From NCBI GenBank assembly GCA_017461475.1, contig JAFTXX010000001.1, positions 16,555 to 80,554 on the forward strand: DNA of 64,000 bases, written 5' to 3'. A model generated the notes under the pieces. The model was not told the DNA's origin and did not search any database. It worked only from the letters and a program-made list of their open reading frames with translations. The position numbers and the translations under genes were made by a program. Positions 1 through 64,000 of this stretch are shown piece after piece (the first letter of the stretch is position 1; every line of letters starts with the position of its first letter). The DNA comes from Clostridia bacterium. Its GTDB lineage: Bacteria; Bacillota; Clostridia; Oscillospirales; CAG-272.

Positions 1-1413
1 GCGTACCGTTTTGTCGATTTTTTAAAGAGAAGCGGTCAAAGTTACTGGCAGATACTCCCCATTTGCCCCACAAGCTACGGCGACTCGCCGTATCAGTCCT
101 TTTCGTCATTTGCGGGCAACCCGTATTTTATCGACCTCGACATGCTCTGCAAAGAGAGACTTCTCACAAAAGAGGAGATAAAAGCGGCGGAGCTTTCGGG
201 CGGCGAAGAATATGTCGATTACGAGCGTCAGTATGAAAACCGTTTCCCGCTTTTGCGCAAGGCGTATGCGAGATTTGCGGAGAAGCTTACAAATAAGTTT
301 ATGAATTTCTGCCGCGCGGAATCTTATTGGCTGGATGACTACGCACTCTTTATGGCGCTGAAAAACGAGAATAACGGTGCGCCGTTTGAAAATTGGGAAA
401 AAGGAATTAAATTCCGCCGTAAAGAGGCGATCAAGCGCGCCGAGCGCCGTCTCGGACGCGAAATGGGATTTTATAAATTCCTGCAGTTTGAGTTTTCCGA
501 GCAGTGGACGGCGCTCAGGGAATACGCAAATAAAAACGGCATAAAAATCATCGGAGATCTGCCTATCTACGTTGCGCGAGACAGCGCCGATGTGTGGACA
601 AATCCGCACGTGTTTATGCTTGACAAAAATTTTGCGCCGAAGCTGGTTGCGGGCTGTCCGCCCGACGCATTTTCCGAGGACGGTCAGCTTTGGGGCAATC
701 CTGTGTACAATTGGAATTACCTAAGGAAAAGCAATTATGATTTTTGGTGCCGCCGTATCGAAAGGCAGATGAAGTTTTACGATGTTTTGCGTATTGACCA
801 TTTCCGCGGCTTTGAATCATTTTATACCATACCCGCCGAAAAGGATACCGCCCGCGGCGGCGAGTGGAAAAAGGGTCCCGGTATGTCACTTTTCAAAGCG
901 ATAAAAAAAGAGCTCGGCGAGCTTGATATCATCGCCGAGGACCTCGGATATATCACCCCCGAGGTTGCAAAGCTTTTGAAAGACAGCGGCTACCCCGGTA
1001 TGAAAGTATTGCAGTTTGCATTTGACAGCCGCGAGGAGTCAAATTATCTGCCGCATACCTATAAAAACAGAAACTCGGTAGTCTACGTCGGCACGCACGA
1101 CAATGACACTGCCGAGGGCTGGATGAAGAGCGCGGCAAAAGAGGATGTCGAGTACGCAAAGCGTTACCTGGGTCTTAATAAAAAGGAAGGCTACGCGTGG
1201 GGACTTATCCGCGGAGCCGCGGCGACAGTTTCCGACACCGCAATTTACACCATGCAGGACTTGCTTTCCCTCGGAAACGAAGCGAGAATGAATACCCCCT
1301 CGGTTGCCTACGGCAACTGGCGCTGGCGCATGACAAAAATGCCGTCCGCGGCACTTGAAAAGCGACTGTATAAGCTCACGGAAGATTTTCACAGATTGCC
1401 TGCGGAAAAATAA
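1..1413 (+). CDS. malQ: 4-alpha-glucanotransferase (amylomaltase), 5' end cut by window
   Basis: Glycoside hydrolase family 77 enzyme that transfers alpha-1,4-glucan segments between maltodextrins in the cytoplasm. The frame is open from base 1, so the start lies upstream and 470 residues are visible. The first visible part reads WQILPICPTSYGDSPYQ, then SFAGNPYFIDL, the usual GH77 N-terminal signature. The catalytic residues by family comparison are the nucleophile in RIDHFRG (visible residue 266), the acid/base in IAEDLG (313) and the third acid in THDND (367). All three are present, so the enzyme looks active. The stop TAA at 1411 is followed within 11 bases by a long inverted repeat. No other glycogen genes are visible. 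Confidence 0.95.
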   Translation, partial: AYRFVDFLKRSGQSYWQILPICPTSYGDSPYQSFSSFAGNPYFIDLDMLCKERLLTKEEIKAAELSGGEEYVDYERQYENRFPLLRKAYARFAEKLTNKFMNFCRAESYWLDDYALFMALKNENNGAPFENWEKGIKFRRKEAIKRAERRLGREMGFYKFLQFEFSEQWTALREYANKNGIKIIGDLPIYVARDSADVWTNPHVFMLDKNFAPKLVAGCPPDAFSEDGQLWGNPVYNWNYLRKSNYDFWCRRIERQMKFYDVLRIDHFRGFESFYTIPAEKDTARGGEWKKGPGMSLFKAIKKELGELDIIAEDLGYITPEVAKLLKDSGYPGMKVLQFAFDSREESNYLPHTYKNRNSVVYVGTHDNDTAEGWMKSAAKEDVEYAKRYLGLNKKEGYAWGLIRGAAATVSDTAIYTMQDLLSLGNEARMNTPSVAYGNWRWRMTKMPSAALEKRLYKLTEDFHRLPAEK

Positions 1414-1423
1414 TTATAATAAC

Positions 1424-1494
1424 GTAGGGGACGTCGTCCTCGACGTCCCGCATGAACTGCAGTTAAAAGGGACGTCGAGGACGTCGTCCCCTAC
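1424..1494. repeat. Inverted repeat with 26-bp arms behind malQ
   Basis: Left arm 1424-1449 starts GTAGGGGACGTCGTCC; the right arm 1469-1494 is its reverse complement with one mismatch. The loop is 19 bases. It can form a very stable hairpin between the convergent genes malQ and rsmA. It has no clear T-run, so it may be a dispersed REP-like repeat rather than a dedicated terminator. Confidence 0.8.
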
Positions 1495-1516
1495 GAATTT
1501 AATGGAAACATGTTAC

Positions 1517-2368
1517 TTATATCAGTTTATCTGCCAGTGCCGCAAAATCTGCGGTGGAGAGCTTTTCACCGCGGATGCGCTCGTCAAAGCCGAGTGAGGT
1601 AATAGCAGCGGTGAGTTCTTCTTTGGTTTTGTCCTTGAATCCCGTTTGTAAAGCGTTTACAAGCGTTTTTCTGCGCTGACCGAATGCCGCTTTGATAACG
1701 GCGAAAAATACCTTTTCGTCCTTGGGTAAAACAGGTTTTTCCTTGTACAGGTCAATGCGTACCACAGCCGAGTTTACCTTCGGCGCGGGCATAAAGTTGC
1801 CTGCCGAGACGGTGAACAGTTTCTTCGGCGTGCCGTAGTAGTTGAGCGACGCGGTAATTGCGCCGTAGTCGGCGGTGCCGGGGGCAGCGGCAAGTCGGGA
1901 TGCGACTTCCGCCTGCACCATTACGGTGATGGAGTCAAAAGCAATGCGGCTTTCAAGCAGGCGCATGAGAATAGGTGTAGTAATATAATAAGGAAGATTT
2001 GCGCAAACGCTTATCTTTTCGCCCGCCGCTTTTTCGGCAATGACCGCCGCAAGGTCAACTTCCATAATGTCCTGATTGATAACTTCAACGTTTCTGAACT
2101 CGCCGAGCGTGTATTTAAGCACGGGGATAAGCGTCTCGTCTATCTCAAATGCGATGACCTTTTTGTATCTTCTTGCAAGCTCTGCGGTAAGACAGCCGAT
2201 ACCGGGGCCAATCTCGATTATAACGCTGTCACGGTCGTCACAGCAGTTATCCGCGATATCCTCGGGTATGCTTTTGTTTATCAGAAAATTTTGCCCGAAA
2301 CTCTTTTTCGTAGTTGTGCTGAAAGCGGAAAGAATTTCGCGCACGGTGCGTATATCACATAAATTCAT
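1517..2368 (-). CDS. rsmA: 16S rRNA dimethyladenosine transferase RsmA/KsgA
   Basis: Methylates two adjacent adenosines near the 3' end of 16S rRNA during 30S maturation, using S-adenosylmethionine. The start MNLCDIRTV at 2368 is chosen because AAGGAG lies just upstream (2373-2378); a longer open frame would run into the neighbouring tRNA. The protein has 283 residues. Family signatures seen: KSFGQNFLI near the N-terminus, the SAM loop IEIGPGIGCLT, and the catalytic NLPYYITTPI motif. The C-terminal helical domain is complete. Its 5' end lies 48 bases from the divergent tRNA-Thr gene. Confidence 0.96.
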   Translation of the reverse strand: MNLCDIRTVREILSAFSTTTKKSFGQNFLINKSIPEDIADNCCDDRDSVIIEIGPGIGCLTAELARRYKKVIAFEIDETLIPVLKYTLGEFRNVEVINQDIMEVDLAAVIAEKAAGEKISVCANLPYYITTPILMRLLESRIAFDSITVMVQAEVASRLAAAPGTADYGAITASLNYYGTPKKLFTVSAGNFMPAPKVNSAVVRIDLYKEKPVLPKDEKVFFAVIKAAFGQRRKTLVNALQTGFKDKTKEELTAAITSLGFDERIRGEKLSTADFAALADKLI

Positions 2369-2377
2369 ATAAACTCC

Positions 2378-2407
2378 TTGACAAACTGCCATTTTGTGTA
2401 GTATAAT
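2378..2407 (+). promoter_or_regulatory. Sigma-A promoter for tRNA-Thr
   Basis: TTGACA at 2378-2383 and TATAAT at 2402-2407 with an 18-base spacer. The -10 box ends 9 bases before the tRNA. Confidence 0.85.
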
Positions 2408-2416
2408 ATTAGGCGC

Positions 2417-2492
2417 GCTGGTATGGCTCAGTTGGTAGAGCAGTTGATTCGTAATCAACAGGCCGCCGGTTCAAGTCCGGCTACCAGCTCCA
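2417..2492 (+). tRNA. tRNA-Thr (anticodon CGT)
   Basis: Full cloverleaf of 76 bases with CCA encoded. The acceptor GCTGGTA pairs with TACCAGC. The anticodon stem GTTGA/TCAAC encloses loop TTCGTAA, giving anticodon CGT for ACG codons. The T-arm is CCGGTTCAAGTCCGG. Confidence 0.96.
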
Positions 2493-2496
2493 GCTT

Positions 2497-2523
2497 AAAA
2501 ACCTCGCTTCGGCGGGGTTTTTT
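2497..2523 (+). terminator. Intrinsic terminator after tRNA-Thr
   Basis: Stem CCTCGC/GCGGGG (one G-T pair) with a TTCG tetraloop, flanked by an A-run and a T-run. Confidence 0.85.
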
Positions 2524-2598
2524 AAGTAAATTCAGTATAGCAGAAAAAAAGTCGGATTTCAAGTATTCGGCACACTTTGATAAAAATGAGGGACGACA

Positions 2599-3027
2599 AT
2601 GACTTTTTCAATGGGAGAATTTAAAAAGTTTTGTAAGGAAAACGGACTTGCGCTTCGCGCGGGACTTTTCGGCGTGAGCAAAAACGATAGCGGCAAGTGC
2701 GACATGTGCGTTGACACCGCCGATACCCATTATGCCGTAAAGGTGTTTACCGTAGGAGAGGGCGCCGAGCGCGTTTACTTCAAGAGCGCAGGCGGATATG
2801 TCACCGTTAAGGGCACTTTCGGCGAAAAAGATTATCTCTGGGTAAAACCCGACTTTGACGCGAAGGCAGAAAGCGGCAAAAAGAACGTAGGCGTACTTCT
2901 CCTCAGTGATGACATAGCGGCAACTGCGCTCGCAAAGAACAGCGCAACCACCGTTACCGCGGGCGCGAAAGCGTTTGACTGCGTTGTACATACTCCTTCG
3001 TCTTTTGTAAAATTGCTTACCAAGTAA
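2599..3027 (+). CDS. Hypothetical protein upstream of radC
   Basis: A 142-residue protein I do not recognise. The start MTFSMGEF follows AGGGACGAC, a weak ribosome binding site. The sequence is soluble-looking, with no signal peptide or membrane segment. A CDMC pair sits near residue 35, and the middle is rich in short beta-type stretches. It ends one base before the radC start, so the two genes are probably co-transcribed. The product could be a small DNA-related accessory protein, but that is only suggested by position. Confidence 0.65.
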   Translation: MTFSMGEFKKFCKENGLALRAGLFGVSKNDSGKCDMCVDTADTHYAVKVFTVGEGAERVYFKSAGGYVTVKGTFGEKDYLWVKPDFDAKAESGKKNVGVLLLSDDIAATALAKNSATTVTAGAKAFDCVVHTPSSFVKLLTK

Positions 3028-3028
3028 A

Positions 3029-3727
3029 ATGGCGGAAAATCTTCACGGCGGGCACCGTCAGCGTCTCAAAGACCGCTTTCTTGAAAACGGCGCGGACGGC
3101 TTTGAAAAGCATCAGCTCCTGGAGCTTTTGCTGTTCTTTGGCATACCGCAAAAAGACACAAATCCTACTGCACATAAACTTTTGAAACGTTTCGGAACTC
3201 TCCGTGGCGTGCTTGAAGCGTCGACAGAGGAGCTTTGCGAAGTTGAGGGTATCAGCCGCCACACGGCGACGCTGATTAAACTTATCCCGGCAATATGGAA
3301 AGTCGCCGCGGGTGAAATAGACACATCTGCAAGGTACGACAGTCTCAACAAAATAGGCGAGCTTTTGGTAAAAAGATACGCGGGAATTACGGTTGAAACG
3401 GTATTTCTTGTTTTACTCGACGCAAATTGGCATATAATAGATATAGTCAACCTCGGCGAGGGATCGGTAAACAATGTCGGTCTCAATACTCGTGAGCTTA
3501 TCGAGGTCACCATCCGCAAAAATGCAAAAATGGCATTGCTTGCGCACAATCATCCAAACGGCAATCTCGTCCCGTCGACCGACGACCTGCTTACTACAGA
3601 GGAGCTTGCGAGAGTGTTCAAGTCGATTCATGTCGACTTCCTTGAGCATCTGCTCATAGCAGGTAACCGATTTGATCCGCTTCTTTCAAAAACAGAAGAC
3701 GTGTTCTGGAAAGAAGGACGAAAATAA
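3029..3727 (+). CDS. radC: RadC/DUF2466 family JAB-domain protein
   Basis: RadC-family protein of 232 residues. The N-terminal half holds the helix-hairpin-helix-like region (LLELLLFFGIPQKD, then VEGISRHTATLIKL). The C-terminal JAB/MPN+ domain carries the metalloprotease-like signature H173-N-H175-P-N-G with S183 and D186. The length is normal for the family. Despite the name, a role in recombinational repair is not established; the family has a putative metal-dependent hydrolase fold. The start lies one base after the upstream stop, with a weak ribosome binding site, so translational coupling is likely. Confidence 0.93.
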   Translation: MAENLHGGHRQRLKDRFLENGADGFEKHQLLELLLFFGIPQKDTNPTAHKLLKRFGTLRGVLEASTEELCEVEGISRHTATLIKLIPAIWKVAAGEIDTSARYDSLNKIGELLVKRYAGITVETVFLVLLDANWHIIDIVNLGEGSVNNVGLNTRELIEVTIRKNAKMALLAHNHPNGNLVPSTDDLLTTEELARVFKSIHVDFLEHLLIAGNRFDPLLSKTEDVFWKEGRK

Positions 3728-3746
3728 AAAACACCGTAATATTGTG

Positions 3747-3775
3747 TTGACAGTTTTAATTTATTGTGGTAAAAT
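3747..3775 (+). promoter_or_regulatory. Sigma-A promoter for tRNA-Gln
   Basis: TTGACA at 3747-3752, 17-base spacer, TAAAAT at 3770-3775, 13 bases before the tRNA. Confidence 0.85.
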
Positions 3776-3788
3776 ATTACGGTAACAT

Positions 3789-3864
3789 TGGGGTGTAGCC
3801 AAGTGGTAAGGCACCAGACTTTGACTCTGGCATTTCGCTGGTTCGAGCCCAGCCATCCCAGCCA
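3789..3864 (+). tRNA. tRNA-Gln (anticodon TTG)
   Basis: 76 bases with encoded CCA. The acceptor TGGGGTG pairs with CATCCCA (one G-T). The anticodon stem CCAGA/TCTGG carries anticodon TTG at 3821-3823. The T-arm is CTGGTTCGAGCCCAG. Confidence 0.95.
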
Positions 3865-3865
3865 G

Positions 3866-3897
3866 AAAAAAGCACTTGCATTTGCAAGTGCTTTTTT
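3866..3897 (+). terminator. Intrinsic terminator after tRNA-Gln
   Basis: Perfect stem AGCACTTGCA/TGCAAGTGCT with an A-run before and a T-run after. Its flanks match those of the terminator at 50547-50579, and both lead directly into the same repeat cassette. Confidence 0.9.
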
Positions 3898-4070
3898 CAA
3901 CTAAATCCGTCTTCGACGGAATAAATCCATCTGCGATGGATGAAATCTGCTGCGCAGATGAAATCGCCTGCGTCGGTTGGGAGACGGATTTAATTTCATC
4001 TGAGCGTTAGCGAAGATTTCATCCAAAACTTGTTTTGGATTTCATCGTGAGCATGGCTCACGATTTCATT
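3898..4070. repeat. Hairpin-mosaic cassette, copy 1
   Basis: Begins CAACTAAATCC directly after the tRNA-Gln terminator. It holds hairpins at 3906-3920, 3926-3940 and 3946-3958 joined by ATAAA or TGAAA, then a closing arm GACGGATTT (3983-3991) that pairs perfectly with AAATCCGTC (3903-3911). AATTTCA follows, then hairpins at 3999-4016, 4022-4039 and 4045-4063 joined by TTTCA. Most hairpins start TC and end GA. The same plan occurs at 50580-50750 with different stem sequences. No protein is encoded. Confidence 0.85.
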
Positions 4071-4103
4071 TTTTAGAATAATTTAGGCTTAGTTATAGTT
4101 CTT

Positions 4104-5336
4104 TCACTCCCCCAATATCACCGCCGCTACGGCTTCGCCGAACGCTTTTGCGGCAACTTTTGCTTCGGTTAGGGTGTTGCCGCAACTGCCTATTTCTACG
4201 AGCAGTCCGTGTTTGGCATACTGCTGATTGTACGTCGCGCCGCGCAGATTCAACTGCCTTGCAATGCCGCTCGCATCTTTGAACAACTTCTGCTGCACAG
4301 CCTCGGCAAGCACGAGGTTGCTTTGCCAGTCGTACTCTGCGGCGCCTTTTTCATTTGAGCCTACTATCATCATCACTTGTGCGCAAGGGGTGTTTTTGTA
4401 CAGTGTGACGGGCTTTAGCTTTGTCAAATCCGAACGTATCAGCGAATCGCGATGTACATCGAAAATATACTGTATCGACGGATATTTTTCGAGGTAATAC
4501 TGTATACTCTGGGCGGTGCGGTCGTATGCGTTTATGTACGACTCTTTATCGTGCATGACCTCGCATTGGATGGTGGGAATGCCGTTTTCGTTCAGTGTAT
4601 CACAGACCACTTTGCCGACGGCGACGATATTTTTTGATACGTCCTCGCTTCGCGGGTAATTTATTTCATCATTATAATAGTCAACGCCTTCCTCGGCAAA
4701 GCTTTCCGTGCCGTGGGTGTGGACTATGAGTACGAGCGGCTCGTTTGTTATCGCCGCGGGCGCGATGCTTTCGGCTTTTTCGGCGATTTCATTCATGTCT
4801 ATGGTGTATGATGTGTCATTTTTGAGTTTTGTTACGCTGTCTGTGCCCGAATTGACAGGGATAATGGGATATGCACCGCTCGGGATGCCCGATATGTCAA
4901 TAGAATATAACTCGTCTATCAGTGCCTCGCGGAGTTTTTCTTCCTCAAGGATTTTGTTTGTTATGTCTTCAAGCGGTATATAGTTTATGCCGAGGAGCAA
5001 CGGCGCGGTGTCTTCGCTCTCATCTTTTGCCGTGGTTTCGGCGGCGCCGAACGCAATGGCGGTTACATTTTCGCCGAATGTGTCCGCTCCTATTCCCATG
5101 AGCTCATTTCCTATGTAATTTGCAACGCCGACATCGGCTATCTCGCCCAGTTTTTGTACTGTGCAAAGACTAAGCGTGGAAAGAGCGGCAAGCAGGCATA
5201 CTGCGCGCAGCAGCATACCTGCTGTTTGCCGCCTGCTTTTTTGGGGCGGCTCGGTGTGTCTTTCCGTCGGCGGGGGAAGGGCAGGCGGAAAATCCGTGAA
5301 TACAGGTATATTTTTCTTTAATGTTTCTGTCTGCAT
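4104..5336 (-). CDS. spoIIP: Stage II sporulation protein P (peptidoglycan amidase/endopeptidase)
   Basis: Cell-wall hydrolase that works with SpoIID and SpoIIM to drive membrane migration during forespore engulfment. The protein has 410 residues. The start MQTETLKKN at 5336 is supported by AAGGAG six bases upstream; an earlier in-frame codon would overlap gpr. A proline-rich cytoplasmic tail (residues 1-40) precedes one membrane segment (about 41-59). The extracellular SpoIIP domain follows, with IVHTHGTES (H206, H208), DVHRDSL and VEIGSCGNTLTEAK, the family's metal-binding and catalytic motifs. It lies 10 bases downstream of gpr, the same gpr-spoIIP order as in Bacillus. Confidence 0.95.
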   Translation of the reverse strand: MQTETLKKNIPVFTDFPPALPPPTERHTEPPQKSRRQTAGMLLRAVCLLAALSTLSLCTVQKLGEIADVGVANYIGNELMGIGADTFGENVTAIAFGAAETTAKDESEDTAPLLLGINYIPLEDITNKILEEEKLREALIDELYSIDISGIPSGAYPIIPVNSGTDSVTKLKNDTSYTIDMNEIAEKAESIAPAAITNEPLVLIVHTHGTESFAEEGVDYYNDEINYPRSEDVSKNIVAVGKVVCDTLNENGIPTIQCEVMHDKESYINAYDRTAQSIQYYLEKYPSIQYIFDVHRDSLIRSDLTKLKPVTLYKNTPCAQVMMIVGSNEKGAAEYDWQSNLVLAEAVQQKLFKDASGIARQLNLRGATYNQQYAKHGLLVEIGSCGNTLTEAKVAAKAFGEAVAAVILGE

Positions 5337-5346
5337 GCCTTTCTCC

Positions 5347-6225
5347 TTAATATAAAAACAGTTCGTTGATAGCATCGGCTAAAAGCGCGGATACTCTGTC
5401 GCTTATCAGGTCGCTTTGTCTCGGCGATACGAAAAAACTTTCTCCCTCGTGAAGCACTTTTTCGAGCCCGTCGCCAATCTCGTCAAATCCCGCTTTGCTT
5501 AAAGCGTCGTAAACGAGCGTTGCCGAGTTTACCACCGTCGGAACTCCTATCGCAATGACGGGTATGCCGAGGGTGTCGCGGCTTATCTCACTTCGGCGGT
5601 TGCCTATGCCGCTGCCCGGAAAAATGCCGCTGTCGGATATTTGCACCGTGGTGCCGAGTCTCGCGGTGGAACGCGCGGCAAGCGCGTCAATGGCTATGAC
5701 GACGTCGGGAGATGAGCGGTCGCAGATGCCGCCTATCATTTCCGCGGTTTCAATGCCTGTTTGCCCGAGTACTCCCGGCGCTACGGCGCACAGCGGCACT
5801 TTGCAGAAAGTGTCGAAAAGCTTTTTGTCATGTTCGGCTATGTGCCGCGTTACGGTCAGTCGGTCAACGGTTTTTGGACCTATACTGTCGGCTGTTATCT
5901 CGCGGTTCCCGAGCCCGGCGACAAGCACGCACGACGGCTTTTTGCCAAGCGACGACTTTATGAGCGAGTCGATTTCGTTTGCGATAAGCGTGGCGAGTGC
6001 ATCAAAGTTTTCACCGTCAATATTTGATATCATGTCGCTGAAAACCGTTACATAAGTGCCCCGTTTTTTCTTTGCTGCGGCTTCGCCTTCGTCGCCTTTT
6101 ACGGTAAGTTTTGCCACTTTGAACCCGTTTTCTGTGCGCTCCGCGTAGTCGGTTGCGCTTTTGCCTTTATCGTGCAGCACTTCGGATTCGCAGGCGAGGT
6201 CTGTTTGAATTTTATAGTTTTTCAT
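5347..6225 (-). CDS. gpr: GPR endopeptidase (spore germination protease)
   Basis: Initiates degradation of small acid-soluble spore proteins when spores germinate; the enzyme is made as a zymogen in the forespore. The start MKNYKIQTDLA at 6225 has AAAGGAAGAAG upstream. The 292-residue protein carries the family blocks QTDLACE (the usual region of zymogen processing), GLGNREITADSIGP, APGVLGQTGIET, IDALAARSTARLGTT and PGSGIGN. It is first in a two-gene unit with spoIIP. With spoIIP it is the best evidence that the organism forms endospores. Confidence 0.96.
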   Translation of the reverse strand: MKNYKIQTDLACESEVLHDKGKSATDYAERTENGFKVAKLTVKGDEGEAAAKKKRGTYVTVFSDMISNIDGENFDALATLIANEIDSLIKSSLGKKPSCVLVAGLGNREITADSIGPKTVDRLTVTRHIAEHDKKLFDTFCKVPLCAVAPGVLGQTGIETAEMIGGICDRSSPDVVIAIDALAARSTARLGTTVQISDSGIFPGSGIGNRRSEISRDTLGIPVIAIGVPTVVNSATLVYDALSKAGFDEIGDGLEKVLHEGESFFVSPRQSDLISDRVSALLADAINELFLY

Positions 6226-6272
6226 AGTACAAACTTCTTCCTTTTTTAAAGAAGTGTTTCCCACGTGCCTCC

Positions 6273-6302
6273 GTTTATGCACAGTATAGCAAACGAAGAT
6301 AC
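6273..6302 (-). promoter_or_regulatory. Possible forespore (SigF/SigG-like) promoter of gpr
   Basis: On the minus strand GTATC and CATAAAC are separated by 18 bases, 48 bases before the gpr start. This resembles the Bacillus SigF/SigG pattern only loosely. A TATACT nearby could instead be a sigma-A -10 box. Confidence 0.25.
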
Positions 6303-6414
6303 AAAAAAATAGGAAAAACTGTCGCGTGCACCTAAATTTAATCGTTATTTGCTACAAAAAAGTCCAGCGTCTATTGTGCAAATTTTCCAATTATTAAAAT
6401 TCACCGAAATTTCA

Positions 6415-6443
6415 TTGATAAACTCTTGATTTAATGATATAAT
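6415..6443 (+). promoter_or_regulatory. Promoter of the substrate-binding protein gene
   Basis: TTGATA at 6415-6420, 17-base spacer, TATAAT at 6438-6443. The leader to 6504 holds a small hairpin TGCGAACTTTCGCA. Confidence 0.75.
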
Positions 6444-6504
6444 ATTATAAGTAATTTTATGCGAACTTTCGCATTTGGTACTACGAAAATCGGAGGATAT
6501 TATA

Positions 6505-8313
6505 ATGAAAAGAGTATTGGCTCTCACGCTGTCTTTGATTATGGCGGTTCTTTGCCTTGCATCCTGCAACGGTTCTATTGAGATCACTGCTGAAGACAAA
6601 GGTGATATCTTTAATGCTTACATAACCGGCGATATGTATTCGTTCGACCCCGGTAAGGACTTTACCGATGAGAACGCATCTAAGATGCTCGGCCTTGTTT
6701 ATGAAGGACTGTTCCGTCTTGACGATAACGGCAAGCTTGAAAATGCACTTGCAAAGAGCGTGAAGATTCTCGAGGATGATATCAAGGGTGAATACAAGAT
6801 GCAGATCACTCTCAAAGAGACCAAGTGGTCTGACGGTAACTCTCTTACCGCTGACGATTTTGTATATGCTTGGAAGAGAATCATGAAGAGTAATTATGAG
6901 AGCACCGCTTCGGCGCTTCTTTATGATGTAAAGAACGCGCGTGCCGTAAAGGCGGGCGATGTTTCGGTTGACGAGCTCGGCGTTTCCGCTCCCGGTACCT
7001 ACTTGCTTGAAATTACCTTCGAGGGTAAGATCGACTACGACAACTTCAAGAAGAACCTTGCAAGCCTTGCACTTGTTCCTCTCCGTGAGACCGCTGTGTC
7101 TTCCGATACAGATAACTGGGCACGCAGACATGCTACCCTCGTTACCAACGGTCCTTTCGCTATCAAGTCCATCAACCGCGAAGAGGGAACTATGCGTATC
7201 GAGCGCAATGTTTATTACTACCGCGATACTGTTGAGGACAAACTTGACCGTTATGTAACTCCTTACCGCATCAACGTAACCTTTATCAAGGACACCGAGG
7301 CTGATCTTAGCGACGGTCAGGAAGTATACCCCGATGCTATCGAAGCTATCTATGAGCAGTATGCGGCAGGCGAGATACAGTACATGGGCGATGTTCCGCT
7401 TTCAAAGAGAGCAGAGCTTGAGAAGAAGGCTCATGTTACCAACGCAAACTCCACTTATTCGTATATGTTCAACACAAACAATGAGCTCTTTGGCGACTAC
7501 CGTGTCCGCGTAGCACTTTCCACTGCTATCGACCGTCAGGCTATTGCAGACGCTGTAGTTTACGCGGAGCCCGCTACCGGTCTTATTGCAAAGACTGTTT
7601 ACAACGCTACAAGCGGTAAGTCTTTCCGCTCTGTTCAGGGCGATGTTCTCGCAGTTGCGGGTGACGTTGAAGGCGCAAAGGCACTTCTTAAAGAAACAGG
7701 CGTAAGCGGCGGCAGCTTCACTCTCAAGTACAGACAGAATGAAGTAGAACAGCTCATCGCTGAGTCTGTAGCTACCGTATGGGAAGACCTCGGATTTAAC
7801 GTTACTCTCGTTCCTCTTACCGCAACGATTGAGCAGGCTGTTGTTAACTCTTCTAAGGTAGACTACTACAGAGACTCTGTTCAGGACGCATATGAAGCAG
7901 GCGACTTCGATGTTATCGGCGTTGATGTATCCATGCTCTCTACTGACGCGTTTGCGGCACTTGCGGTATATTCCACCGAACTTTCGGGCAGCGGCATTGA
8001 CATGTCCGACCCGAACTATGCGTTTAAGACCCACGTTACCGGCTTTAGCGATGAAGGCTACAACGAGATCATTGACCGCGCATATGCAGAAAATGACGTT
8101 GCAAAGCGTTCCGACATTCTCGCAGAAGCAGAACGTTACCTCATGGAGAAGATGCCCGTAATGCCTATCATCTTCAACAAGAACTGCTACCTTGTTCAGG
8201 ATCTCAAGGGCCTTGAAACAAGCTATCTCGGTTACGCGGACTTCACCGGAGTAACATATCCCGATTATGTTTACGTTTCCGAGGAAGAACTCGCTGCTTC
8301 GACCGCAGAATAA
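6505..8313 (+). CDS. Oligopeptide ABC transporter substrate-binding lipoprotein (SBP_bac_5)
   Basis: Extracytoplasmic peptide-binding protein of the OppA/DppA family. It has 602 residues starting at MKRVLALTL, with CGGAGG nine bases upstream. A lipoprotein signal peptide ends in LASC with the lipidated cysteine at residue 21. The family start FDPGKDFTDENASKMLGLVYEGL and TLKETKWSDGNSLTADDFVYAWKR are typical of cluster 5 solute-binding proteins. No permease or ATPase genes adjoin, and it has its own promoter and terminator, so it is an orphan binding protein that must use a transporter encoded elsewhere or act in sensing. The codon choice resembles the highly expressed ribosomal genes, suggesting strong expression. 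Confidence 0.93.
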   Translation: MKRVLALTLSLIMAVLCLASCNGSIEITAEDKGDIFNAYITGDMYSFDPGKDFTDENASKMLGLVYEGLFRLDDNGKLENALAKSVKILEDDIKGEYKMQITLKETKWSDGNSLTADDFVYAWKRIMKSNYESTASALLYDVKNARAVKAGDVSVDELGVSAPGTYLLEITFEGKIDYDNFKKNLASLALVPLRETAVSSDTDNWARRHATLVTNGPFAIKSINREEGTMRIERNVYYYRDTVEDKLDRYVTPYRINVTFIKDTEADLSDGQEVYPDAIEAIYEQYAAGEIQYMGDVPLSKRAELEKKAHVTNANSTYSYMFNTNNELFGDYRVRVALSTAIDRQAIADAVVYAEPATGLIAKTVYNATSGKSFRSVQGDVLAVAGDVEGAKALLKETGVSGGSFTLKYRQNEVEQLIAESVATVWEDLGFNVTLVPLTATIEQAVVNSSKVDYYRDSVQDAYEAGDFDVIGVDVSMLSTDAFAALAVYSTELSGSGIDMSDPNYAFKTHVTGFSDEGYNEIIDRAYAENDVAKRSDILAEAERYLMEKMPVMPIIFNKNCYLVQDLKGLETSYLGYADFTGVTYPDYVYVSEEELAASTAE

Positions 8314-8333
8314 GGCGATATTTAAGTAAGTTT

Positions 8334-8386
8334 AAGCGCGCAAAGGAGCAAAGCTTAAAAACTTTGTTTCTTTGCGCGCTTTTTGT
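8334..8386 (+). terminator. Intrinsic terminator of the binding-protein gene
   Basis: Long stem AAGCGCGCAAAG/CTTTGCGCGCTT with an inner CAAAG/CTTTG stem, ending in a T-run. Confidence 0.85.
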
Positions 8387-8387
8387 C

Positions 8388-8416
8388 TTGACTTTAGGTG
8401 TCGATAATGGTAGAAT
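8388..8416 (+). promoter_or_regulatory. Promoter of the DUF4364 gene
   Basis: TTGACT at 8388-8393, 17-base spacer, TAGAAT at 8411-8416, directly behind the upstream terminator. Confidence 0.7.
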
Positions 8417-8470
8417 AGTAAACGCGCCCCGCAAAATAATAATTAAAATGAACGAAAAGGAGGGAAAAGT

Positions 8471-9043
8471 ATGTCAAATTTCAGTAGAAAACTCACAAAT
8501 AAGAATGATATTAAGATTTTCATACTTTATCTTCTCCAAAACATTCATTACCCGCTTGATTTTGCCACTATCAACGACATTGTCGTGCAAAACGAGTATG
8601 TAAATTATTTTGATTTTGCTGAGTGCTTTGCCGAGATTCTTGACATGGGGCATATCACGGAGGAGTTTGAAGAAGACCCGCGCACGGGTGACAAAAAGAC
8701 TCTTTACCGTATCTCACCTCTTGGCAGTGCTGTTGTAAGCCAGTTGCAGGGAAACCTGCTTCGTTCCATTCGTGAAACAAGCCTTAAGAGCGCTATGAAG
8801 CTGCTTTCGTTTAAAAAGCGAGGCGCTGAGGTTCATTGTAAAACTTATGAACGCGACGACGGCAAAATGGCTATTGACTGCGTTATTACCGAGATGGACA
8901 AAGAGATTTTGCACATTAATCTGGTAGATGATTCTTCTGCGCGAATTGAGCGTATGAAGGCTAATTTTGAGGACAGACCTGACGTTATTTACAAGGGAAT
9001 AATGGCGCTTCTCGCAGGCGAAGTTGATTATCTTTTAAACTGA
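8471..9043 (+). CDS. DUF4364 family protein
   Basis: A 190-residue protein of the DUF4364 family, common in Clostridia. The first 90 residues look like a winged-helix domain (DIKIFILYLLQNIHYPLDFATIND, then NYFDFAECFAEILDMGHI, then TLYRISPLGSAVV), followed by an alpha/beta C-terminal part. A DNA-binding or regulatory role is plausible from this fold, but the function is not known. The ribosome binding site AAGGAGGG precedes ATG at 8471. It is a single-gene unit with its own promoter and terminator. Confidence 0.85.
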   Translation: MSNFSRKLTNKNDIKIFILYLLQNIHYPLDFATINDIVVQNEYVNYFDFAECFAEILDMGHITEEFEEDPRTGDKKTLYRISPLGSAVVSQLQGNLLRSIRETSLKSAMKLLSFKKRGAEVHCKTYERDDGKMAIDCVITEMDKEILHINLVDDSSARIERMKANFEDRPDVIYKGIMALLAGEVDYLLN

Positions 9044-9086
9044 GAACTCGAATTTATGCCTTTCGGCTAAAATCGGGTTCTTTTTT
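9043..9086 (+). terminator. Intrinsic terminator after DUF4364 gene
   Basis: GAACTCGA pairs with TCGGGTTC (one G-T pair), followed by six T. Confidence 0.7.
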
Positions 9087-9150
9087 GCTTATATAGCAAA
9101 AATAAAATTTTTTTGTGCAAATTTTACAAAAAAATATTTACATTTTCCTA

Positions 9151-9178
9151 TTGACATTATGTATAATAATGGTATAAT
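9151..9178 (+). promoter_or_regulatory. Promoter of the SigH-like gene
   Basis: TTGACA at 9151-9156, 16-base spacer, TATAAT at 9173-9178, within an AT-rich stretch. Confidence 0.75.
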
Positions 9179-9213
9179 GATGTTATGAGTTGAAAAAAGC
9201 GTGAGGTAATGCA

Positions 9214-9786
9214 GTGAGCAAGGGCGAAAAATGGCAATCTGATGATGTCGGCGAACTGCTCGCGCTTATACAAAGCGGTTCAAGCGGAGCGTTTGTGCAA
9301 CTGGCTGATAAATATGCCCCGTTGCTTGAAAGCGAGGTCACAAGATATATCGGCAGTTTAGGCATTGCAGATGTTGAGGATCTGCGCCAAGGCGCGCTTG
9401 TGTCGCTTTACCGTGCCGCACTTGCGTACCGCGCAGATGTTGGCGTCACTTTCGGTCTGTTTGCTAAGGTCTGCATTGTCAACGGCATTGCAGATACACT
9501 TCGTTACATAGGTAAAAAGAATGTTGACGTAAGCATGGACGACCTTTCAGAAGATGAACTTCACGACGGAGAATATGACCCCGAAGACCTTGTTCTTGAC
9601 AAGGAACAGCTCTCTTCGCTTCGCCGTAGGATTAGCCACGCGCTCTCAGCGATGGAACTTGATACCCTCGATATGTATCTTAGCGGCTACTCTTACGCGG
9701 AAATCGCCGAAAAGAGCGGCAGAACGGTGAAATCGGTCGACAATGCACTGAGGCGCGTCAAGGAAAAACTCAAAAAAGTACTTTAG
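9214..9786 (+). CDS. sigH: Sigma-70 family factor, SigH-like
   Basis: RNA polymerase sigma factor of 190 residues with a GTG start after GTGAGGTAA. Region 2 spans about residues 20-100 (DVEDLRQGALVSLYRAALAYRA, then FAKVCIVNGIADTLRY). Region 4 is at the C-terminus, with the helix-turn-helix YSYAEIAEKSGRTVKSVDNALRRVKEKL. The size and motifs fit the Spo0H/SigH group, which controls early sporulation and stationary-phase genes. The nearby rlmB supports this, since sigH lies in the rlmB-sigH neighbourhood in Firmicutes. The acidic linker between regions 2 and 4 (DLSEDELHDGEYDPEDLV) is also typical. Another small sporulation sigma factor cannot be fully excluded. Confidence 0.82.
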   Translation: MSKGEKWQSDDVGELLALIQSGSSGAFVQLADKYAPLLESEVTRYIGSLGIADVEDLRQGALVSLYRAALAYRADVGVTFGLFAKVCIVNGIADTLRYIGKKNVDVSMDDLSEDELHDGEYDPEDLVLDKEQLSSLRRRISHALSAMELDTLDMYLSGYSYAEIAEKSGRTVKSVDNALRRVKEKLKKVL

Positions 9787-9805
9787 CGGGAAACCGCTTT
9801 AATAT

Positions 9806-9870
9806 GCCCGAATAGCTTAACAAAAGAGCGTTGGAATTACAAAGGTGTCGGTTTAAATCCGTCTTGGGGC
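9806..9870 (+). pseudogene. tRNA-like remnant (decayed tRNA)
   Basis: The 5' seven bases GCCCGAA can pair with the 3' TTGGGGC with one mismatch. A D-arm-like GCTT...GAGC and a T-arm-like CGGTTTAAATCCG are present at the right distances. The anticodon arm is about five bases too short (TTGGA, then ATTACAA, but no matching 3' strand) and no CCA is encoded. It reads as a tRNA that has lost part of its anticodon arm, or as a tRNA-like leader of the downstream gene. The former amino acid cannot be told. Confidence 0.4.
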
Positions 9871-9907
9871 AAAACAATCACAACCCATAAAAGAGAGGTA
9901 ACAAACA

Positions 9908-10186
9908 ATGTATCAGGACAAGACTTTGAAGTGCAAGGACTGCGGCACAGAATTTGTGTTCACAGCAAGTGAGCAGGAATTTTACGCAGAGAAAGGATTC
10001 CAGAACGAGCCTCAGAGATGCAAACCCTGCAGAGACGCTCGCAAGAGCCAGGCTCGCGCTCAGAAGGAATACTTCACTACCGTTTGCGCTAACTGCGGTA
10101 AGGAAGCAAAGGTTCCCTTCCAGCCTTCAAATGACAGACCGGTATATTGCAGCGAGTGCTTTGCTGCAATGAAAGAGGGCCAGTAA
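9908..10186 (+). CDS. Double zinc-ribbon protein
   Basis: A 92-residue protein built of two zinc ribbons. The first is LKCKDCGTEFVFTASEQEFY through QRCKPCR, the probable zinc-ribbon family often seen in Clostridia. The second is VCANCGKEAKVPFQPSNDRP then VYCSECF. Each has two CxxC pairs, so two zinc ions can be expected. The role is unknown; such proteins are often highly expressed, and the codon use here is ribosomal-like. The ribosome binding site GAGAGGTAAC precedes the start. A strong terminator follows. Confidence 0.88.
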   Translation: MYQDKTLKCKDCGTEFVFTASEQEFYAEKGFQNEPQRCKPCRDARKSQARAQKEYFTTVCANCGKEAKVPFQPSNDRPVYCSECFAAMKEGQ

Positions 10187-10203
10187 TTCCTATTTACTAA
10201 CTC

Positions 10204-10246
10204 AAAAAACACCCTGCCCGTATTTTGCGGCAGGGTATTTTTTTGC
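10204..10246 (+). terminator. Intrinsic terminator after zinc-ribbon gene
   Basis: ACCCTGCC pairs with GGCAGGGT, with an A-run before and a T-run after. Confidence 0.88.
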
Positions 10247-10327
10247 CTTTTTTAAAAAAATATTTCAAATATATTATATACAAACCGACATATTTGTGGT
10301 ATACTTATTCTATATAGTAGGATATTT

Positions 10328-11131
10328 ATGTCGTTCGGAGTTAATATGCAAAATAAAGGTAACTTTAAAAGAAAACCTATAGTGCGCGACGTCACTCCCG
10401 CAGAGGGAGCGGTGGTCGGCAGAAACGCACTTCGTGAACTGCTTGCAAGCGGCAGGGATGTGGATAAAATATTTGTGCTTCGCGGTGAGCGTGAAGGTTC
10501 GATAACCGTGCTTGTCGCGCAGGCTATCGAGCGCGGTATTCCCGTTGTAGAGGTTGAGCGTGCAAAGCTCGATGCACTTTCGGGTGGCGGTAACCATCAG
10601 GGTGTTGTCGCACTTGCCGCACAGAAGGACTATTCGACAATTGAAGAAATAATTGAGATCGCCAATGCGCGCGGTGAAAGCCCGTTTGTTATAATCCTCG
10701 ACGGAGTTGAGGATCCGCACAATCTCGGTGCCATTATCCGCAGTGCCGATGTTTTCGGCGCTCACGGCGTTATAATTCCCAAGCGCCGCGCAAGCGGCAT
10801 TACCCCCGTAGTAGAAAAGGCTTCGGCGGGTGCGCTTGAGCATATGGCTGTGGCTAAGGTAACTAATATTACCGATGCAATTAAGAAACTCAAAGAATAC
10901 GGGCTTTGGATATACGCCGCAGAGGTCGGTGGGGATGATTATTCCTCGGTAGACTACGGTAAAGGCGCCATAGGCGTGGTGCTCGGCAGTGAAGGGTACG
11001 GCACATCGCGGCTCGTGCTTGAAAACTGCGATTTTAAGGTCAGCATCCCGAACTTCGGCCATGTAAATTCGCTTAACGTGTCCTGCGCGGCGGCGGTGGT
11101 CCTTGCCGAAATCGCAAAGCAGAGACATTGA
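10328..11131 (+). CDS. rlmB: 23S rRNA 2'-O-methyltransferase RlmB (TrmH/SpoU family)
   Basis: SPOUT-class methyltransferase of 267 residues, expected to methylate the ribose of G2251 in 23S rRNA. An N-terminal substrate-binding domain (VVGRNALRELLASGR) precedes the SpoU domain with its three motifs: DPHNLGAIIRSADVFG, VLGSEGYG and SLNVSCAAAV, which build the trefoil knot and SAM site. ATG at 10328 (after AGGA) and ATG at 10346 (after GGAG) are both possible starts, differing by six residues. The proximity to sigH is the usual Firmicutes context. Confidence 0.92.
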   Translation: MSFGVNMQNKGNFKRKPIVRDVTPAEGAVVGRNALRELLASGRDVDKIFVLRGEREGSITVLVAQAIERGIPVVEVERAKLDALSGGGNHQGVVALAAQKDYSTIEEIIEIANARGESPFVIILDGVEDPHNLGAIIRSADVFGAHGVIIPKRRASGITPVVEKASAGALEHMAVAKVTNITDAIKKLKEYGLWIYAAEVGGDDYSSVDYGKGAIGVVLGSEGYGTSRLVLENCDFKVSIPNFGHVNSLNVSCAAAVVLAEIAKQRH

Positions 11132-11164
11132 TATACAAAACGACTGAGAGAGGAGTTTTGGTTC

Positions 11165-13504
11165 ATGGATGAAAACAAGAACAATGAAATGTCTGTAGAC
11201 GAATTGCTTGAAAAACTGAAAGCAAGTTTACAGACCGAGAACGAGAATACGTCGGCTGATAATATTGACGGCGACGATGAGATAAAAAAAGCGGTTGAAG
11301 AAGCGCTCGGCTACGACGAAAAGACCGAAGCGGAAACCGAACCCGTTGAGACAACGGACCCTGCCGCAGAATCGGTTGAGGAGTCTTCGGAAACAGTCGA
11401 AGATGTCGTTGAAGAGACCGGTGAGCTCACCGAAGAGGCCGAGACTGAAGCCGTCGAAGCTCCCACCGCGGATATAAACGAGGAAGACATCCTTGCCGCA
11501 TGGGGCATTGACCGTGCGGATGTCCCTGAAAAACCGCAGACTGTCGAGGTGGCAGACAACGCGGATGTACAGCAGGCGAATGTTTCGTCAAACACAAAGA
11601 TATACCGCATTGCGCGAATCGAGAGCAAAGCTGACCACAGCGTTCGCAAGCAGACCGAGAGTCAGAAAAAGTCGGTCGACTACGACCGCGACGACTGCAA
11701 GTTGCTCAACTTCGCACTCGGAATGGAAAAGACGAGCGGTGAGCCTGAGAATACCGTGTCTTTTGAGGTCGACGAGCTTGCAACTCCAAAGACCATAGAT
11801 GAGCCTCACGCTGAGTTTACATATCAGCGTCAGCGCGATGATATAGCGGCAGATTATGAAAAGGCGGGCCGTTCATCTCTTGTAAAGCTCATTGCCACCG
11901 CGGTGTTTGCATTGCTCCTTTTTGCGGTGGAATGTCTGCCCGCTTTCGGCATCGGCACTCCCGATGTTTTGAATGCTTCCGCGTACCCTGTTATTTATTC
12001 CATGGCGACGCTTCAGCTTATGTTGCTTTGCGCCGCAGTGTCCTATAAAGAAATCGCAAACGGTTTCTTCGGACTGCTTAAATTCAAGTTCACTTCGGGC
12101 GGTATGCTCGCCGTGCTTATGTTTGTCTGTGCCGTATGCGGCATTGTCAACTGCGCGCTCGGCACTACCGCACCCGTATATCACTTCTCGGCGGCGTTCC
12201 TCGCGCTTGCAGTCAGAGTGTTTGAATATCTCGATGTTCGCCGCGAGGCACTTTCTTTTGAGATATCTTCTTCCACTAAAACCAAGAAGTATGTTGCACT
12301 TACCGTTCCGCGCGACGAGGCTGCCGACATTGAGGGACTTGAGGATTACACGGGTGAGGACTCTTTGGTACTTCGCACCGAAAAGTGCTCGTTTGTTGAA
12401 AACTATTTTGCCCGCACCGAAAAGCGCAGTGAGCGCGACATCGGTGCAAACAAGTACCTCGTGCCCATCTTTTTCGCTGTTGCAGTCATCTCGCTTATTG
12501 TTACGCTTGTAAAAGGCAGCGGTGTCGCCGAGGCGCTCGGCACGTTCAATCTTGCGTTTGCGGTAGGCACTCCGGTTCTTGTGCTTCTTTCTTCCTCATA
12601 CCCGCTTTACAAGGCCACAAAGAAGCTTTATCACAAGGAAAGTACCATTATCGGCGAAGGTGCAGTTGACGAGTATTCGGGCACTACAATGATTTGTTTT
12701 GATGACGCTGATGCGTTCCCGTCCTACGGCGTTACACTTGAAAATCTCCGCATTTACGGAAGCGGCGATATCGAAACCATTATCGAGCAGATGGGTGCCG
12801 TGTTTGCCAAGCTCGGCGGACCTTTGAAGAGCGTTTTCGGACTTATGACATCCGATTGCCCGCGCCCCTACAGAGTGAAGATTGAGGGCGTTTATGAAAC
12901 CGGTATCAGCGCCGCGGTCGACGGAAGAACTCTCTTCGTAGGCACGGCTGATTATATGGAGGAAAACGGCTTCAAGGTCGTTGACCGCTCAAGCGAAATC
13001 GGCGGCAAGCATTTTTCCACCATGTATCTTGCCGAGGACGGCGGTGTTCGTGCAAAATTCTATATCCGCTATACACTTGACGGCGGCTTTGAGTCTATAG
13101 TCAAAAAACTTGCTCGCCGCGGAATTTCGTCGGTTATCCTCACGGGTGACTCCAATATAAACGATGAACTGCTTGCGCAGTTTATAGACATTGCAAAGCT
13201 CCCCGTCAAGGTCGTAAGACGCAAGGACTTTGATAAAGCATCTGTAAACGATCGCGCGGACAGCGGCGTTGTCGCACGCGGAAGCGTAGGCGACCTCGTC
13301 AGCGCTGTAACCATGTGTGACCGCCTTGCAAGCGTCATTGGAACAATGCGCGCCGTGCGTGTCGCATCGGCTGTGATATGCGCGGCTTTGGTTGTGGGTG
13401 CGTCCGTACTTTCGATGAGCGGCACTGTCGCATCTGCGTATGTGTTTATCTATCATCTTTTCTGGATGGTTCCCGCGTGGCTGGTTGCTAAAATAAACTT
13501 ATAA
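11165..13504 (+). CDS. Membrane protein resembling a catalytically degenerate P-type ATPase
   Basis: A 779-residue protein. Residues 1-120 are very acidic and low in complexity. Six to eight membrane segments follow from about residue 240, in the pattern of heavy-metal (P1B) ATPases. FAVGTPVLVLLSSSYPL stands where the CPx helix is expected. The phosphorylation motif DKTGTLT is replaced by DDADAFP (residues 513-519), while a Walker-like ILTGDSN (TGD at 660-662) still resembles the hinge motif. The two last membrane segments of the family are present. Missing key residues make ion pumping unlikely; a structural or regulatory role is inferred. It starts 33 bases after rlmB with GAGAGGAG upstream, so the two are probably co-transcribed. 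Confidence 0.6.
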   Translation: MDENKNNEMSVDELLEKLKASLQTENENTSADNIDGDDEIKKAVEEALGYDEKTEAETEPVETTDPAAESVEESSETVEDVVEETGELTEEAETEAVEAPTADINEEDILAAWGIDRADVPEKPQTVEVADNADVQQANVSSNTKIYRIARIESKADHSVRKQTESQKKSVDYDRDDCKLLNFALGMEKTSGEPENTVSFEVDELATPKTIDEPHAEFTYQRQRDDIAADYEKAGRSSLVKLIATAVFALLLFAVECLPAFGIGTPDVLNASAYPVIYSMATLQLMLLCAAVSYKEIANGFFGLLKFKFTSGGMLAVLMFVCAVCGIVNCALGTTAPVYHFSAAFLALAVRVFEYLDVRREALSFEISSSTKTKKYVALTVPRDEAADIEGLEDYTGEDSLVLRTEKCSFVENYFARTEKRSERDIGANKYLVPIFFAVAVISLIVTLVKGSGVAEALGTFNLAFAVGTPVLVLLSSSYPLYKATKKLYHKESTIIGEGAVDEYSGTTMICFDDADAFPSYGVTLENLRIYGSGDIETIIEQMGAVFAKLGGPLKSVFGLMTSDCPRPYRVKIEGVYETGISAAVDGRTLFVGTADYMEENGFKVVDRSSEIGGKHFSTMYLAEDGGVRAKFYIRYTLDGGFESIVKKLARRGISSVILTGDSNINDELLAQFIDIAKLPVKVVRRKDFDKASVNDRADSGVVARGSVGDLVSAVTMCDRLASVIGTMRAVRVASAVICAALVVGASVLSMSGTVASAYVFIYHLFWMVPAWLVAKINL

Positions 13505-13509
13505 TATAT

Positions 13510-13543
13510 CAGTCACAAACCGTAAGGTTTGTGACTGCTTCTT
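13510..13543 (+). terminator. Hairpin between the ATPase-like gene and the radical SAM gene
   Basis: CAGTCACAAAC pairs with GTTTGTGACTG around CGTAAG; a short T-rich tail follows. It could act as a terminator or as a processing hairpin. Confidence 0.6.
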
Positions 13544-13553
13544 TAGAGGTAAA

Positions 13554-15389
13554 ATGAATTCTACTGTGCTTAAAAGCGTACTCAAGCCCGGTCGTTACAG
13601 CGGCGGCGAGTGCGGTCAGATAATAAAAGATAAAAATGATGTAAATTGCCGTTTTGCATTCTGCTTTCCCGATACTTACGAGATAGGAATGTCAAACCTC
13701 GGTATGCGCGTGCTTTACGGTGCGCTCAATGCGGAAAAAGACATCTGGTGCGAGCGCGTTTTTGCGCCGTGGCTTGATATGCAGGAGAAAATGCGCGAGC
13801 TTGACCTGCCCCTCACCGCGCTTGAAAGCGGTGACAAGGTCAGCGGTTTCGATTTTCTCGGCTTTACTCTCCAGTATGAGCTTTGCTACACAACCGTGCT
13901 AAACGTAATGCAGCTTTGCAAAATGCCGCTGAAAGCGTCCGAGCGCGGCGAGGAATTTCCCATAGTTATCGGCGGTGGTCACTGTGCATACAATCCCGAG
14001 CCTATTGCCGAGTTTTTTGACATCTTCTCGATAGGCGAGGGCGAAGAAGCGCTTGTTGAACTTTGCCGTCTCTACATCGACATGAAAAAGTCGGGCGAGT
14101 ACACAAAGGAAAAGTTTCTTCATTCGGCGGCGAAAATCGATGGATTCTATGTACCGTCTCTTTATGAAGTAAGCTACAAAGCGGACGGAACAATTGAAAA
14201 ATACACGCCCAAATATGATGATATCCCTACAAAAATCCGCAAGCGTATAATCAAGGACCTTGACAAGGTATATTATCCCACAAAGACATATATGCCCTAT
14301 ATTGAGACAGTGCAGGATAAGATGACGCTTGAAGTTTACCGCGGCTGTATACGCGGATGCCGTTTCTGTCAGGCGGGCATGGTTTGCCGCCCTGTCAGAG
14401 AAAAGTCGGTTGACAAACTTTTTGACGATGCAAAGTGCATGTACGCAAATTCGGGTTACGACGAAATGACGCTGTCTTCGCTTTCAATCAGCGACTACTC
14501 GCACATCGACGAACTTACCGATAAATTTGCCGAGTGGACAACGTCAAACCACATCAGCTTGTCTTTGCCGTCACTCCGCCTTGACAGCTTCACAAGAGAA
14601 CTTATGGACAAGGTTTCCACCGTCCGCACGGGCAGCCTTACTTTTGCGCCAGAGGCGGGAACACAGCGCCTGCGCGACGCTATCAACAAAAACGTGTGTG
14701 AAGCCGACCTGCTGCGCGCCGTCAATGTCGCATACGATGTCGGCAAAACCTCGGTAAAACTCTATTTTATGAACGGACTTCCCACCGAGACCGACGAGGA
14801 CATTGAGGGAATCGCACTGCTTGCAAAGAGTGTTATCGACGCGTTTTATCAGAACCCCAACCGCAACAAGCAGCGCCGCCCGTCTGTTACTGTCAGCGTC
14901 TCCTGCTTCGTTCCGAAACCGTTCACGCCTTTCCAGTGGGAAAAGCAGAACACCTTTGAGGAACTCATGCGCAAGCAGGACTACTTAAAGAGCAAAATTA
15001 CCGACCGCAAGATAGTTTACAACTACCATGACGCAACGGTCTCATTCCTTGAAGCAGTGTTCGCACGCGGCGACCGCCGCCTTTCAAAGGCGCTTGAAGT
15101 TGCAGCAGAGAAGGGCATGAAGTTTGACGCGTGGAGCGAGTGCTTTGACTTTAATGCGTGGAAGGAAGTTTTTGCCGAGAGCGGCATCGACCCTGATTAC
15201 TACGCAACCCGCGGATTCGGAACCGACGAGGTTCTCCCGTGGGACATCATCGACTGCGGTGTAACTAAGGAGTTTTTACTTCGCGAACGCGAAAAGGCAT
15301 ACGCAGGTGTGCCCACCAAAAACTGCCGCGAGCAGTGCAACGGCTGCGGCGCAAACAAACTCGGAGGTGAGCGTACATGTTGCCCATAA
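13554..15389 (+). CDS. B12-binding-type radical SAM protein (TIGR03960-like)
   Basis: A 611-residue radical SAM enzyme. The N-terminal part (about 1-200) has the cobalamin-binding-like Rossmann pattern (FCFPDTYEIGMSNLGM, then VIGGGHCAYNPEP, then FSIGEGEEAL). The radical SAM core carries C265-x3-C269-x2-C272 in YRGCIRGCRFCQAG for the 4Fe-4S cluster. A cysteine-rich tail CREQCNGCGANK with a final CC may bind another metal centre. It overlaps the next gene by 13 bases; the DUF2344 partner is a constant companion of this family and is sometimes fused to it. The substrate is unknown, and a tRNA or rRNA modification role is only inferred from frequent linkage to ribonuclease G in other genomes. Confidence 0.88.
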   Translation: MNSTVLKSVLKPGRYSGGECGQIIKDKNDVNCRFAFCFPDTYEIGMSNLGMRVLYGALNAEKDIWCERVFAPWLDMQEKMRELDLPLTALESGDKVSGFDFLGFTLQYELCYTTVLNVMQLCKMPLKASERGEEFPIVIGGGHCAYNPEPIAEFFDIFSIGEGEEALVELCRLYIDMKKSGEYTKEKFLHSAAKIDGFYVPSLYEVSYKADGTIEKYTPKYDDIPTKIRKRIIKDLDKVYYPTKTYMPYIETVQDKMTLEVYRGCIRGCRFCQAGMVCRPVREKSVDKLFDDAKCMYANSGYDEMTLSSLSISDYSHIDELTDKFAEWTTSNHISLSLPSLRLDSFTRELMDKVSTVRTGSLTFAPEAGTQRLRDAINKNVCEADLLRAVNVAYDVGKTSVKLYFMNGLPTETDEDIEGIALLAKSVIDAFYQNPNRNKQRRPSVTVSVSCFVPKPFTPFQWEKQNTFEELMRKQDYLKSKITDRKIVYNYHDATVSFLEAVFARGDRRLSKALEVAAEKGMKFDAWSECFDFNAWKEVFAESGIDPDYYATRGFGTDEVLPWDIIDCGVTKEFLLREREKAYAGVPTKNCREQCNGCGANKLGGERTCCP

Positions 15390-16081
15390 GAGAAAAAGTT
15401 GAGCATGTCGCTCTCAGAATAAAGTTTACAAAAACGGGTGCGTTGCAGTACATTTCGCACCTTGACCTGCACCGCACATTCTCGCGTCTGCTCGTTCGCC
15501 GCGGCGTTCCCGTGTGGTACTCCGAGGGCTTTACCCCTCATCCGAGACTTGTGTTTGCAACTCCGCTTTCGGTTGGTGCAGAGAGTATTTGCGAGTACAT
15601 GGATGTGTTCGTGTGCGGCAATGCCGAGACGGTCGACCCCGATGTTATCCGCTGGAAACTCGGTGTCAGTGACATTGACGGACTTGAGATAAAGGAAGTT
15701 TACTTGCCGTCTACAAAGTTTTCAACCATTACACATTCGGACTACACAATTAAAATTACCACCGAAGGGGCAAGCGAGGAACTTGCCGCTAAGTGCCGTG
15801 AGGCGCTCGGCGCATCTCCGCTTGTCGTGTTAAAGCGCACAAAGAGCGGCGAAAAAGATGTTGACATTTCTTCGCAGATAAAGCGCGCGGATGTCTCGTT
15901 TGACGGTGAACACATCGTCATAAACTGCCGCCTTTCTGCCGACAGCGCGGGATTTTTGAATCCCGAATACCTTGTAAAAGTTTTAAAAGAAAAGTGCGGT
16001 GTGCTTTCTGGCGATGTGCTTAAAGAAGAATACTCCATACTTCGCACAGCCGTGCTTGCAGGAGAAGAGGATTTTCATTGA
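15377..16081 (+). CDS. TIGR03936/DUF2344 radical SAM-associated protein
   Basis: Partner protein of 234 residues for the upstream radical SAM enzyme. The family opening is seen as LRIKFTKTGALQYISHLDLHRTFSRLLVRRG, then GFTPHPRLVFATPLSVGAES. Its start lies inside the end of the upstream gene, an arrangement that points to coupled translation. No metal-binding motif is evident. It probably helps in substrate binding, an inference from its fusion to the radical SAM protein in other species. Confidence 0.88.
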   Translation: MLPIREKVEHVALRIKFTKTGALQYISHLDLHRTFSRLLVRRGVPVWYSEGFTPHPRLVFATPLSVGAESICEYMDVFVCGNAETVDPDVIRWKLGVSDIDGLEIKEVYLPSTKFSTITHSDYTIKITTEGASEELAAKCREALGASPLVVLKRTKSGEKDVDISSQIKRADVSFDGEHIVINCRLSADSAGFLNPEYLVKVLKEKCGVLSGDVLKEEYSILRTAVLAGEEDFH

Positions 16082-17292
16082 TTATGGATTTTCGTAAAAT
16101 TATTGCTGTATTTGTCTGCCTTGCGTCGCTTATGCTTTGCGCGTGCGAGACAGAGGTGGAGGAGACCACTGCGGTGACAACGACTGAAGAGGTAACCACC
16201 ACCGCATTTGTTCCCGAGCCTATCTATGAGGAGCCGACGCTGTACACACTTTCGTTTATCGCCGCGGGCGATAACATGGCGTATTACGGCAATCTTCGCG
16301 ACGCTGCCCGCAACGCGGAGGGAACCGACGCAAAGTATGATTTTAAACCGTCTTACACCTCGATAAAGCCAATAGTTGAGGCGCACGACCTTGCGTTTAT
16401 CAATCAGGAGACCCTGATGTGCGGCGAGGGGTATGACTATTCATACTATCCGTATTTCAATTCTCCGCAGGAACTCGGCGACGCTGTAGTCGACGCGGGT
16501 TTTGATATCGTCGGCATGGCAAACAATCATATGCTTGACAAAGGCGAGAAAGGTCTGCTTGCAACCCTTGATTATTGGGATGCGCAACCTGTCACCAACA
16601 TCGGTGCGTACCGCAATCGTGAAGAGTACGACAGTATCACCGTTATTGAGAAAAACGGCATTTCGATAGCGCTTCTTTCATTCACTTATTCTACTAACGG
16701 TAATTCTTTGCCCAAGGGCAGTGAGGTGTATATTCCGTACATTGATAATGACGAAATAGCATCAAAGGTAGCCGAGGCTGAAACGCTTGCGGATATTACA
16801 ATAGTCTCTATGCACTGGGGAACTGAGTTTTCTTTTAATGTAAACTCCGCACAAAAAGAGCTTGCCGCGCTTATCTGCGAAAACGGCGGTGATGTTATCA
16901 TAGGTCATCACCCGCACGTTATTCAGCCGATGGAGTGGATAGAGTGCGAGAACAACCGCACGCTTTGTATGTATTCGCTCGGCAATTTCATGTCGGAAAT
17001 GGAGTACGGTGCAAGAATCCTCGGCGGTATGGTATCATTTGATATCGAAAAACTTGGTGAAAACGGTAAACCCGAGGTCAAAAACGTGCTTTTCATTCCC
17101 ACCGTGTTTGACTTTACCAGCCGTTTTTACAACAACCACATCTATCTCCTTGAGGATTACACCGATGAGCAGGCGAGAAAGCACGGTATATCGTATTACG
17201 GCAACTCCACCACGCTTGACACGCTCAAAGGCTATGTAACTAAGTATATTTCAGAGGAGTTTTTACCCGATTTTCTTAAAATAGTAGAGTAA
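16078..17292 (+). CDS. CapA-family lipoprotein (PGA_cap metallophosphatase-like)
   Basis: A 404-residue exported protein. The signal peptide ends in LMLCAC with a likely lipidated cysteine at residue 23. After a Thr/Glu-rich spacer the CapA domain begins at FIAAGDNMAYYGN and continues with NQETLMCGEGYDY, GMANNHMLDKG, HWGTEFS and GHHPHVIQP, the metal-binding histidine and asparagine blocks of the calcineurin-like fold. CapA is known from poly-gamma-glutamate export, but most relatives have no proven substrate. Either TTG at 16078 (better distance from GAGG) or ATG at 16084 is the start; both overlap or abut the upstream stop. Confidence 0.88.
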   Translation: MIMDFRKIIAVFVCLASLMLCACETEVEETTAVTTTEEVTTTAFVPEPIYEEPTLYTLSFIAAGDNMAYYGNLRDAARNAEGTDAKYDFKPSYTSIKPIVEAHDLAFINQETLMCGEGYDYSYYPYFNSPQELGDAVVDAGFDIVGMANNHMLDKGEKGLLATLDYWDAQPVTNIGAYRNREEYDSITVIEKNGISIALLSFTYSTNGNSLPKGSEVYIPYIDNDEIASKVAEAETLADITIVSMHWGTEFSFNVNSAQKELAALICENGGDVIIGHHPHVIQPMEWIECENNRTLCMYSLGNFMSEMEYGARILGGMVSFDIEKLGENGKPEVKNVLFIPTVFDFTSRFYNNHIYLLEDYTDEQARKHGISYYGNSTTLDTLKGYVTKYISEEFLPDFLKIVE

Positions 17293-17294
17293 TT

Positions 17295-18053
17295 ATGGAA
17301 AAACATCTTGTATTTTTTGACGTTGACGGCACTTTGATGCACCACCATGATACAGTTTATGAGTGTGACGTCGCCGCCCTTAAAAAGCTCAAAGCCGCAG
17401 GGCATGAAATATTTTTAAACACGGGCAGAAGCCGTTCAATCTTGCCGAAAGACCTGCTTAAAAAGGTCAAGTTTGACGGTTTCGTTTGCGGCTCGTCTTA
17501 TGTGGAGTACCACGGCAAAGTTCTGCACCGCGAGTGCGTTGACGATGAGACTTTGCGCGGGTTTTGCCGCTATGCAAAGGATAACGGTATCAAACTTTTG
17601 CTCGAAGGCGAGGCACAGTCCTACGGTGTAAACCAAGGCTGTTTTCACCCGTGCGTTGATATCACCGAGGCGCTTGAAGACTGTCTCATAGACCCCGGTT
17701 TTATGCGCGTGACCAAGCTTACCGCCGACCGCGACATCCCAAAGAGAGTGTATGACCGTTTTCCGAGGATACGCTGTATCAATTTCGGCGGTTACAGTGA
17801 GCAGATAGTTGCGGGATATGACAAGGCGTACGGCATGAAACTGCTTTGCGATAAACTCGGTGTTCCTTACAAAAACACCGCCGCTTTCGGCGACAGTGTA
17901 AACGATATTGAAATGTTGAAGTTCGCAGGCAAAAGCGTGATAATGAAGCAGGCTGCCGAAAAACTTGACGAATTTGCAACCTTCCGCGCTACTGTCGATG
18001 AGGGTGGTGTTTGTGAAGGAATTGAAAAACTATTCTTTGGAGAAGAAAAATGA
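17295..18053 (+). CDS. Cof-type HAD phosphatase
   Basis: Haloacid dehalogenase superfamily hydrolase of 252 residues, subclass IIB. Motif I is FFDVDGTLMHH, motif II is LNTGRS, and motifs III/IV fall in GDSVNDIEMLKFAG. The cap domain in between (about 85-185) fits sugar or nucleotide phosphates, but the substrate cannot be predicted. The start is two bases after the CapA stop and the end overlaps the next gene by four bases (ATGA), so it belongs to one operon. Confidence 0.9.
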   Translation: MEKHLVFFDVDGTLMHHHDTVYECDVAALKKLKAAGHEIFLNTGRSRSILPKDLLKKVKFDGFVCGSSYVEYHGKVLHRECVDDETLRGFCRYAKDNGIKLLLEGEAQSYGVNQGCFHPCVDITEALEDCLIDPGFMRVTKLTADRDIPKRVYDRFPRIRCINFGGYSEQIVAGYDKAYGMKLLCDKLGVPYKNTAAFGDSVNDIEMLKFAGKSVIMKQAAEKLDEFATFRATVDEGGVCEGIEKLFFGEEK

Positions 18054-18868
18054 ACAGTTACGAAATTGCCGAAAAACTCAGCGGCGATACCGATAAAGAT
18101 ATAGAACTTCTGACATCCATGATGCTCAGCGAGCGTGACCGCGAGACAAAGCGCACTATTATTGAACTGCTTGACCGCGTCAACGACTATGCGCACCTTA
18201 CAGAGCGCGGACTTACGCCGAGCGGTGTAAGATATTTTGATTTTGTTGTCGGCGACTGCCTTTTTGAAATGCCGAGCGACGATGTTATCGACGCGCTCAG
18301 TGCGGCAAAGAAAGGAGCCGAAAACGGCGATGCCGAGGCGCAGTATACATACGCAATGTACATTCTCGGCGGCGCGCTCGGCTACCCCGATTATACCGCG
18401 GTCGTGGACCTGCTTAAAAAATCCGCGGAGCAGGGCAACAGCGGCGCTCTTTACGAACTCGGCGTTTGCTACATGAACGGCGAGGGTGTCCGCAATGACT
18501 CCCTTGAGACCGAGCGCCTTTGGAAACGCGCCGTAGAACTTGGTAATGTTGACGCGATGGTTGCACTCGGCGCCGCATACCGCGGCGGCAAAGGATTGCC
18601 CGAAAATCCGAAAGGCTGCTTTGAGATGTACAAGGCGGCGGCGGACGCGGGCAGCAGCGCTGGTTATTTGCACCTCGGCATCTGCTATTTCAACGGCACT
18701 GGTACCGAAGCTGATATCGAAAAGGCGATAGCAACCGTGCAGATAGCGGAAGATATGGGAAATTCGGATGCAAAAATGCTGCTTAAACGCATGCAGAGAT
18801 ATTACGAGGAGGAAGACCTTGATGAACTCGAAATTGCCGCTCGAAATAGAGAGAAAATTTCTGATTGA
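18050..18868 (+). CDS. Sel1-like repeat protein
   Basis: A 272-residue protein with about five Sel1-type repeats from residue 95 on (AEAQYTYAMYILGG; SGALYELGVCYMNGEGV; VDAMVALGAAYRGGKGL; SAGYLHLGICYFNGTGT; SDAKMLLKRM). Such alpha/alpha repeats make protein-protein contacts. There is no signal peptide, so it should be cytoplasmic. It overlaps the HAD gene by four bases, and its end overlaps the CYTH gene by 47 bases in another frame. The binding partner is unknown. Confidence 0.85.
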   Translation: MNSYEIAEKLSGDTDKDIELLTSMMLSERDRETKRTIIELLDRVNDYAHLTERGLTPSGVRYFDFVVGDCLFEMPSDDVIDALSAAKKGAENGDAEAQYTYAMYILGGALGYPDYTAVVDLLKKSAEQGNSGALYELGVCYMNGEGVRNDSLETERLWKRAVELGNVDAMVALGAAYRGGKGLPENPKGCFEMYKAAADAGSSAGYLHLGICYFNGTGTEADIEKAIATVQIAEDMGNSDAKMLLKRMQRYYEEEDLDELEIAARNREKISD

Positions 18869-19328
18869 GTACCCCGATTTAAAGGAACTTGAGAGACTTT
18901 CAAACGGTAACTTTTCGGATATTTCGCAGACATATCTCACATCGGAAAAAGGCACAAGTGAGCGCGTCCGCGCAAGAACGCGCGGCGGTGTTACCGTGTA
19001 CACCCACAACACAAAGATAAAACTTTCGTCAATGAAACGCATCGAACTTGAAGACGAGGTAAGTGAGGAAGAGTACAAAGAACTGCAAAAACGCGCCGAC
19101 CCCGCCTGCCGCACCATAGAAAAAGTGCGCTACTGCGTACCGCACGGCGGATTTGTCTTTGAAATAGATGTATTTCCGTTTTGGAGCGACAAAGCGTTTA
19201 TGGAAGTGGAAATGCCGAGTGAGGACACCCCGGTGGAACTCCCCGATTTTGTAAAAATCATCCGCGAAGTCACCGATGATAACCGCTATACCAACCACGC
19301 GCTTGCAATAGAACTGCCGGAGGATTAA
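18822..19328 (+). CDS. CYTH domain protein (triphosphate tunnel metalloenzyme)
   Basis: A 168-residue protein of the CYTH/TTM family. The start MNSKLPLEIERKFLI at 18822 follows GAGGAGG and gives the defining ExExK motif as E8, E10 and K12. Further tunnel residues are visible in TSERVRARTRGG, ELEDEVSEEEY and VFEIDVFPFW. Relatives hydrolyse inorganic triphosphate or, less often, other triphosphorylated compounds in the cytoplasm; the substrate here is not known. It lies within the same operon as the HAD and Sel1 genes. Confidence 0.88.
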   Translation: MNSKLPLEIERKFLIEYPDLKELERLSNGNFSDISQTYLTSEKGTSERVRARTRGGVTVYTHNTKIKLSSMKRIELEDEVSEEEYKELQKRADPACRTIEKVRYCVPHGGFVFEIDVFPFWSDKAFMEVEMPSEDTPVELPDFVKIIREVTDDNRYTNHALAIELPED

Positions 19329-19332
19329 TTAT

Positions 19333-19698
19333 ATGTTTGGTTTAATTGAATTTATTTTCCCGATATTTTTTATTGCCATATTCGGCATTGTTATCGGAAC
19401 GTTTGTCGGTACTGCCGTCAAAGGCGTTAAGACATGGAACAAAAATAACAACTCGCCCCGTCTTACCGTATGGGCAAAGGTGGTTACCAAGCGCAACCAC
19501 ACGGGTGTACACAGTCACAATCACGGTGGGCATCACCACACCACTCATTCAAGTACATACTTTGTAACGTTTGAAGTTGAAAGCGGTGACCGCATGGAAC
19601 TTCAAATGGACGGTTTTGAGTTTGGTATGCTTGTCGAGGGCGACGAAGGAAAACTTACCTTCCAGGGTACAAGATACCTCGGTTTTGAGAGAGAATAA
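19333..19698 (+). CDS. DUF2500 family membrane protein
   Basis: A 121-residue protein with one N-terminal membrane segment (about 5-30), then a small soluble domain. The domain has the DUF2500 pattern: VWAKVVTKRNHTG, TYFVTFEVESGDRMEL and LVEGDEGKLTFQGTRYLGFE. A histidine-rich stretch near residue 56 (HSHNHGGHHHTTH) is typical of the family and could bind metal. The function is unknown. The 3' end overlaps the following gene by one base. Confidence 0.85.
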   Translation: MFGLIEFIFPIFFIAIFGIVIGTFVGTAVKGVKTWNKNNNSPRLTVWAKVVTKRNHTGVHSHNHGGHHHTTHSSTYFVTFEVESGDRMELQMDGFEFGMLVEGDEGKLTFQGTRYLGFERE

Positions 19699-20174
19699 TG
19701 AAGAAATATATTGGAATTGCAATAGCCTTGTGTTTGCTGATAGGTGTATCGGCGTTTGCTCTCACGCGCGGCGAAAATAAATTGCTGAGCGAAAGCAACA
19801 TCACCGAGATTCCTTGCGACGGCGTTACGCTTACAGTTTCGGCGACGCACAGCGAAGTGGAGTATACAATAGAAAGTTCCACAGTGGATTATATTGTATA
19901 TGACGGCTATAATGACAGTATGCGGCTTGAAATGCTGCGGGACGGAAAATGGTATAAGGTGCAAGCCACGGGAAAAAGCCATGACGAACCTGCCGCCGTT
20001 TCCCCGAACAACAGCCACACAGTGCGCCTTAAATGGAAAGATGTGTACAAGTATAATATGGAAAGCGGTCAGTACCGCCTTGTATACACCTTTTGGGCAA
20101 TGGACAAATCAAAAGGCCACCCGCCCGTAGAGAGCGATAGTTATGTTGTAATACAAGAATTTGTTATACAGTAA
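19698..20174 (+). CDS. Secreted or membrane-anchored protein with a possible Ig-like fold
   Basis: A 158-residue protein with an N-terminal hydrophobic segment (residues 4-22) that could be a signal peptide or anchor. The rest is rich in beta-type stretches, and the ending SGQYRLVYTF...DSYVVIQEFVI is like small bacterial Ig-like domains. I do not recognise a named family with certainty. It is the last gene of the operon that begins with the radical SAM gene; it overlaps the DUF2500 gene by one base and is followed by a MITE-like element. Confidence 0.7.
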   Translation: MKKYIGIAIALCLLIGVSAFALTRGENKLLSESNITEIPCDGVTLTVSATHSEVEYTIESSTVDYIVYDGYNDSMRLEMLRDGKWYKVQATGKSHDEPAAVSPNNSHTVRLKWKDVYKYNMESGQYRLVYTFWAMDKSKGHPPVESDSYVVIQEFVIQ

Positions 20175-20215
20175 AAACGACCTCGCGGATTCATTAAACT
20201 GAAATAGTCAAATGC

Positions 20216-20459
20216 TAAATTAATGTTTATGTTACAAACATCTCCGCCCGAGATCGCAACGCTGACGCTCAAGGATGACAAGGGCGGGATTAATCAAAGT
20301 GCTGAAAAGGCTTATTTTATAGCATTGTAACAACCCCCGCTTGTCATCCTCGAACGGAGCACAAGGAACCGAAGGTTGCTGCCATACTCGCAAAGCGAGT
20401 ATGGGCGGAGTGAAGGATCTTGCGGGGAGATGTTTGCTTATACGCTAAACATTAATTTA
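20216..20459. repeat. MITE-like element, copy A
   Basis: 244 bp bounded by perfect 14-bp inverted ends TAAATTAATGTTTA and TAAACATTAATTTA. Inside the ends, CATCTCCGCCCGAGATC is mirrored by GATCTTGCGGGGAGATG. A hairpin CCATACTCGC/GCGAGTATGG is carried in the interior. It encodes no protein. It fills most of the gap between the secreted-protein gene and polA. Confidence 0.9.
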
Positions 20460-20483
20460 CTTCACAAAACATTTACAAAAAGC

Positions 20484-20529
20484 AAAAAAACCTTACAATT
20501 TCCGTAAAAACGGGCTTTGTAAGGTTTTC
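20484..20529 (-). terminator. Intrinsic terminator of polA
   Basis: On the minus strand, AACCTTACAAA pairs with the downstream TTGTAAGGTT, followed by a T-run. It lies 21 bases beyond the polA stop. Confidence 0.8.
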
Positions 20530-20549
20530 TTCTTGCAACTTTTTGCTAA

Positions 20550-23066
20550 CTATTTATTCTCATACCACGTGTCGCCTACGGTAAGTTCCACAGACAGCGG
20601 CACTGACAGTTTCACCGCGTTTTCCATTTCGTGGCGGAGAATTTCGGCGGCTTTATCGGCACAGTCGCGGGACGCTTCAACCAGCAGTTCGTCATGGACT
20701 TGCAAAATAAGTTTTGCGTCGATGTTTGCTTCTTTTAGCGCACGGCGTGTGTTTATCATCGCTATTTTGATGATGTCTGCCGCACTGCCTTGAATTGGAC
20801 TGTTCATTGCGACGCGTTCGCCGAAATTTTTCATATTCTTGTTTGACGCGCTGAGTTCGGGGATATAACGGCGTCTTTTGAAGATGGTTTCAACGTAGCC
20901 TTTGTCATAAGCGGATGCTATGGTATCTTTGAGGTAGCGGTCGATAGCGCCGAAACGCTCAAGGTAACTCTTGATGTATTCGTCAGCCTGCTTTTTTGTT
21001 ATGCCGAGATCCATAGCAAGACTAAACGCGCCGATGCCGTAGACAATGCCGAAGTTTACTGCCTTTGCACGTTTGCGAAGCTCGCTTGTTACTGCGCCGA
21101 GCGGCACGCCGAATACGGCGGACGCGGTGGACGCGTGAATGTCCTCGCCCGAGAGAAACGCGTTTATCATGGTTTCGTCGCCAGCGATGTGCGCAAGCAG
21201 GCGAAGTTCGATTTGTGAGTAGTCAGCGTCGATCAGTACGTGGTTTTCGTCGCAGGGAATAAAGTAACGGCGGAGTTCGTGCCCCATCTCGGTGCGGATA
21301 GGGATGTTCTGCAGATTAGGTTCAGCGGAAGAAAGTCTGCCGGTCGCCGTGCCCGTTTGCTTAAAGACGGTGTGTACCTTGCTTTCGCTGTCTGCAACTT
21401 TCAAAAGTCCGTCTACATAGGTGCTGCACAGTTTTGATACCTTGCGGAACTCAAGCACTTCGTCGATTATCGGATGATATGGGCGAAGTTTTTCGAGTAC
21501 CTCTGCATTTGTGGAGTAGCCGGTCTTTGTCTTCTTCAGGCAGGGAAGTCCGAGACGCTCAAACAGCACTTCGCCGAGTTGTTTCGGAGAGTTGATGTTG
21601 AACTCGCCACCGGCAAGCATGTAAATTCGTTCTTCAAGTTCGCCTTGCAGAGTTTTTAACTGTTCGCCGTAGTTTGCAAGCCCCTCGGTGTCAAGCTTGA
21701 AACCGTCGGTTTCCATCTCATAAAGCACGCGGCAGAGAGGGAGCTCCATGTCGCTGTAAAGCGACTCTATGCCGTCGGCTTTCAGCCGCTCGGAAGTCGC
21801 TTCGTAAATGCGGTAGATAACGCCTGCCGCGGGAACATCGGTGTTCACACCTTCGTTTGCGTATGCGGCGGCAAGGCGGTCAAGTTCAAACGAGCCTTCG
21901 CCGGCGTTTATCGCATAAGCGGCAAGCATGATGTCGTATGCGTTTTCGCTCGGCAAAAATCCGTGCGGCGCGCACATTGCCGAGAGACCTTTCAGGTCGT
22001 GACAGATAAGATTGTCGCTTTCAAGCAAAGACTTGAGTTCGTCAAAGTTTGCTTCGGTTACATATACATTCTTACCGTCCGAGAAAGAAAACTTATTGCC
22101 GAACGGAGCAAATGAAAATTTATCGGTAAGCTTTTCCCCAAGTTCTTTGCCCCCGATTTCGGTAACTTCTTCGGTTGCTGCTTCGGGGTTCGGAGAATCG
22201 CTTTCACTAAGTCCGAATTTTTTTATAAAAGCCGAAAATTCAAGGCGTGTAAAAAGGGCATAAAGAGCTGCGCGGTCGGTTTCTTTTACCGCTGTGTCCT
22301 CAACGGTTACTCCACAGGGCGCGTCGGTGTCGATGCGCGCGAGCGTCTGTGACAGAAATGCATTGTCGCGGTCAGCGCGTAGTTTGTCCTTTTGCTTTTC
22401 GCTTATCTTGTCGGTACTTTCAAGTTCCGCATAGACATTTTCGAGTGTGCCAAAGTCGCTGATTAACTTAAGCGCACCCTTTTCGCCGATGCCTGCAATA
22501 CCGGGGATGTTGTCCGATTTGTCGCCCATTATCGCCTTGACATCAACAAACTGCGTCGGCTCAACGCCGTAGTGGTTTAGAAACTCGGCGCGGTCAAAGT
22601 TTATCGTCTCTGTGTTGGTGCAGAGCAATACGGTGACATTGGCACCGATAAGTTGCAGAGAGTCGCGGTCACCCGTGAGAACGTATGCGTTCATCCCCGC
22701 GTTTGCTGCGCGGTTTGCAAGAGTACCGATGATGTCATCCGCCTCATAGCCCTCTTTTTCGACAACGGTAAGCCCCATCGCGCGTAGAATGTCCTTGGCG
22801 GGAGCAAACTGCATGAGCAGTTCATCGGGAGTTGCCCGTCTGCCTGCCTTGTAGTCTGCGTACATTTTGTGACGGAAGGTAGGAGCTTTTAAATCAAAGG
22901 CAACTGCCGCATAGTCGGGGTCAACCGCCTTCAAATGCTTTTCAATTATATTTACCATGCCGTAGATGGCATTTGTGTGCATGCCGTCTTTGGTGGTCAG
23001 CGGACGCACGCCGTAGAACGCGCGGTTTATTATACTGTTGCCGTCAATTACCAGAAGTTTTTTCAT
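20550..23066 (-). CDS. polA: DNA polymerase I
   Basis: Repair and Okazaki-fragment polymerase of 838 residues. The 5' nuclease domain (about 1-290) starts MKKLLVIDGNSIINRAFYG and includes GDKSDNIPGIAGIGEKGA. The middle domain lacks the acidic residues of an active proofreading exonuclease, as in Bacillus and Thermus enzymes. The polymerase domain has motif A DYSQIELRLLAHIAGDE, motif B KAVNFGIVYGIGAF and motif C QVHDELLVE. The AAAGGAAAT ribosome binding site lies within the end of the upstream membrane-protein gene, which overlaps the start by 23 bases. Confidence 0.97.
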   Translation of the reverse strand: MKKLLVIDGNSIINRAFYGVRPLTTKDGMHTNAIYGMVNIIEKHLKAVDPDYAAVAFDLKAPTFRHKMYADYKAGRRATPDELLMQFAPAKDILRAMGLTVVEKEGYEADDIIGTLANRAANAGMNAYVLTGDRDSLQLIGANVTVLLCTNTETINFDRAEFLNHYGVEPTQFVDVKAIMGDKSDNIPGIAGIGEKGALKLISDFGTLENVYAELESTDKISEKQKDKLRADRDNAFLSQTLARIDTDAPCGVTVEDTAVKETDRAALYALFTRLEFSAFIKKFGLSESDSPNPEAATEEVTEIGGKELGEKLTDKFSFAPFGNKFSFSDGKNVYVTEANFDELKSLLESDNLICHDLKGLSAMCAPHGFLPSENAYDIMLAAYAINAGEGSFELDRLAAAYANEGVNTDVPAAGVIYRIYEATSERLKADGIESLYSDMELPLCRVLYEMETDGFKLDTEGLANYGEQLKTLQGELEERIYMLAGGEFNINSPKQLGEVLFERLGLPCLKKTKTGYSTNAEVLEKLRPYHPIIDEVLEFRKVSKLCSTYVDGLLKVADSESKVHTVFKQTGTATGRLSSAEPNLQNIPIRTEMGHELRRYFIPCDENHVLIDADYSQIELRLLAHIAGDETMINAFLSGEDIHASTASAVFGVPLGAVTSELRKRAKAVNFGIVYGIGAFSLAMDLGITKKQADEYIKSYLERFGAIDRYLKDTIASAYDKGYVETIFKRRRYIPELSASNKNMKNFGERVAMNSPIQGSAADIIKIAMINTRRALKEANIDAKLILQVHDELLVEASRDCADKAAEILRHEMENAVKLSVPLSVELTVGDTWYENK

Positions 23067-23880
23067 TTTCTTTAATTTCCTTTTCTTCTGCAGTCGGCTT
23101 GGTCAGCGCAATGGTGATAAGTCTTACAAGATGATAAACGCCAAGCATGAGAATTATAACATCGTAGTAAATATCGGTAAGTGGAGCCGAAAGGTTGGCT
23201 ACTGCGTAAATAAGGTCGGGTATCGCGAGCGCAAATGAAAGCACAACGGCGGTGGGAGCAAATGCAAGATAGCGACGAAGACACGGACGGCCGAGATAAG
23301 AGTTGGCTTCGGCAACCGTTGCAAGCATCAAAAAGATTGCCGCCGCATAGCAGAGCACTATAGAATGGTTGATGTAAGAAACGGACATGTCAAAGTACAG
23401 ACCGAAAACGAGTGCAAGAAGTACAAGCGCACTGCCGCTGCACAGAAGTGCACGGACCTCTCCGATTTTTGCATTGTAAGACACAAAGTAGAGAAGTGCA
23501 ACCACTGCAAACAGCGTCATAAGCAGCGAAGCTGGGCTGAAAGATGCATGTCGGATGATTAAAATTTTACCCAAGCTGTAAACAATAAAACCGGCGAAAA
23601 CGCATGTCGCTACCATAGAAACAATATGCAAACTGCGGCTGTCCGGAAGTGAAAACGGATTTTTTTCTTCCTTTATATATATATACGCCGTTGCAAACAC
23701 AATTACGGCAAGCGCGGTGAGCAAACAGTTAAATACTACTTGCAAGCTTTTGTCGGTGTAGAATCCTTCAACACCGTTGTAGGCGGTCATAAGAACCGCG
23801 CGGATAATAACAGCGGCAACAGAGAACAAAGCGGCAACCGCCGTCACGGCTTTTGAAAATACAGATGATTTGGTAGTCAT
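23044..23880 (-). CDS. Polytopic membrane protein of unknown function
   Basis: A 278-residue integral membrane protein starting MTTKSSVFSKAV at 23880, with GAAGGACA upstream. About eight hydrophobic segments can be counted, with a charged cytoplasmic tail rich in Lys and Glu at the C-terminus. No transport or enzyme motif is visible. It is encoded directly upstream of polA with a 23-base overlap, so the two are co-transcribed; a functional link is not evident. Confidence 0.75.
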   Translation of the reverse strand: MTTKSSVFSKAVTAVAALFSVAAVIIRAVLMTAYNGVEGFYTDKSLQVVFNCLLTALAVIVFATAYIYIKEEKNPFSLPDSRSLHIVSMVATCVFAGFIVYSLGKILIIRHASFSPASLLMTLFAVVALLYFVSYNAKIGEVRALLCSGSALVLLALVFGLYFDMSVSYINHSIVLCYAAAIFLMLATVAEANSYLGRPCLRRYLAFAPTAVVLSFALAIPDLIYAVANLSAPLTDIYYDVIILMLGVYHLVRLITIALTKPTAEEKEIKENEKTSGN

Positions 23881-24029
23881 AAAATGTCCTTCTTTCAATA
23901 GACTGTATATATTCTATCATATTATTAAAAAAAATAACAGAGGTAGAGTGAAAAAACTTCAAATATTGCATATGTGCAAAATGCACAAAAAAAGCTTTGA
24001 AAGTTCTCATATTTTTTCTATAAAAAAAC

Positions 24030-24058
24030 TTGCATTTTTGCGACTTTTCTTGTATAAT
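24030..24058 (+). promoter_or_regulatory. Promoter of the S10 ribosomal operon
   Basis: TTGCAT at 24030-24035, 17-base spacer, TATAAT at 24053-24058. The region 23881-24029 upstream is AT-rich and holds nothing else I can identify. Confidence 0.75.
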
Positions 24059-24064
24059 GATAGG

Positions 24065-24310
24065 GCTTGATATGCGATGAAGCGGGAGGTTGCCGTAGAA
24101 ATGCGGGTAATTTCCGTGGAGTATGTCCGATAACCGGGCGAAAACAAGATTATACTTTGCACCGTGCGGTGCTACAAAAAGAGTATTCGCGTTACCGGTA
24201 TTTACTATGGCTGCAAACCGCCGTTTGCAGAGGTGGTAAGTGCCGGGTTCACAAAGGGAATGCTTGAAACGCACGGCACAGTGTTGAGTGCATCGCCCCA
24301 CTAATTAATT
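24065..24310 (+). promoter_or_regulatory. Leader of the S10 operon (probable autoregulatory RNA)
   Basis: About 260 untranslated bases between the promoter and rpsJ. The segment contains GC-rich complementary stretches (for example GGGAGGTTGCC and AAACCGCCGTTTGC). S10 operons in many bacteria carry leaders bound by L4; here this is inferred from position and length only. No T-run terminator is seen before the rpsJ ribosome binding site. Confidence 0.5.
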
Positions 24311-24328
24311 TAGAAGGAGGCAAACAAA

Positions 24329-24637
24329 ATGGCAGTCAATGAGAAAATCAGAATCAGACTGAAGAGCTACGACCACACTCTTATCGATACGGCGGCAGAA
24401 AAGATAGTGGAAGTTGCTAAGAGAAACGGTGCAACCGTTTCGGGTCCTGTGCCGCTCCCTACTGAGAAGGAAATCGTAACCATTCTCCGTGCGGTTCACA
24501 AGTACAAGGACAGCCGTGAGCAGTTCGAAATGCGCACACACAAGAGACTGATCGACATCATCAAACCCTCTAAGGCAGTTGTTGAAGCAATCGCTGCAAC
24601 CGAACTTCCTGCAGGTGTTGAGATTGAAATCATCTAA
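24329..24637 (+). CDS. rpsJ: 30S ribosomal protein S10
   Basis: First gene of the S10-spc-alpha operon; 102 residues, normal length. The protein sits in the 30S head and is also the NusE factor in antitermination. Seen: the start [16 protein letters not shown], then [10 protein letters not shown] and [17 protein letters not shown] lies ten bases upstream of ATG. Confidence 0.98.
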
Positions 24638-24723
24638 GTCTCAAAGACCATTGGTCAAGTTGGTATGAACGGGAAACCGAAATTCAAGCATGCCAACCAA
24701 TAACTTATGGAGGAAAAGAAACA

Positions 24724-25356
24724 ATGAAGAAAGCAATCATTGGTAAGAAGCTCGGCATGACACAGATCTTCCTTGAAGACGGCAGTGTCGTTCCGGTAAC
24801 CGTAATTGAAGCTGGCCCTTGCACAGTGGCTCAGAAGAAGACGGTTGAAACAGACGGTTATGATGCAGTACAGCTCGCATTCGGCGATGTTAAGGAAAAG
24901 CACATGACCAAGGCAGAAATCGGTCACTTCAAGAAGGCCGGTGTTGATGCCAAGAAGCACCTCAAGGAATTCAGACTTGACAACGCTTCCGAGATGAACG
25001 TTGGTGACGTTGTATCAGCCGATACCTTCGCCGCAGGCGACAAGGTCGACATCACAGGTATAACAAAGGGCCGCGGTTATTCGGGCGCTGTTAAGAGATG
25101 GGGCAACCACATACTTCGTATGACTCACGGTACCGGTCCTATCCACCGTCAGGTTGGTTCTATGGGCGCTAACTCATCGCCTTCTAGAGTTTTCAAGAAC
25201 AAGAAGATGGCAGGACAGTACGGTAACGAGCAGGTAACTGTTCTCAACCTTGCTGTTGTTAAAATAGACGCGGAAAAGAACATCATCGCTGTTAAGGGTG
25301 CCGTTCCCGGTGCCAAGGGCGGTATCGTGTTCATCCGCAACTCGGTTAAAGCATAA
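24724..25356 (+). CDS. rplC: 50S ribosomal protein L3
   Basis: Early 50S assembly protein of 210 residues whose long loop reaches the peptidyl transferase centre. Seen: [16 protein letters not shown], then [15 protein letters not shown], then [21 protein letters not shown]. It follows rpsJ after 86 bases with its own AGGAGGAA-type site. Confidence 0.98.
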
Positions 25357-25376
25357 CGGAAGGAGGAAAAAACACA

Positions 25377-26000
25377 ATGCCAAACATTAAAGTAGTAAAC
25401 ATGGCAGGTAAGGAAGTGAGCGAGCTCACTCTCAGCGATAAAGTGTTCGGTGCCGAGGTTAAAGGCGCAGTCCTCCACTCTGCTGTAAAAGCTTACCTTG
25501 CAAATCAGAGACAGGGCACACAGTCCACTCTTACCCGCACCGAAGTAAGCGGCGGTGGTAAGAAGCCCTGGAAGCAGAAGGGTACCGGCCGTGCTCGTCA
25601 GGGTTCGACCCGTTCTCCTCAGTGGACACACGGTGGCGTAGCACTCGGCCCCAAGCCTCGTTGCTATCACATCACCCTTAATAAGAAAACCAAGAGAACA
25701 GCACTGTTCGGTGCACTTTCCGCTAAGGTCGCTGAGGGCAAGATGATCGTCGTTGACGAAATCAAGGCTACTGAGTACAAGACCAAGACCATGACCGCAA
25801 TGCTCGACGCTATCGGCGCTGACAAGAAGACACTCGTTGTTCTTCCTGAGGTTAACGCTATGGTTGTTAAGAGCTGCGGCAACATCGACGGCGTAAACAC
25901 CACCGTTTACAACTCCATCAATGTCTATGACATTCTTAACTGCGACACTCTCGTAGTTGATGCAGCTGCTGTAAAGAAGATTGAGGAGGTATATGCATAA
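25377..26000 (+). CDS. rplD: 50S ribosomal protein L4
   Basis: A 207-residue protein lining the peptide exit tunnel; in many bacteria it also represses its own operon through the leader. The basic extended loop is visible (GGGKKPWKQKGTGRARQGSTRSP). The stop overlaps the rplW start by one base (TAATG). Confidence 0.98.
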   Translation: MPNIKVVNMAGKEVSELTLSDKVFGAEVKGAVLHSAVKAYLANQRQGTQSTLTRTEVSGGGKKPWKQKGTGRARQGSTRSPQWTHGGVALGPKPRCYHITLNKKTKRTALFGALSAKVAEGKMIVVDEIKATEYKTKTMTAMLDAIGADKKTLVVLPEVNAMVVKSCGNIDGVNTTVYNSINVYDILNCDTLVVDAAAVKKIEEVYA

Positions 26001-26293
26001 TGAAACTTTCACAGGACATTATCATTAAGCCTATCATCACTGAGAAGAGTATGGATATGCTTGCTGACAAGCGCTACGTATTCAAGGTAGCTGATGACGC
26101 AACAAAGCCTGAGATTGCTGCTGCAATTGAGGAAATGTTTGATGTTGAAGTTGCAAGTGTTAATACTATCAGCATGAAGAAGAAGCCCAAGAGACTTGGC
26201 GTTCACGCAGGTTTCACCGGCGAGTGGAAAAAGGCTATCGTAACTCTGAAGCCTTCGTCGAAGACTATCGCGTTCTTCGACAGCATGAACTAA
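26000..26293 (+). CDS. rplW: 50S ribosomal protein L23
   Basis: A 97-residue exit-tunnel protein, the docking site for trigger factor and signal recognition particle. Family blocks seen: IIKPIITEKSM and YVFKVADDATKPEI. It is coupled to rplD by a one-base overlap. Confidence 0.98.
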   Translation: MKLSQDIIIKPIITEKSMDMLADKRYVFKVADDATKPEIAAAIEEMFDVEVASVNTISMKKKPKRLGVHAGFTGEWKKAIVTLKPSSKTIAFFDSMN

Positions 26294-26312
26294 GATAGGA
26301 GGATAAAGAAGA

Positions 26313-27143
26313 ATGCCTACTATTAAGTATAAGCCGACGACAAACGGCCGCAGAGGTATGACAGTACCCTCCTTCGAGGAAATTACCAAGTTTACCCCTG
26401 AGAAGAGCCTCATCGTCATTAAGAAGAAGCACTCCGGCCGTAACAGCTACGGCAGAATCACCGTTCGTCATCACGGCGGCGGAAACAAGCAGAAGTACCG
26501 TATTGTTGACTTCAAGCGCAACACTGAAGGTGCTGCAAAGGTTATCGGCGTTGAGTACGACCCTAACCGCACTGCTTACATCGCACTCCTTGAGTACGAA
26601 GACGGCACTAAGAGCTACATCATCGCTCCTGTTGGTCTTACCGACGGCGACGTAGTTTACTCCGGTGCTGACGCGGATATAAAGCCCGGTAACACACTTC
26701 CTGTGGCTAACATCCCTGTTGGTACTTTCATTTACAACATTGAACTTTACCCCGGCAAGGGCGGTCAGCTCGTTCGTAGCGCAGGTTGCGCAGCTCAGCT
26801 CATGGCTAAGGAAGACGGCGTAGCACAGGTTAGACTTCCTTCCGGCGAGGTTCGCATTATTCGCCTTGACTGCAAGGCTACCATCGGTCAGGTCGGCAAC
26901 ATTGAGCACGACACTGTTAAGGTTGGTAAGGCAGGTAAGACTCGTCATAAGGGTATCCGTCCTACCGTTCGCGGTTCTGTCATGAACCCCTGCGACCACC
27001 CTCACGGTGGTGGTGAGGGCCGCGCACCTATCGGTCGTCCCGGTCCTGTAACTCCTTGGGGCAAGCCTGCTCTCGGTCTTAAGACCAGAAACAAGAAGGC
27101 AAGAACCAACAAGTTCATCGTTAAGCGCAGAAACAGCAAGTAA
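26313..27143 (+). CDS. rplB: 50S ribosomal protein L2
   Basis: A 276-residue core protein required for subunit joining and peptidyl transfer. The C-terminal block [19 protein letters not shown] contains the conserved histidine near the active centre. The N-terminal start [17 protein letters not shown] is typical. It begins 19 bases after rplW, with AGGAGG upstream. Confidence 0.98.
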
Positions 27144-27162
27144 GGAAAGAGAGGCACAGTAA

Positions 27163-27444
27163 ATGAGCAGAAGTCTTAAAAAGGCGCCCTATGTAGAAGA
27201 AAAACTCTACAACAGAATCGTTGCTATGAACGAGTCGGGCGACAAAAAAGTTCTTAAAACCTGGTCGCGTGCATCTACAATTTTCCCCGAATTTGTCGGC
27301 CACACAATTGCTGTTCATGACGGCAGAAAGCATGTTCCGGTATATGTTACCGAGGACATGGTAGGTCGCAAGCTCGGTGAATTCGCACCCACCAGAACAT
27401 TCAAAGGTCACGCAGGTTCTAAAACCTCGAACAACGGTAAATAA
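27163..27444 (+). CDS. rpsS: 30S ribosomal protein S19
   Basis: A 93-residue protein of the 30S head that contacts S13. Seen: [15 protein letters not shown], then [20 protein letters not shown] and the C-terminal [14 protein letters not shown]. Position and length are canonical. Confidence 0.98.
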
Positions 27445-27493
27445 TCAAAAAATTACGAAAGTCGCATAATAGCGAAGGGAGGCAAAGCCTTAA

Positions 27494-27829
27494 ATGGAAG
27501 CAAAAGCGCATCTTAAATATGCGAGAATTTCTCCCAGGAAGGTGAAGATCGTGCTTGACCTCATCAGAGGCAAGGATGTAGCAACTGCAATGGCTATTCT
27601 TAAGAATACCCCCAAGAGCGCATCCGAGTATCTCACCAAACTGCTGAGAAGTGCAGTCGCAAATGCAGAGAATAACTTTAACATGGACGCATCCAAGCTT
27701 TACGTATCCACTTGCTTTGTATGCCCCGGTCCGACTCTTAAGAGAATCATGCCGAGAGCACAGGGCAGAGCTTACAGAATCAACAAGAGAACAAGCCATG
27801 TTACAATCGCGGTAAGCGAGAAAAACTAA
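27494..27829 (+). CDS. rplV: 50S ribosomal protein L22
   Basis: A 111-residue protein of the exit tunnel; its beta-hairpin tip ([20 protein letters not shown]) is the macrolide-relevant loop. The gap to rpsS is 49 bases, with GGGAGG ahead of the start. Confidence 0.98.
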
Positions 27830-27847
27830 TAGAAGGAGGTTAAACAG

Positions 27848-28585
27848 ATGGGTCAGAAAGTAAATCCTCACGGTCTCCGTGTTGGTGTAATTAAGAACTG
27901 GGACTCGAGATGGTTCGCAAAGGACGAAGTTTTCGGCGATACTCTCGTGTCTGACTATAAGCTCAGAAAGTATCTTAAGAAGAAACTCCAGGATGCTGGT
28001 GTTCCTAAGATCGAAATCGAGCGTGATGCTAACCGCATCAAGGTATTTATCCACTGTGCAAAGCCCGGTATCGTAATCGGCCGCGGCGGCGCAGAAATCG
28101 ACAAGCTCAAGATGGACATCGCAAATGTTGCAGAGTGCCCTGTTGAGAGCGTTGTTGTAAATGTAGTAGAAGTTAAGAGCCCTGATCTCAACGCTCAGCT
28201 CGTTGCTGAAAGCATCGCGTCTCAGCTTGAGAAGAGAACTTCCTTCCGCCGTGCTATGAAGCAGGCGATCGGTAGAACTATGCGTCTCGGCGCAAAGGGT
28301 ATCAAGGTAACTTGCAGCGGCCGTCTCGGCGGTGCTGAAATCGCAAGAGTTGAGCATTACCATGAAGGTACTATTCCGCTTCAGACTCTCCGCGCAGACA
28401 TCGAGTACGGTTTCTGGGAAGCAAATACCACCTACGGTAAAATCGGTATCAAGGTTTGGATCTATCGCGGCGAAGTTCTTAACGAAGTAAATCGTCAGAA
28501 CCAGGCTCGCGAGGACAGAAGACCTCGTCGTGCTCCTCGTGAGGGCGGCAGAAGAAACAACAATAAGGAAGGGGGCAACCGCTAA
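27848..28585 (+). CDS. rpsC: 30S ribosomal protein S3
   Basis: A 245-residue 30S head protein with a KH domain ([14 protein letters not shown]) and the C-terminal fold [22 protein letters not shown] basic tail rich in Arg, Gly and Asn (about residues 218-245) extends past the conserved core. Its stop overlaps the rplP start by one base. Confidence 0.98.
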
Positions 28586-29013
28586 TGTTAATGCCTAAGA
28601 GAGTTAAGTACCGTCGTGTTCACCGCGGCAGACTTACCGGTAAGGCTATGCGCGGTAATACCATTACTAACGGTAATTACGGTCTCGTTGCCACCGAACC
28701 CGCTTGGATCACATCTAACCAGATCGAGGCAGCCCGTATCGCGATGACACGTTACATCCGCCGTGGCGGTCAGGTTTGGATCAAGATTTTCCCCGACAAG
28801 CCGATCACAGAGAAGCCTGCTGAAACTCGAATGGGTTCCGGTAAGGGTTCACCCGAGTATTGGGTAGCGGTTGTTAAGCCGGGCAGAGTACTTTTTGAAA
28901 TGGACGGCGTTGCTGAGGACGTTGCAAGAGAAGCTATGCGTCTTGCATCTCATAAGCTCCCCATCAAGTGCAAGTTCGTTAAGAAGGAAACTACAGAAGT
29001 TGGGGAGGAATAA
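28585..29013 (+). CDS. rplP: 50S ribosomal protein L16
   Basis: A 142-residue protein near the A-site of the 50S subunit. Seen: [15 protein letters not shown], then [24 protein letters not shown]. Two ATG codons lie two codons apart; the first overlaps the rpsC stop and is preferred for coupling. Confidence 0.98.
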
Positions 29014-29016
29014 GCC

Positions 29017-29205
29017 ATGAAGGTTACAGAACTTAGAGACATGACTGCCGACCAGCTCCAGGCAAAGCTTAAAGAGCTTAAAAGCGAGCTTTTTAATCTC
29101 CGTTTCCAGCACGCAATCAACCAGCTCGAGAATCCTCATAAGATTACCGATGTTAAGAGAGACATTGCGCGCGTAATGACAGTTCTTCAAGAGAAGAACG
29201 CGTAA
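29017..29205 (+). CDS. rpmC: 50S ribosomal protein L29
   Basis: A 62-residue two-helix protein at the exit tunnel: MKVTELRDMTADQLQAKL, then LFNLRFQHAINQLENP. It lies three bases after rplP, with GGGGAGG inside the end of rplP. Confidence 0.97.
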   Translation: MKVTELRDMTADQLQAKLKELKSELFNLRFQHAINQLENPHKITDVKRDIARVMTVLQEKNA

Positions 29206-29217
29206 GGGGTGAAAAAC

Positions 29218-29472
29218 ATGGAAAGAAATCTTAGAAAAACACGTGTTGGTAAGGTTATCAGCGACAAGATGGACAAGACCATCGTTGTAGCAATTGAAGA
29301 TAACATTAAGCATCCCAAGTACGGTAAGATCATCAAGAACACAAAGAAGATTCACGTTCACGATGAAAAGAATGAATGCGGTGTAGGCGATACCGTTTCC
29401 GTAATGGAGACCCGCCCGCTGTCCGCTACTAAGAGATGGAGACTTGTTTCCATCATCGAAAAGGCGAAATAA
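29218..29472 (+). CDS. rpsQ: 30S ribosomal protein S17
   Basis: An 84-residue primary 16S-binding protein. The ATG at 29218 ([13 protein letters not shown]) is chosen because AAGGGGTG is well spaced; a GTG three codons upstream is part of that ribosome binding site. The block [13 protein letters not shown] at the end is typical. Confidence 0.97.
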
Positions 29473-29517
29473 GTAGATAGGTCAAAGCACTTATCGAAAT
29501 AAGGAGGAAACGCTAGA

Positions 29518-29886
29518 ATGATTCAGCAGCAGACATTAATGAAAGTTGCCGATAACACCGGCGCTAAGGAACTTATGTGTATCAGAGTTCTCGGCGGTAC
29601 CGGTCGCAGATATGCAAATATCGGTGATATCGTTGTTTGCGCCGTCAAGAAGGCAGCACCCGGCGGTGTTGTTAAGAAAGGCGACGTTGTTAAAGCGGTT
29701 GTCGTTAGAAGTGTTAAGGGCCTTCGCCGTGCGGACGGTTCCTACATCAAGTTCGACGAGAACGCAGCAGTAGTCATCAAGGATGACAAGACCCCTAAGG
29801 GCACTCGTATTTTTGGCCCTGTGGCAAGAGAGCTTCGTGATAAGGACTTCCTTAAGATCCTTTCCCTCGCTCCCGAAGTACTTTAA
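29518..29886 (+). CDS. rplN: 50S ribosomal protein L14
   Basis: A 122-residue protein at the subunit interface, starting [21 protein letters not shown] and ending [23 protein letters not shown]. First gene of the classical spc segment; 45 bases follow rpsQ, with AAGGAGG upstream. Confidence 0.98.
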
Positions 29887-29904
29887 TCAAGGAGGTAACA
29901 TAAA

Positions 29905-30222
29905 ATGGCAAACAAGCTTCACGTTAAGAAGGACGATACCGTTGTTGTTATTTCCGGCGATGACAAGGGCAAGAAGGGTAAAGTTCTCACAGTCTCCCCC
30001 GAGGAGAAGAAGGTTATTGTTGAAGGTGTCAACATTGTAACCAAGCATGCTAAACCCCGCAGACAGGGCGAAGCAGGCGGTATTATGAAGGTAGAAGGCG
30101 CACTCTACGCAGACAAGGTTCAGCTTTTCTGCTCCAAGTGCAACAAGGCTACAAGAGCAGCACACAAGGTAGACGGCGACAAGAAGGTTCGCGTTTGCGT
30201 TAAGTGCGGCGCAGAACTTTAA
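29905..30222 (+). CDS. rplX: 50S ribosomal protein L24
   Basis: A 105-residue assembly-initiator protein with an N-terminal KOW motif (KKDDTVVVISGDDKGKKG). The C-terminus holds two CxxC pairs (CSKCNKATRAAHK, then CVKCGAEL), the zinc-ribbon form seen in many Firmicutes. Regular spacing within the operon. Confidence 0.97.
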   Translation: MANKLHVKKDDTVVVISGDDKGKKGKVLTVSPEEKKVIVEGVNIVTKHAKPRRQGEAGGIMKVEGALYADKVQLFCSKCNKATRAAHKVDGDKKVRVCVKCGAEL

Positions 30223-30238
30223 GGAGGTGCAGTAAGTC

Positions 30239-30778
30239 ATGTCAAGATATGCAGAAATGTATAAGAAGGACGTCGCTCCTGCGCTCATGAAGAAGTTCAA
30301 CTACAAGAGCCCCATGCAGATTCCTAAGTTTGACAAGATCGTTGTCAACGTAGGTGCAGGCGACGCAAAAGAAAATTCCAAAGTTATCGATTCGATCATC
30401 GAAGAAATCACCATGATCACAGGCCAGAAGGCTGTTCCGACCTATGCAAAGAAGTCGGTTGCAAACTTCAAGCTTCGTGAAGGCGTAAAGATCGGCGTTA
30501 AGGTAACCCTTCGCGGCGAGAATATGTACGAATTCATGGATAAACTCTTTAACCTCGCACTCCCCCGCGTTCGTGACTTCAAGGGTATCAACCCCAACGG
30601 TTTCGACGGCAGAGGTAACTATGCGCTCGGTCTTAAAGAGCAGCTTATCTTCCCTGAAATCGAGTATGATAAGGTTGAAAAGGTTCGCGGTATGGATATC
30701 GTATTCGTTACCACCGCAAACACCGACGAAGAAGCACGTGAGCTCCTCACTCTTATGGGCGCTCCGTTTGCTAAATAA
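30239..30778 (+). CDS. rplE: 50S ribosomal protein L5
   Basis: A 179-residue protein that binds 5S rRNA and contacts the P-site tRNA. Seen: [34 protein letters not shown], and [29 protein letters not shown] lies 9-17 bases upstream of the start. Confidence 0.98.
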
Positions 30779-30792
30779 GGAGGGGACAGAAA

Positions 30793-30978
30793 ATGGCAAA
30801 GAAGTCTATGATTCTCAAGCAGCAGAGAGAGCAGAAGTTCTCCACCAGAGAGTACAACCGCTGCAAGATCTGCGGTCGTCCCCATGCTTATCTTCGTAAG
30901 TACGGCATCTGCCGTATCTGCTTCCGTGAACTCGCTTACAAGGGCGAAATTCCGGGCGTAAAGAAAGCAAGCTGGTAA
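30793..30978 (+). CDS. rpsN: 30S ribosomal protein S14, zinc type
   Basis: A 61-residue short S14 (type Z) with zinc ligands [21 protein letters not shown], two CxxC pairs. Normal for Firmicutes; a longer zinc-free paralogue may exist elsewhere. It is followed by the longest untranslated gap inside the spc segment. Confidence 0.97.
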
Positions 30979-31070
30979 ATCTCCCATCTATCGGCAGGAA
31001 AACGCAAACGTTTTTACCACCGATAAGCCGCCGGAGCCAGCAACCGGCAGCAAGAATTTTTAACTTGCAT
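30979..31070 (+). promoter_or_regulatory. Structured intergenic RNA between rpsN and rpsH
   Basis: The gap of 107 bases can form several stems: TATCGG with CCGATA, a GCCGG/CCGGC stem around AGCCAGCAA, and GCAAG/CTTGC just before the rpsH ribosome binding site. A role as S8 autoregulatory site or processing site is inferred from position only. Confidence 0.4.
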
Positions 31071-31085
31071 TAGGAGGAAATTAAA

Positions 31086-31481
31086 ATGCAAATTTCAGAC
31101 GTAATTGCAGATATGCTCACTCGTATCAGAAATGCAAACAATGCAAAGCATGAGACAGTTGACATCCCTGCATCCAACATGAAGAAGGCTATCGCAGAGA
31201 TTCTCGTAAACGAGGGCTACATCAAGGGTTATCAGATCCTTGAGGACAACAAGCAGGGTATCATCCGTGTTACCCTCAAGTATGTAGGTAAGCAGAAGGT
31301 TATTCACGGTCTCCGCCGCATTTCCAAGCCCGGTCTCCGTATCTACTCCAACTGCGAAGATATGCCTAAGGTTATGAACGGCCTCGGTATCGCGATCGTA
31401 TCTACCTCTAAGGGTATTATGACCGATAAGCAGGCTCGCAAAGAGAATGTCGGCGGCGAAGTTCTCGCCTTCGTATGGTAA
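31086..31481 (+). CDS. rpsH: 30S ribosomal protein S8
   Basis: A 131-residue 16S central-domain binder: [20 protein letters not shown], then [20 protein letters not shown] and GGEVLAFVW at the end. In other bacteria S8 represses spc-operon translation; the structured gap directly upstream may serve this here. Confidence 0.98.
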
Positions 31482-31499
31482 TTAAGGAGGGTAACAGAC

Positions 31500-32039
31500 A
31501 TGTCAAGAATTGGTAGAATGCCTATCGCTGTTCCCGCCGGTGTTACCGTAACAATCGGCGAGGGCAACGCAGTAACCGTTAAGGGTCCTAAGGGCGAGCT
31601 CGCTCAGACTTTCGCTACCTGCCTCACCATTAAGCAGGAAGGCGCTGAGGTTGTTGTAACTCGTGACTCTGAAGAAAAAGAAGTAAGAGCCCTTCATGGT
31701 CTTACAAGAGCTCTCCTCTCCAACATGGTTGTTGGTGTAACCGAGGGCTTCTCTAAGAAACTCGAAATCGTCGGTGTTGGTTACAAGGTTGAAAAGACCG
31801 GCAACAAGCTCACTCTCAGCCTTGGTCACTCTCATCCCATCTATGTTGAAGAGGGCGACGGTGTAACCTTCGAGGTTCCGGACCTCAACACTATCATTGT
31901 CAAGGGTATTGACAAGCAGGTAGTAGGTGCAGTAGCAGCTAAGATCCGCAGCTACAGAAAGCCTGAGCCTTATCACGGCAAGGGCGTTAAGTACTCCGAC
32001 GAACACATTCGCCGCAAGGCCGGTAAGACCGGTAAATAA
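31500..32039 (+). CDS. rplF: 50S ribosomal protein L6
   Basis: A 179-residue protein near the factor-binding site, made of two related domains. Seen: MSRIGRMPIAVPAGVTV, VGYKVEKTGNKLTLSLG, and the C-terminal PEPYHGKGVKYSDEHIRRKAGKTGK. AAGGAGGG precedes the start. Confidence 0.98.
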   Translation: MSRIGRMPIAVPAGVTVTIGEGNAVTVKGPKGELAQTFATCLTIKQEGAEVVVTRDSEEKEVRALHGLTRALLSNMVVGVTEGFSKKLEIVGVGYKVEKTGNKLTLSLGHSHPIYVEEGDGVTFEVPDLNTIIVKGIDKQVVGAVAAKIRSYRKPEPYHGKGVKYSDEHIRRKAGKTGK

Positions 32040-32057
32040 TGAAAGGAGTGGACACAG

Positions 32058-32417
32058 ATGGTTTCAAGAAAAGACAGTAACGCAGCACGTCTTAAGAGAC
32101 ATGCAAGAGTTAGAGGCAAGATCTCCGGCACAGCTGAGACTCCTCGTCTTTGCGTATATCGCTCCAATGCGAACATTTCCGCTCAGATCATCGATGATGT
32201 TAAGGGCGTAACTCTGGTATCCGCTTCCAGCCTTGAAAAGGATTTCAAGCTTAGCGGCGGAAACAAGGAATCTGCAAAAGAAGTCGGCAAGATGATTGCT
32301 GAAAGAGCAGTAGCTAAGGGAATCACCAACGTGGTATTCGACCGCGGCGGTTATCTCTATCACGGACGTGTATCGGAACTCGCTGAAGGTGCTCGCGAGG
32401 GCGGCCTTAAGTTCTAA
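32058..32417 (+). CDS. rplR: 50S ribosomal protein L18
   Basis: A 119-residue 5S rRNA-binding protein with the family start [17 protein letters not shown] and [16 protein letters not shown], ending [24 protein letters not shown]. Located 18 bases after rplF. Confidence 0.98.
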
Positions 32418-32476
32418 TTCCGGTTTGTACACAGTTTGAAATTTTATTTCATTCACATTAATTAAGGAGAAAAAAC

Positions 32477-32986
32477 ATGGCATACAGAAATGATGCGGCT
32501 AAGAAGGATACGGAATTTTCCGAAAGCCTTGTAGCCCTCAACCGTGTTTCCAAAACCGTAAAAGGTGGTCGTATCGCAAGATTTACCGCTATCATGGTAG
32601 TAGGCGATAAGAACGGCCGCGTAGGCTACGGTCTCGGAAAAGCAGCCGAGGTTCCGGACGCTATCCGCAAGGGAATTGAGGATGCTAAGAAGAATATGAT
32701 TACCGTATCCCGCAAGGGTTCGACTATCCCTCACGAGATCATCGGTGAGTTCGGTGCAGGCAGAGTTCTTCTCAAGCCCGCCGCTCCCGGTACCGGTATT
32801 ATCGCAGGCGGCGCAGTACGTCTCGTACTCGAGCTTGCTGGCATTAGCAACGTTCGTGCTAAGTGCCTCCGTTCCAACAACCCCACCAATGTCGTAAAGG
32901 CAACCTTTGAAGGCCTCAAGGCTCTCCGTACCGCTGAGCAGGTAGCTGCTATCCGCGATAAGAGCGTTGAAGACATCAAGGCATAA
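32477..32986 (+). CDS. rpsE: 30S ribosomal protein S5
   Basis: A 169-residue protein of the mRNA entry site. The double-stranded-RNA-binding-like domain [18 protein letters not shown] leads into the loop [21 protein letters not shown]; the C-terminal half carries [21 protein letters not shown] 59-base gap separates it from rplR. Confidence 0.98.
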
Positions 32987-32999
32987 GGAGGACGCTGTA

Positions 33000-33179
33000 A
33001 TGGAAAAGGTAAAAGTAGTTCTTACAAAAAGCCTTATCGGCGCAAAGCCGAACCAGAAGGCAACCGCAAAATCGCTTGGACTCAATAAAATCGGTGACAG
33101 CATCGAACACGTAAACGATGCAGTTCTCGGCGGCAAGGTGAAAGTACTTTCCCACCTTGTTAAGATTGAGACCGTTTAA
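33000..33179 (+). CDS. rpmD: 50S ribosomal protein L30
   Basis: A 59-residue protein. The ATG at 33000 (MEKVKVVLTKSLIG) follows AAGGAGG at 32985; frames opening earlier would overlap rpsE. Seen: KPNQKATAKSLGLNKIGDS. Canonical place between rpsE and rplO. Confidence 0.96.
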   Translation: MEKVKVVLTKSLIGAKPNQKATAKSLGLNKIGDSIEHVNDAVLGGKVKVLSHLVKIETV

Positions 33180-33229
33180 GTTTTGTCTTGATACAAAACT
33201 AAAACAACATCAAACAAAGGAGGACAATC

Positions 33230-33670
33230 ATGAAGCTTCATGAACTTTCACCGGCAGAGGGCTCCGTAACCCCTGCATACCGTAAGGGTAGAGGTCCCGG
33301 CTCCGGTAACGGCAAAACCGCCGGCAAGGGTCACAAGGGCCAGAACGCACGTAGCGGCGGTGGCGTAAGACCCGGCTTTGAGGGAGGTCAGCTTCCTCTT
33401 TACAGAAAGCTGCCGAAGAGAGGTTTCTACAACAGATTTGCTAAGGAGTATTCCGTAGTAAACGTAGAAGCGCTCAACAAATTTGAGGACGGCGCAGTAG
33501 TAGATCTTGCAGCACTTGCAGAGGCAGGCGTTGTTAGCCAGCCTAAGAGCGCGCTTAAGATTTTGGGCAAGGGCGAGCTCGCTAAAAAAATCACTGTTAA
33601 AGCAGCAGTCTTTTCGGCGAGTGCCAAGGAGAAGATAGAAGCAGCAGGTGGAAAGATCGAGGTGGTATAA
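33230..33670 (+). CDS. rplO: 50S ribosomal protein L15
   Basis: A 146-residue protein with the glycine-rich N-terminal extension [20 protein letters not shown] and the family block [18 protein letters not shown]. It abuts secY without a spacer, so the secY ribosome binding site (GATCGAGGTGG) lies inside it. Confidence 0.98.
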
Positions 33671-35020
33671 ATGTTTCAGACATTTAAGAATGCATTCAAG
33701 ATCCCCGATCTCAGAAAAAAGATTCTTTTCACCCTCTTTATAATTCTTCTTTATCGTATAGGTTCCGCAATTCCTGTTCCGTTTGTAAACGGTAACATGC
33801 TCGAGTTCTTCACCGAGTATGGCACCGCTACATCAGGTCAGGGCGGTATCTTCGATTTGCTGAACACCATGTCGGGCGGCGCTATGTCGCAGGCGACACT
33901 CTTCGCTCTCGGCGTTCAGCCTTATATCAACGCATCCATTATTATTCAGCTTCTTACCATTGCTATCCCCGCACTTGAGAATCTTTCCAAGCAGGGCGAA
34001 GAAGGCAAGAAGAAACTCAACACTATCACCCGTTTCGTAACTGTTGCACTTGCACTTATCATGAGTATCGGTTACTACATGCTTCTCAAGAACGAAGCAT
34101 TCGGTCTCCCTGTTCTTAACAATACTACATGGTTTGCAGGCGTTGTTATCGTAGCATGCTACTGCGCAGGCGCTTCGCTTGTTATGTGGCTCGCTGAGAA
34201 GATCAACGAAAGCGGTATCGGCAACGGTATCTCCATCATTCTTTTTGCAAACATTATCGCACGTCTTCCCAGCGGCGCAGCATCCGTATGGATGACCGCT
34301 ATGAACATGTTCAAGCAGGGCGGTGTGCACATTGCACTGGGCATTCTCTTCATCATAGCAATCGTTGTTGTTATGGTAGCACTCGTAGGCTTTGTAGTAT
34401 TCATTACCGAGTCTGAGCGCAGAATTCCCGTTCAGTATGCAAAGAGAGTTGTCGGCAGAAAGATGTACGGCGGACAGAGCTCCACTCTTCCCATCAAGCT
34501 GAACATGACCGGCGTTATGCCTATCATCTTCGCAAGCACAATCTGCTCTCTCCCCTCCACCATTCTTATGTTTATCACTAAGCCCGAATCCGGTTTTGGT
34601 CTCACTGTATACAATTTCTTTGATACAGTGTTCAACCCCAACACCTCCGTGGTTTACATCATTCTCTACCTCATCCTGATTATCGCATTTGCATACTTCT
34701 ATGTTGCAATTTCGTTCAATCCCGTTGAGGTTGCGAATAACATCAAGAAGAATGGCGGTTCTATTGTCGGAATTCGTCCCGGCAAGCCTACTGCTGATTT
34801 TATTTCCAAAGTTTTGTCTAAAATCACACTGATTGGTGCGATTTTCCTCGGCTTCATCGCTGCATTCCCGATGGTTCTGAACCTTATCAACTCCGGTATG
34901 TTCGGCAGCATCGCATTCGGTGGTTCGTCACTCCTTATCGTAGTCGGCGTAGCACTTGAAACTGTAAGAGAGATTGAGGCACAGATGACAATGCGCCATT
35001 ACAAGGGCTTTCTTGACTAA
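33671..35020 (+). CDS. secY: Preprotein translocase channel subunit SecY
   Basis: Ten-span membrane protein of 449 residues that forms the Sec channel with SecE and SecG. Seen: RKKILFTLFIILLYRIGSAI (helix 1), a plug-region IFDLLNTMSGGAMSQATLFALG, the cytoplasmic loop SERRIPVQYAKR and NPVEVANNIKKNGG. Its place after rplO and before adk is the usual Firmicutes order. Confidence 0.98.
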   Translation: MFQTFKNAFKIPDLRKKILFTLFIILLYRIGSAIPVPFVNGNMLEFFTEYGTATSGQGGIFDLLNTMSGGAMSQATLFALGVQPYINASIIIQLLTIAIPALENLSKQGEEGKKKLNTITRFVTVALALIMSIGYYMLLKNEAFGLPVLNNTTWFAGVVIVACYCAGASLVMWLAEKINESGIGNGISIILFANIIARLPSGAASVWMTAMNMFKQGGVHIALGILFIIAIVVVMVALVGFVVFITESERRIPVQYAKRVVGRKMYGGQSSTLPIKLNMTGVMPIIFASTICSLPSTILMFITKPESGFGLTVYNFFDTVFNPNTSVVYIILYLILIIAFAYFYVAISFNPVEVANNIKKNGGSIVGIRPGKPTADFISKVLSKITLIGAIFLGFIAAFPMVLNLINSGMFGSIAFGGSSLLIVVGVALETVREIEAQMTMRHYKGFLD

Positions 35021-35041
35021 TTAGTCTAAACTGAGGTACCT

Positions 35042-35674
35042 ATGAAAATTATATTTTTAGGCGCACCCGGCGCAGGTAAGGGCACGCAGGCTGAAAAGGT
35101 TGCGGCTCACCTTAACATTCCCACTATTTCAACAGGCGCGATTATCCGCGCGGCACTTAAAGAAGGCACAGAGATGGGTCTTGCCGCAAAGGCATATATC
35201 GAAGCCGGCAAACTCGTTCCCGATGAAGTCGTTATCGGCATCATCAAGGAGCGACTTGCCAATGACGATTGCAAAAACGGTTTCATACTTGACGGTTTCC
35301 CTCGCACGATAGCGCAGGCAGAGGCACTTGATGCAATGGGCATTGAGATCGACCTCGTTGTCAACATCAGTGTTGATGACGCAACTATCGTTGAGAGAAT
35401 GAGCGGCAGACGCGTTTGCGCGGCGTGCGGTGCAACATTCCACACAAAGTTCAATCCTTCCGCTGACGGCGACAAGTGTGATAAGTGTGGTGCAGAACTC
35501 ACTATCCGCAAGGATGATAAACCCGAGGTTGTCGCAGACCGCCTCAGAGTTTACCATGAGGAAACCGAGCCCCTCGAGCGTTACTATGACGCAAAGGGAA
35601 TTCTCAAGACCGTTGTAGGTCAGGAGAAACTCGAAGATACTACCGCGCTTACCTTTAAGGCAATCGGAGTATAA
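35042..35674 (+). CDS. adk: Adenylate kinase, zinc-lid type
   Basis: Converts ATP and AMP to two ADP. The 210-residue protein has the P-loop GAPGAGKGT (residues 7-15), the AMP-site DGFPRTIAQAE and a long lid with four cysteines (CAACGATFHT, then CDKCGAEL) that should bind zinc, as in Gram-positive enzymes. It lies between secY and map. Confidence 0.98.
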   Translation: MKIIFLGAPGAGKGTQAEKVAAHLNIPTISTGAIIRAALKEGTEMGLAAKAYIEAGKLVPDEVVIGIIKERLANDDCKNGFILDGFPRTIAQAEALDAMGIEIDLVVNISVDDATIVERMSGRRVCAACGATFHTKFNPSADGDKCDKCGAELTIRKDDKPEVVADRLRVYHEETEPLERYYDAKGILKTVVGQEKLEDTTALTFKAIGV

Positions 35675-35675
35675 A

Positions 35676-36428
35676 ATGATTCAGCTTAAAAACAAGGCAC
35701 AAATTGAGCTGATGCGTGTTTCAGGCAGAATTACCGGCGAGGCACTCGCCGTTGCCGAGGAAATGATTCGTGAAGGCGTGTCGACCTATGAGATTGACAA
35801 AGCCATCCGCAATCACATCGAAAAGAGCGGTGCTAAACCCTCTTTCCTCGGTTACGCGGGCTTCCCCGGAAGCGCCTGTATCAGCATCAACGATGAGGTA
35901 ATTCACGGTATCCCCTCAAAGAAACGCATTTTGCAAGAGGGCGACATTGTAAAGATTGACGTCGGAGCATTTATCGGCGGTTTCCACGGCGACGCGGCCC
36001 GCACCTTTCCCGTAGGAAAGATAAGCGAGGAGGCGGCACGCCTTATCGAAGCCACTAAAGAATGTTTCTACAAAGGCGTTGCGCAGGCTACTGCCGGTAA
36101 TCGCGTTGGCGACATCGGCGCGGCTGTTGAGGCCCACGCAAAATCTTACGGATACAGTGTCGTTAAGAGATACGTCGGTCACGGTGTAGGACATGAACTC
36201 CATGAGTCTCCCGAGGTTCCGAATTTCGGAACGCCCGGTCGCGGCGCCAGACTTTTCCCCGGCACGGTAATTGCTATCGAGCCGATGATAAACGAAGGCG
36301 TATGTGATGTGCACGAAATGCCTGACGGCTGGACGGTCAAGACCGCCGACCGCAAGCTTTCCGCACATTATGAAAACACTGTTGCAATAACCGATGAGGG
36401 TCCGATACTCCTTACCGAAATCAAATGA
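35676..36428 (+). CDS. map: Type I methionine aminopeptidase
   Basis: Removes the initiator methionine from nascent proteins. The 250-residue enzyme shows the metal ligands in INDEVIHGIP, DIVKIDVGAFIGGFHGDAART, GHGVGHELHESPEVP and VIAIEPMINEG. It starts one base after adk and overlaps the next gene by four bases. Confidence 0.97.
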   Translation: MIQLKNKAQIELMRVSGRITGEALAVAEEMIREGVSTYEIDKAIRNHIEKSGAKPSFLGYAGFPGSACISINDEVIHGIPSKKRILQEGDIVKIDVGAFIGGFHGDAARTFPVGKISEEAARLIEATKECFYKGVAQATAGNRVGDIGAAVEAHAKSYGYSVVKRYVGHGVGHELHESPEVPNFGTPGRGARLFPGTVIAIEPMINEGVCDVHEMPDGWTVKTADRKLSAHYENTVAITDEGPILLTEIK

Positions 36429-36670
36429 GTGAAAGTTGCATTGGTCTCTTCGCATATTCAAAGTGCGGCAGGGACAGAAAGCGTCTGTTTTGTGTAGTCG
36501 ACCGTCTCGACGAGGACTTCGTCCTTGTGGCTGACGGAAAACTTCATAAGACAGAAGCACCTAAGAAAAAAAGGCTGAAGCATTTATCCTTTGTTACGAA
36601 AGAACCTATATCGGTTCCGAAAAGTAACGAAGAACTCTATAAGCGTATTTACGAATATGAGTTTAAGTAG
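36425..36670 (+). CDS. KOW-domain RNA-binding protein (L14e-like)
   Basis: An 81-residue protein of the KOW/L14e-like group found between map and infA in Clostridia. Seen: [24 protein letters not shown] with the basic block [10 protein letters not shown]. It probably binds rRNA or mRNA, but the function is not known. The start overlaps map by four bases (ATGA). Confidence 0.88.
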
Positions 36671-36681
36671 GAGGGATTATT

Positions 36682-36900
36682 GTGCCAAAAGATGATGTAA
36701 TGGAATTTGAAGGTGTGGTACTTGAGGCACTGCCTAATGCCAACTTCAAAGTACAGCTTCCCAGCGGACATATTGTTAATGCCCACATTTCGGGTAAGCT
36801 GCGCATGAACTATATCAGAATACTGCCCGGTGATAAAGTTACCGTTGAGGTGTCGGTCTACGACCCCACAAAGGGACGCATTACCTGGCGCGTAAAATAA
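36682..36900 (+). CDS. infA: Translation initiation factor IF-1
   Basis: A 72-residue OB-fold protein that binds the ribosomal A-site during initiation. The start codon is GTG after GGAGGG. Seen: [20 protein letters not shown] and [19 protein letters not shown]. Alpha-segment position as in other Firmicutes. Confidence 0.97.
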
Positions 36901-36928
36901 ACTAACCATTATGAAAGGAAGATAAACA

Positions 36929-37042
36929 ATGAAAGTTAAGCCTTCCGTAAAGAAGATTTGCGAAAAGTGCAAAATCATCAAGAGAAAAGGTAAAGTAATG
37001 GTTATTTGCGAGAACCCCAAGCACAAGCAGAAGCAGGGTTAA
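36929..37042 (+). CDS. rpmJ: 50S ribosomal protein L36, zinc type
   Basis: A 37-residue protein starting [20 protein letters not shown]. Zinc ligands are C11, C14, C27 and H32. GAAAGGAAG lies upstream. Small, but its sequence and its position between infA and rpsM leave no doubt. Confidence 0.97.
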
Positions 37043-37106
37043 GCAAAAACCGTTAAACCGAAAGTGTCAAACGTGACACAAACCAAAGAAAGGATGGATT
37101 ACACAA

Positions 37107-37475
37107 ATGGCTCGTATAGCTGGTGTTGATATTCCAAATCAGAAGCGTGTTGAGATAGCGCTTACCTATATCTACGGCATCGGACAGACCAGTGCTAAGG
37201 CAATCCTTGAGAAGACAGGTATCAATCCTGACACTCGTGCAAAGGACCTTACCGAGGCAGAGGTTGCAAAGCTCCGTGATGAGATTGAAGCAAACTACAC
37301 TGTAGAGGGTGACCTCCGCCGTGAAGTAGCACTCAACATCAAGAATATGGTAGAAATCAACTGCTACCGCGGCATTCGTCACAGAAAGGGTCTCCCCGTA
37401 AGAGGTCAGAGAACCAAGACCAATGCCAGAACTCGCAAGGGTCCCGCAAAGACCATCGCGAATAAGAAGAAGTAA
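37107..37475 (+). CDS. rpsM: 30S ribosomal protein S13
   Basis: A 122-residue 30S head protein that contacts the P-site tRNA and the 50S bridge. Seen: [21 protein letters not shown] and a basic tail [22 protein letters not shown]. It lies 64 bases after rpmJ. Confidence 0.98.
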
Positions 37476-37490
37476 AGGAGTGACCAAAGA

Positions 37491-37886
37491 ATGGCTAAAG
37501 CTGTTAAGAAGGTTATCAAGAAGCGCCGCGAGCGCAAGAACGTTGAGAAGGGCGCAGCACATATCCAGGCTACCTTTAACAACACGATAATCACTATCAC
37601 CGATACAGAGGGCAACGCAGTATCCTGGGCATCTGCCGGCGAAATGGGCTTCAAGGGCTCCAGAAAGTCTACTCCTTTTGCAGCACAGACCGCAGCAGAA
37701 GCAGCAGGCAAGATCGCAGTTGACCACGGCATGAAGACCGTTGAAGTTTACGTTAAGGGCCCCGGCTCGGGACGTGAATCCGCAATTCGTGCACTTCAGA
37801 CTGTAGGCCTTGACATCACTATGATTAAGGATGTCACCCCTATCCCTCACAACGGTTGCCGTCCGCCTAAGCGCAGACGCGTATAA
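37491..37886 (+). CDS. rpsK: 30S ribosomal protein S11
   Basis: A 131-residue platform protein: [36 protein letters not shown] and the C-terminal [25 protein letters not shown] lies 12 bases upstream of the start. Confidence 0.98.
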
Positions 37887-37907
37887 TTCTAGAAGGAGGA
37901 TACAGAA

Positions 37908-38504
37908 ATGGCAGTAAATCGCGAACCGATTTTGAAGACTTGCAGAACACTCGGCATCAGCCCCGCTGTTCTCGGATATAACAAGCAGTCTAACAGAAAC
38001 CCCGGTGCTGACAAGCACAAGAAGGTTTCCAAGTACGGCTCTCAGCTCAAGGAAAAGCAGAAGCTCAAGTTCATCTACGGCGTTCTTGAGAAGCAGTTCC
38101 GTCACTACTATGACCTCGCTGAAAAGATGGAGGGCAAAGCAGGTGAGAACATGATTACTCTTCTTGAGTGCCGTCTCGACAATGTAGCATGGAGAATGGG
38201 TATCGCTCCCACTCGCCGTGAAGCAAGACAGATCGTTACTCATGAGCATCTCGACCTCAACGGCAAGAAGGCAAACATTCCTTCCATCCGTATCAAGGTA
38301 GGCGACGTTATCTCTGTAAGAGAGAACTTCCGCGGTACCGACAGATGCAAGGCTCTTCTCGAAGACATGAAGACCAAGACCGCTCCCAAGTGGCTTGAAG
38401 TTGACGCTGAGAACGGCACTGCAAAGGTCGTTGCACTTCCCACTAAGGAAGATATCGACTACGAAGTCAACGAGCAGGCAATCGTTGAGTTCTATTCCAA
38501 GTAA
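37908..38504 (+). CDS. rpsD: 30S ribosomal protein S4
   Basis: A 198-residue 16S assembly initiator. The S4 RNA-binding domain is present (LECRLDNVAWRMGIAPTRREARQ, then HLDLNGKKANIPS). The N-terminal zinc cysteines of some S4 proteins are absent; only one early Cys is left. In many bacteria S4 represses the alpha segment, and a 125-base gap with a hairpin follows. Confidence 0.97.
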   Translation: MAVNREPILKTCRTLGISPAVLGYNKQSNRNPGADKHKKVSKYGSQLKEKQKLKFIYGVLEKQFRHYYDLAEKMEGKAGENMITLLECRLDNVAWRMGIAPTRREARQIVTHEHLDLNGKKANIPSIRIKVGDVISVRENFRGTDRCKALLEDMKTKTAPKWLEVDAENGTAKVVALPTKEDIDYEVNEQAIVEFYSK

Positions 38505-38510
38505 TACCGC

Positions 38511-38600
38511 CTCCGATATGTATACATTATATCGGAGCGTGGTCTTTGGTATACTGTATGCAGGATAGTGCACCACTCCAATGGAGAGATTATCGGATTG
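38511..38600 (+). promoter_or_regulatory. Hairpin and intergenic segment before rpoA
   Basis: CTCCGATAT pairs with ATATCGGAG (38514-38537) in the 125-base rpsD-rpoA gap; there is no T-run. TATACTGTATG nearby (about 38550) looks like a weak -10 box. It may be an attenuator, an RNase site or an internal promoter of rpoA-rplQ. Confidence 0.4.
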
Positions 38601-38629
38601 CATGAACAGTTTTAATAGGAGGGTACGAA

Positions 38630-39598
38630 ATGATTGAAATAGAAAAGCCTAATATTAACATGGTCGACGTTAGTGAAGACGGCAGCGAAGGAACCTTTGT
38701 TGTTGAGCCTCTTGAGCGCGGCTACGGCACAACGCTCGGCAACTCGCTTCGCAGAGTGCTTCTCAGCTCGCTTCCCGGTGTTGCAGTAAACAGCATCAAG
38801 ATTGACGGCGTGCTTCACGAAATTTCTACCGTGTCCGGTGTAAAAGAAGATGTCACCGAAATCGTTCTTAACGTAAAGGGTATCGTTGCAAAGCTTTACT
38901 CTCAGGGCCCCAAGACCGTTGTTATCGACGTAACAGGCGGTTGCGAGGTTACCGCAGGCGACATCGCTACCGATGCTGACATCGAAATTCTCAATCCCGA
39001 GCACCACATCGCTACCGTTGTTGAAAATGCACGCTTCTACATGGAGCTTACATTTGACCGCGGACGCGGATATGTTTCTTCGGATAAGAATAAGCAGGCA
39101 TACAATGCAACTGCACAGGTCAGCGCACCTATCGGTCTTATCTTCACCGATTCTATTTATACCCCTGTGTACAAGGTACAGTACACTGTGGAAAACACCC
39201 GTGTAGGAAACATCACCGACTACGATAAGCTCACGCTTAACGTTAAGACAAACGGCACTGTTTCCGCTAAGGAAGCGATTTCGCTCGGCGCCAAGATACT
39301 CAACGAGCATCTCAACCTCTTCGTAAATATGTCGGATGAGGCTAAGAAGGCGGAAATCATGGTTGAACGTAAGGAAACCATCAGGGACAGAGTCCTTGAG
39401 ATGACCATTGAAGATCTTGACTTGTCAGTCCGCAGCTTCAACTGCTTGAAGCGCGCAGGTATCAACACTGTTGAAGACTTGACAAATCGTACCGAGAGCG
39501 AAATGATCAAGGTCAAGAACCTCGGTAAGAAGTCGCTTGAAGAAGTTATCCACAAACTTCAGGGACTCGGCCTCGAACTTAAGCGCGAGGACGACTAA
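38630..39598 (+). CDS. rpoA: RNA polymerase alpha subunit
   Basis: A 322-residue subunit that nucleates RNA polymerase assembly. The N-terminal dimerisation domain ([25 protein letters not shown]) spans about residues 1-230. The C-terminal domain contacts promoter DNA and regulators ([23 protein letters not shown], then [11 protein letters not shown]). AGGAGGG lies upstream. Confidence 0.98.
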
Positions 39599-39637
39599 TA
39601 ACCATAGCAGGTTAAATACTACAAGGAGGGAATTACA

Positions 39638-40003
39638 ATGCCCGGAACAAGAAAACTTGGCAGAACCACTGACCATAGAAAAGCTATGCTCAGAGGTATG
39701 GTAACATATTTGCTTGAGAACGGTTCTGTTGAGACTACTCTCACCAGAGCAAAGGAAGTACAGCCTCTTGCAGAGAAGATGATTACTCTCGGTAAGAAGA
39801 ACACTCTTGCTTCCCGCCGTCAGGCACTTGCTTTCATCACTAAGGAGAGCGTTGTTAAGAAACTTTTCGACACTATCGCTCCCGAGTATGCTAACCGCAA
39901 CGGCGGCTACACCCAGATTTACAAAATCGGTCCCCGCCGCGGAGACGCAGCAGAAATGGCAATCATCCGTCTGGTTGCTAACGAAAAGAAGGACGAACAG
40001 TAA
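39638..40003 (+). CDS. rplQ: 50S ribosomal protein L17
   Basis: Last gene of the operon; 121 residues. Seen: [22 protein letters not shown], then [16 protein letters not shown] strong terminator follows 14 bases after the stop. Confidence 0.98.
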
Positions 40004-40016
40004 TCTTTCTGAAATA

Positions 40017-40044
40017 AAAACCGCCCCGAGGGGCGGTTTTTTGT
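40017..40044 (+). terminator. Terminator of the S10-spc-alpha operon
   Basis: AAAACCGCCCC pairs with GGGGCGGTTTT around GA, ending in a T-run. Confidence 0.92.
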
Positions 40045-40059
40045 TTTGCATTGAATGGA

Positions 40060-40387
40060 TAAATTAGTGTTTAGTGTTCAAGCAAACATCTCCCCGCGAG
40101 ATCCTTCACTCCGCCCATACTCGCTTTGCGAGTATGGCAGGAACCTTCGGTTCCTTGTGCTCCGTTTGAGGATGACAAGCGGGGGGTGCAATGCTATAAA
40201 ATAAGCCTTTTTTAGCACTTTGCTAAATCCCGCCATTGTCATCCTAGAGCAATGCGGCTCTGACTACCTGCGTAAGAAAACTTTAGTTCCGCCGAATCAT
40301 CCGCCGCGTTTTGCGGCGGTTAAATCAGTGCGAGCCGCAGCGCGAAGGATCTCGGGCGGAGATGTCAGTTTAATAAACATTAATTTA
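40060..40387. repeat. MITE-like element, copy B (longest)
   Basis: 328 bp with ends TAAATTAGTGTTTA and TAAACATTAATTTA (one mismatch). It is in the opposite orientation to copy A. Internal hairpins CCATACTCGC/GCGAGTATGG and GGAACCTTCGGTTCC are present. An extra module of about 100 bp (40246-40346), with hairpin CCGCCGC/GCGGCGG, is missing from the other copies. It occupies most of the gap 40045-40479. Confidence 0.88.
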
Positions 40388-40479
40388 TCTTTCTTTATAA
40401 AATTTTTATCATATTATGTGGAAATAATAAAAAAAGTGTGTTACAATATATAGGTTAGTGAAATAAAAAGGACGGTGGC

Positions 40480-41973
40480 ATGGCAATGAGTAAAATCGGA
40501 TTTGACAATGATAAATATTTGGAGATGCAGTCTAAGCATATCCGAGAGCGAATTGCCAAGTTCGGCGGCAAACTCTACCTTGAGTTCGGCGGCAAACTTT
40601 TTGACGACTTCCACGCGTCGCGTGTACTGCCGGGATTTAAACCCGACAGTAAACTGCAGATGCTTCTTCAACTCAAGGATGACGCGGAAATAGTTATCGC
40701 TATCAACGCGGCTGACATTGAGAAAAACAAGGTTCGCGGCGACCTCGGTATCACATATGACCTCGACGTAATGCGCCTTATCGACGCTTTCCGCAGTGTC
40801 GGACTTTACGTGGGCAGCGTTGTTCTTACAAGATTTGCGTCACAAAGTGCCGCTGTTCAGTTTGAACGCAAACTCCAGAGCCTCGGTATCAAGGTTTACC
40901 ACCATTATTCTATCGAAGGCTACCCCTATAATGTTGAAAAAATCGTGAGCGACGATGGTTACGGTATAAACGATTATATCGAGACCGAGCGTCGACTTGT
41001 AATTGTCACCGCTCCGGGGCCCGGCAGCGGCAAAATGGCAACTTGCCTTTCTCAGCTTTACCACGAGAACAAGCGCGGCGTAAAGGCGGGATATGCAAAA
41101 TTTGAAACTTTCCCGATATGGAACATCCCGCTCAAGCACCCCGTAAACATGGCGTACGAAGCGGCAACAGCCGACCTCAACGACATCAACATGATTGACC
41201 CGTTCCACCTCGAAGCTTACGGCGAAACCGCGGTAAACTATAACCGCGACGTTGAAATTTTCCCCGTAGTCGATGCGATGTTCAAGAAGATTTTCGGCGC
41301 CTCGCCGTATAAATCGCCCACGGATATGGGCGTAAATATGGCGGGTAACTGCATTATCGACGACGACGCAGTTTGTGAAGCTTCAAATCAGGAAATTATC
41401 CGCCGTTACTATACCGCTCTCTGCGACGAAAGAGAGAATATGACCACTTCGGACACCGTTCATAAGCTCGACCTTTTGATGAAGCAGGCAAACCTCACTG
41501 CCCAGCAGCGTCCCGTTATCGCGGCGGCACTTGCCAAGGCAGAGGCAACCGACGCTCCCGCGGCGGCAATGGAACTTCCCGACGGACGTATTCTCACCGG
41601 CAAAACCTCATCCTTGCTCGGCGCGTCCGCTGCACTCCTGCTTAACGCTCTCAAAGCGCTCGCAGGCATTGACGACGAAGTGGAACTTATTTCTCCCACC
41701 GTAATCGAACCCGTGCAGAGACTCAAAACAAGCTACCTCGGAAATCACAATCCGCGCCTTCATACCGATGAAGTGCTTATCGCGCTTTCCATCAGTGCGG
41801 TAACTTCAAAAACCGCGGCGCAGGCGCTTGACCAGCTCGGTAAACTTGCAGGTTGCGAAGCACATTCCACCGTTATCCTCTCGCAGGTCGACAGCAAAAC
41901 CTTCAAAAAACTCGGCGTAAACCTCACCTGCGAACCAAGATACCAGGCAAAGAAACTCTACCACGCAAAATAA
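40480..41973 (+). CDS. DUF1846 family protein
   Basis: A 497-residue cytoplasmic protein of the DUF1846 family, widespread in Firmicutes. Family blocks seen: MSKIGFDNDKYLEMQSKHI, YLEFGGKLFDDFHASRVLPGF, VTAPGPGSGKMATCLSQLYH (a P-loop-like stretch near residue 188) and MGVNMAGNCIIDDD. The biochemical role is not established; nucleotide binding is inferred from the glycine-rich loop. The start after AAGGACGG could be the first or third codon (MAMSKIG). Single gene with its own terminator. Confidence 0.9.
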   Translation: MAMSKIGFDNDKYLEMQSKHIRERIAKFGGKLYLEFGGKLFDDFHASRVLPGFKPDSKLQMLLQLKDDAEIVIAINAADIEKNKVRGDLGITYDLDVMRLIDAFRSVGLYVGSVVLTRFASQSAAVQFERKLQSLGIKVYHHYSIEGYPYNVEKIVSDDGYGINDYIETERRLVIVTAPGPGSGKMATCLSQLYHENKRGVKAGYAKFETFPIWNIPLKHPVNMAYEAATADLNDINMIDPFHLEAYGETAVNYNRDVEIFPVVDAMFKKIFGASPYKSPTDMGVNMAGNCIIDDDAVCEASNQEIIRRYYTALCDERENMTTSDTVHKLDLLMKQANLTAQQRPVIAAALAKAEATDAPAAAMELPDGRILTGKTSSLLGASAALLLNALKALAGIDDEVELISPTVIEPVQRLKTSYLGNHNPRLHTDEVLIALSISAVTSKTAAQALDQLGKLAGCEAHSTVILSQVDSKTFKKLGVNLTCEPRYQAKKLYHAK

Positions 41974-41978
41974 AATAC

Positions 41979-42013
41979 AAAATCCTTGCAAAATGTTTGC
42001 AAGGATTTTTTAT
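41979..42013 (+). terminator. Terminator of the DUF1846 gene
   Basis: AAAATCCTTGCAAA pairs with TTTGCAAGGATTTT around ATG, followed by T residues. Confidence 0.9.
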
Positions 42014-42024
42014 GTCTGCTGATA

Positions 42025-42229
42025 GAAATTAATGTTTATGTTGCTGCGATCTCCGCCCGAGATCCTTCGCTGACGCTCAAGGATGACAAGGGCGGGATTT
42101 AGCATAGTGCTAAAAAGCTTTTGTTTACGCATTGTAACAACCCCCCGCTTGTCATCCTCGAACGGAGCCGCAGGCGCAGTGAAGGATCTCGCGGGGAGAT
42201 GTTTGTTTACTTCGCTAAACATTTATTTA
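42025..42229. repeat. MITE-like element, copy C
   Basis: About 205 bp with slightly decayed ends (GAAATTAATGTTTA and TAAACATTTATTTA). Same orientation as copy A, starting with CTCCGCCCGAGATCC and ending GGATCTCGCGGGGAGATG. It lacks the CCATACTCGC hairpin module. Confidence 0.87.
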
Positions 42230-42248
42230 CATTTTTGTGTAGCTACTG

Positions 42249-42578
42249 TTATTTTTCAATCAAGGATTCTGCGAGCAACTGCACAGAATTTTTTTCTTTT
42301 TTCGACAACGCGCGATAGTTTGTTATTAGCTTTGCTTCTTCTGCGTTCAGATCAAGCTCGTGTACTTCCTCAATTTTGCTTTCAAGCTCGGTTCTGCCCA
42401 CAAGGAAGTCAATAGAGGTATCAAAATAGTCGGCGATAACGCCGAGCGTTTCAAGGGTAGGTTCTACCTCGTGGTTTTCATATTTGTTTATTGATTGCTG
42501 ACTTACATTGATTATTTCCGCAAGTTGTTTTTGACTTAGGCCTGCACGAACGCGGAGCAATCGCAAGTTTTTTAACAT
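42249..42578 (-). CDS. XRE-family transcriptional regulator
   Basis: A 109-residue DNA-binding protein. The HTH_3 domain covers residues 1-60 (LRLLRVRAGLSQKQLAEIINVSQQSINKYENHEVEP, then TLGVIADYFDTSIDFLVGRT); a short helical tail follows. The start has AAGGGGTG upstream. It is divergent from the polysaccharide deacetylase gene, and the shared region of 130 bases carries several copies of a TTAGTTGT-type half-site, so it probably represses itself and its neighbour. Confidence 0.9.
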   Translation of the reverse strand: MLKNLRLLRVRAGLSQKQLAEIINVSQQSINKYENHEVEPTLETLGVIADYFDTSIDFLVGRTELESKIEEVHELDLNAEEAKLITNYRALSKKEKNSVQLLAESLIEK

Positions 42579-42606
42579 CGTATCACACCCCTTTTATTAT
42601 AGAATA

Positions 42607-42675
42607 GCAACTAATCACGGTTGTGTAAAAATCTTATTAGTTGTTATTGACAACTAATTTTAGTTGTGGTATACT
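42607..42675. promoter_or_regulatory. Promoter with operator half-sites, XRE/deacetylase intergenic region
   Basis: A plus-strand promoter has TTGACA at 42647-42652, a 17-base spacer and TATACT at 42670-42675. ATTAGTTGT (42636-42644) and ACAACTAAT (42650-42658) form a palindrome over the -35 box, and ACAACTA/TAGTTGT (42650-42667) another over the spacer. A further CAACTAAT lies at 42609. Confidence 0.75.
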
Positions 42676-42708
42676 TTCATTATTAACGATTAAAATAAGA
42701 ATAATATA

Positions 42709-43602
42709 ATGAAAGCGAGTATTGATACAAACATGTTCAAGTTAATATTGGTAAGTCTTTTGTGCCTACTTACATCATGCGGTGTAAATAATACCGCCGC
42801 GTCCGAAAGTGATAGTGTGTCTGATATCCAAAAGGAAGCAGACATTGCTATACTGATGTATCATCACTTTGACAGCAATGTTACAAGTGATATGATAGTG
42901 TCTGCCGAAACTTTTGATATGCACATGCGCACATTGAAAGAGGCGGGGTATACAGCAGTGACTTTTGATGAACTTGTCGACTATGTAGAAAACGGTACTC
43001 CGCTGCCAGATAACCCCGTATGTATTACAATGGATGACGGATATCTCAGTAATTATACAATTGCGTGGCCGATTTTGCAGAAATATGGCATGAAAGCAAC
43101 AATTTTTGTAGTTGGAGCGGCGGCAGGCTGGACACATTACAGGGATACCGATTACTCATATATTCCTAAATTTACGTGGGAGCAGGCGCGCGAAATGGAA
43201 AACTCGGGGTATGTTGATATACAAAGCCACACATACGACTTGCATCACTGGCCACCCTATGAGGTTGGCGACAGAGTTATCCGTCCCAACGCATTGCCGC
43301 TTGAGGGAGAAACGGATGCGGAATATACAAATGTGCTGATAGATGACATAGAAAAATATACCGCTGTTTTTCAAAAAGAACTTGGCAAAACTCCCTTTGT
43401 TTTGGCATACCCCAACGGAAAGTATAATGACCTTTGCGAAGAGATAATGCACGAACACGGTTTCAAGGTAACTTTGACGGTGAACAGTCATCCAAACAGG
43501 TTGGTTTACGGTGATGAAAGTTCATTGTATCTTCTCGGACGTTATACGGTAAATAACAGTGTTACGGCTGAAAAGCTTCTTTCAACTGTCAGCGGAGAGT
43601 AG
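42709..43602 (+). CDS. Polysaccharide deacetylase lipoprotein
   Basis: A carbohydrate esterase family 4 type protein of 297 residues. The N-terminal signal has a lipobox LLTSC, so it is likely anchored outside the cell. The NodB domain shows MYHHFD, CITMDDGYLSNY (catalytic and metal aspartates), DIQSHTYDLHH (metal histidines) and LAYPNGKYND. The likely substrate is peptidoglycan or another N-acetylated glycan, not determined. The ATG at 42709 has only a weak ribosome binding site; the ATG at 42733 is an alternative start just before the hydrophobic segment. Probably regulated by the divergent XRE protein. Confidence 0.88.
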   Translation: MKASIDTNMFKLILVSLLCLLTSCGVNNTAASESDSVSDIQKEADIAILMYHHFDSNVTSDMIVSAETFDMHMRTLKEAGYTAVTFDELVDYVENGTPLPDNPVCITMDDGYLSNYTIAWPILQKYGMKATIFVVGAAAGWTHYRDTDYSYIPKFTWEQAREMENSGYVDIQSHTYDLHHWPPYEVGDRVIRPNALPLEGETDAEYTNVLIDDIEKYTAVFQKELGKTPFVLAYPNGKYNDLCEEIMHEHGFKVTLTVNSHPNRLVYGDESSLYLLGRYTVNNSVTAEKLLSTVSGE

Positions 43603-43632
43603 AAAATCGACGGGCAACCGCCGATTTTTTTA
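43603..43632 (+). terminator. Terminator of the deacetylase gene
   Basis: AAATCG and CGG pair with CCG and CGATTT (one mismatch) around GCAA, followed by a T-run. Confidence 0.75.
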
Positions 43633-43646
43633 TTTACGCATAAACA

Positions 43647-43675
43647 TTGACTTTATTGCCATTTTCCAGTATAAT
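43647..43675 (+). promoter_or_regulatory. Promoter of the ABC exporter gene
   Basis: TTGACT at 43647-43652, 17-base spacer, TATAAT at 43670-43675. Confidence 0.8.
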
Positions 43676-43705
43676 AAAATGATGTAATAACGGAGGTGAG
43701 CGACG

Positions 43706-45424
43706 ATGAAAACGGTAAAACGATTTTGTGCTTATTACCGACCGTATATCAAGACTTTTGTATTTGATATGCTTTGCGCACTCGGCGTTGCGCTGTGCAG
43801 TTTGATTTATCCCAAGCTCACGGGCGAAATTATCGACGAGTTTATACCAAATAAAAATGTAAAACTGATACTGATTTTTGCGGCTGTCCTTGTGGTGCTT
43901 TACTTTGTAAAAAAGTTGATGAACCTTTTTATACAGGACTACGGACACCGAATGGCGGCAATGATGCAGGCGGATATGCGCCGCGATTTGTTTGACCATA
44001 TGCAAAAACTTCCGTTTTCTTTTTACGACAATAACAAGACGGGCGCGCTGCTTTCACGCATTGTAAGCGACTTGCTCGACGTTTCCGAACTTGCGCACCA
44101 CGGCCCCGAGGACCTCTTTCTCGCAATTGTGTTGCTCATAGGCTCGTTTATCCTCATGGCGCAGGTCAACGTCTGGCTTACGCTTATCATCTTTGCGTTC
44201 ATTCCGATAATGATCTTCTTCGCAATGAAAATGCGCGGCAAAATGAGCGTTGAATTTAAGGCGATGCGCGCCGAGAACGCTAAGATAAACGCGTCAATTG
44301 AAAACAGCCTTACGGGAGTGCGCGTCACCAAGGCGTACGTTGCGCACGGCTATGAAAATGAGAAGTTCGGCGAGGCAACCGACAGTTATGTCAAAACCCG
44401 TTTCCGCGCACTGAACGCGATGGCGCAGTTCCACAGCACGTCCACGTTTATGTTTGACTTACTCAAACTTATCGTGCTTGTCAGCGGCGGACTTTTCTCG
44501 ATTTACGGCTACATTACCCCAGGCGATTTCGCGGCGTTTCTTATCTATGTCAACGTCTTTGTTGACCCTATCAACCGCATCGTAAACTTTGTCGAGCAGT
44601 TCCAGAACGGCATGAGCGGATTTGAGCGCTTCTGCGCTATTATGGACACTCCCACAGAGAGCGACGAACCCGACGCAAAGCCGATTGACAAAGTCAACGG
44701 CGAGATAGTGTTTGACGATGTTTCGTTTAAGTACAACGACTCAAAGGAAATACTTAACCACCTTTCGTTTAAAGTTGCACCCGGCAAAACTCTTGCTCTT
44801 GTAGGTCCGTCGGGCGGCGGCAAAACCACAATTTGCAATATTATCCCGCGTTTTTACGATATCGAGGGTGGTGCGGTTAAACTTGACGGTACCGACATCC
44901 GCAAGATTACTCTTGAGTCGCTCCGCAAAAATGTCGGCATAGTCTCGCAGGATGTGTTCCTCTTTGACTCTACTATCCGCGACAACATCTGTTACGGCTC
45001 AAAAGATGTCAGCGATGAGGAAATGATAGTGGCGGCAAAACGCGCAAACATACATGAGTACATTATGAGCCTGCCCGACGGTTATGACACTGAGGTAGGT
45101 GAGCGCGGAGTCAAGCTCTCGGGCGGTCAGAAACAGCGCGTTGCAATTGCCCGTGTGTTCCTCAAAAATCCGCCTATACTTATCCTCGACGAAGCGACGA
45201 GCGCTCTTGACAACGCCACCGAAAAGCTGATTTCGGAAAGCCTGGACGAGCTCTCCGTGGGACGTACCACGATAGTTGTCGCGCACCGACTTTCCACCGT
45301 TAAAAAAGCCGACGAGATAATCGTTATGACCGACGACGGCATAAAAGAGCGCGGCAGCCATGACGAGCTTATGCAGATCGGCGGCATATACAAAGAACTT
45401 TACGAATATCAATTCCGTGTTTAA
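43706..45424 (+). CDS. ABC exporter, fused permease and ATPase
   Basis: Half-transporter of 572 residues. Six membrane segments (about 15-310, ABC type-1 exporter domain) precede the nucleotide-binding domain. Walker A is GPSGGGKTT (K373), the signature is LSGGQKQRVAIAR, Walker B is ILILDEATSALD, and the H-loop is VVAHRLS. It should work as a homodimer in the cytoplasmic membrane, exporting lipids, drugs or peptides; the substrate cannot be told. GGAGGTGAG lies upstream of the start. hisS follows after 10 bases. Confidence 0.93.
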   Translation: MKTVKRFCAYYRPYIKTFVFDMLCALGVALCSLIYPKLTGEIIDEFIPNKNVKLILIFAAVLVVLYFVKKLMNLFIQDYGHRMAAMMQADMRRDLFDHMQKLPFSFYDNNKTGALLSRIVSDLLDVSELAHHGPEDLFLAIVLLIGSFILMAQVNVWLTLIIFAFIPIMIFFAMKMRGKMSVEFKAMRAENAKINASIENSLTGVRVTKAYVAHGYENEKFGEATDSYVKTRFRALNAMAQFHSTSTFMFDLLKLIVLVSGGLFSIYGYITPGDFAAFLIYVNVFVDPINRIVNFVEQFQNGMSGFERFCAIMDTPTESDEPDAKPIDKVNGEIVFDDVSFKYNDSKEILNHLSFKVAPGKTLALVGPSGGGKTTICNIIPRFYDIEGGAVKLDGTDIRKITLESLRKNVGIVSQDVFLFDSTIRDNICYGSKDVSDEEMIVAAKRANIHEYIMSLPDGYDTEVGERGVKLSGGQKQRVAIARVFLKNPPILILDEATSALDNATEKLISESLDELSVGRTTIVVAHRLSTVKKADEIIVMTDDGIKERGSHDELMQIGGIYKELYEYQFRV

Positions 45425-45434
45425 GGAGAAAACC

Positions 45435-46754
45435 ATGTCTACTACAAAAACCGAGCCCCGCGTGCTTCAGGGCACGATGGAGCTTCTTCCCCCCGACCAG
45501 ATTCTTTTTAATAAAATGTACGACACTATCCGCGAGGTTTATGAAAGCTTCGGTTTCCTGCCTCTCGATACCCCCGTGCTCGAATATTCAAACGTGCTTC
45601 TCGCAAAGGCGGGCGGCGAAACCGAAAAGCAGATTTACCGCTTTACCAAGGGTGACACCGACCTTTCTATGCGCTTTGACCTCACCGTGCCGCTTGCACG
45701 CTATGTGTCCCTGCACAAAAACGACCTCGTTTTCCCGTTCAAGCGTTACCAAATGGGCAAGGTTTACCGCGGCGAGCGTCCGCAGAAGGGACGTTTCCGC
45801 GAGTTCTATCAGTGCGACATAGACATCATCGGCTCCGAGGCGCTCGACCTCATGTACGACGCAGAAATGCCCGCGGTTATCTACAATGTGTTCACCAAGC
45901 TGAACTTCGGCGATTTTGTTATCCGTATCAACAACCGCAAGGTTCTCAACGGCTTTTTCTCCTCGCTCGGTCTTGCCGACAAGATAGGCGACATTCTTCG
46001 CACCATTGATAAGCTCGAAAAAATCGGTGCAGAGAAGGTCATGGCGGAACTCAGCGAGTTCGGAGTTGACGGCGCGGCTGCTGATAAGATTCTCGCGTTT
46101 ATCAACATCAAGGGCACCAATGCGGAAGTCCTCGCGGCGCTCAAGGCTGTTGATTGCGCAGACGAGACCTTTAAGGAAGGCGTTGACGAACTTGAAAAGG
46201 TCGTTAACTACGCATATATGTACGGCATTCCCGAGAAGAATATCGCCATTGACCTCACCATAGCCCGCGGACTTGACTATTACACGGGTACAGTTTACGA
46301 GACCAAGATGGTCGATTATCCCGCGCTCGGAAGTGTTTGCTCGGGCGGTCGCTACGATAACCTCACCGGTTACTACACCGACGATTCTCTCCCCGGCATC
46401 GGCATTTCTATCGGCCTTACCCGCCTGTTCTCTCAGCTCAGAAGCGAGAATATCATCTCCGACGACCGCAAGAGCCTTGTTGACGTGCTGTTCATTCCTA
46501 TGGACAAGAACCACATCGACTTTGTTCTCGAAAGCGCGGCAGTAATTCGCAATGCAGGTTTTAAGGTTGATGTGTACTGCCTTGATAAGGGCATGAAACC
46601 AAAGATGAAGTTTGCCAACCGCAGCGGCATCCCGTATGTTGCACTCGTAGGCGACAGCGAAGCCGAGGCAGGCAAGATAATGCTTAAAAACATGGAAAGC
46701 GGCGAGCAGGAGCTCCTCACCCCCGCAGAAGCCGCAGAAAAATTGAAAAAGTAA
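45435..46754 (+). CDS. hisS: Histidine-tRNA ligase
   Basis: Class II aminoacyl-tRNA synthetase of 439 residues. The start MSTTKTEPRVLQGTMELLP at 45435 has AAGGAG upstream; a longer frame would overlap the ABC gene. Motif 2 region YRGERPQKGRFREFYQCDID, histidine-specific ARGLDYYTGTVYE, and a C-terminal anticodon-binding domain (VLFIPMDKNHIDFV on) are all present, so it is HisS rather than the regulatory HisZ. No T-box leader is seen. Confidence 0.95.
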   Translation: MSTTKTEPRVLQGTMELLPPDQILFNKMYDTIREVYESFGFLPLDTPVLEYSNVLLAKAGGETEKQIYRFTKGDTDLSMRFDLTVPLARYVSLHKNDLVFPFKRYQMGKVYRGERPQKGRFREFYQCDIDIIGSEALDLMYDAEMPAVIYNVFTKLNFGDFVIRINNRKVLNGFFSSLGLADKIGDILRTIDKLEKIGAEKVMAELSEFGVDGAAADKILAFINIKGTNAEVLAALKAVDCADETFKEGVDELEKVVNYAYMYGIPEKNIAIDLTIARGLDYYTGTVYETKMVDYPALGSVCSGGRYDNLTGYYTDDSLPGIGISIGLTRLFSQLRSENIISDDRKSLVDVLFIPMDKNHIDFVLESAAVIRNAGFKVDVYCLDKGMKPKMKFANRSGIPYVALVGDSEAEAGKIMLKNMESGEQELLTPAEAAEKLKK

Positions 46755-46755
46755 G

Positions 46756-46784
46756 AAAAAGGAAGCTGCAAGGCTTCCTTTTTT
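46756..46784 (+). terminator. Terminator of hisS
   Basis: AAAAAGGAAGC pairs with GCTTCCTTTTT around TGCAAG, followed by T. Confidence 0.9.
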
Positions 46785-46910
46785 GCATAGCGGGGAAGCG
46801 CAATTACCGCCTTAATCAATTTCCAAAAATTCTTAATAAAATCTTAATGGTTTAGGGTATTGGATTTTAAAACTTTATGTGGTATTTTATTATTGACGGA
46901 GGGAAATGAC

Positions 46911-47603
46911 ATGTACAACATTTTGATTTGCGACGACGAAAAGGATATCGTTTCCGCGCTGAAGATTTATCTTGAGGCGGAGGGGTATAAGACCTTTTCG
47001 GCGTATAACGGGCGCGAGGCGCTTGAAATTATAGAAAAAGAGGATATCCACCTTGTGCTCATGGATATAATGATGCCCGGGATGGACGGCATTGAAGCAC
47101 TGTCAAAACTTCGCGAGAGGTACAATGTTCCCGTGATACTGCTGACTGCAAAGAGTGAGGACAGCGACAAGGTGCTCGGGCTCGGCGTAGGTGCCGACGA
47201 CTACATCACAAAGCCGTTCAGCCCCACCGAGACGCTTGCGCGTGTGCGGTCGCATTTGCGCAGATATATGCAGCTTGGCGGTGGACAGACCGCCGCGGGG
47301 CAAAAGCAGATTTCTGTCGGCGGCATAGAACTTGACGACCTTGCCAAAGAGGTATTTGTGGACGGCGAAAAGGTGAACCTTACGCCCACCGAATACGAGA
47401 TTCTTAAACTGCTTATGCAAAACGCGGGAGTGGTTTTCTCTCCTAAAGAAATATATTCGCGCGTTTGGAAGAATGAGCCTTACGGCGCGGAGGGAACTGT
47501 GGCGGTACATATACGCCATTTGCGCGAGAAAATCGAAATCAATCCCACCGAGCCGAGATACTTAAAAGTGGTATGGGCAAAGGGATATAAAATAGAAAAG
47601 TAA
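46911..47603 (+). CDS. OmpR-family response regulator
   Basis: A 230-residue two-component regulator. The receiver domain (1-115) has acidic residues D8 and D9 and the phosphorylated D52 in LVLMDIMMPG, then K in LLTAKSE. The winged-helix DNA-binding domain covers about 135-230 (VNLTPTEYEILKLLMQNAG, then YSRVWKNEPYGAEGTVAVHIRHLREKIE). It resembles the VanR/PhoP group. The start MYNILICDDEK is chosen because GGAGGG lies just upstream. The sensor kinase follows after 12 bases. Confidence 0.95.
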   Translation: MYNILICDDEKDIVSALKIYLEAEGYKTFSAYNGREALEIIEKEDIHLVLMDIMMPGMDGIEALSKLRERYNVPVILLTAKSEDSDKVLGLGVGADDYITKPFSPTETLARVRSHLRRYMQLGGGQTAAGQKQISVGGIELDDLAKEVFVDGEKVNLTPTEYEILKLLMQNAGVVFSPKEIYSRVWKNEPYGAEGTVAVHIRHLREKIEINPTEPRYLKVVWAKGYKIEK

Positions 47604-47615
47604 GGAGAGGCAAAG

Positions 47616-49997
47616 ATGAAGATAAGAAACAATGCCGCAATAAAGGCAGTTGCTGTAATTCTATCCGTTTTGCTGTTGCTCGGCACGGTGTTTTTCGGTG
47701 TCTGTGCAGTGGCGGCGGGTGCGGTCGGTGCATACACGGGCAACTTTAAAAAGGAAAAAGAAAACGTTTTACAAAACATTCTGAGGAGCTACGCCTACGA
47801 GATTGCCGACGCATACTGGCAAGGCAACGACATAGACAAGCTGTACGGCGGCGCTAACTTCTACTATGAAATAGAAAGCTCGACAGGCGACAAGATTTCG
47901 CATCTCGGCAAGGCAAGCACATATTTGCAGCAAACTACAGTGACATACACGCAGTATGTCTATGAAAATGTCAGCTATACCGTAAACGGCGACGTGTCCT
48001 ATACTGTAGGCAGAGAGATTACCGCACCCGAGGTATCCTATACTGTAGAGAGCGAGATTGATGCACCCGAGGTATCGTACACTGTAGACGAAGGCATGTT
48101 TGCGGCTGCTGAGCCTCTGCCGGAGACTGTTGTATCAAATACAAATTCCGATGTAACCTATACAGTCAGCGGTGAAGAATCCGTGTCAACCGTGGTATAT
48201 ACCGTAGGCGGCGGACTCATTGAAAATGCCGAGCCGCTGCCGCTGACGGAATCGCCAGATGTCACATATACCGTCGACGGAGAACCGGTGGATACTGTGC
48301 AGTACGGTGTTAGCGGCGAAGATATGTTTATATTTGATGACGCGACCGAGCCTTTATCCGATAATTGTGAAGTAATAGTTACTTATAACGGTGAGTTGTA
48401 TAGTTTAGGTAATGTACAAAACACGGACGAACTGCAGGCAATACTGCATGACTTCGGCTACTATGCGGAAAGTGAACCTACCCCTGTTACATTGACTGTA
48501 ACTCTCTACGAAAAGGCGGCCAAGTACACGACCGATAAGCTTTCGCTCGCGCGCTTTTGGATCGACGCAGTCTACAGCATGCGATATGTTTCTATAAGTC
48601 TTGCCGCGGGTTGCTTTATCCTGCTTATTGCGGTGTGGATATTCCTCTTCTGCGCTGCGGGTCACCGCAAAAAGAGTTCGGAGCCGTCGCTCGGTTTATT
48701 TGACCGCATACCGTTTGACCTTTTCACGGTCCTTTCTGTTGCGCTGTTTGCAGCAATCGGTCTCGGTGTGGTATTCCTGATTGAACTTATCATGTATCAG
48801 GCGCCGGGCACGTTTTCGGCTCAGCTTACCTTTGCCATAGCAGCCGGAATTGGCACCGCAATATGCGCTGTTGTGCTTTATCTTATCCTGCTTGGTTATC
48901 TGCTCAGTTTTGCCGCTCGCGTCAAGGTCGGCGGTCTTATCCGTTCGACACTTATATATAAAGCAGTTGCATTTATTTGCCGCGGTGCGTATAAGCTCAT
49001 ATGCGCATTGCCGCTGGTCTGGAAAACCGCACTTTTGCTGTTTGCCGTAACTCTGCTTGAACTGATTTTGCTGTTGTCAAACGCATATGAGCCGGATAAT
49101 CTTGTTATTTTATGGACTGTTGAAAAGATTATTGTCATTCCGCTTGTTATTTTTGCGGTGCTGCTTCTTCGCAAACTTAAAAAAGGCGGTGAGGCTATTG
49201 CCGAGGGACACATAGGCGAGAAAATCGACACAAAATACATGCCGCTTGACTTCGGCGAGTTTGGCGAAACGCTTAATAATATCGGCGGCGGTCTTGAACG
49301 CGCAGTCGACGAAAAAATGAAGAGCGAGCGCCTTAAAACCGAGCTTATCACCAATGTTTCGCACGATATAAAAACGCCGCTTACATCCATTGTAAACTAT
49401 GTTGATCTCATCAAAAAAGAGGAGATAGAAAACGAAAAAGTGCGCGAATATGTCGATGTGCTCGACCGTCACAGCGCAAGGCTGAAAAAACTTATTGATG
49501 ACCTTGTCGAAGCATCAAAGGCTTCAACGGGTAATCTCACGGTCGAGTGCGAGCGTCTCGACGCATGCGTTCTTCTCGAACAGTCACTCGGCGAGTACAG
49601 CGAAAAACTTGAAGCAAGCGAACTTACTCCCATAATGTCAATGCCAAGCGACCCCGCTTATATCATGGCAGACGGACGCAGACTGTGGCGCGTGTTTGAC
49701 AATTTGCTCTGTAACATCTGCAAGTACGCAATGCCGAAAACGCGCGTGTATATCACTCTCGAGCGCGCCGATAATAAGGTGACCGCCATCTTCCGCAACA
49801 TCTCCCGCGAGTCGCTGAACATAACCGGTGACGAGCTCACCGAGCGCTTTGTCCGCGGCGACGCGTCGCGCAACACTGAGGGAAGTGGTCTCGGACTCTC
49901 CATAGCCCGCAGCCTCACTGAACTCCAAGGCGGCACACTGGATGTGACAATAGACGGCGACTTGTTCAAAGCCACAGTGACATTCCCCGCGGCTTAA
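47616..49997 (+). CDS. Sensor histidine kinase with repeat-bearing extracellular domain
   Basis: A 793-residue membrane kinase paired with the upstream regulator. After a first membrane segment (about 10-35) comes an extracytoplasmic domain of some 290 residues; its middle (about 116-232) holds eight repeats of a V-S/T-Y-T-V type motif. At least five more hydrophobic segments follow (about 326-530), then a short HAMP-like stretch. The kinase core has the H-box TNVSHDIKTPLTS (H583), an N-box with VFDNLLCNICKY, and GSGLGLSIA as G-box. The N-box has two Cys around the conserved Asn. The output should be phosphorylation of D52 in the partner; the signal is unknown. Confidence 0.9.
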   Translation: MKIRNNAAIKAVAVILSVLLLLGTVFFGVCAVAAGAVGAYTGNFKKEKENVLQNILRSYAYEIADAYWQGNDIDKLYGGANFYYEIESSTGDKISHLGKASTYLQQTTVTYTQYVYENVSYTVNGDVSYTVGREITAPEVSYTVESEIDAPEVSYTVDEGMFAAAEPLPETVVSNTNSDVTYTVSGEESVSTVVYTVGGGLIENAEPLPLTESPDVTYTVDGEPVDTVQYGVSGEDMFIFDDATEPLSDNCEVIVTYNGELYSLGNVQNTDELQAILHDFGYYAESEPTPVTLTVTLYEKAAKYTTDKLSLARFWIDAVYSMRYVSISLAAGCFILLIAVWIFLFCAAGHRKKSSEPSLGLFDRIPFDLFTVLSVALFAAIGLGVVFLIELIMYQAPGTFSAQLTFAIAAGIGTAICAVVLYLILLGYLLSFAARVKVGGLIRSTLIYKAVAFICRGAYKLICALPLVWKTALLLFAVTLLELILLLSNAYEPDNLVILWTVEKIIVIPLVIFAVLLLRKLKKGGEAIAEGHIGEKIDTKYMPLDFGEFGETLNNIGGGLERAVDEKMKSERLKTELITNVSHDIKTPLTSIVNYVDLIKKEEIENEKVREYVDVLDRHSARLKKLIDDLVEASKASTGNLTVECERLDACVLLEQSLGEYSEKLEASELTPIMSMPSDPAYIMADGRRLWRVFDNLLCNICKYAMPKTRVYITLERADNKVTAIFRNISRESLNITGDELTERFVRGDASRNTEGSGLGLSIARSLTELQGGTLDVTIDGDLFKATVTFPAA

Positions 49998-50013
49998 GTA
50001 AAGTCACAAGAAG

Positions 50014-50056
50014 AAAAGCTTACAAAGTCCGTTTTTCGGAATTTGTAAGCTTTTTG
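50014..50056 (+). terminator. Terminator of the two-component operon
   Basis: AAAAGCTTACAAA pairs with TTTGTAAGCTTTT; inner bases form a smaller stem, and a T-run follows. Confidence 0.88.
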
Positions 50057-50062
50057 GTAGTG

Positions 50063-50266
50063 TAAATTAATGTTTAGTGAAGTGACAAACATCTCCCCGC
50101 GAGATCCTTCACTCCGCTGCGCTCCGTTCGAGGATGACAAGCGGGGGTTGCCGCAGTGCGATAAAATAAGCCTTTTTTAGCACTTTGCTAAATCCCGCCC
50201 CTGTCATCCTTGAGCGTCAGCGTTGCGATCTCGGGCGGAGATGTCAGTAACATAAACATTAATTTA
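50063..50266. repeat. MITE-like element, copy D
   Basis: 204 bp with perfect 14-bp ends TAAATTAATGTTTA and TAAACATTAATTTA. Orientation as copy B. It lacks the CCATACTCGC hairpin module. The 60 bases to the tRNA promoter are AT-rich and otherwise empty. Confidence 0.9.
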
Positions 50267-50328
50267 TATTAGCATCTCTCTGCCTCTATAAAATTTCAAA
50301 ATATTTTGTAACTTTTTTAAAAAAGTTG

Positions 50329-50357
50329 TTGACAAGACCGTTACCTTGTGCTATAAT
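50329..50357 (+). promoter_or_regulatory. Promoter of the tRNA-Met-tRNA-Glu pair
   Basis: TTGACA at 50329-50334, 17-base spacer, TATAAT at 50352-50357. Confidence 0.88.
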
Positions 50358-50389
50358 AATTCTCGTTGGTGCCAGTGAGCACTGAATGT

Positions 50390-50466
50390 GGCGGAATAGC
50401 TCAGCTGGCTAGAGCAATCGGTTCATACCCGATAGGTCGTGGGTTCAAGTCCAACTTCCGCTACCA
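50390..50466 (+). tRNA. tRNA-Met (anticodon CAT, elongator-like)
   Basis: 77 bases with CCA. The acceptor GGCGGAA pairs with TTCCGCT (first pair G-T). The anticodon stem ATCGG/CCGAT carries loop TTCATAC. The three G-C pairs of an initiator tRNA are absent, so it is elongator Met, or less likely a lysidine-modified Ile. The T-stem GTGGG/CCAAC has one G-A mismatch. Confidence 0.9.
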
Positions 50467-50470
50467 CAAC

Positions 50471-50545
50471 GGCCCGTTGGTCAAGCGGTTAAGACACCGC
50501 CCTTTCACGGCGGTAACGGGGGTTCGATTCCCCCACGGGTCACCA
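50471..50545 (+). tRNA. tRNA-Glu (anticodon TTC)
   Basis: 75 bases with CCA. The acceptor GGCCCGT pairs with ACGGGTC. The anticodon stem CCGCC/GGCGG holds loop CTTTCAC. Four bases separate it from tRNA-Met, so both come from one transcript. Confidence 0.95.
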
Positions 50546-50546
50546 G

Positions 50547-50579
50547 AAAAAAGCCTAACGCAAAGCGTTAGGCTTTTTT
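50547..50579 (+). terminator. Terminator of the tRNA pair
   Basis: AAGCCTAACGC pairs with GCGTTAGGCTT around AAA, with A-run and T-run flanks identical to those of the tRNA-Gln terminator. Confidence 0.9.
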
Positions 50580-50750
50580 CAACTAAATCCACCTTACGGT
50601 GGGATAAATCGCTTGCGCGATGAAATCCTCCTTGCAGTCGGATGAAATCCGCTCGACGCGGATGGGTGGATTTAATTTCATCGTGCGTATACGCACGATT
50701 TCATCTGCGGCAATGCCGCAGATTTCATCCTCGCTGTGCGAGGATTTCAT
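50580..50750. repeat. Hairpin-mosaic cassette, copy 2
   Basis: Starts CAACTAAATCC like copy 1 at 3898. Hairpins CCACC/GGTGG, TCGC/GCGA, a weaker TCC/GGA and TCCGC/GCGGA are joined by ATAAA or TGAAA. The closing arm GGTGGATTT (50665-50673) pairs with AAATCCACC (50585-50593). AATTTCA follows, then hairpins TCGTGCG/CGCACGA, TCTGCGGC/GCCGCAGA and TCCTCGC/GCGAGGA joined by TTTCA. The stems differ from copy 1 while the plan and total length (171 versus 173) agree. It ends 17 bases before a four-helix-bundle gene. Confidence 0.85.
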
Positions 50751-50767
50751 TGAAAGAGGAAAATCAG

Positions 50768-51115
50768 ATGGCTGAAAATAAACTTGCGGATTTGTCTATA
50801 GAGTTTGCGGTGAAGGTGTTAAAGACTACGGATGGATTAAAAGGACATTATTCTTTAGTCAACCAACTTGAGCGGTCAGCTACTTCTATCGGTGCCAATA
50901 TTCGTGAGGCAAAATATGCTCAAAGCAAACTCGACTTCGTTTCTAAACTTCAGATTGCGTTAAAAGAGTGCTACGAGACGGAATATTGGCTGGAACTTAT
51001 GCTAAAAGCCGATATATTACCGGAAAGTTGTGTAAACAGCATTTTGCACGATTGCGGCTCGCTGCGGCGTATACTTATTTCTTCAATCAATACAACAAAA
51101 GCAAATATGAAATGA
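50768..51115 (+). CDS. Four-helix-bundle protein (S23/IVS-type)
   Basis: A 115-residue all-helical protein of the S23-type four-helix-bundle family, known from genes inside 23S rRNA intervening sequences and related to accessory proteins of diversity-generating retroelements. Family blocks: LADLSIEFAVKVLKTTDGLKG, then VNQLERSATSIGANIREAKYA, then DFVSKLQIALKECYETEYWLEL. The start MAENK at 50768 has GAAAGAGGAAA upstream. No reverse transcriptase or variable repeat lies nearby, so it is not a complete retroelement. It sits directly behind the hairpin cassette, with cca 17 bases downstream. The molecular role is unknown. Confidence 0.9.
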   Translation: MAENKLADLSIEFAVKVLKTTDGLKGHYSLVNQLERSATSIGANIREAKYAQSKLDFVSKLQIALKECYETEYWLELMLKADILPESCVNSILHDCGSLRRILISSINTTKANMK

Positions 51116-51132
51116 AAAAGGAGGGCGCACAC

Positions 51133-52305
51133 ATGAACATACCTACGCAAATTGAATATATACTTCGCAAACTCACATCTGCAGGGTACGATGCTTACCT
51201 TGTGGGCGGATGTGTGCGTGACTTTTTGCTTGGGGCAGCGCCGAGCGACTACGACATTACCACAAGTGCGGAGCCTGCAGAGACTATGGCGGTGTTTGAT
51301 GGTGACCGCGTTATACCCACGGGGTTAAAGCATGGCACCGTTACGGTGCTGTACGGCGGAATGTCGGCGGAAATAACCACCTATCGCACGGAGACGACTT
51401 ATACCGACGGGCGTCACCCCGACAAGGTGCAATTTTCAAAACACCTTTCCGACGACCTTTGCCGTCGCGACTTTACGGTCAACGCAATGGCGATGGATAT
51501 TGACGGCAATATCGTAGACCTTTACGGTGGCAGGGAAGACCTTGAGAAAAAGATTATCCGTGCTGTCGGCGTACCTCACGAGCGATTCACAGAGGACGCG
51601 CTTCGCATACTCCGTGCGTTCCGTTTTGCCTCAAAACTCGGCTTTGACATCGAGCAGGACACACTCGAAGCGGCAATATCTCTTGCACCTCGCCTTTCTC
51701 TAGTTTCCCGCGAAAGAATTTTTGCCGAACTTGAAAAACTGCTGATAGGTGTTTCTGCAGCCAAAATTATTGAAACAATGATTTACGGAAAGGTTTTTGA
51801 TTGCATTTTTAATACACCGCAAATTAGCGCGGAAGCAGTAAAATACATCGACACATTGCCGTGCCGCGCCGATGTGCGTCTCGCCGCGTTTTTATTAAAT
51901 GATAAAAATGCGGAAGAGCACGTTAAGTCACTTAAAACATCGACGCATTTCGCAGACAGCGTTCTTGCAACCGTCAATTGTGTATTGCCCGAAAGCCATA
52001 GCTTGCCCTCGCTTCGCAGACTTGTGTTTGCAAGCGGCAAACAAGCCGCGCTTGACCGCGCTTTGATTGACGGTGACCGCGACCTTTTTGACAAACTTTC
52101 AACCCTCATTGAGACAGAGAACTGCTTTGCGATATCCGACCTTGATATAAAAGGCAGTGACATCGCGGCACTCGGAATTTCCGGCAGAGCAATTGGAGAT
52201 GCGCTTACAAAACTTTTGTTTGCCGTATTTGATGAAAAAGTAACAAATGCCAAGGCGGATTTGATTAGGTATCTAAAAAAAGTTGACAATATTAAAAAAG
52301 TATAG
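51133..52305 (+). CDS. cca: CCA tRNA nucleotidyltransferase / poly(A) polymerase family
   Basis: Class II nucleotidyltransferase of 390 residues that builds or repairs the CCA end of tRNAs. The start MNIPTQIEYILRKL at 51133 follows AAGGAGGG. The head domain has AYLVGGCVRDFLLG and SDYDITTSA (metal aspartates); then RRDFTVNAMAM and EDALRILRAFRFASKLGF. The C-terminal tail is less conserved. All tRNAs seen here encode CCA, so a repair role or action on other transcripts is likely. A related poly(A) polymerase cannot be excluded. Confidence 0.92.
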   Translation: MNIPTQIEYILRKLTSAGYDAYLVGGCVRDFLLGAAPSDYDITTSAEPAETMAVFDGDRVIPTGLKHGTVTVLYGGMSAEITTYRTETTYTDGRHPDKVQFSKHLSDDLCRRDFTVNAMAMDIDGNIVDLYGGREDLEKKIIRAVGVPHERFTEDALRILRAFRFASKLGFDIEQDTLEAAISLAPRLSLVSRERIFAELEKLLIGVSAAKIIETMIYGKVFDCIFNTPQISAEAVKYIDTLPCRADVRLAAFLLNDKNAEEHVKSLKTSTHFADSVLATVNCVLPESHSLPSLRRLVFASGKQAALDRALIDGDRDLFDKLSTLIETENCFAISDLDIKGSDIAALGISGRAIGDALTKLLFAVFDEKVTNAKADLIRYLKKVDNIKKV

Positions 52306-52343
52306 TAAAATAATAAGAACAGTATATTTTGGGAGGTAAAATG

Positions 52344-52628
52344 ATGGCAAACGAAGTTAGCTACATTGAATATAAGGGCAGAGCGTTTGTGCGTGAGCAT
52401 GACACTATCTGCTACGGCAACATGACAGACCCGTACATCCTTTATATGATGATAATGTCATACAAAAAGTTCGGCAACACCGAGATCCCTGACAAAATTC
52501 TTATTCAGGTCCTTTCCACAGACCAGTCGAAGCCTTTCGCAGACAGAATAGTAAAGCAGGGTGAAAAGAACGGTCTTTACGATGCGCTTGATATCGGCGT
52601 AATCTGGCTCGAGAGAGCATTAGCATAA
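52344..52628 (+). CDS. Small conserved-looking protein of unknown function
   Basis: A 94-residue soluble protein (MANEVSYIEYKGRAFVREHD on). GGGAGG lies upstream of two adjacent ATG codons at 52341 and 52344; the second has the better spacing. Mostly helical by composition, with DPYILYMMIMSYKKFGN in the middle and GVIWLERALA at the end. I do not recognise the family. The codon use is like that of well-expressed genes. Confidence 0.75.
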   Translation: MANEVSYIEYKGRAFVREHDTICYGNMTDPYILYMMIMSYKKFGNTEIPDKILIQVLSTDQSKPFADRIVKQGEKNGLYDALDIGVIWLERALA

Positions 52629-52668
52629 AAAACAACCGATTATCCAAAAGATAATCGGTTGTTTTTTA
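52627..52668. terminator. Bidirectional terminator
   Basis: AAAACAACCGATTATC pairs with GATAATCGGTTGTTTT around CAAAA. It lies between convergent genes and has A- and T-runs on both sides. Confidence 0.9.
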
Positions 52669-53388
52669 TATTTTTTCGATGATTTCTTTAAGCTCCTCAA
52701 AACTGTCGACTTTGTCAAACGACAGCGGGGGCAGATTTGAATAGTCGCGCATGTGTGCGCCTGTATAAAGCACAGGGTGCATACCTGCGCTGAGTGCGCC
52801 TACAACGTCGGCATTCGCATTGTCTCCCACGTACCATATTTCGCTTGCGTCCAGTCCCGAACGGAGCCTTGCCACGTCAAACAGCAGTTTCTCCGGCTTG
52901 CGGAGAATGTAGTCCGAACTCGTGATTACAAAATCAAAGCGGTTGTTTGGCAGATAGCGGTTAAGGCGGGTGCGCAGTGCCATGTTTGAGTAGCACATAT
53001 TGCTGATAACGCCTGTGCGTATGCCGTTTTCGTGCAGATAGTCAAGGAATTCCGCGGCACCGGGGGAGGCAAAAGAACCGTGCGTTGCACTGTCCCAATA
53101 GAGAAGGTCGGCTTCCGCAATGGAAATGTCAAGTTTAAGACCGTATGCGTCGCGGAGCAGACGTATAAATTTTTCATGCTCGATCTCGCGGCAGCTTTCG
53201 CGTCGTGCGCCCGAAACGTATTCAAACAGTTTGTTTGAACACTCGCAGAACTCGGCTTCGCTCATGCCTTCGGGGAGATTTGACGCGTGGGAAAGCACGG
53301 CAAGGTTTGCCGCTGTCCAGTCAAATTGAGGTTCTACAATAAGCGTCTGACCGTAGTCAAACAGTATCATTTTAGGTTTCTTGGTCAT
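52666..53388 (-). CDS. HAD-family hydrolase
   Basis: A 240-residue haloacid dehalogenase-type protein. Motif I is ILFDYGQTL, where the second catalytic Asp of DxD is replaced by Gly (D-Y-G), motif II is VISNM, and motif IV lies in WYVGDNANADVVGA. The cap is helical (about 20-100). A lost second Asp occurs in some HAD members and may lower phosphatase activity or change the reaction. The substrate is unknown. It lies nine bases downstream of coaW and is likely co-transcribed with it. Confidence 0.87.
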   Translation of the reverse strand: MTKKPKMILFDYGQTLIVEPQFDWTAANLAVLSHASNLPEGMSEAEFCECSNKLFEYVSGARRESCREIEHEKFIRLLRDAYGLKLDISIAEADLLYWDSATHGSFASPGAAEFLDYLHENGIRTGVISNMCYSNMALRTRLNRYLPNNRFDFVITSSDYILRKPEKLLFDVARLRSGLDASEIWYVGDNANADVVGALSAGMHPVLYTGAHMRDYSNLPPLSFDKVDSFEELKEIIEKI

Positions 53389-53397
53389 TTTGTCAGT

Positions 53398-54222
53398 TTA
53401 CTTCAGTGCGCAAAGTGCGGCACCGATAACGGTGGAATACTGTGCGCGCGGTGGGATAATAAAGTTTACGTCAAACATTTCGGATAGGGTTTTGAATGTG
53501 CCGGGCGCTTGCGATATCTGCGTAAGGTTGCCCGTGAGAACTATGTCGCGTGTTTTGTGCATGCGGGAGTTGAACACCGCCATCATGCCGACAGTCTCGT
53601 AAATCATGTTGATAAGACCGAGCGCGATGTCTTCTTTTGTTGCAAGGTCTGCCACCTTGCCGAAGTTTGCCGCGGTCATGTTTTCGGGGAGAGTATATGA
53701 ACCTGGGGTGATATCCTTTATGCGCAGGTCTATGTTGTCGAGATTGCCGTCTTTTGCAAGGTCGGAGATATGCTCGGGGTTCTTCATTCCAAGCAGTTTT
53801 TCGGAAAGTCCGACAAGCGTACCGCCGCCGACACCGGTACCGCCGAGATACTCGATTTTTCCGCCGCGTGTCGCGTGTACAAGCGCGGTGCCTGTGCCCA
53901 TGCTGACAACAATCGCGCGTTCAAAGTTCGAGAGGTAAAGACCGCCAAGGCCGATACATTCAAACTCGGGAACATTCTCGCAGGGGAGCGAGTAAAGCGG
54001 TTTTGTAATGTATTTTGAACCGACACCGGTAATAGAAATTTTTTCAATGTCGGAAAGTTCAAGCGAGTTTTGCGTAAGGAATTTGCCAAACGCGCCGTAA
54101 ACGCTGGTGACAGGGTCGGTTGCCTTGACCGAAAGCGGCTCGATAAGTGTGTACCCGTTTTCGGAGGAGAATCCGACGATTTTTGTAGTGCTGCCGCCGA
54201 TGTCTATTCCTATGGTGACCAA
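53398..54222 (-). CDS. coaW: Type II pantothenate kinase
   Basis: First enzyme of coenzyme A synthesis: phosphorylates pantothenate with ATP. ASKHA-fold protein of 274 residues: VTIGIDIGGSTTKIVG (phosphate 1), ITGVGSKYI, SMGTGTALV, YLGGTGVGGGTLVGL, VLTGNL. The start is set at TTG 54222 because AAAGGGGAC stands eight bases ahead; an ATG at 54240 lacks a ribosome binding site. The type II form, typical of staphylococci and some Clostridia, is usually not inhibited by CoA. Confidence 0.88.
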   Translation of the reverse strand: MVTIGIDIGGSTTKIVGFSSENGYTLIEPLSVKATDPVTSVYGAFGKFLTQNSLELSDIEKISITGVGSKYITKPLYSLPCENVPEFECIGLGGLYLSNFERAIVVSMGTGTALVHATRGGKIEYLGGTGVGGGTLVGLSEKLLGMKNPEHISDLAKDGNLDNIDLRIKDITPGSYTLPENMTAANFGKVADLATKEDIALGLINMIYETVGMMAVFNSRMHKTRDIVLTGNLTQISQAPGTFKTLSEMFDVNFIIPPRAQYSTVIGAALCALK

Positions 54223-54321
54223 AGAAAAGTCCCCTTTCATATAAATGATTAAACATAAATATGATACCATATTTGCAATAAAAAAGCAAGCAATATATAA
54301 TGCGATATGTTGTAATGTTTG

Positions 54322-54349
54322 TTGACAGTGTAGCCTAAATGTTATAAAA
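54322..54349 (+). promoter_or_regulatory. Promoter of the flavin-binding oxidase-like gene
   Basis: TTGACA at 54322-54327, 16-base spacer, TATAAA at 54344-54349. Confidence 0.7.
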
Positions 54350-54378
54350 TAAATTTAAAATATATACAGGAGTGCGCA

Positions 54379-54855
54379 ATGTTCAGGGAACTCACAAGAA
54401 TAAACAAAAAACTTTCTCAGAGCGAGTGCGTCGAGATACTTACGCGCGAGAAACGTGGTGTACTTTCGGTACTCGGCGACGGGGATTATCCGTACGGCAT
54501 GCCGATGAACCATTTTTACGATGCTGAAGACGGAAAAATATACTTCCATTGTGGTCGAGGCGGCCACCGTGCCGACGCAATTGCAAAGCACGATAAGGTT
54601 TCGTTTTGCGTGTATGACGAGGGTAGCCGCATTGATGGCGACTGGGCTTTGCATGTAAAAAGCGTCATCGTTTTCGGCAGAATCGAAGTGATAACCGACA
54701 TGGAAAAACTCATTGATATCTCGACAAAACTCAGTCACAAATTCACCGATGACGAGGAATACATCCGCAAAGAGATCGAACAGCACGCCGCGAGAACCGT
54801 TTTGCTCGCGCTCACACCCGAGCACCTCTGCGGCAAAGCCGTAACCGAATCGTGA
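54379..54855 (+). CDS. Pyridoxamine 5'-phosphate oxidase-related flavoprotein
   Basis: A 158-residue split-barrel protein of the NimA/PNPOx-like group. Seen: LTREKRGVLSVLGDGDYPYGMPMNHFYD, then IYFHCGRGGHRADAIAKHDKVSFCVYDEG, the usual flavin-binding strands. The family includes nitroimidazole reductases and many FMN-dependent oxidoreductases; the substrate is unknown. ACAGGAGTG precedes ATG. Single gene between its own promoter and terminator. Confidence 0.88.
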   Translation: MFRELTRINKKLSQSECVEILTREKRGVLSVLGDGDYPYGMPMNHFYDAEDGKIYFHCGRGGHRADAIAKHDKVSFCVYDEGSRIDGDWALHVKSVIVFGRIEVITDMEKLIDISTKLSHKFTDDEEYIRKEIEQHAARTVLLALTPEHLCGKAVTES

Positions 54856-54861
54856 AATATG

Positions 54862-54888
54862 AAAAGGGCTGTAAAACAGCCCTTTTTT
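54862..54888 (+). terminator. Terminator of the flavoprotein gene
   Basis: AAAAGGGCTGT pairs with ACAGCCCTTTT around AAA, followed by T. Confidence 0.9.
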
Positions 54889-54893
54889 AGCGG

Positions 54894-55136
54894 TAAATTG
54901 ATGTTTATGTTACAAACATCTCCGCCCGAGATCCTTCGCTTGCGCTCAAGGATGACAAGGGCGGGTTTGAGCGAAGTGCTTAAAAAGCCTTTGTTTACGC
55001 ATTGCAACAACCCCCGCTTGTCATCCTCGAACGGAGCACAAGGAACCTTCGGTTCCTGCCATACTCGCAAAGCGAGTATGGGCGGAGTGAAGGATCTCGC
55101 GGGGAGATGTTTGTTTGAGCTCTAAACATTAATTCT
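54894..55136. repeat. MITE-like element, copy E
   Basis: About 243 bp with ends TAAATTGATGTTTA and TAAACATTAATTCTA. Orientation as copy A. It carries both hairpin modules CCATACTCGC/GCGAGTATGG and GGAACCTTCGGTTCC. It fills the gap to the ECF sigma gene; the last 75 bases (55137-55211) hold no clear sigma-A promoter. Confidence 0.88.
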
Positions 55137-55211
55137 ACAAACAAAAATTTCCCCATAAAGCGAAAAAATAACCTTTGCAGATCGTCATAGTAAGTGAAAG
55201 GAGGCAGGGGA

Positions 55212-55718
55212 ATGGACATAAAAGAAGAATTCTCCAAAGTGCGCGGCGGCGACAAGGACGCGTTTGCGCGGATATACAATGAACTTAAAACTCCCGTGTT
55301 TACCGTTGCTTGCCGCATAGTGCGCTCGCGCGAGACAGCCGAGGACATCACGCATGATGTGTTTGTCAAACTGTTTGTGTCACCGCCGACTTCCGAGGTG
55401 AAAAATCCGCGGGCGTGGGTGTTCAGGATGACGCGCAATCTTTCGCTTGACGCTTTGCGCAAGAAACGGCATGCTGACATTGAAGATGCGGAAGAAGCAG
55501 CATTTGACGCATTTGCATGCACTTTGGAGCGGCTGGATATTGAGCGCGCAATAGCAAAACTGCCGCTTTGCGAGCGTGAGATTTTGTCATTGCATACAAG
55601 TGGGCTTGGCTTTTCGGAGACGGCGGACGTTGTGGGGCTGTCACTTCCCGCAACGTACAGGAAGTACCGCAAGGCGATAAAGACGGTACGCGATTATTTA
55701 AACGGAGGTGCTTTATGA
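55212..55718 (+). CDS. ECF-type sigma factor
   Basis: A 168-residue sigma-70 family factor of the extracytoplasmic-function type. Region 2 is AFARIYNELKTPVFTVACRIVRSRETAEDITHDVFVKLF, then NPRAWVFRMTRNLSLDALRK; region 4 is IAKLPLCEREILSLHTSGLGFSETADVVGLSLPATYRKYRKAIK. The start MDIKEEF at 55212 has AAAGGAGG upstream. It overlaps the following membrane-protein gene by four bases (ATGA), which makes that gene its likely partner. No classical anti-sigma domain is seen there. Confidence 0.92.
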   Translation: MDIKEEFSKVRGGDKDAFARIYNELKTPVFTVACRIVRSRETAEDITHDVFVKLFVSPPTSEVKNPRAWVFRMTRNLSLDALRKKRHADIEDAEEAAFDAFACTLERLDIERAIAKLPLCEREILSLHTSGLGFSETADVVGLSLPATYRKYRKAIKTVRDYLNGGAL

Positions 55719-56470
55719 AAAAATTTGTTTCGATTTTGATGATACTTATGCTCACCGCGGTTTGCTATGCCGCGACGGGGGAATATGAGACCGCGGGCGA
55801 CCTGTATGCTTCGTGGGGCGAAAACACTCCCGATTACATCTGCGGTGTATGGTCTACCGACGGCGGCATGACAAACTTGACATTTGCCGTGCAGAAAAAC
55901 GATGCGGGCGAAGCAGGCAAGGCGGAGATACTCGACCTTGTAAACGATGACTCCACCGTGACATTTGTTTATCAGAAATACAGCCGAAATTACCTTGCGG
56001 GAGTGCAGGAAGAATTGCTCCCCTACTTTGAAAAGAACCTCGGACTTGTTTCGTCGGCACTTGACGAAACCGACAACGAAATCGACCTCGGAATCCTTGA
56101 GGAACGCCGTGACGATCCCGAGACTATAGCAATGCTCGAAGAACTCACCGAAAAATACGGCGATATCTTCACGGTTGAATACACAACGGCTGTTGTACAT
56201 TTGGTAGATTTGGGTGCTTTACCCGTTACCGTTGAGAAACAAAACAACACGCAGTATTTCATCTTTGCCGCGCTTTGTGCAATACTTGTTGCAATTACGG
56301 TCGCGCTTTATGCAAAGAAAAGGCACGCCCTCGCAAAGCAGACCGCCGCTGGAACCGTCACAGCGGAAACGCAGCTCACGACTGCACAAGTTGAAACAAT
56401 GGTGAAAAATTCAACCGCCGAAGTCCCCGCCGACCTCGACGATAGAATTATGAGAGATATTGAGAAGTAA
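55715..56470 (+). CDS. Membrane protein coupled to ECF sigma factor
   Basis: A 251-residue protein with a signal peptide (about 1-19), an extracytoplasmic domain (20-178) and one membrane segment (181-200), then a cytoplasmic tail of 50 residues. The extracytoplasmic part starts GEYETAGDLYASWGENTPDYICGVWSTDG and has FVYQKYSRNYLAGVQEELLPYFEKN. The family is not recognised. Type I topology and overlap with the sigma gene suggest a sensor or anti-sigma role, an inference. The stop is shared with the left end of MITE-like copy F. Confidence 0.75.
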   Translation: MKKFVSILMILMLTAVCYAATGEYETAGDLYASWGENTPDYICGVWSTDGGMTNLTFAVQKNDAGEAGKAEILDLVNDDSTVTFVYQKYSRNYLAGVQEELLPYFEKNLGLVSSALDETDNEIDLGILEERRDDPETIAMLEELTEKYGDIFTVEYTTAVVHLVDLGALPVTVEKQNNTQYFIFAALCAILVAITVALYAKKRHALAKQTAAGTVTAETQLTTAQVETMVKNSTAEVPADLDDRIMRDIEK

Positions 56471-56620
56471 ATAAATGTTTATGCGTTCAAACAACCATCT
56501 CCCCGCGAGATCCTTCGCTTCGCCCATACTCGCTTTGCGAGTATGGCAGGAGCCTTCGGTTCCTTGAGCGTTAGCGTTGCGATCTCGGGCGGAGATGTTA
56601 GTAACATAAACATTAATTTA
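56468..56620. repeat. MITE-like element, copy F (short)
   Basis: 153 bp with ends TAAATAAATGTTTA and TAAACATTAATTTA. It keeps the outer arms and the CCATACTCGC and TTCGG hairpins but lacks the central CCCGCTTGTCATCC part. Its first three bases are the stop codon of the upstream gene. Confidence 0.85.
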
Positions 56621-56626
56621 GGCGCA

Positions 56627-57943
56627 TCATTTTGATGCGCCTTTTTCGGGGATTACAAATATAAACACAAGCGAACTTACAAGCAGAACCGCGGGGTAGA
56701 ACAGGTACGGCATGATGTCAAACGCGCTGACGGTAGCGCCGAGTTCGTTTGCTGCGGATATCGCTACAAGCATTTGTGCGCCGTAGGGAATTATACCTTG
56801 GAATATGCAGGAGAACGTGTCAAGGATAGACGCGGCTTTCTTCGACGAAATGACATAGTCTTTTGCCATATCTTTTGCAATTGGGTTTGCCATGACTATT
56901 GCGACAGTGTTGTTAGCCGTGGCGATATCCATAGCGCCGACGAGCAGCCCCATGCCTAACTGACCGCCCTTTTTGCCTTTGAAAATGCGCTTTACGGTGC
57001 TGAGTATAAAATCAAAACCGCCGTGTTCGCGTATCAGCGCGCACATCGCCGAGACGAGCACTGCAACCATTACGGTCTCAAACATGCCGGACGCGCCGTC
57101 GCCCATGTTACCGATGAGTTCGTATGCGCCGGCACTGCCCGTTGCAAGCATTATCACAGCACCCGAAACTACGCCGACAATAAGTATCACAAATACGTTT
57201 ATGCCGACAATGCCGCCGACCAGTACAAGGACATACGGTACGGTTTTTAAAAGGTCGTAATCTTTTGCCGCCATTTCGGAGAGGGGAGTGCTTGCCGTAA
57301 GCAGGATAATAAGCGCAAGCGTCACAAGCGCGGCGGGAAGTGCAATAAAAAAGTTCTCGCGGAACTTGTCTTTCATGCGGCATCCCTGACCGTTGCATGC
57401 GGCAATTGTTGTGTCAGAAATAAACGAGAGATTGTCACCGAACATCGAGCCGCCGATGACGGACGCAATGCAGAGCGGCATGTCAAAGCCGACAGCGTTT
57501 GAAACCGCAACGGCGATAGGCGTTATCAGCGTTATCGTGCCGACGGATGTTCCCATCGCCACCGACACAAAGCAACTGACAACGAAAAGTACCGCCACTG
57601 CATACCGCGCGGGGACGACCGACAGCATGAAATACGCCACGCTTTCGGCACTCTCACGCCCGACAACGCCGACAAAAATTCCTGCCGCGAGGAAAATGAG
57701 TATCATCGTTACAATGTTCTTGTCGCCGATGCCGCGCCCCATTATTTCGAGTTTTTCGTCAAAACTAAGGCTTCGGTTCTGCAGGCACGCGACAAGCAAA
57801 GCCGCGAGAAAAGCAACAACAATGGGAATGTTGTAAAATCCCATCGGAATATCAAGCGCGTACTCAAACGTGAGTCCAAGACCCAGATATAAAGCGAGAA
57901 AAACGCCGATCGGCAAAAGTGCCGCGGGATTTCCTTTTTTCAT
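56627..57943 (-). CDS. NhaC-family Na+/H+ antiporter-like transporter
   Basis: Integral membrane protein of 438 residues with about 11 hydrophobic segments. Family blocks: ASVIGGSMFGDNLSFISDTTIAACNGQGCRMKDKF, SVAMGTSVGTITLITPIA and FSCIFQGIIPYGAQML. Members exchange sodium for protons or, in some cases, organic acids such as malate and lactate. The start MKKGNPAALLPIG at 57943 follows AAAGGAAC. The stop codon lies inside a hairpin (GGCGCATCA/TGATGCGCC at 56621-56642). Confidence 0.9.
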   Translation of the reverse strand: MKKGNPAALLPIGVFLALYLGLGLTFEYALDIPMGFYNIPIVVAFLAALLVACLQNRSLSFDEKLEIMGRGIGDKNIVTMILIFLAAGIFVGVVGRESAESVAYFMLSVVPARYAVAVLFVVSCFVSVAMGTSVGTITLITPIAVAVSNAVGFDMPLCIASVIGGSMFGDNLSFISDTTIAACNGQGCRMKDKFRENFFIALPAALVTLALIILLTASTPLSEMAAKDYDLLKTVPYVLVLVGGIVGINVFVILIVGVVSGAVIMLATGSAGAYELIGNMGDGASGMFETVMVAVLVSAMCALIREHGGFDFILSTVKRIFKGKKGGQLGMGLLVGAMDIATANNTVAIVMANPIAKDMAKDYVISSKKAASILDTFSCIFQGIIPYGAQMLVAISAANELGATVSAFDIMPYLFYPAVLLVSSLVFIFVIPEKGASK

Positions 57944-58003
57944 GGCAAATGTTCCTTTCGGGAAATTTTCAATCGCTATAAGTATATCATTACCGCGTGG
58001 TAA

Positions 58004-58032
58004 TTGCAAGTGTAGGAAGAGTGTGGTATAAT
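58004..58032 (+). promoter_or_regulatory. Promoter of the deoxyinosine glycosylase gene
   Basis: TTGCAA at 58004-58009, 17-base spacer, TATAAT at 58027-58032. Confidence 0.7.
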
Positions 58033-58059
58033 GATTATATCAACCAAGGAGGTCGCGCC

Positions 58060-58536
58060 ATGATAAAACACCCTATCGAACCTGTATACGACGCAAATTC
58101 TGCGGTGCTGATTTTAGGCAGTTTCCCATCGGTCAAGTCGCGTGAGGAGATGTTCTTTTACGGACATCCGCAAAACAGGTTTTGGAAAGTGACCGCCGCG
58201 GTTTTCGGCTGTGAAACTCCCGAAACGGTCGCGGAAAAACGCAAATTTTTGCTTGAAAATAAAATTGCCGTGTGGGATGTCATAGGCTCGTGCGACATCG
58301 AGGGGAGCGCGGACAGCACCATTAAAAATGCTCTGCCGAATGACATAACCCGCATACTCGACATAGCACCGATAAAGCACATTTTCGTAAACGGCAAAAC
58401 CGCCGAGAGGTATTACAACAAGTATATCCGCGACGAGGTAAAGAGGGATGCGGTGTGTCTGCCGTCAACCTCTCCCGCCAACGCCGCATGGTCGCTTGAA
58501 AGGCTTGTGGAACAGTGGAAAGTAATAAAAGCGTGA
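58060..58536 (+). CDS. DNA-deoxyinosine glycosylase (UDG superfamily)
   Basis: Base-excision repair enzyme of 158 residues that is expected to remove hypoxanthine from DNA. The start MIKHPIEPVYD at 58060 has AAGGAGG upstream. Seen: LILGSFPSVKSREEMFFYGHPQNRFWKV (motif 1 and the DNA-contact block), AVWDVIGSCDIEGSADSTI and VCLPSTSPANAAWSLE (motif 2). These fit the TIGR04274-type subgroup. It converges on the DMT exporter gene, with a shared terminator. Confidence 0.9.
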   Translation: MIKHPIEPVYDANSAVLILGSFPSVKSREEMFFYGHPQNRFWKVTAAVFGCETPETVAEKRKFLLENKIAVWDVIGSCDIEGSADSTIKNALPNDITRILDIAPIKHIFVNGKTAERYYNKYIRDEVKRDAVCLPSTSPANAAWSLERLVEQWKVIKA

Positions 58537-58554
58537 TGCAAAATCACGCTTTTT
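58527..58554. terminator. Bidirectional terminator between convergent genes
   Basis: AAAAGCGTGAT pairs with ATCACGCTTTT around GCAAA. It overlaps the stop of the glycosylase gene. Confidence 0.85.
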
Positions 58555-59416
58555 CATTTCTGCTGAGCATAAATACCGCGCCAAGGATAAGGACTATTCC
58601 TACTGCCGAAGGCGCGGTCAACTTTTCGTCAAACAGTACAACGCTGAAAACGGTTGCCGCCATCGGCTCCACAATGCTCATTGCCGATGCCGTTCCAGCG
58701 GGGAGAATTTTGAGCGCGTTTGTGTACAAAAGATAGGGAAGTACGCACGTGAAAACTCCGAGCGCGATGAGGAGCGGTATTGTCACTCCGACGTTTTGCA
58801 AAACCAGCGCGGGAATTTCCTGCGGCTCGCACGCGAAAAACGCAACGATTGCGGAAAACATAAAGCAGTACAGCGTCGCCGACATGGGATTTGCACCGCG
58901 GCGCATGCTTATCTTTGTAAAAATGTTGTACGCGGCATACGAAACGCCAGACAAAAGTCCCATAGCGATTCCGAGTGCGTCAAATTTAAGACCGCCGATA
59001 ATGCCCGAAACAAGACCGCATCCGACCACCATGCACACAACCGATACAGCCTTTACGGGTGTGAGTTTTTCGCCGAGGAAAAGCACTGAGAATATCATCA
59101 CCAGCACAGGTGCCGTGTACATCAGTACCACGGCGGTTGAAACCGAGGTCGCCTGCATGGAAAAGAAGTACCCGCTTGCCGTGCCGAAAAAACCGAGTCC
59201 GCTTGCCGCAAACAAAAGAAGTTCCAAAGGCTTTACCTTAAAAGCGCTTTTGTCCTTCACGGCGACATAAATAATCATAAATATAAAGGATATTAACCCT
59301 CTGAAAAATGTCATCTGCAGTGACGAAAATCCAAGCGGTGCAATAAAATGCACCATGATGCTTGATGTACCCCACAGTATGCCTGCCAGTATGACAAAAA
59401 TAAACGACCGCTTCAC
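58544..59416 (-). CDS. EamA/DMT-family transporter
   Basis: Ten-span drug/metabolite exporter of 290 residues with two EamA domains. Seen: GILWGTSSIMVHFIAPLGFSSLQ, then VLMYTAPVLVMIFSVLFLGEKLTPVK, and in the second half SIVEPMAATVFSVVLFDEKLTAPS. The start is GTG (59416) after AAGGAAGTG. The substrate is unknown; amino acids or their metabolites are common. Confidence 0.9.
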   Translation of the reverse strand: MKRSFIFVILAGILWGTSSIMVHFIAPLGFSSLQMTFFRGLISFIFMIIYVAVKDKSAFKVKPLELLLFAASGLGFFGTASGYFFSMQATSVSTAVVLMYTAPVLVMIFSVLFLGEKLTPVKAVSVVCMVVGCGLVSGIIGGLKFDALGIAMGLLSGVSYAAYNIFTKISMRRGANPMSATLYCFMFSAIVAFFACEPQEIPALVLQNVGVTIPLLIALGVFTCVLPYLLYTNALKILPAGTASAMSIVEPMAATVFSVVLFDEKLTAPSAVGIVLILGAVFMLSRNEKA

Positions 59417-59477
59417 AGTATCACTTCCTTAATCTATAGGGATTATACTCGAAAACGGTCGTTTTGTAAATATGAAA

Positions 59478-59651
59478 TTAAACTGTTATTTTTGAAACAT
59501 TTTTTACACGCTTCGGTGCGGTCGCTATGTATGATGTAACGCCTAGCACCGTCTCGCCGTCTATTTGCAAAGGCGCGGGGCGGTCAAACTCAACGGTTAT
59601 TGTTTCGCCCGAGCGAATGTCAATGTTTGTTGAAAAAGACATAGGTGCGGT
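59478..59651 (-). pseudogene. C-terminal remnant of a lipid (diacylglycerol) kinase gene
   Basis: An open stretch of about 54 residues ends at a stop at 59478. It reads ITVEFDRPAPLQIDGETVLG, then TAPKRVKNVSK, resembling the C-terminal beta domain of DgkB/YegS-type lipid kinases with the Q-x-DGE motif. The reading frame runs into the left end of MITE-like copy G and stops there, so the catalytic part is gone. The family match rests on a short motif and is tentative. Confidence 0.5.
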
Positions 59652-59771
59652 AAATTAAAGTTTAGTGAAGAGGCAAGCACCTCCCCGCGATATTCTTCAC
59701 TTCGCTACGCTACGTTCGAGGATGACAAGGGCGCAAGCGAAGGATCTTGGGCGGAGATTGATGTTTAACAA
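59651..59771. repeat. MITE-like element, copy G (decayed, short)
   Basis: About 120 bp. The left end TAAATTAAAGTTTA and the inner CTCCCCGCGATATTCTTC and GGATCTTGGGCGGAGAT match the family, while the right end is worn (ATGTTTAACAAC). Orientation as copy B. It abuts the lipid-kinase remnant. Confidence 0.75.
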
Positions 59772-59772
59772 C

Positions 59773-59802
59773 TTGACAACCGAAGACACCGAGTGCTAAA
59801 AT
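59773..59802 (+). promoter_or_regulatory. Promoter upstream of the AlkD-like gene
   Basis: TTGACA at 59773-59778, 18-base spacer, TAAAAT at 59797-59802. Confidence 0.7.
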
Positions 59803-59813
59803 ATTCATATCTC

Positions 59814-59842
59814 AAAAATCCGCAGAAACTGCGGATTTTTTG
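59814..59842 (+). terminator. Intrinsic terminator in the leader of the AlkD-like gene
   Basis: AAAAATCCGCAG pairs with CTGCGGATTTTT around AAA, with a T-run. It stands between the promoter at 59773 and the ribosome binding site GAGGGAAC, so it may attenuate the gene. Confidence 0.8.
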
Positions 59843-59857
59843 CCATGCGAGGGAACT

Positions 59858-60538
59858 ATGACAAAAATTCAGACCGATCTTTTTGCAATGCAGGACTTGA
59901 AATACAAGGACTTTCAAAGTAAACTTCTTCCCACCGTTGACCGCGATACGGTTATCGGGATAAGAACCCCTATGCTCCGCGAGTACGCCAAAAAGATTAA
60001 GGATACAGCCGAGGCGAAAGAGTTTCTTTCTTCACTTCCTCATTTTTACTATGAGGAAAACAACCTCCACGCATTTCTTATTGAGCAAATCAAGGACTAT
60101 GATGCCTGCATAGCCGAGATCAACCGCTTTTTGCCCTATGTTGACAACTGGGGAACATGCGACTCCATGCGTCCGAAATGCTTTAAAAAGAACACGGATA
60201 AATTGCTTTTTGAGGTTGAAAAATGGCTTGACTCACCGCATACTTACACGGTTCGTTTCGGCATAGAAACGCTGATGTCGCACTACCTTGACGAAAAGTT
60301 TGACAAGCGTTTCCTCGCCCGTGTCGGCGGTATCGGGAGCGATGAGTATTATGTCAACATGATGATTGCATGGTATTTTGCCACCGCGCTTGCAAAGCAG
60401 TATGATGCCGCGGTAAAGTATGTCACCGAATACCGCCTTGACACATGGACGCACAACAAAACGATACAAAAAGCCATTGAAAGCTACAGAATAACCGACG
60501 AGCAAAAAGCCTTCCTACGTGGGTACATAAAACGTTAA
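59858..60538 (+). CDS. AlkD-like DNA alkylation repair protein
   Basis: A 226-residue HEAT-like repeat protein of the DNA alkylation repair family. Members excise positively charged alkylated bases such as 3- and 7-methylpurines without base flipping. Seen: VIGIRTPMLREYAKKI, YYEENNLHAFLIEQIKDYD, FLPYVDNWGTCDSM and VRFGIETLMSHYLDEKF. The start MTKIQTDLF at 59858 has GAGGGAAC upstream. The segment 60539-60663 behind it is AT-rich and holds nothing I can identify. Confidence 0.9.
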   Translation: MTKIQTDLFAMQDLKYKDFQSKLLPTVDRDTVIGIRTPMLREYAKKIKDTAEAKEFLSSLPHFYYEENNLHAFLIEQIKDYDACIAEINRFLPYVDNWGTCDSMRPKCFKKNTDKLLFEVEKWLDSPHTYTVRFGIETLMSHYLDEKFDKRFLARVGGIGSDEYYVNMMIAWYFATALAKQYDAAVKYVTEYRLDTWTHNKTIQKAIESYRITDEQKAFLRGYIKR

Positions 60539-60663
60539 AATATAAACGAAACTGAGCAATATCACGAAAAAAGCGGAATTCACGGAAAAAAGATTGTCAC
60601 GAAAAGGACCGAGCCGCTGTTGAATAAAATAAAAATTCGTGTTATAATTAGTTATAAAAGCTA

Positions 60664-60692
60664 TTGACAAAAGACAGAAAGTGCAATATAAT
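60664..60692 (+). promoter_or_regulatory. Promoter of the pfl operon
   Basis: TTGACA at 60664-60669, 17-base spacer, TATAAT at 60687-60692. Confidence 0.88.
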
Positions 60693-60702
60693 TATATAAA
60701 CA

Positions 60703-60718
60703 GTTAGCATATGCTAAC
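60703..60718. promoter_or_regulatory. Perfect 16-bp palindrome at the pfl transcription start
   Basis: GTTAGCATATGCTAAC, 10 bases after the -10 box and therefore around +1 to +18. Placement fits a repressor operator. It differs from the Rex pattern TTGTTAA-N4-TTAACAA; the TTAG/CTAA arms recall DtxR-type sites, which is only a suggestion. Confidence 0.65.
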
Positions 60719-60746
60719 TCGTATATTGCATTATAAAGGAGCAACC

Positions 60747-62855
60747 ATGGAATATAAATACGAAGGATGGCATGGATTTGACCGCGGTACATGGGTAAAA
60801 GAGATCAATGTCCGCAGTTTTATCCGCCACAACTACACTCCCTACGACGGAAACGAGGACTTCCTCGAAGGTGCAACCGATGACACCCTCTCACTTTGGG
60901 ACACGGTGCTTGACCTCTCAAAGCAAGAGCGCGAGGCCGGCGGTGTCCTTGATATGGACACCAAGATCATCTCTACAATTACCTCTCACGGCCCCGGCTA
61001 CCTTGACAAAGATAAAGAAAAAATCGTCGGTCTCCAGACAGACAAACCTTTCAAGCGCGCGTTCATGCCCTACGGCGGCATCCGCACTGCGGTAAAGGCT
61101 TGCGAGGACCACGGATATACCGTCGACCCCGAACTTGTAAAGTTCTTCACCGAGCATCGCAAAACTCACAATCAGGGCGTTTTTGACGCATACACTCCCG
61201 AGATGCGCGCATGCCGCTCAAGCCATATCATCACAGGTCTTCCCGACGCTTACGGCAGAGGTCGCATCATCGGTGACTACCGCCGCGTTGCCCTTTACGG
61301 CGTAGACAGACTTATCGAGGACAAGGAAGAACAGAAGAGAACCACACGCAGCGCAATGTACCACGAGGTCATCCGCGACCGCGAGGAGATTGCAGAGCAG
61401 ATACGCGCACTTAAGCAACTTAAAGAGATGGCAATGTCATACGGCTACGACATTTCTATGCCTGCACGCGATACCAAAGAGGCTATCCAGTGGCTCTACT
61501 TTGGGTACCTCGCAGCTATCAAGGAGCAAAACGGTGCGGCAATGTCGCTCGGCAGAACTTCCACATTCCTTGACATTTACGCAGAGCGCGACCTCAAAAA
61601 CGGCACTTACACCGAGCGCGAAATTCAGGAAATGGTCGACCATTTCATTATGAAACTCCGCCTTGTAAAGTTTGCACGTACACCCGAGTACAATTCGCTT
61701 TTCTCGGGCGACCCTCAGTGGGTAACTGAGTCTATCGGCGGTGTTGCCATTGACGGCCGACACATGGTTACAAAGATGTCGTTCAGATATCTGCACACCC
61801 TGCAGAACCTCGGACCTTCCCCCGAGCCTAACCTCACCGTACTCTGGTCAACTCAACTCCCCGAGAACTTCAAGAGATACTGTGCTAAACTTTCTATCGA
61901 GACCTCGTCCATACAGTACGAGAGCGACGACCTTATGCGCGTTACCGAGGGTGACGACTATGCAATTGCATGCTGCGTTTCTTCCATGCGTATCGGTAAG
62001 GAGATGCAGTTCTTCGGCGCACGCGCAAACCTTGCAAAGTGCTTGCTTTACGCTATCAACGGCGGTGTTGATGAGGTTACAAAGAAGCAGGTCGGCCCCG
62101 AGTTTACCCCCATCACATCCGAATACCTCGATTTCGATGAAGTAATGCACAAGTTTAATGCAATGATGGAGTGGCTTGCAGAGGTTTATGTAAACACCCT
62201 CAATGTTATCCACTATATGCATGATAAATATTGCTACGAGAAGATCCAGATGGCGCTTCACGATAAGAACGTCACCCGCTGGTTTGCAACCGGTATCGCA
62301 GGATTTTCTGTAGTTGCCGACTCGCTTTCGGCAATCAAGTACGCGAAAGTACGCGTTATCCGCGACGAAAACGGTCTTGCCGTTGACTATGAGGTTGAAG
62401 GTGACTTCCCGAAGTACGGCAACGACGACGACCGCGTTGACGAAATCGCAACCGACGTGCTCCACACCTTTATGGAGCATATCCGCAAGAACCACACCTA
62501 CCGCGGCGGCATCCCGTCGACATCCATCCTTACCATTACATCCAACATCGTTTACGGTAAGGCAACAGGTTCCACTCCCGACGGACGTAAGGCAGGTCAG
62601 CCTTTCGCCCCCGGTGCAAACCCCATGCACGGCAGAGACAGCCACGGCGCAATAGCATCGCTCGCATCAGTAGCAAAGATTCCTTTCCTCGACGCACGCG
62701 ACGGTATTTCCAATACATTCTCCATTATCCCCGGCGCACTCGGTAAGGATGATAAGATTTTTGCAGGCGATATCGAGGTTGACCTTGAGTGCTGCGGTGA
62801 AGGTTGTTTTTCGCCCACTCTTTTCGACAGTATTGATGAAGAGGAGAATAAATAA
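60747..62855 (+). CDS. pflB: Pyruvate formate-lyase large chain without glycyl-radical domain
   Basis: Converts pyruvate and CoA to acetyl-CoA and formate under anaerobic conditions. The chain has 702 residues from [14 protein letters not shown] (AAGGAG upstream). The active-site pair C409-C410 stands in [11 protein letters not shown], matching C418-C419 of the E. coli enzyme. The usual end is reached at [12 protein letters not shown]; instead of the glycyl-radical domain a new tail of about 33 residues follows, with CCGEGC and an acidic end. The missing domain is encoded by the next gene, which overlaps by one base. Both are needed for activity, by inference. Confidence 0.95.
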
Positions 62856-63097
62856 TGAAAGCAACAGATAATCAGATTGATAACCTTGTCGCACTTCTTG
62901 ACGCTTACTCTGTCAAGGGCGGCCACCATCTTAATGTAAATGTGTTCAGCAAGGATACCTTGCTTGACGCTCAGGCTCACCCCGAGAAATATCCTCAGCT
63001 TACAGTCCGCGTCAGCGGCTATGCCGTTAACTTTATCAAGCTGACCAAGGAACAGCAGGACGAGGTAATCTCGCGTACATTCCACGACAGTTTTTAA
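62855..63097 (+). CDS. Stand-alone glycyl-radical domain of pyruvate formate-lyase (GrcA-like)
   Basis: An 80-residue protein that corresponds to the C-terminal part of E. coli [29 protein letters not shown], then RVSGYAVNF with the radical glycine at residue 55, and SRTFHDSF at the end. The first 20 residues ([19 protein letters not shown]) match the helix that normally joins the domains. Autonomous domains of this kind (GrcA/YfiD) rescue damaged PFL in E. coli; here it is the only such domain at the locus, so it should be an obligate subunit. AGAGGAG upstream; start coupled by TAATG. Confidence 0.95.
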
Positions 63098-63100
63098 GTT

Positions 63101-63841
63101 ATGGACGGATATGTTCACTCGGTTGAAAGTTTCGGCACCGTAGACGGTCCGGGTATTCGCTTTGTGGTCTTTCTTTCGGGTTGCCCGATGCGCTGTAAGT
63201 ATTGCCACAATCCCGATACATGGGATTTGACAGGCGGTACAAAAACAAGCGTTGATGAGCTCATTTCACAGTATAAGCGCAATGAGCCGTTTTACAAAAA
63301 CGGCGGAATGACTGTCACAGGCGGCGAACCGCTTGTGCAGATAGACTTTCTCACCGAACTTTTTTGTGCGGCAAAAGCGTGCGGCATACACACATGCCTT
63401 GACACCTCGGGCGCAACATATCGCGCGGATCCCGAGTATATAAAGAAACTTGACACACTCATGCAGTACACCGACCTCGTTATGCTCGATATAAAGCATA
63501 TCGACACCGATGCACACCGAGAACTTTGCGGTATGGGAAACGAAGGTATACTTGCCTTTGCAAAATACCTCGACAGCAAAAATATTCCCACATGGATACG
63601 CCATGTCATAGTCACTGGTATAACCGACGGCGAAGAAGAGCTGATAAACTTAGGTGAGTTTATAGCCGGTCTTAAAAACGTCAAAGCACTTGATGTTTTG
63701 CCGTATCACACAATGGGCGTAGCAAAATATAAATCCCTCGGCATCGATTACCCGCTAACCGGCGTCGCCCCCACCCCCGCCGAGACCGCCAAAAAAGCAA
63801 AAGAAACAATTCTCAAAGCCATCCACAGTAAAAGAACATAA
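63101..63841 (+). CDS. pflA: Pyruvate formate-lyase activating enzyme
   Basis: Radical SAM enzyme of 246 residues that makes the glycyl radical on PFL. The cluster motif is CPMRCKYCHNPDTW (CxxxCxxC), with VTGGEPLVQ as SAM-binding block and LDTSGA, MLDIKH further on. It begins four bases after the glycyl-radical gene with no clear ribosome binding site, so reinitiation is likely. In this locus its substrate is the separate small chain. Confidence 0.95.
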   Translation: MDGYVHSVESFGTVDGPGIRFVVFLSGCPMRCKYCHNPDTWDLTGGTKTSVDELISQYKRNEPFYKNGGMTVTGGEPLVQIDFLTELFCAAKACGIHTCLDTSGATYRADPEYIKKLDTLMQYTDLVMLDIKHIDTDAHRELCGMGNEGILAFAKYLDSKNIPTWIRHVIVTGITDGEEELINLGEFIAGLKNVKALDVLPYHTMGVAKYKSLGIDYPLTGVAPTPAETAKKAKETILKAIHSKRT

Positions 63842-63865
63842 CAAAAACCACCGCGTCCGCTGATA

Positions 63866-64000
63866 TGCACCCCAAAAGTTAGACACTTTTGGAGGTGCAT
63901 ATTTTTTATTATGGGAAAGAAAGGACAAGAATATAAAAGATACTCGGCAGAATTCAAAATATCTGTTATAATGGATATGCGAGAACACCATTTGGGGCTC
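63866..64000 (+). mobile_element. Left end of an IS3-family insertion sequence (continues past window)
   Basis: Begins TGCACCCCAAAAGTTAGACA, an end sequence typical of IS3/IS150-group elements, and folds with ACTTTTGGAGGTGCA into a hairpin (63866-63899). The transposase orfA starts at 63911. The right end and target duplication lie outside the window. Confidence 0.75.
63911..64000 (+). CDS. IS3-family transposase OrfA, 3' end cut by window
   Basis: Only the first 30 residues are visible: MGKKGQEYKRYSAEFKISVI and on to REHHLGL. The basic start and Y-S-x-E-F-K pattern are those of the helix-turn-helix OrfA protein of IS3 elements. The ribosome binding site is unclear (GGAGGTGC lies 15-20 bases upstream). 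Confidence 0.75.
   Translation, partial: MGKKGQEYKRYSAEFKISVIMDMREHHLGL

Follow-up and report, generated by a model that had tools for sequence, protein, structure and literature searches.

Three adjacent genes in the stretch of DNA analysed here, 64,000 nucleotides from a Clostridia bacterium (the window), very probably encode a pyruvate formate-lyase (PFL) made of two chains, a large core and a small glycyl-radical chain, together with its activating enzyme; this is the best explanation of the locus taken as a whole. Glycyl-radical enzymes are textbook single-chain proteins, in which oxygen destroys the radical domain and with it the usefulness of the chain. What can be read directly is that both halves hold their catalytic residues, that the genes are recurrently adjacent, and that most of the genomes with the split have no other PFL that we could find; from these observations we infer docking, activation and activity. 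The features of the locus are as follows.

60747..62855, + strand: PFL core chain, 702 aa, with C409/C410 at 61971-61976 and without a glycyl-radical loop
62748..62852, + strand: residues 668-702 of the core chain, a conserved C-terminal tail with the cysteine module C683-x3-C687-x2-P690-TLF
62842..62846, + strand: AGGAG, ribosome binding site of the small chain, inside the 3' end of the core gene
62853..62857, + strand: TAATG, in which the core stop and the small-chain start overlap by one base
62855..63097, + strand: glycyl-radical chain, 80 aa, GrcA3 type, with the radical Gly55 at 63017-63019
63101..63841, + strand: pflA, radical SAM enzyme of 246 aa that activates PFL, separated from the small-chain gene upstream by 3 bases

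The core gene opens with the ATG at 60747, downstream of an AAAGGAG (an alternative opening of the same frame lies at 60711), and closes with the TAA at 62853-62855; the small chain begins at the ATG at 62855, and its RVSGYA loop holds Gly55. Core gene, small gene and pflA form a single same-strand run, and the pflA product scores 297.1 bits against TIGR02493 (cut-off 231.75). The core alone belongs to the PFL family TIGR01255 by score (1101.2 bits; cut-off 994.2), covering model positions 2-665 of 744, and its C409/C410 pair is invariant in all 17 aligned PFLs. Across the 106 positions of the Pfam Gly_radical model the core matches 1-51 and the small chain 49-106, so that the radical loop is found not on the core chain but in the product of the next gene. 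The initial annotation had described a core that keeps C409 and C410 and ends without the RVSGYA loop, and an 80-residue gene that carries the loop, overlaps the core by one base and has its own ribosome binding site; both descriptions hold.

Alignment to the E. coli enzyme (1h16) places the core on residues 10-681 and the small chain on residues 683-758, and the linker helix, the strand, the radical loop and the C-terminal helix are thus all kept, in agreement with the earlier proposal that the small chain starts at the linker helix and that nothing essential is lost. The natural cut falls just before this helix, and the artificial cut made in the E. coli protein (after residue 695; PMC8683613) lies 14 residues further downstream. 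The small chain passes the NCBIfam model NF038360 (GrcA3) with 162.9 (cut-off 158) and falls short of those for GrcA/YfiD (TIGR04365; 92.8, cut-off 170) and GrcA2 (104.5, cut-off 145). It is nevertheless homologous to YfiD (6owr; E 6e-22), its residues 18-79 aligning to YfiD 65-126. The GrcA-type context had been recognised in the initial annotation, which missed that a curated model, NF038360, already exists for the small chain.

Some further observations concern the surroundings of the locus. Just 5' of the core gene, at 60702-60717, lies a perfect palindrome, GTTAGCATATGCTAAC, with a single occurrence in the whole assembly. It was considered as an operator and rejected, being confined to one genomic place and not conserved; the pattern TTAGC..GCTAA stands upstream of only 2 of 47 and 3 of 71 related genes. 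At 63912-64000 a reading frame beginning MGKKGQEYKRYSAEFKISVIMDM reaches the end of the window, which is also the end of the contig, and presumably resembles the first ORF of an IS3-type transposase. The product of 47616-49997, whose N-terminal part has tandem copies of a VSYTVESEIDAPE-like motif, we take to be a probable histidine kinase.

The split is a genuine, recurrent arrangement and not a chance event, since it recurs in 45 distinct sampled genomes of the same class, from 18 GTDB families, all of them read at the DNA level; the survey of relatives that had been suggested as a check on the split thus finds it well beyond the window. A further genome, G334, with a 79-aa frame that might have been counted as a split, has this frame at a contig end and was excluded from the 45. 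Genomes above the NF038360 cut-off numbered 9 of 146 in the family, 20 of 295 in the order and 21 of 391 in the class (these samples overlap); G602 and G612, both from the class sample, carry the split yet score just under the cut-off, and at the level of the phylum 2 of 398 genomes exceeded it, both already known from the class. Three sampled genus mates (G030, G091 and G134) carry a fused PFL only 57-58% identical to the window core, so that the window operon was probably acquired or swapped and not inherited with the genus.

Scanning 84,980 species genomes with the core tail gave at least 406 confirmed stretches, the best 80 of which were kept. The small gene adjoins the core in 78 of these best 80, the other two ending at a contig edge, and none of the 80 matched chains is continued by a radical loop. 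This set is two-gene by design and so gives no prevalence, and with at least 17 of its 80 contigs matching contigs of the 45 genomes in length the two sets overlap. Its sources are mostly metagenome-assembled genomes (MAGs) of ruminant-gut Clostridia, and also include Robinsoniella peoriensis, Lachnoclostridium sp. An14 and Enterocloster MAGs. A protein-level search of phage records returned 1539 records, mostly 60-80% identical. One of them, MT838895.1 (titled "Bacteriophage sp.", 4.8 kb, from human faeces), has at 2055-2294 the gene of a radical chain 79% identical over all 80 residues, and may be a bacterial contig that was filed as phage.

Given the homology of the small chain to YfiD, and a family name in NCBI that calls it an autonomous cofactor, the small chain could be a repair spare beside an inactive or decaying core, with the work of PFL done by another enzyme. 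Full-length PFLs were sought with TIGR01255 in 23 split genomes and G334, and then in the other 22 split genomes; none was found in 43 of the 45, nor in 28 of the 30 with a completeness of 90% or more and a contamination of 5% or less. The search of the window's own assembly that had been proposed likewise found none, in a draft (86 contigs, 2.06 Mb) that is about 76% complete, so that a second PFL may lie in the unsampled part. A full-length PFL for the small chain to repair is accordingly missing from the window assembly and from these 43 genomes as searched. The window genome encodes five more glycyl-radical enzymes (L001, L002, L003, L005 and L006), which were considered as full-length PFLs and rejected, none being PFL-like: they favour TIGR01774 (259-400 bits, below its cut-off) over TIGR01255 (76-91 bits), in sequences cut at 617-623 aa. 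The two exceptions, G761 (1182 bits) and G662 (1166 bits), speak for a spare part; they are sister genomes of one genus, and their split copies (L107 and L108) are without the cysteine module. The split, which had appeared obligate in the initial annotation, is therefore not obligate in every genome, and the sister pair offers a natural case for what a split copy adds beside a full-length PFL. With the active-site residues of the core kept and the core itself passing the TIGR01255 cut-off, we consider a spare part beside a defunct core improbable.

Stop read-through or programmed frameshifting might instead join the two frames into one chain, and indeed both genes share a frame in 34 of 78 tail-scan loci (from the best 80 of at least 406). 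The other 44 fall into the two remaining frames (25 and 19), a near-random spread; 74 of the same 78 loci show an AGGAG-like motif ahead of the small gene, and the core stops in the 78 are TAA in 67, TGA in 9 and TAG in 2. Several in-frame pairs are separated by more than one stop, and the window frames overlap by one base. The gap between core and small gene has a median of 23 bases, with overlap in 3 of the 78. On the frames and the motif we rejected a joined product, which is very improbable; with varied frames and spacing and a conserved tail across loci, the earlier argument that no simple frameshift explains the split is strengthened. An error of assembly or sequencing is the natural suspicion in a draft of 86 contigs and 76% completeness. 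The same junction and the same conserved tail are present in tens of separate assemblies, among them Robinsoniella peoriensis (L198) and Lachnoclostridium sp. An14 (L206), whose records are not titled as MAGs, and we regard such an error as the least credible explanation of all. The reading that we retain is that of a two-chain PFL with its activase.

The part of the locus that looks new is a cysteine module, which is apparently undescribed. After ALGK, where the linker helix would continue, the core tail carries C-x3-C-x2-PTLFEGLD; the initial annotation had noted about 33 new residues before the stop, and the extra residues are real, though they number 35 (668-702) and form a conserved module, not filler. 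The module is a tail of the core in 26 of the 45 split loci and a separate gene in 12, where the core tail is short and cysteine-free; both forms together occur at none of the 45, and neither at 7, in whose genomes a whole-genome search found no separate copy. With these seven loci lacking it, the module is not indispensable. Both of its cysteines are present in all 78 tails, from loci found with a tail-built query, and in all 11 aligned separate copies. The ratio pN/pS in the tails is 0.30 (148 pairs with pS <0.6, from 54 of the 78), a value biased downwards because the tails were picked by their motif.

The separate module gene has about 60-84 codons and lies between core and small gene in 11 of the 12 loci; in L094 (G563) it is found at 5564-5749, downstream of the small chain, and this copy, outside the profile, was still recovered at 5e-20. 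The N-terminal halves of the separate module and of the small chain are similar (hhalign over 33 columns, E 4e-7, probability 92.7%), so that the separate module looks like the helix and strand of a radical domain with, after them, the motif that the window core carries as its tail. Three separate copies match NF038360 weakly over positions 2-30 (E 4e-4, 0.026 and 0.016); beyond these weak GrcA3 matches of the first half, the three copies gave nothing in NCBIfam and no Pfam family, and the profile of the separate module found no convincing relative in the PDB. The same profile weakly matches the last residues of the core, the expected spot, in two genomes, G084 (per-genome E 0.012) and G709 (0.026).

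The two-chain enzyme should work much as the ordinary one does. The small chain would supply the functions of E. coli residues 683-758, namely the linker helix, the barrel-closing strand, the radical loop and the last helix, and would dock into the open core; PflA would then place the radical on Gly55, which would hand it to Cys410/Cys409 for the cleavage of pyruvate as by an ordinary PFL. The module, whether tail or separate gene, most likely acts at the socket, a step of which we are less sure than of the others, either in the docking or recognition of the radical chain or as a placeholder over the site while it is empty. E. coli PFL 1-695 combined with a YfiD fragment and activated is reported to have a kcat of 204 +/- 32 per s, against 105 +/- 7 per s for the wild type, and loss of residues 696-733, termed the recognition element of the cut enzyme, to leave no measurable YfiD binding and to lower activation 32-fold (PMC8683613). 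The core of a natural split enzyme lacks this stretch, and a docking role for the module makes sense because these residues are needed for YfiD binding and the module would replace them. A conserved replacement at that very place, with helix and strand kept in some lineages, is how a docking or recognition element would be expected to look. Cheap replacement of the small chain after cleavage by oxygen is plausible, and it would fit the spare-part work on YfiD (PMC8683613).

More tentatively, and with something short of an even chance in our estimate, the enzyme may comprise three modules, a cysteine-bearing pseudo-radical domain at or next to the socket governing both docking and activation of the radical chain. 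We would put forward with equal caution that this module arose from a duplicated radical domain which kept the helix and strand and whose loop became C...AC..PTLxEG, and, no more firmly, that it shrank to a core-fused tail in the lineage of the window and is a free protein elsewhere. The main rival to docking is a redox or quenching role of the two cysteines, the module being a metal- or redox-responsive regulator, for instance a radical quencher or a disulfide switch; their retention in every tail and aligned separate copy would suit such a role, and benzylsuccinate synthase offers the precedent of a small accessory subunit able to control the transfer of the radical (PMC12590467). Against a regulator stand, for the three copies, the missing Pfam family and the lack of anything in NCBIfam beyond the weak GrcA3 matches, and also the lack of a convincing PDB relative; this too we hold to be possible without favouring it.

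Structure models are neutral between docking and a redox or quenching role, as the module is predicted to be disordered. The joined pair of the homologue L042 was modelled by AlphaFold with a mean pLDDT of 75 and the joined triple of the three-gene system L101 with 67; the tail in the former (residues 667-706) stays below 50, so that no docking site is seen for it, and in the latter the separate module forms a helix (696-712) and a strand (716-722) with its cysteine part below 50, and module placement is not readable from either. The docked radical domain of the L042 model is partly built in by the fused PFLs among its alignment rows, and on account of these rows the match to 2pfl (TM 0.83 over 793 columns) is likewise expected. 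A tree of 71 core sequences, of which 37 are two-gene, 10 three-gene and 18 fused forms and 6 lack the module (partial large chains excluded), was calculated by a quick method and nests six fused PFLs (L046-L049, L115 and L116) among the split ones, as would follow from re-fusion or from more than one split. A grouping of all split sequences was not rejected, however (AU p 0.136), and we draw no conclusion on the origin of the split.

Compared with E. coli PflB (1h16, 2pfl; TIGR01255), the window enzyme has a homologous core and radical chain, the cysteine pair, the radical glycine and an adjoining PflA, but it consists of two chains and not one, and its core ends in about 35 additional conserved residues. 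YfiD/GrcA (6owr; TIGR04365) is likewise a separate protein bearing the radical loop; unlike it, the window small chain has no counterpart of the 60-residue N-terminal part and starts at the PFL linker helix, and small chains of the GrcA3 type are found mostly in genomes without a full-length PFL. As a sequence the small chain does not differ from GrcA3 (NF038360), a comparison made by name and scores. BSS-beta and BSS-gamma of benzylsuccinate synthase, also small additional proteins, tune a glycyl-radical enzyme too, but they bind [4Fe-4S] in a HiPIP-like fold (PMC12590467), whereas the module has two cysteines.

The best PDB matches of the window core are two entries named "Formate acetyltransferase", 38la (687 aa) and 38lb (739 aa); the first stops right after SLGKED, and the second continues into a tail that has no radical loop, in the manner of split large chains. 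Both entries, which the initial annotation had missed, look like split-type large chains, though they may be engineered constructs. A search of the PDB with the small chain matched no small chain of either entry, and neither is among the 50 matches listed by Foldseek (copy up to April 2026). We found no description of a split PFL or of GrcA3 in the open literature searched, which mostly leaves out subscription journals; with the NF038360 model and these seemingly split-type entries, the split is nonetheless partly on record.

PFL is a central enzyme of fermentation and normally a single chain; here it is encoded as a large catalytic chain and an 80-residue radical chain, which poses the problem of activation and radical transfer across two chains. 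The cysteine module adds a concrete new part with a testable role and, if the three-module reading is true, would represent, in natural and permanent form, the recognition element which E. coli PFL exposes only after oxygen damage. With a natural split PFL that is spread among gut Clostridia, in most cases without another PFL, the idea of the radical domain as a spare part becomes testable as a standing design.
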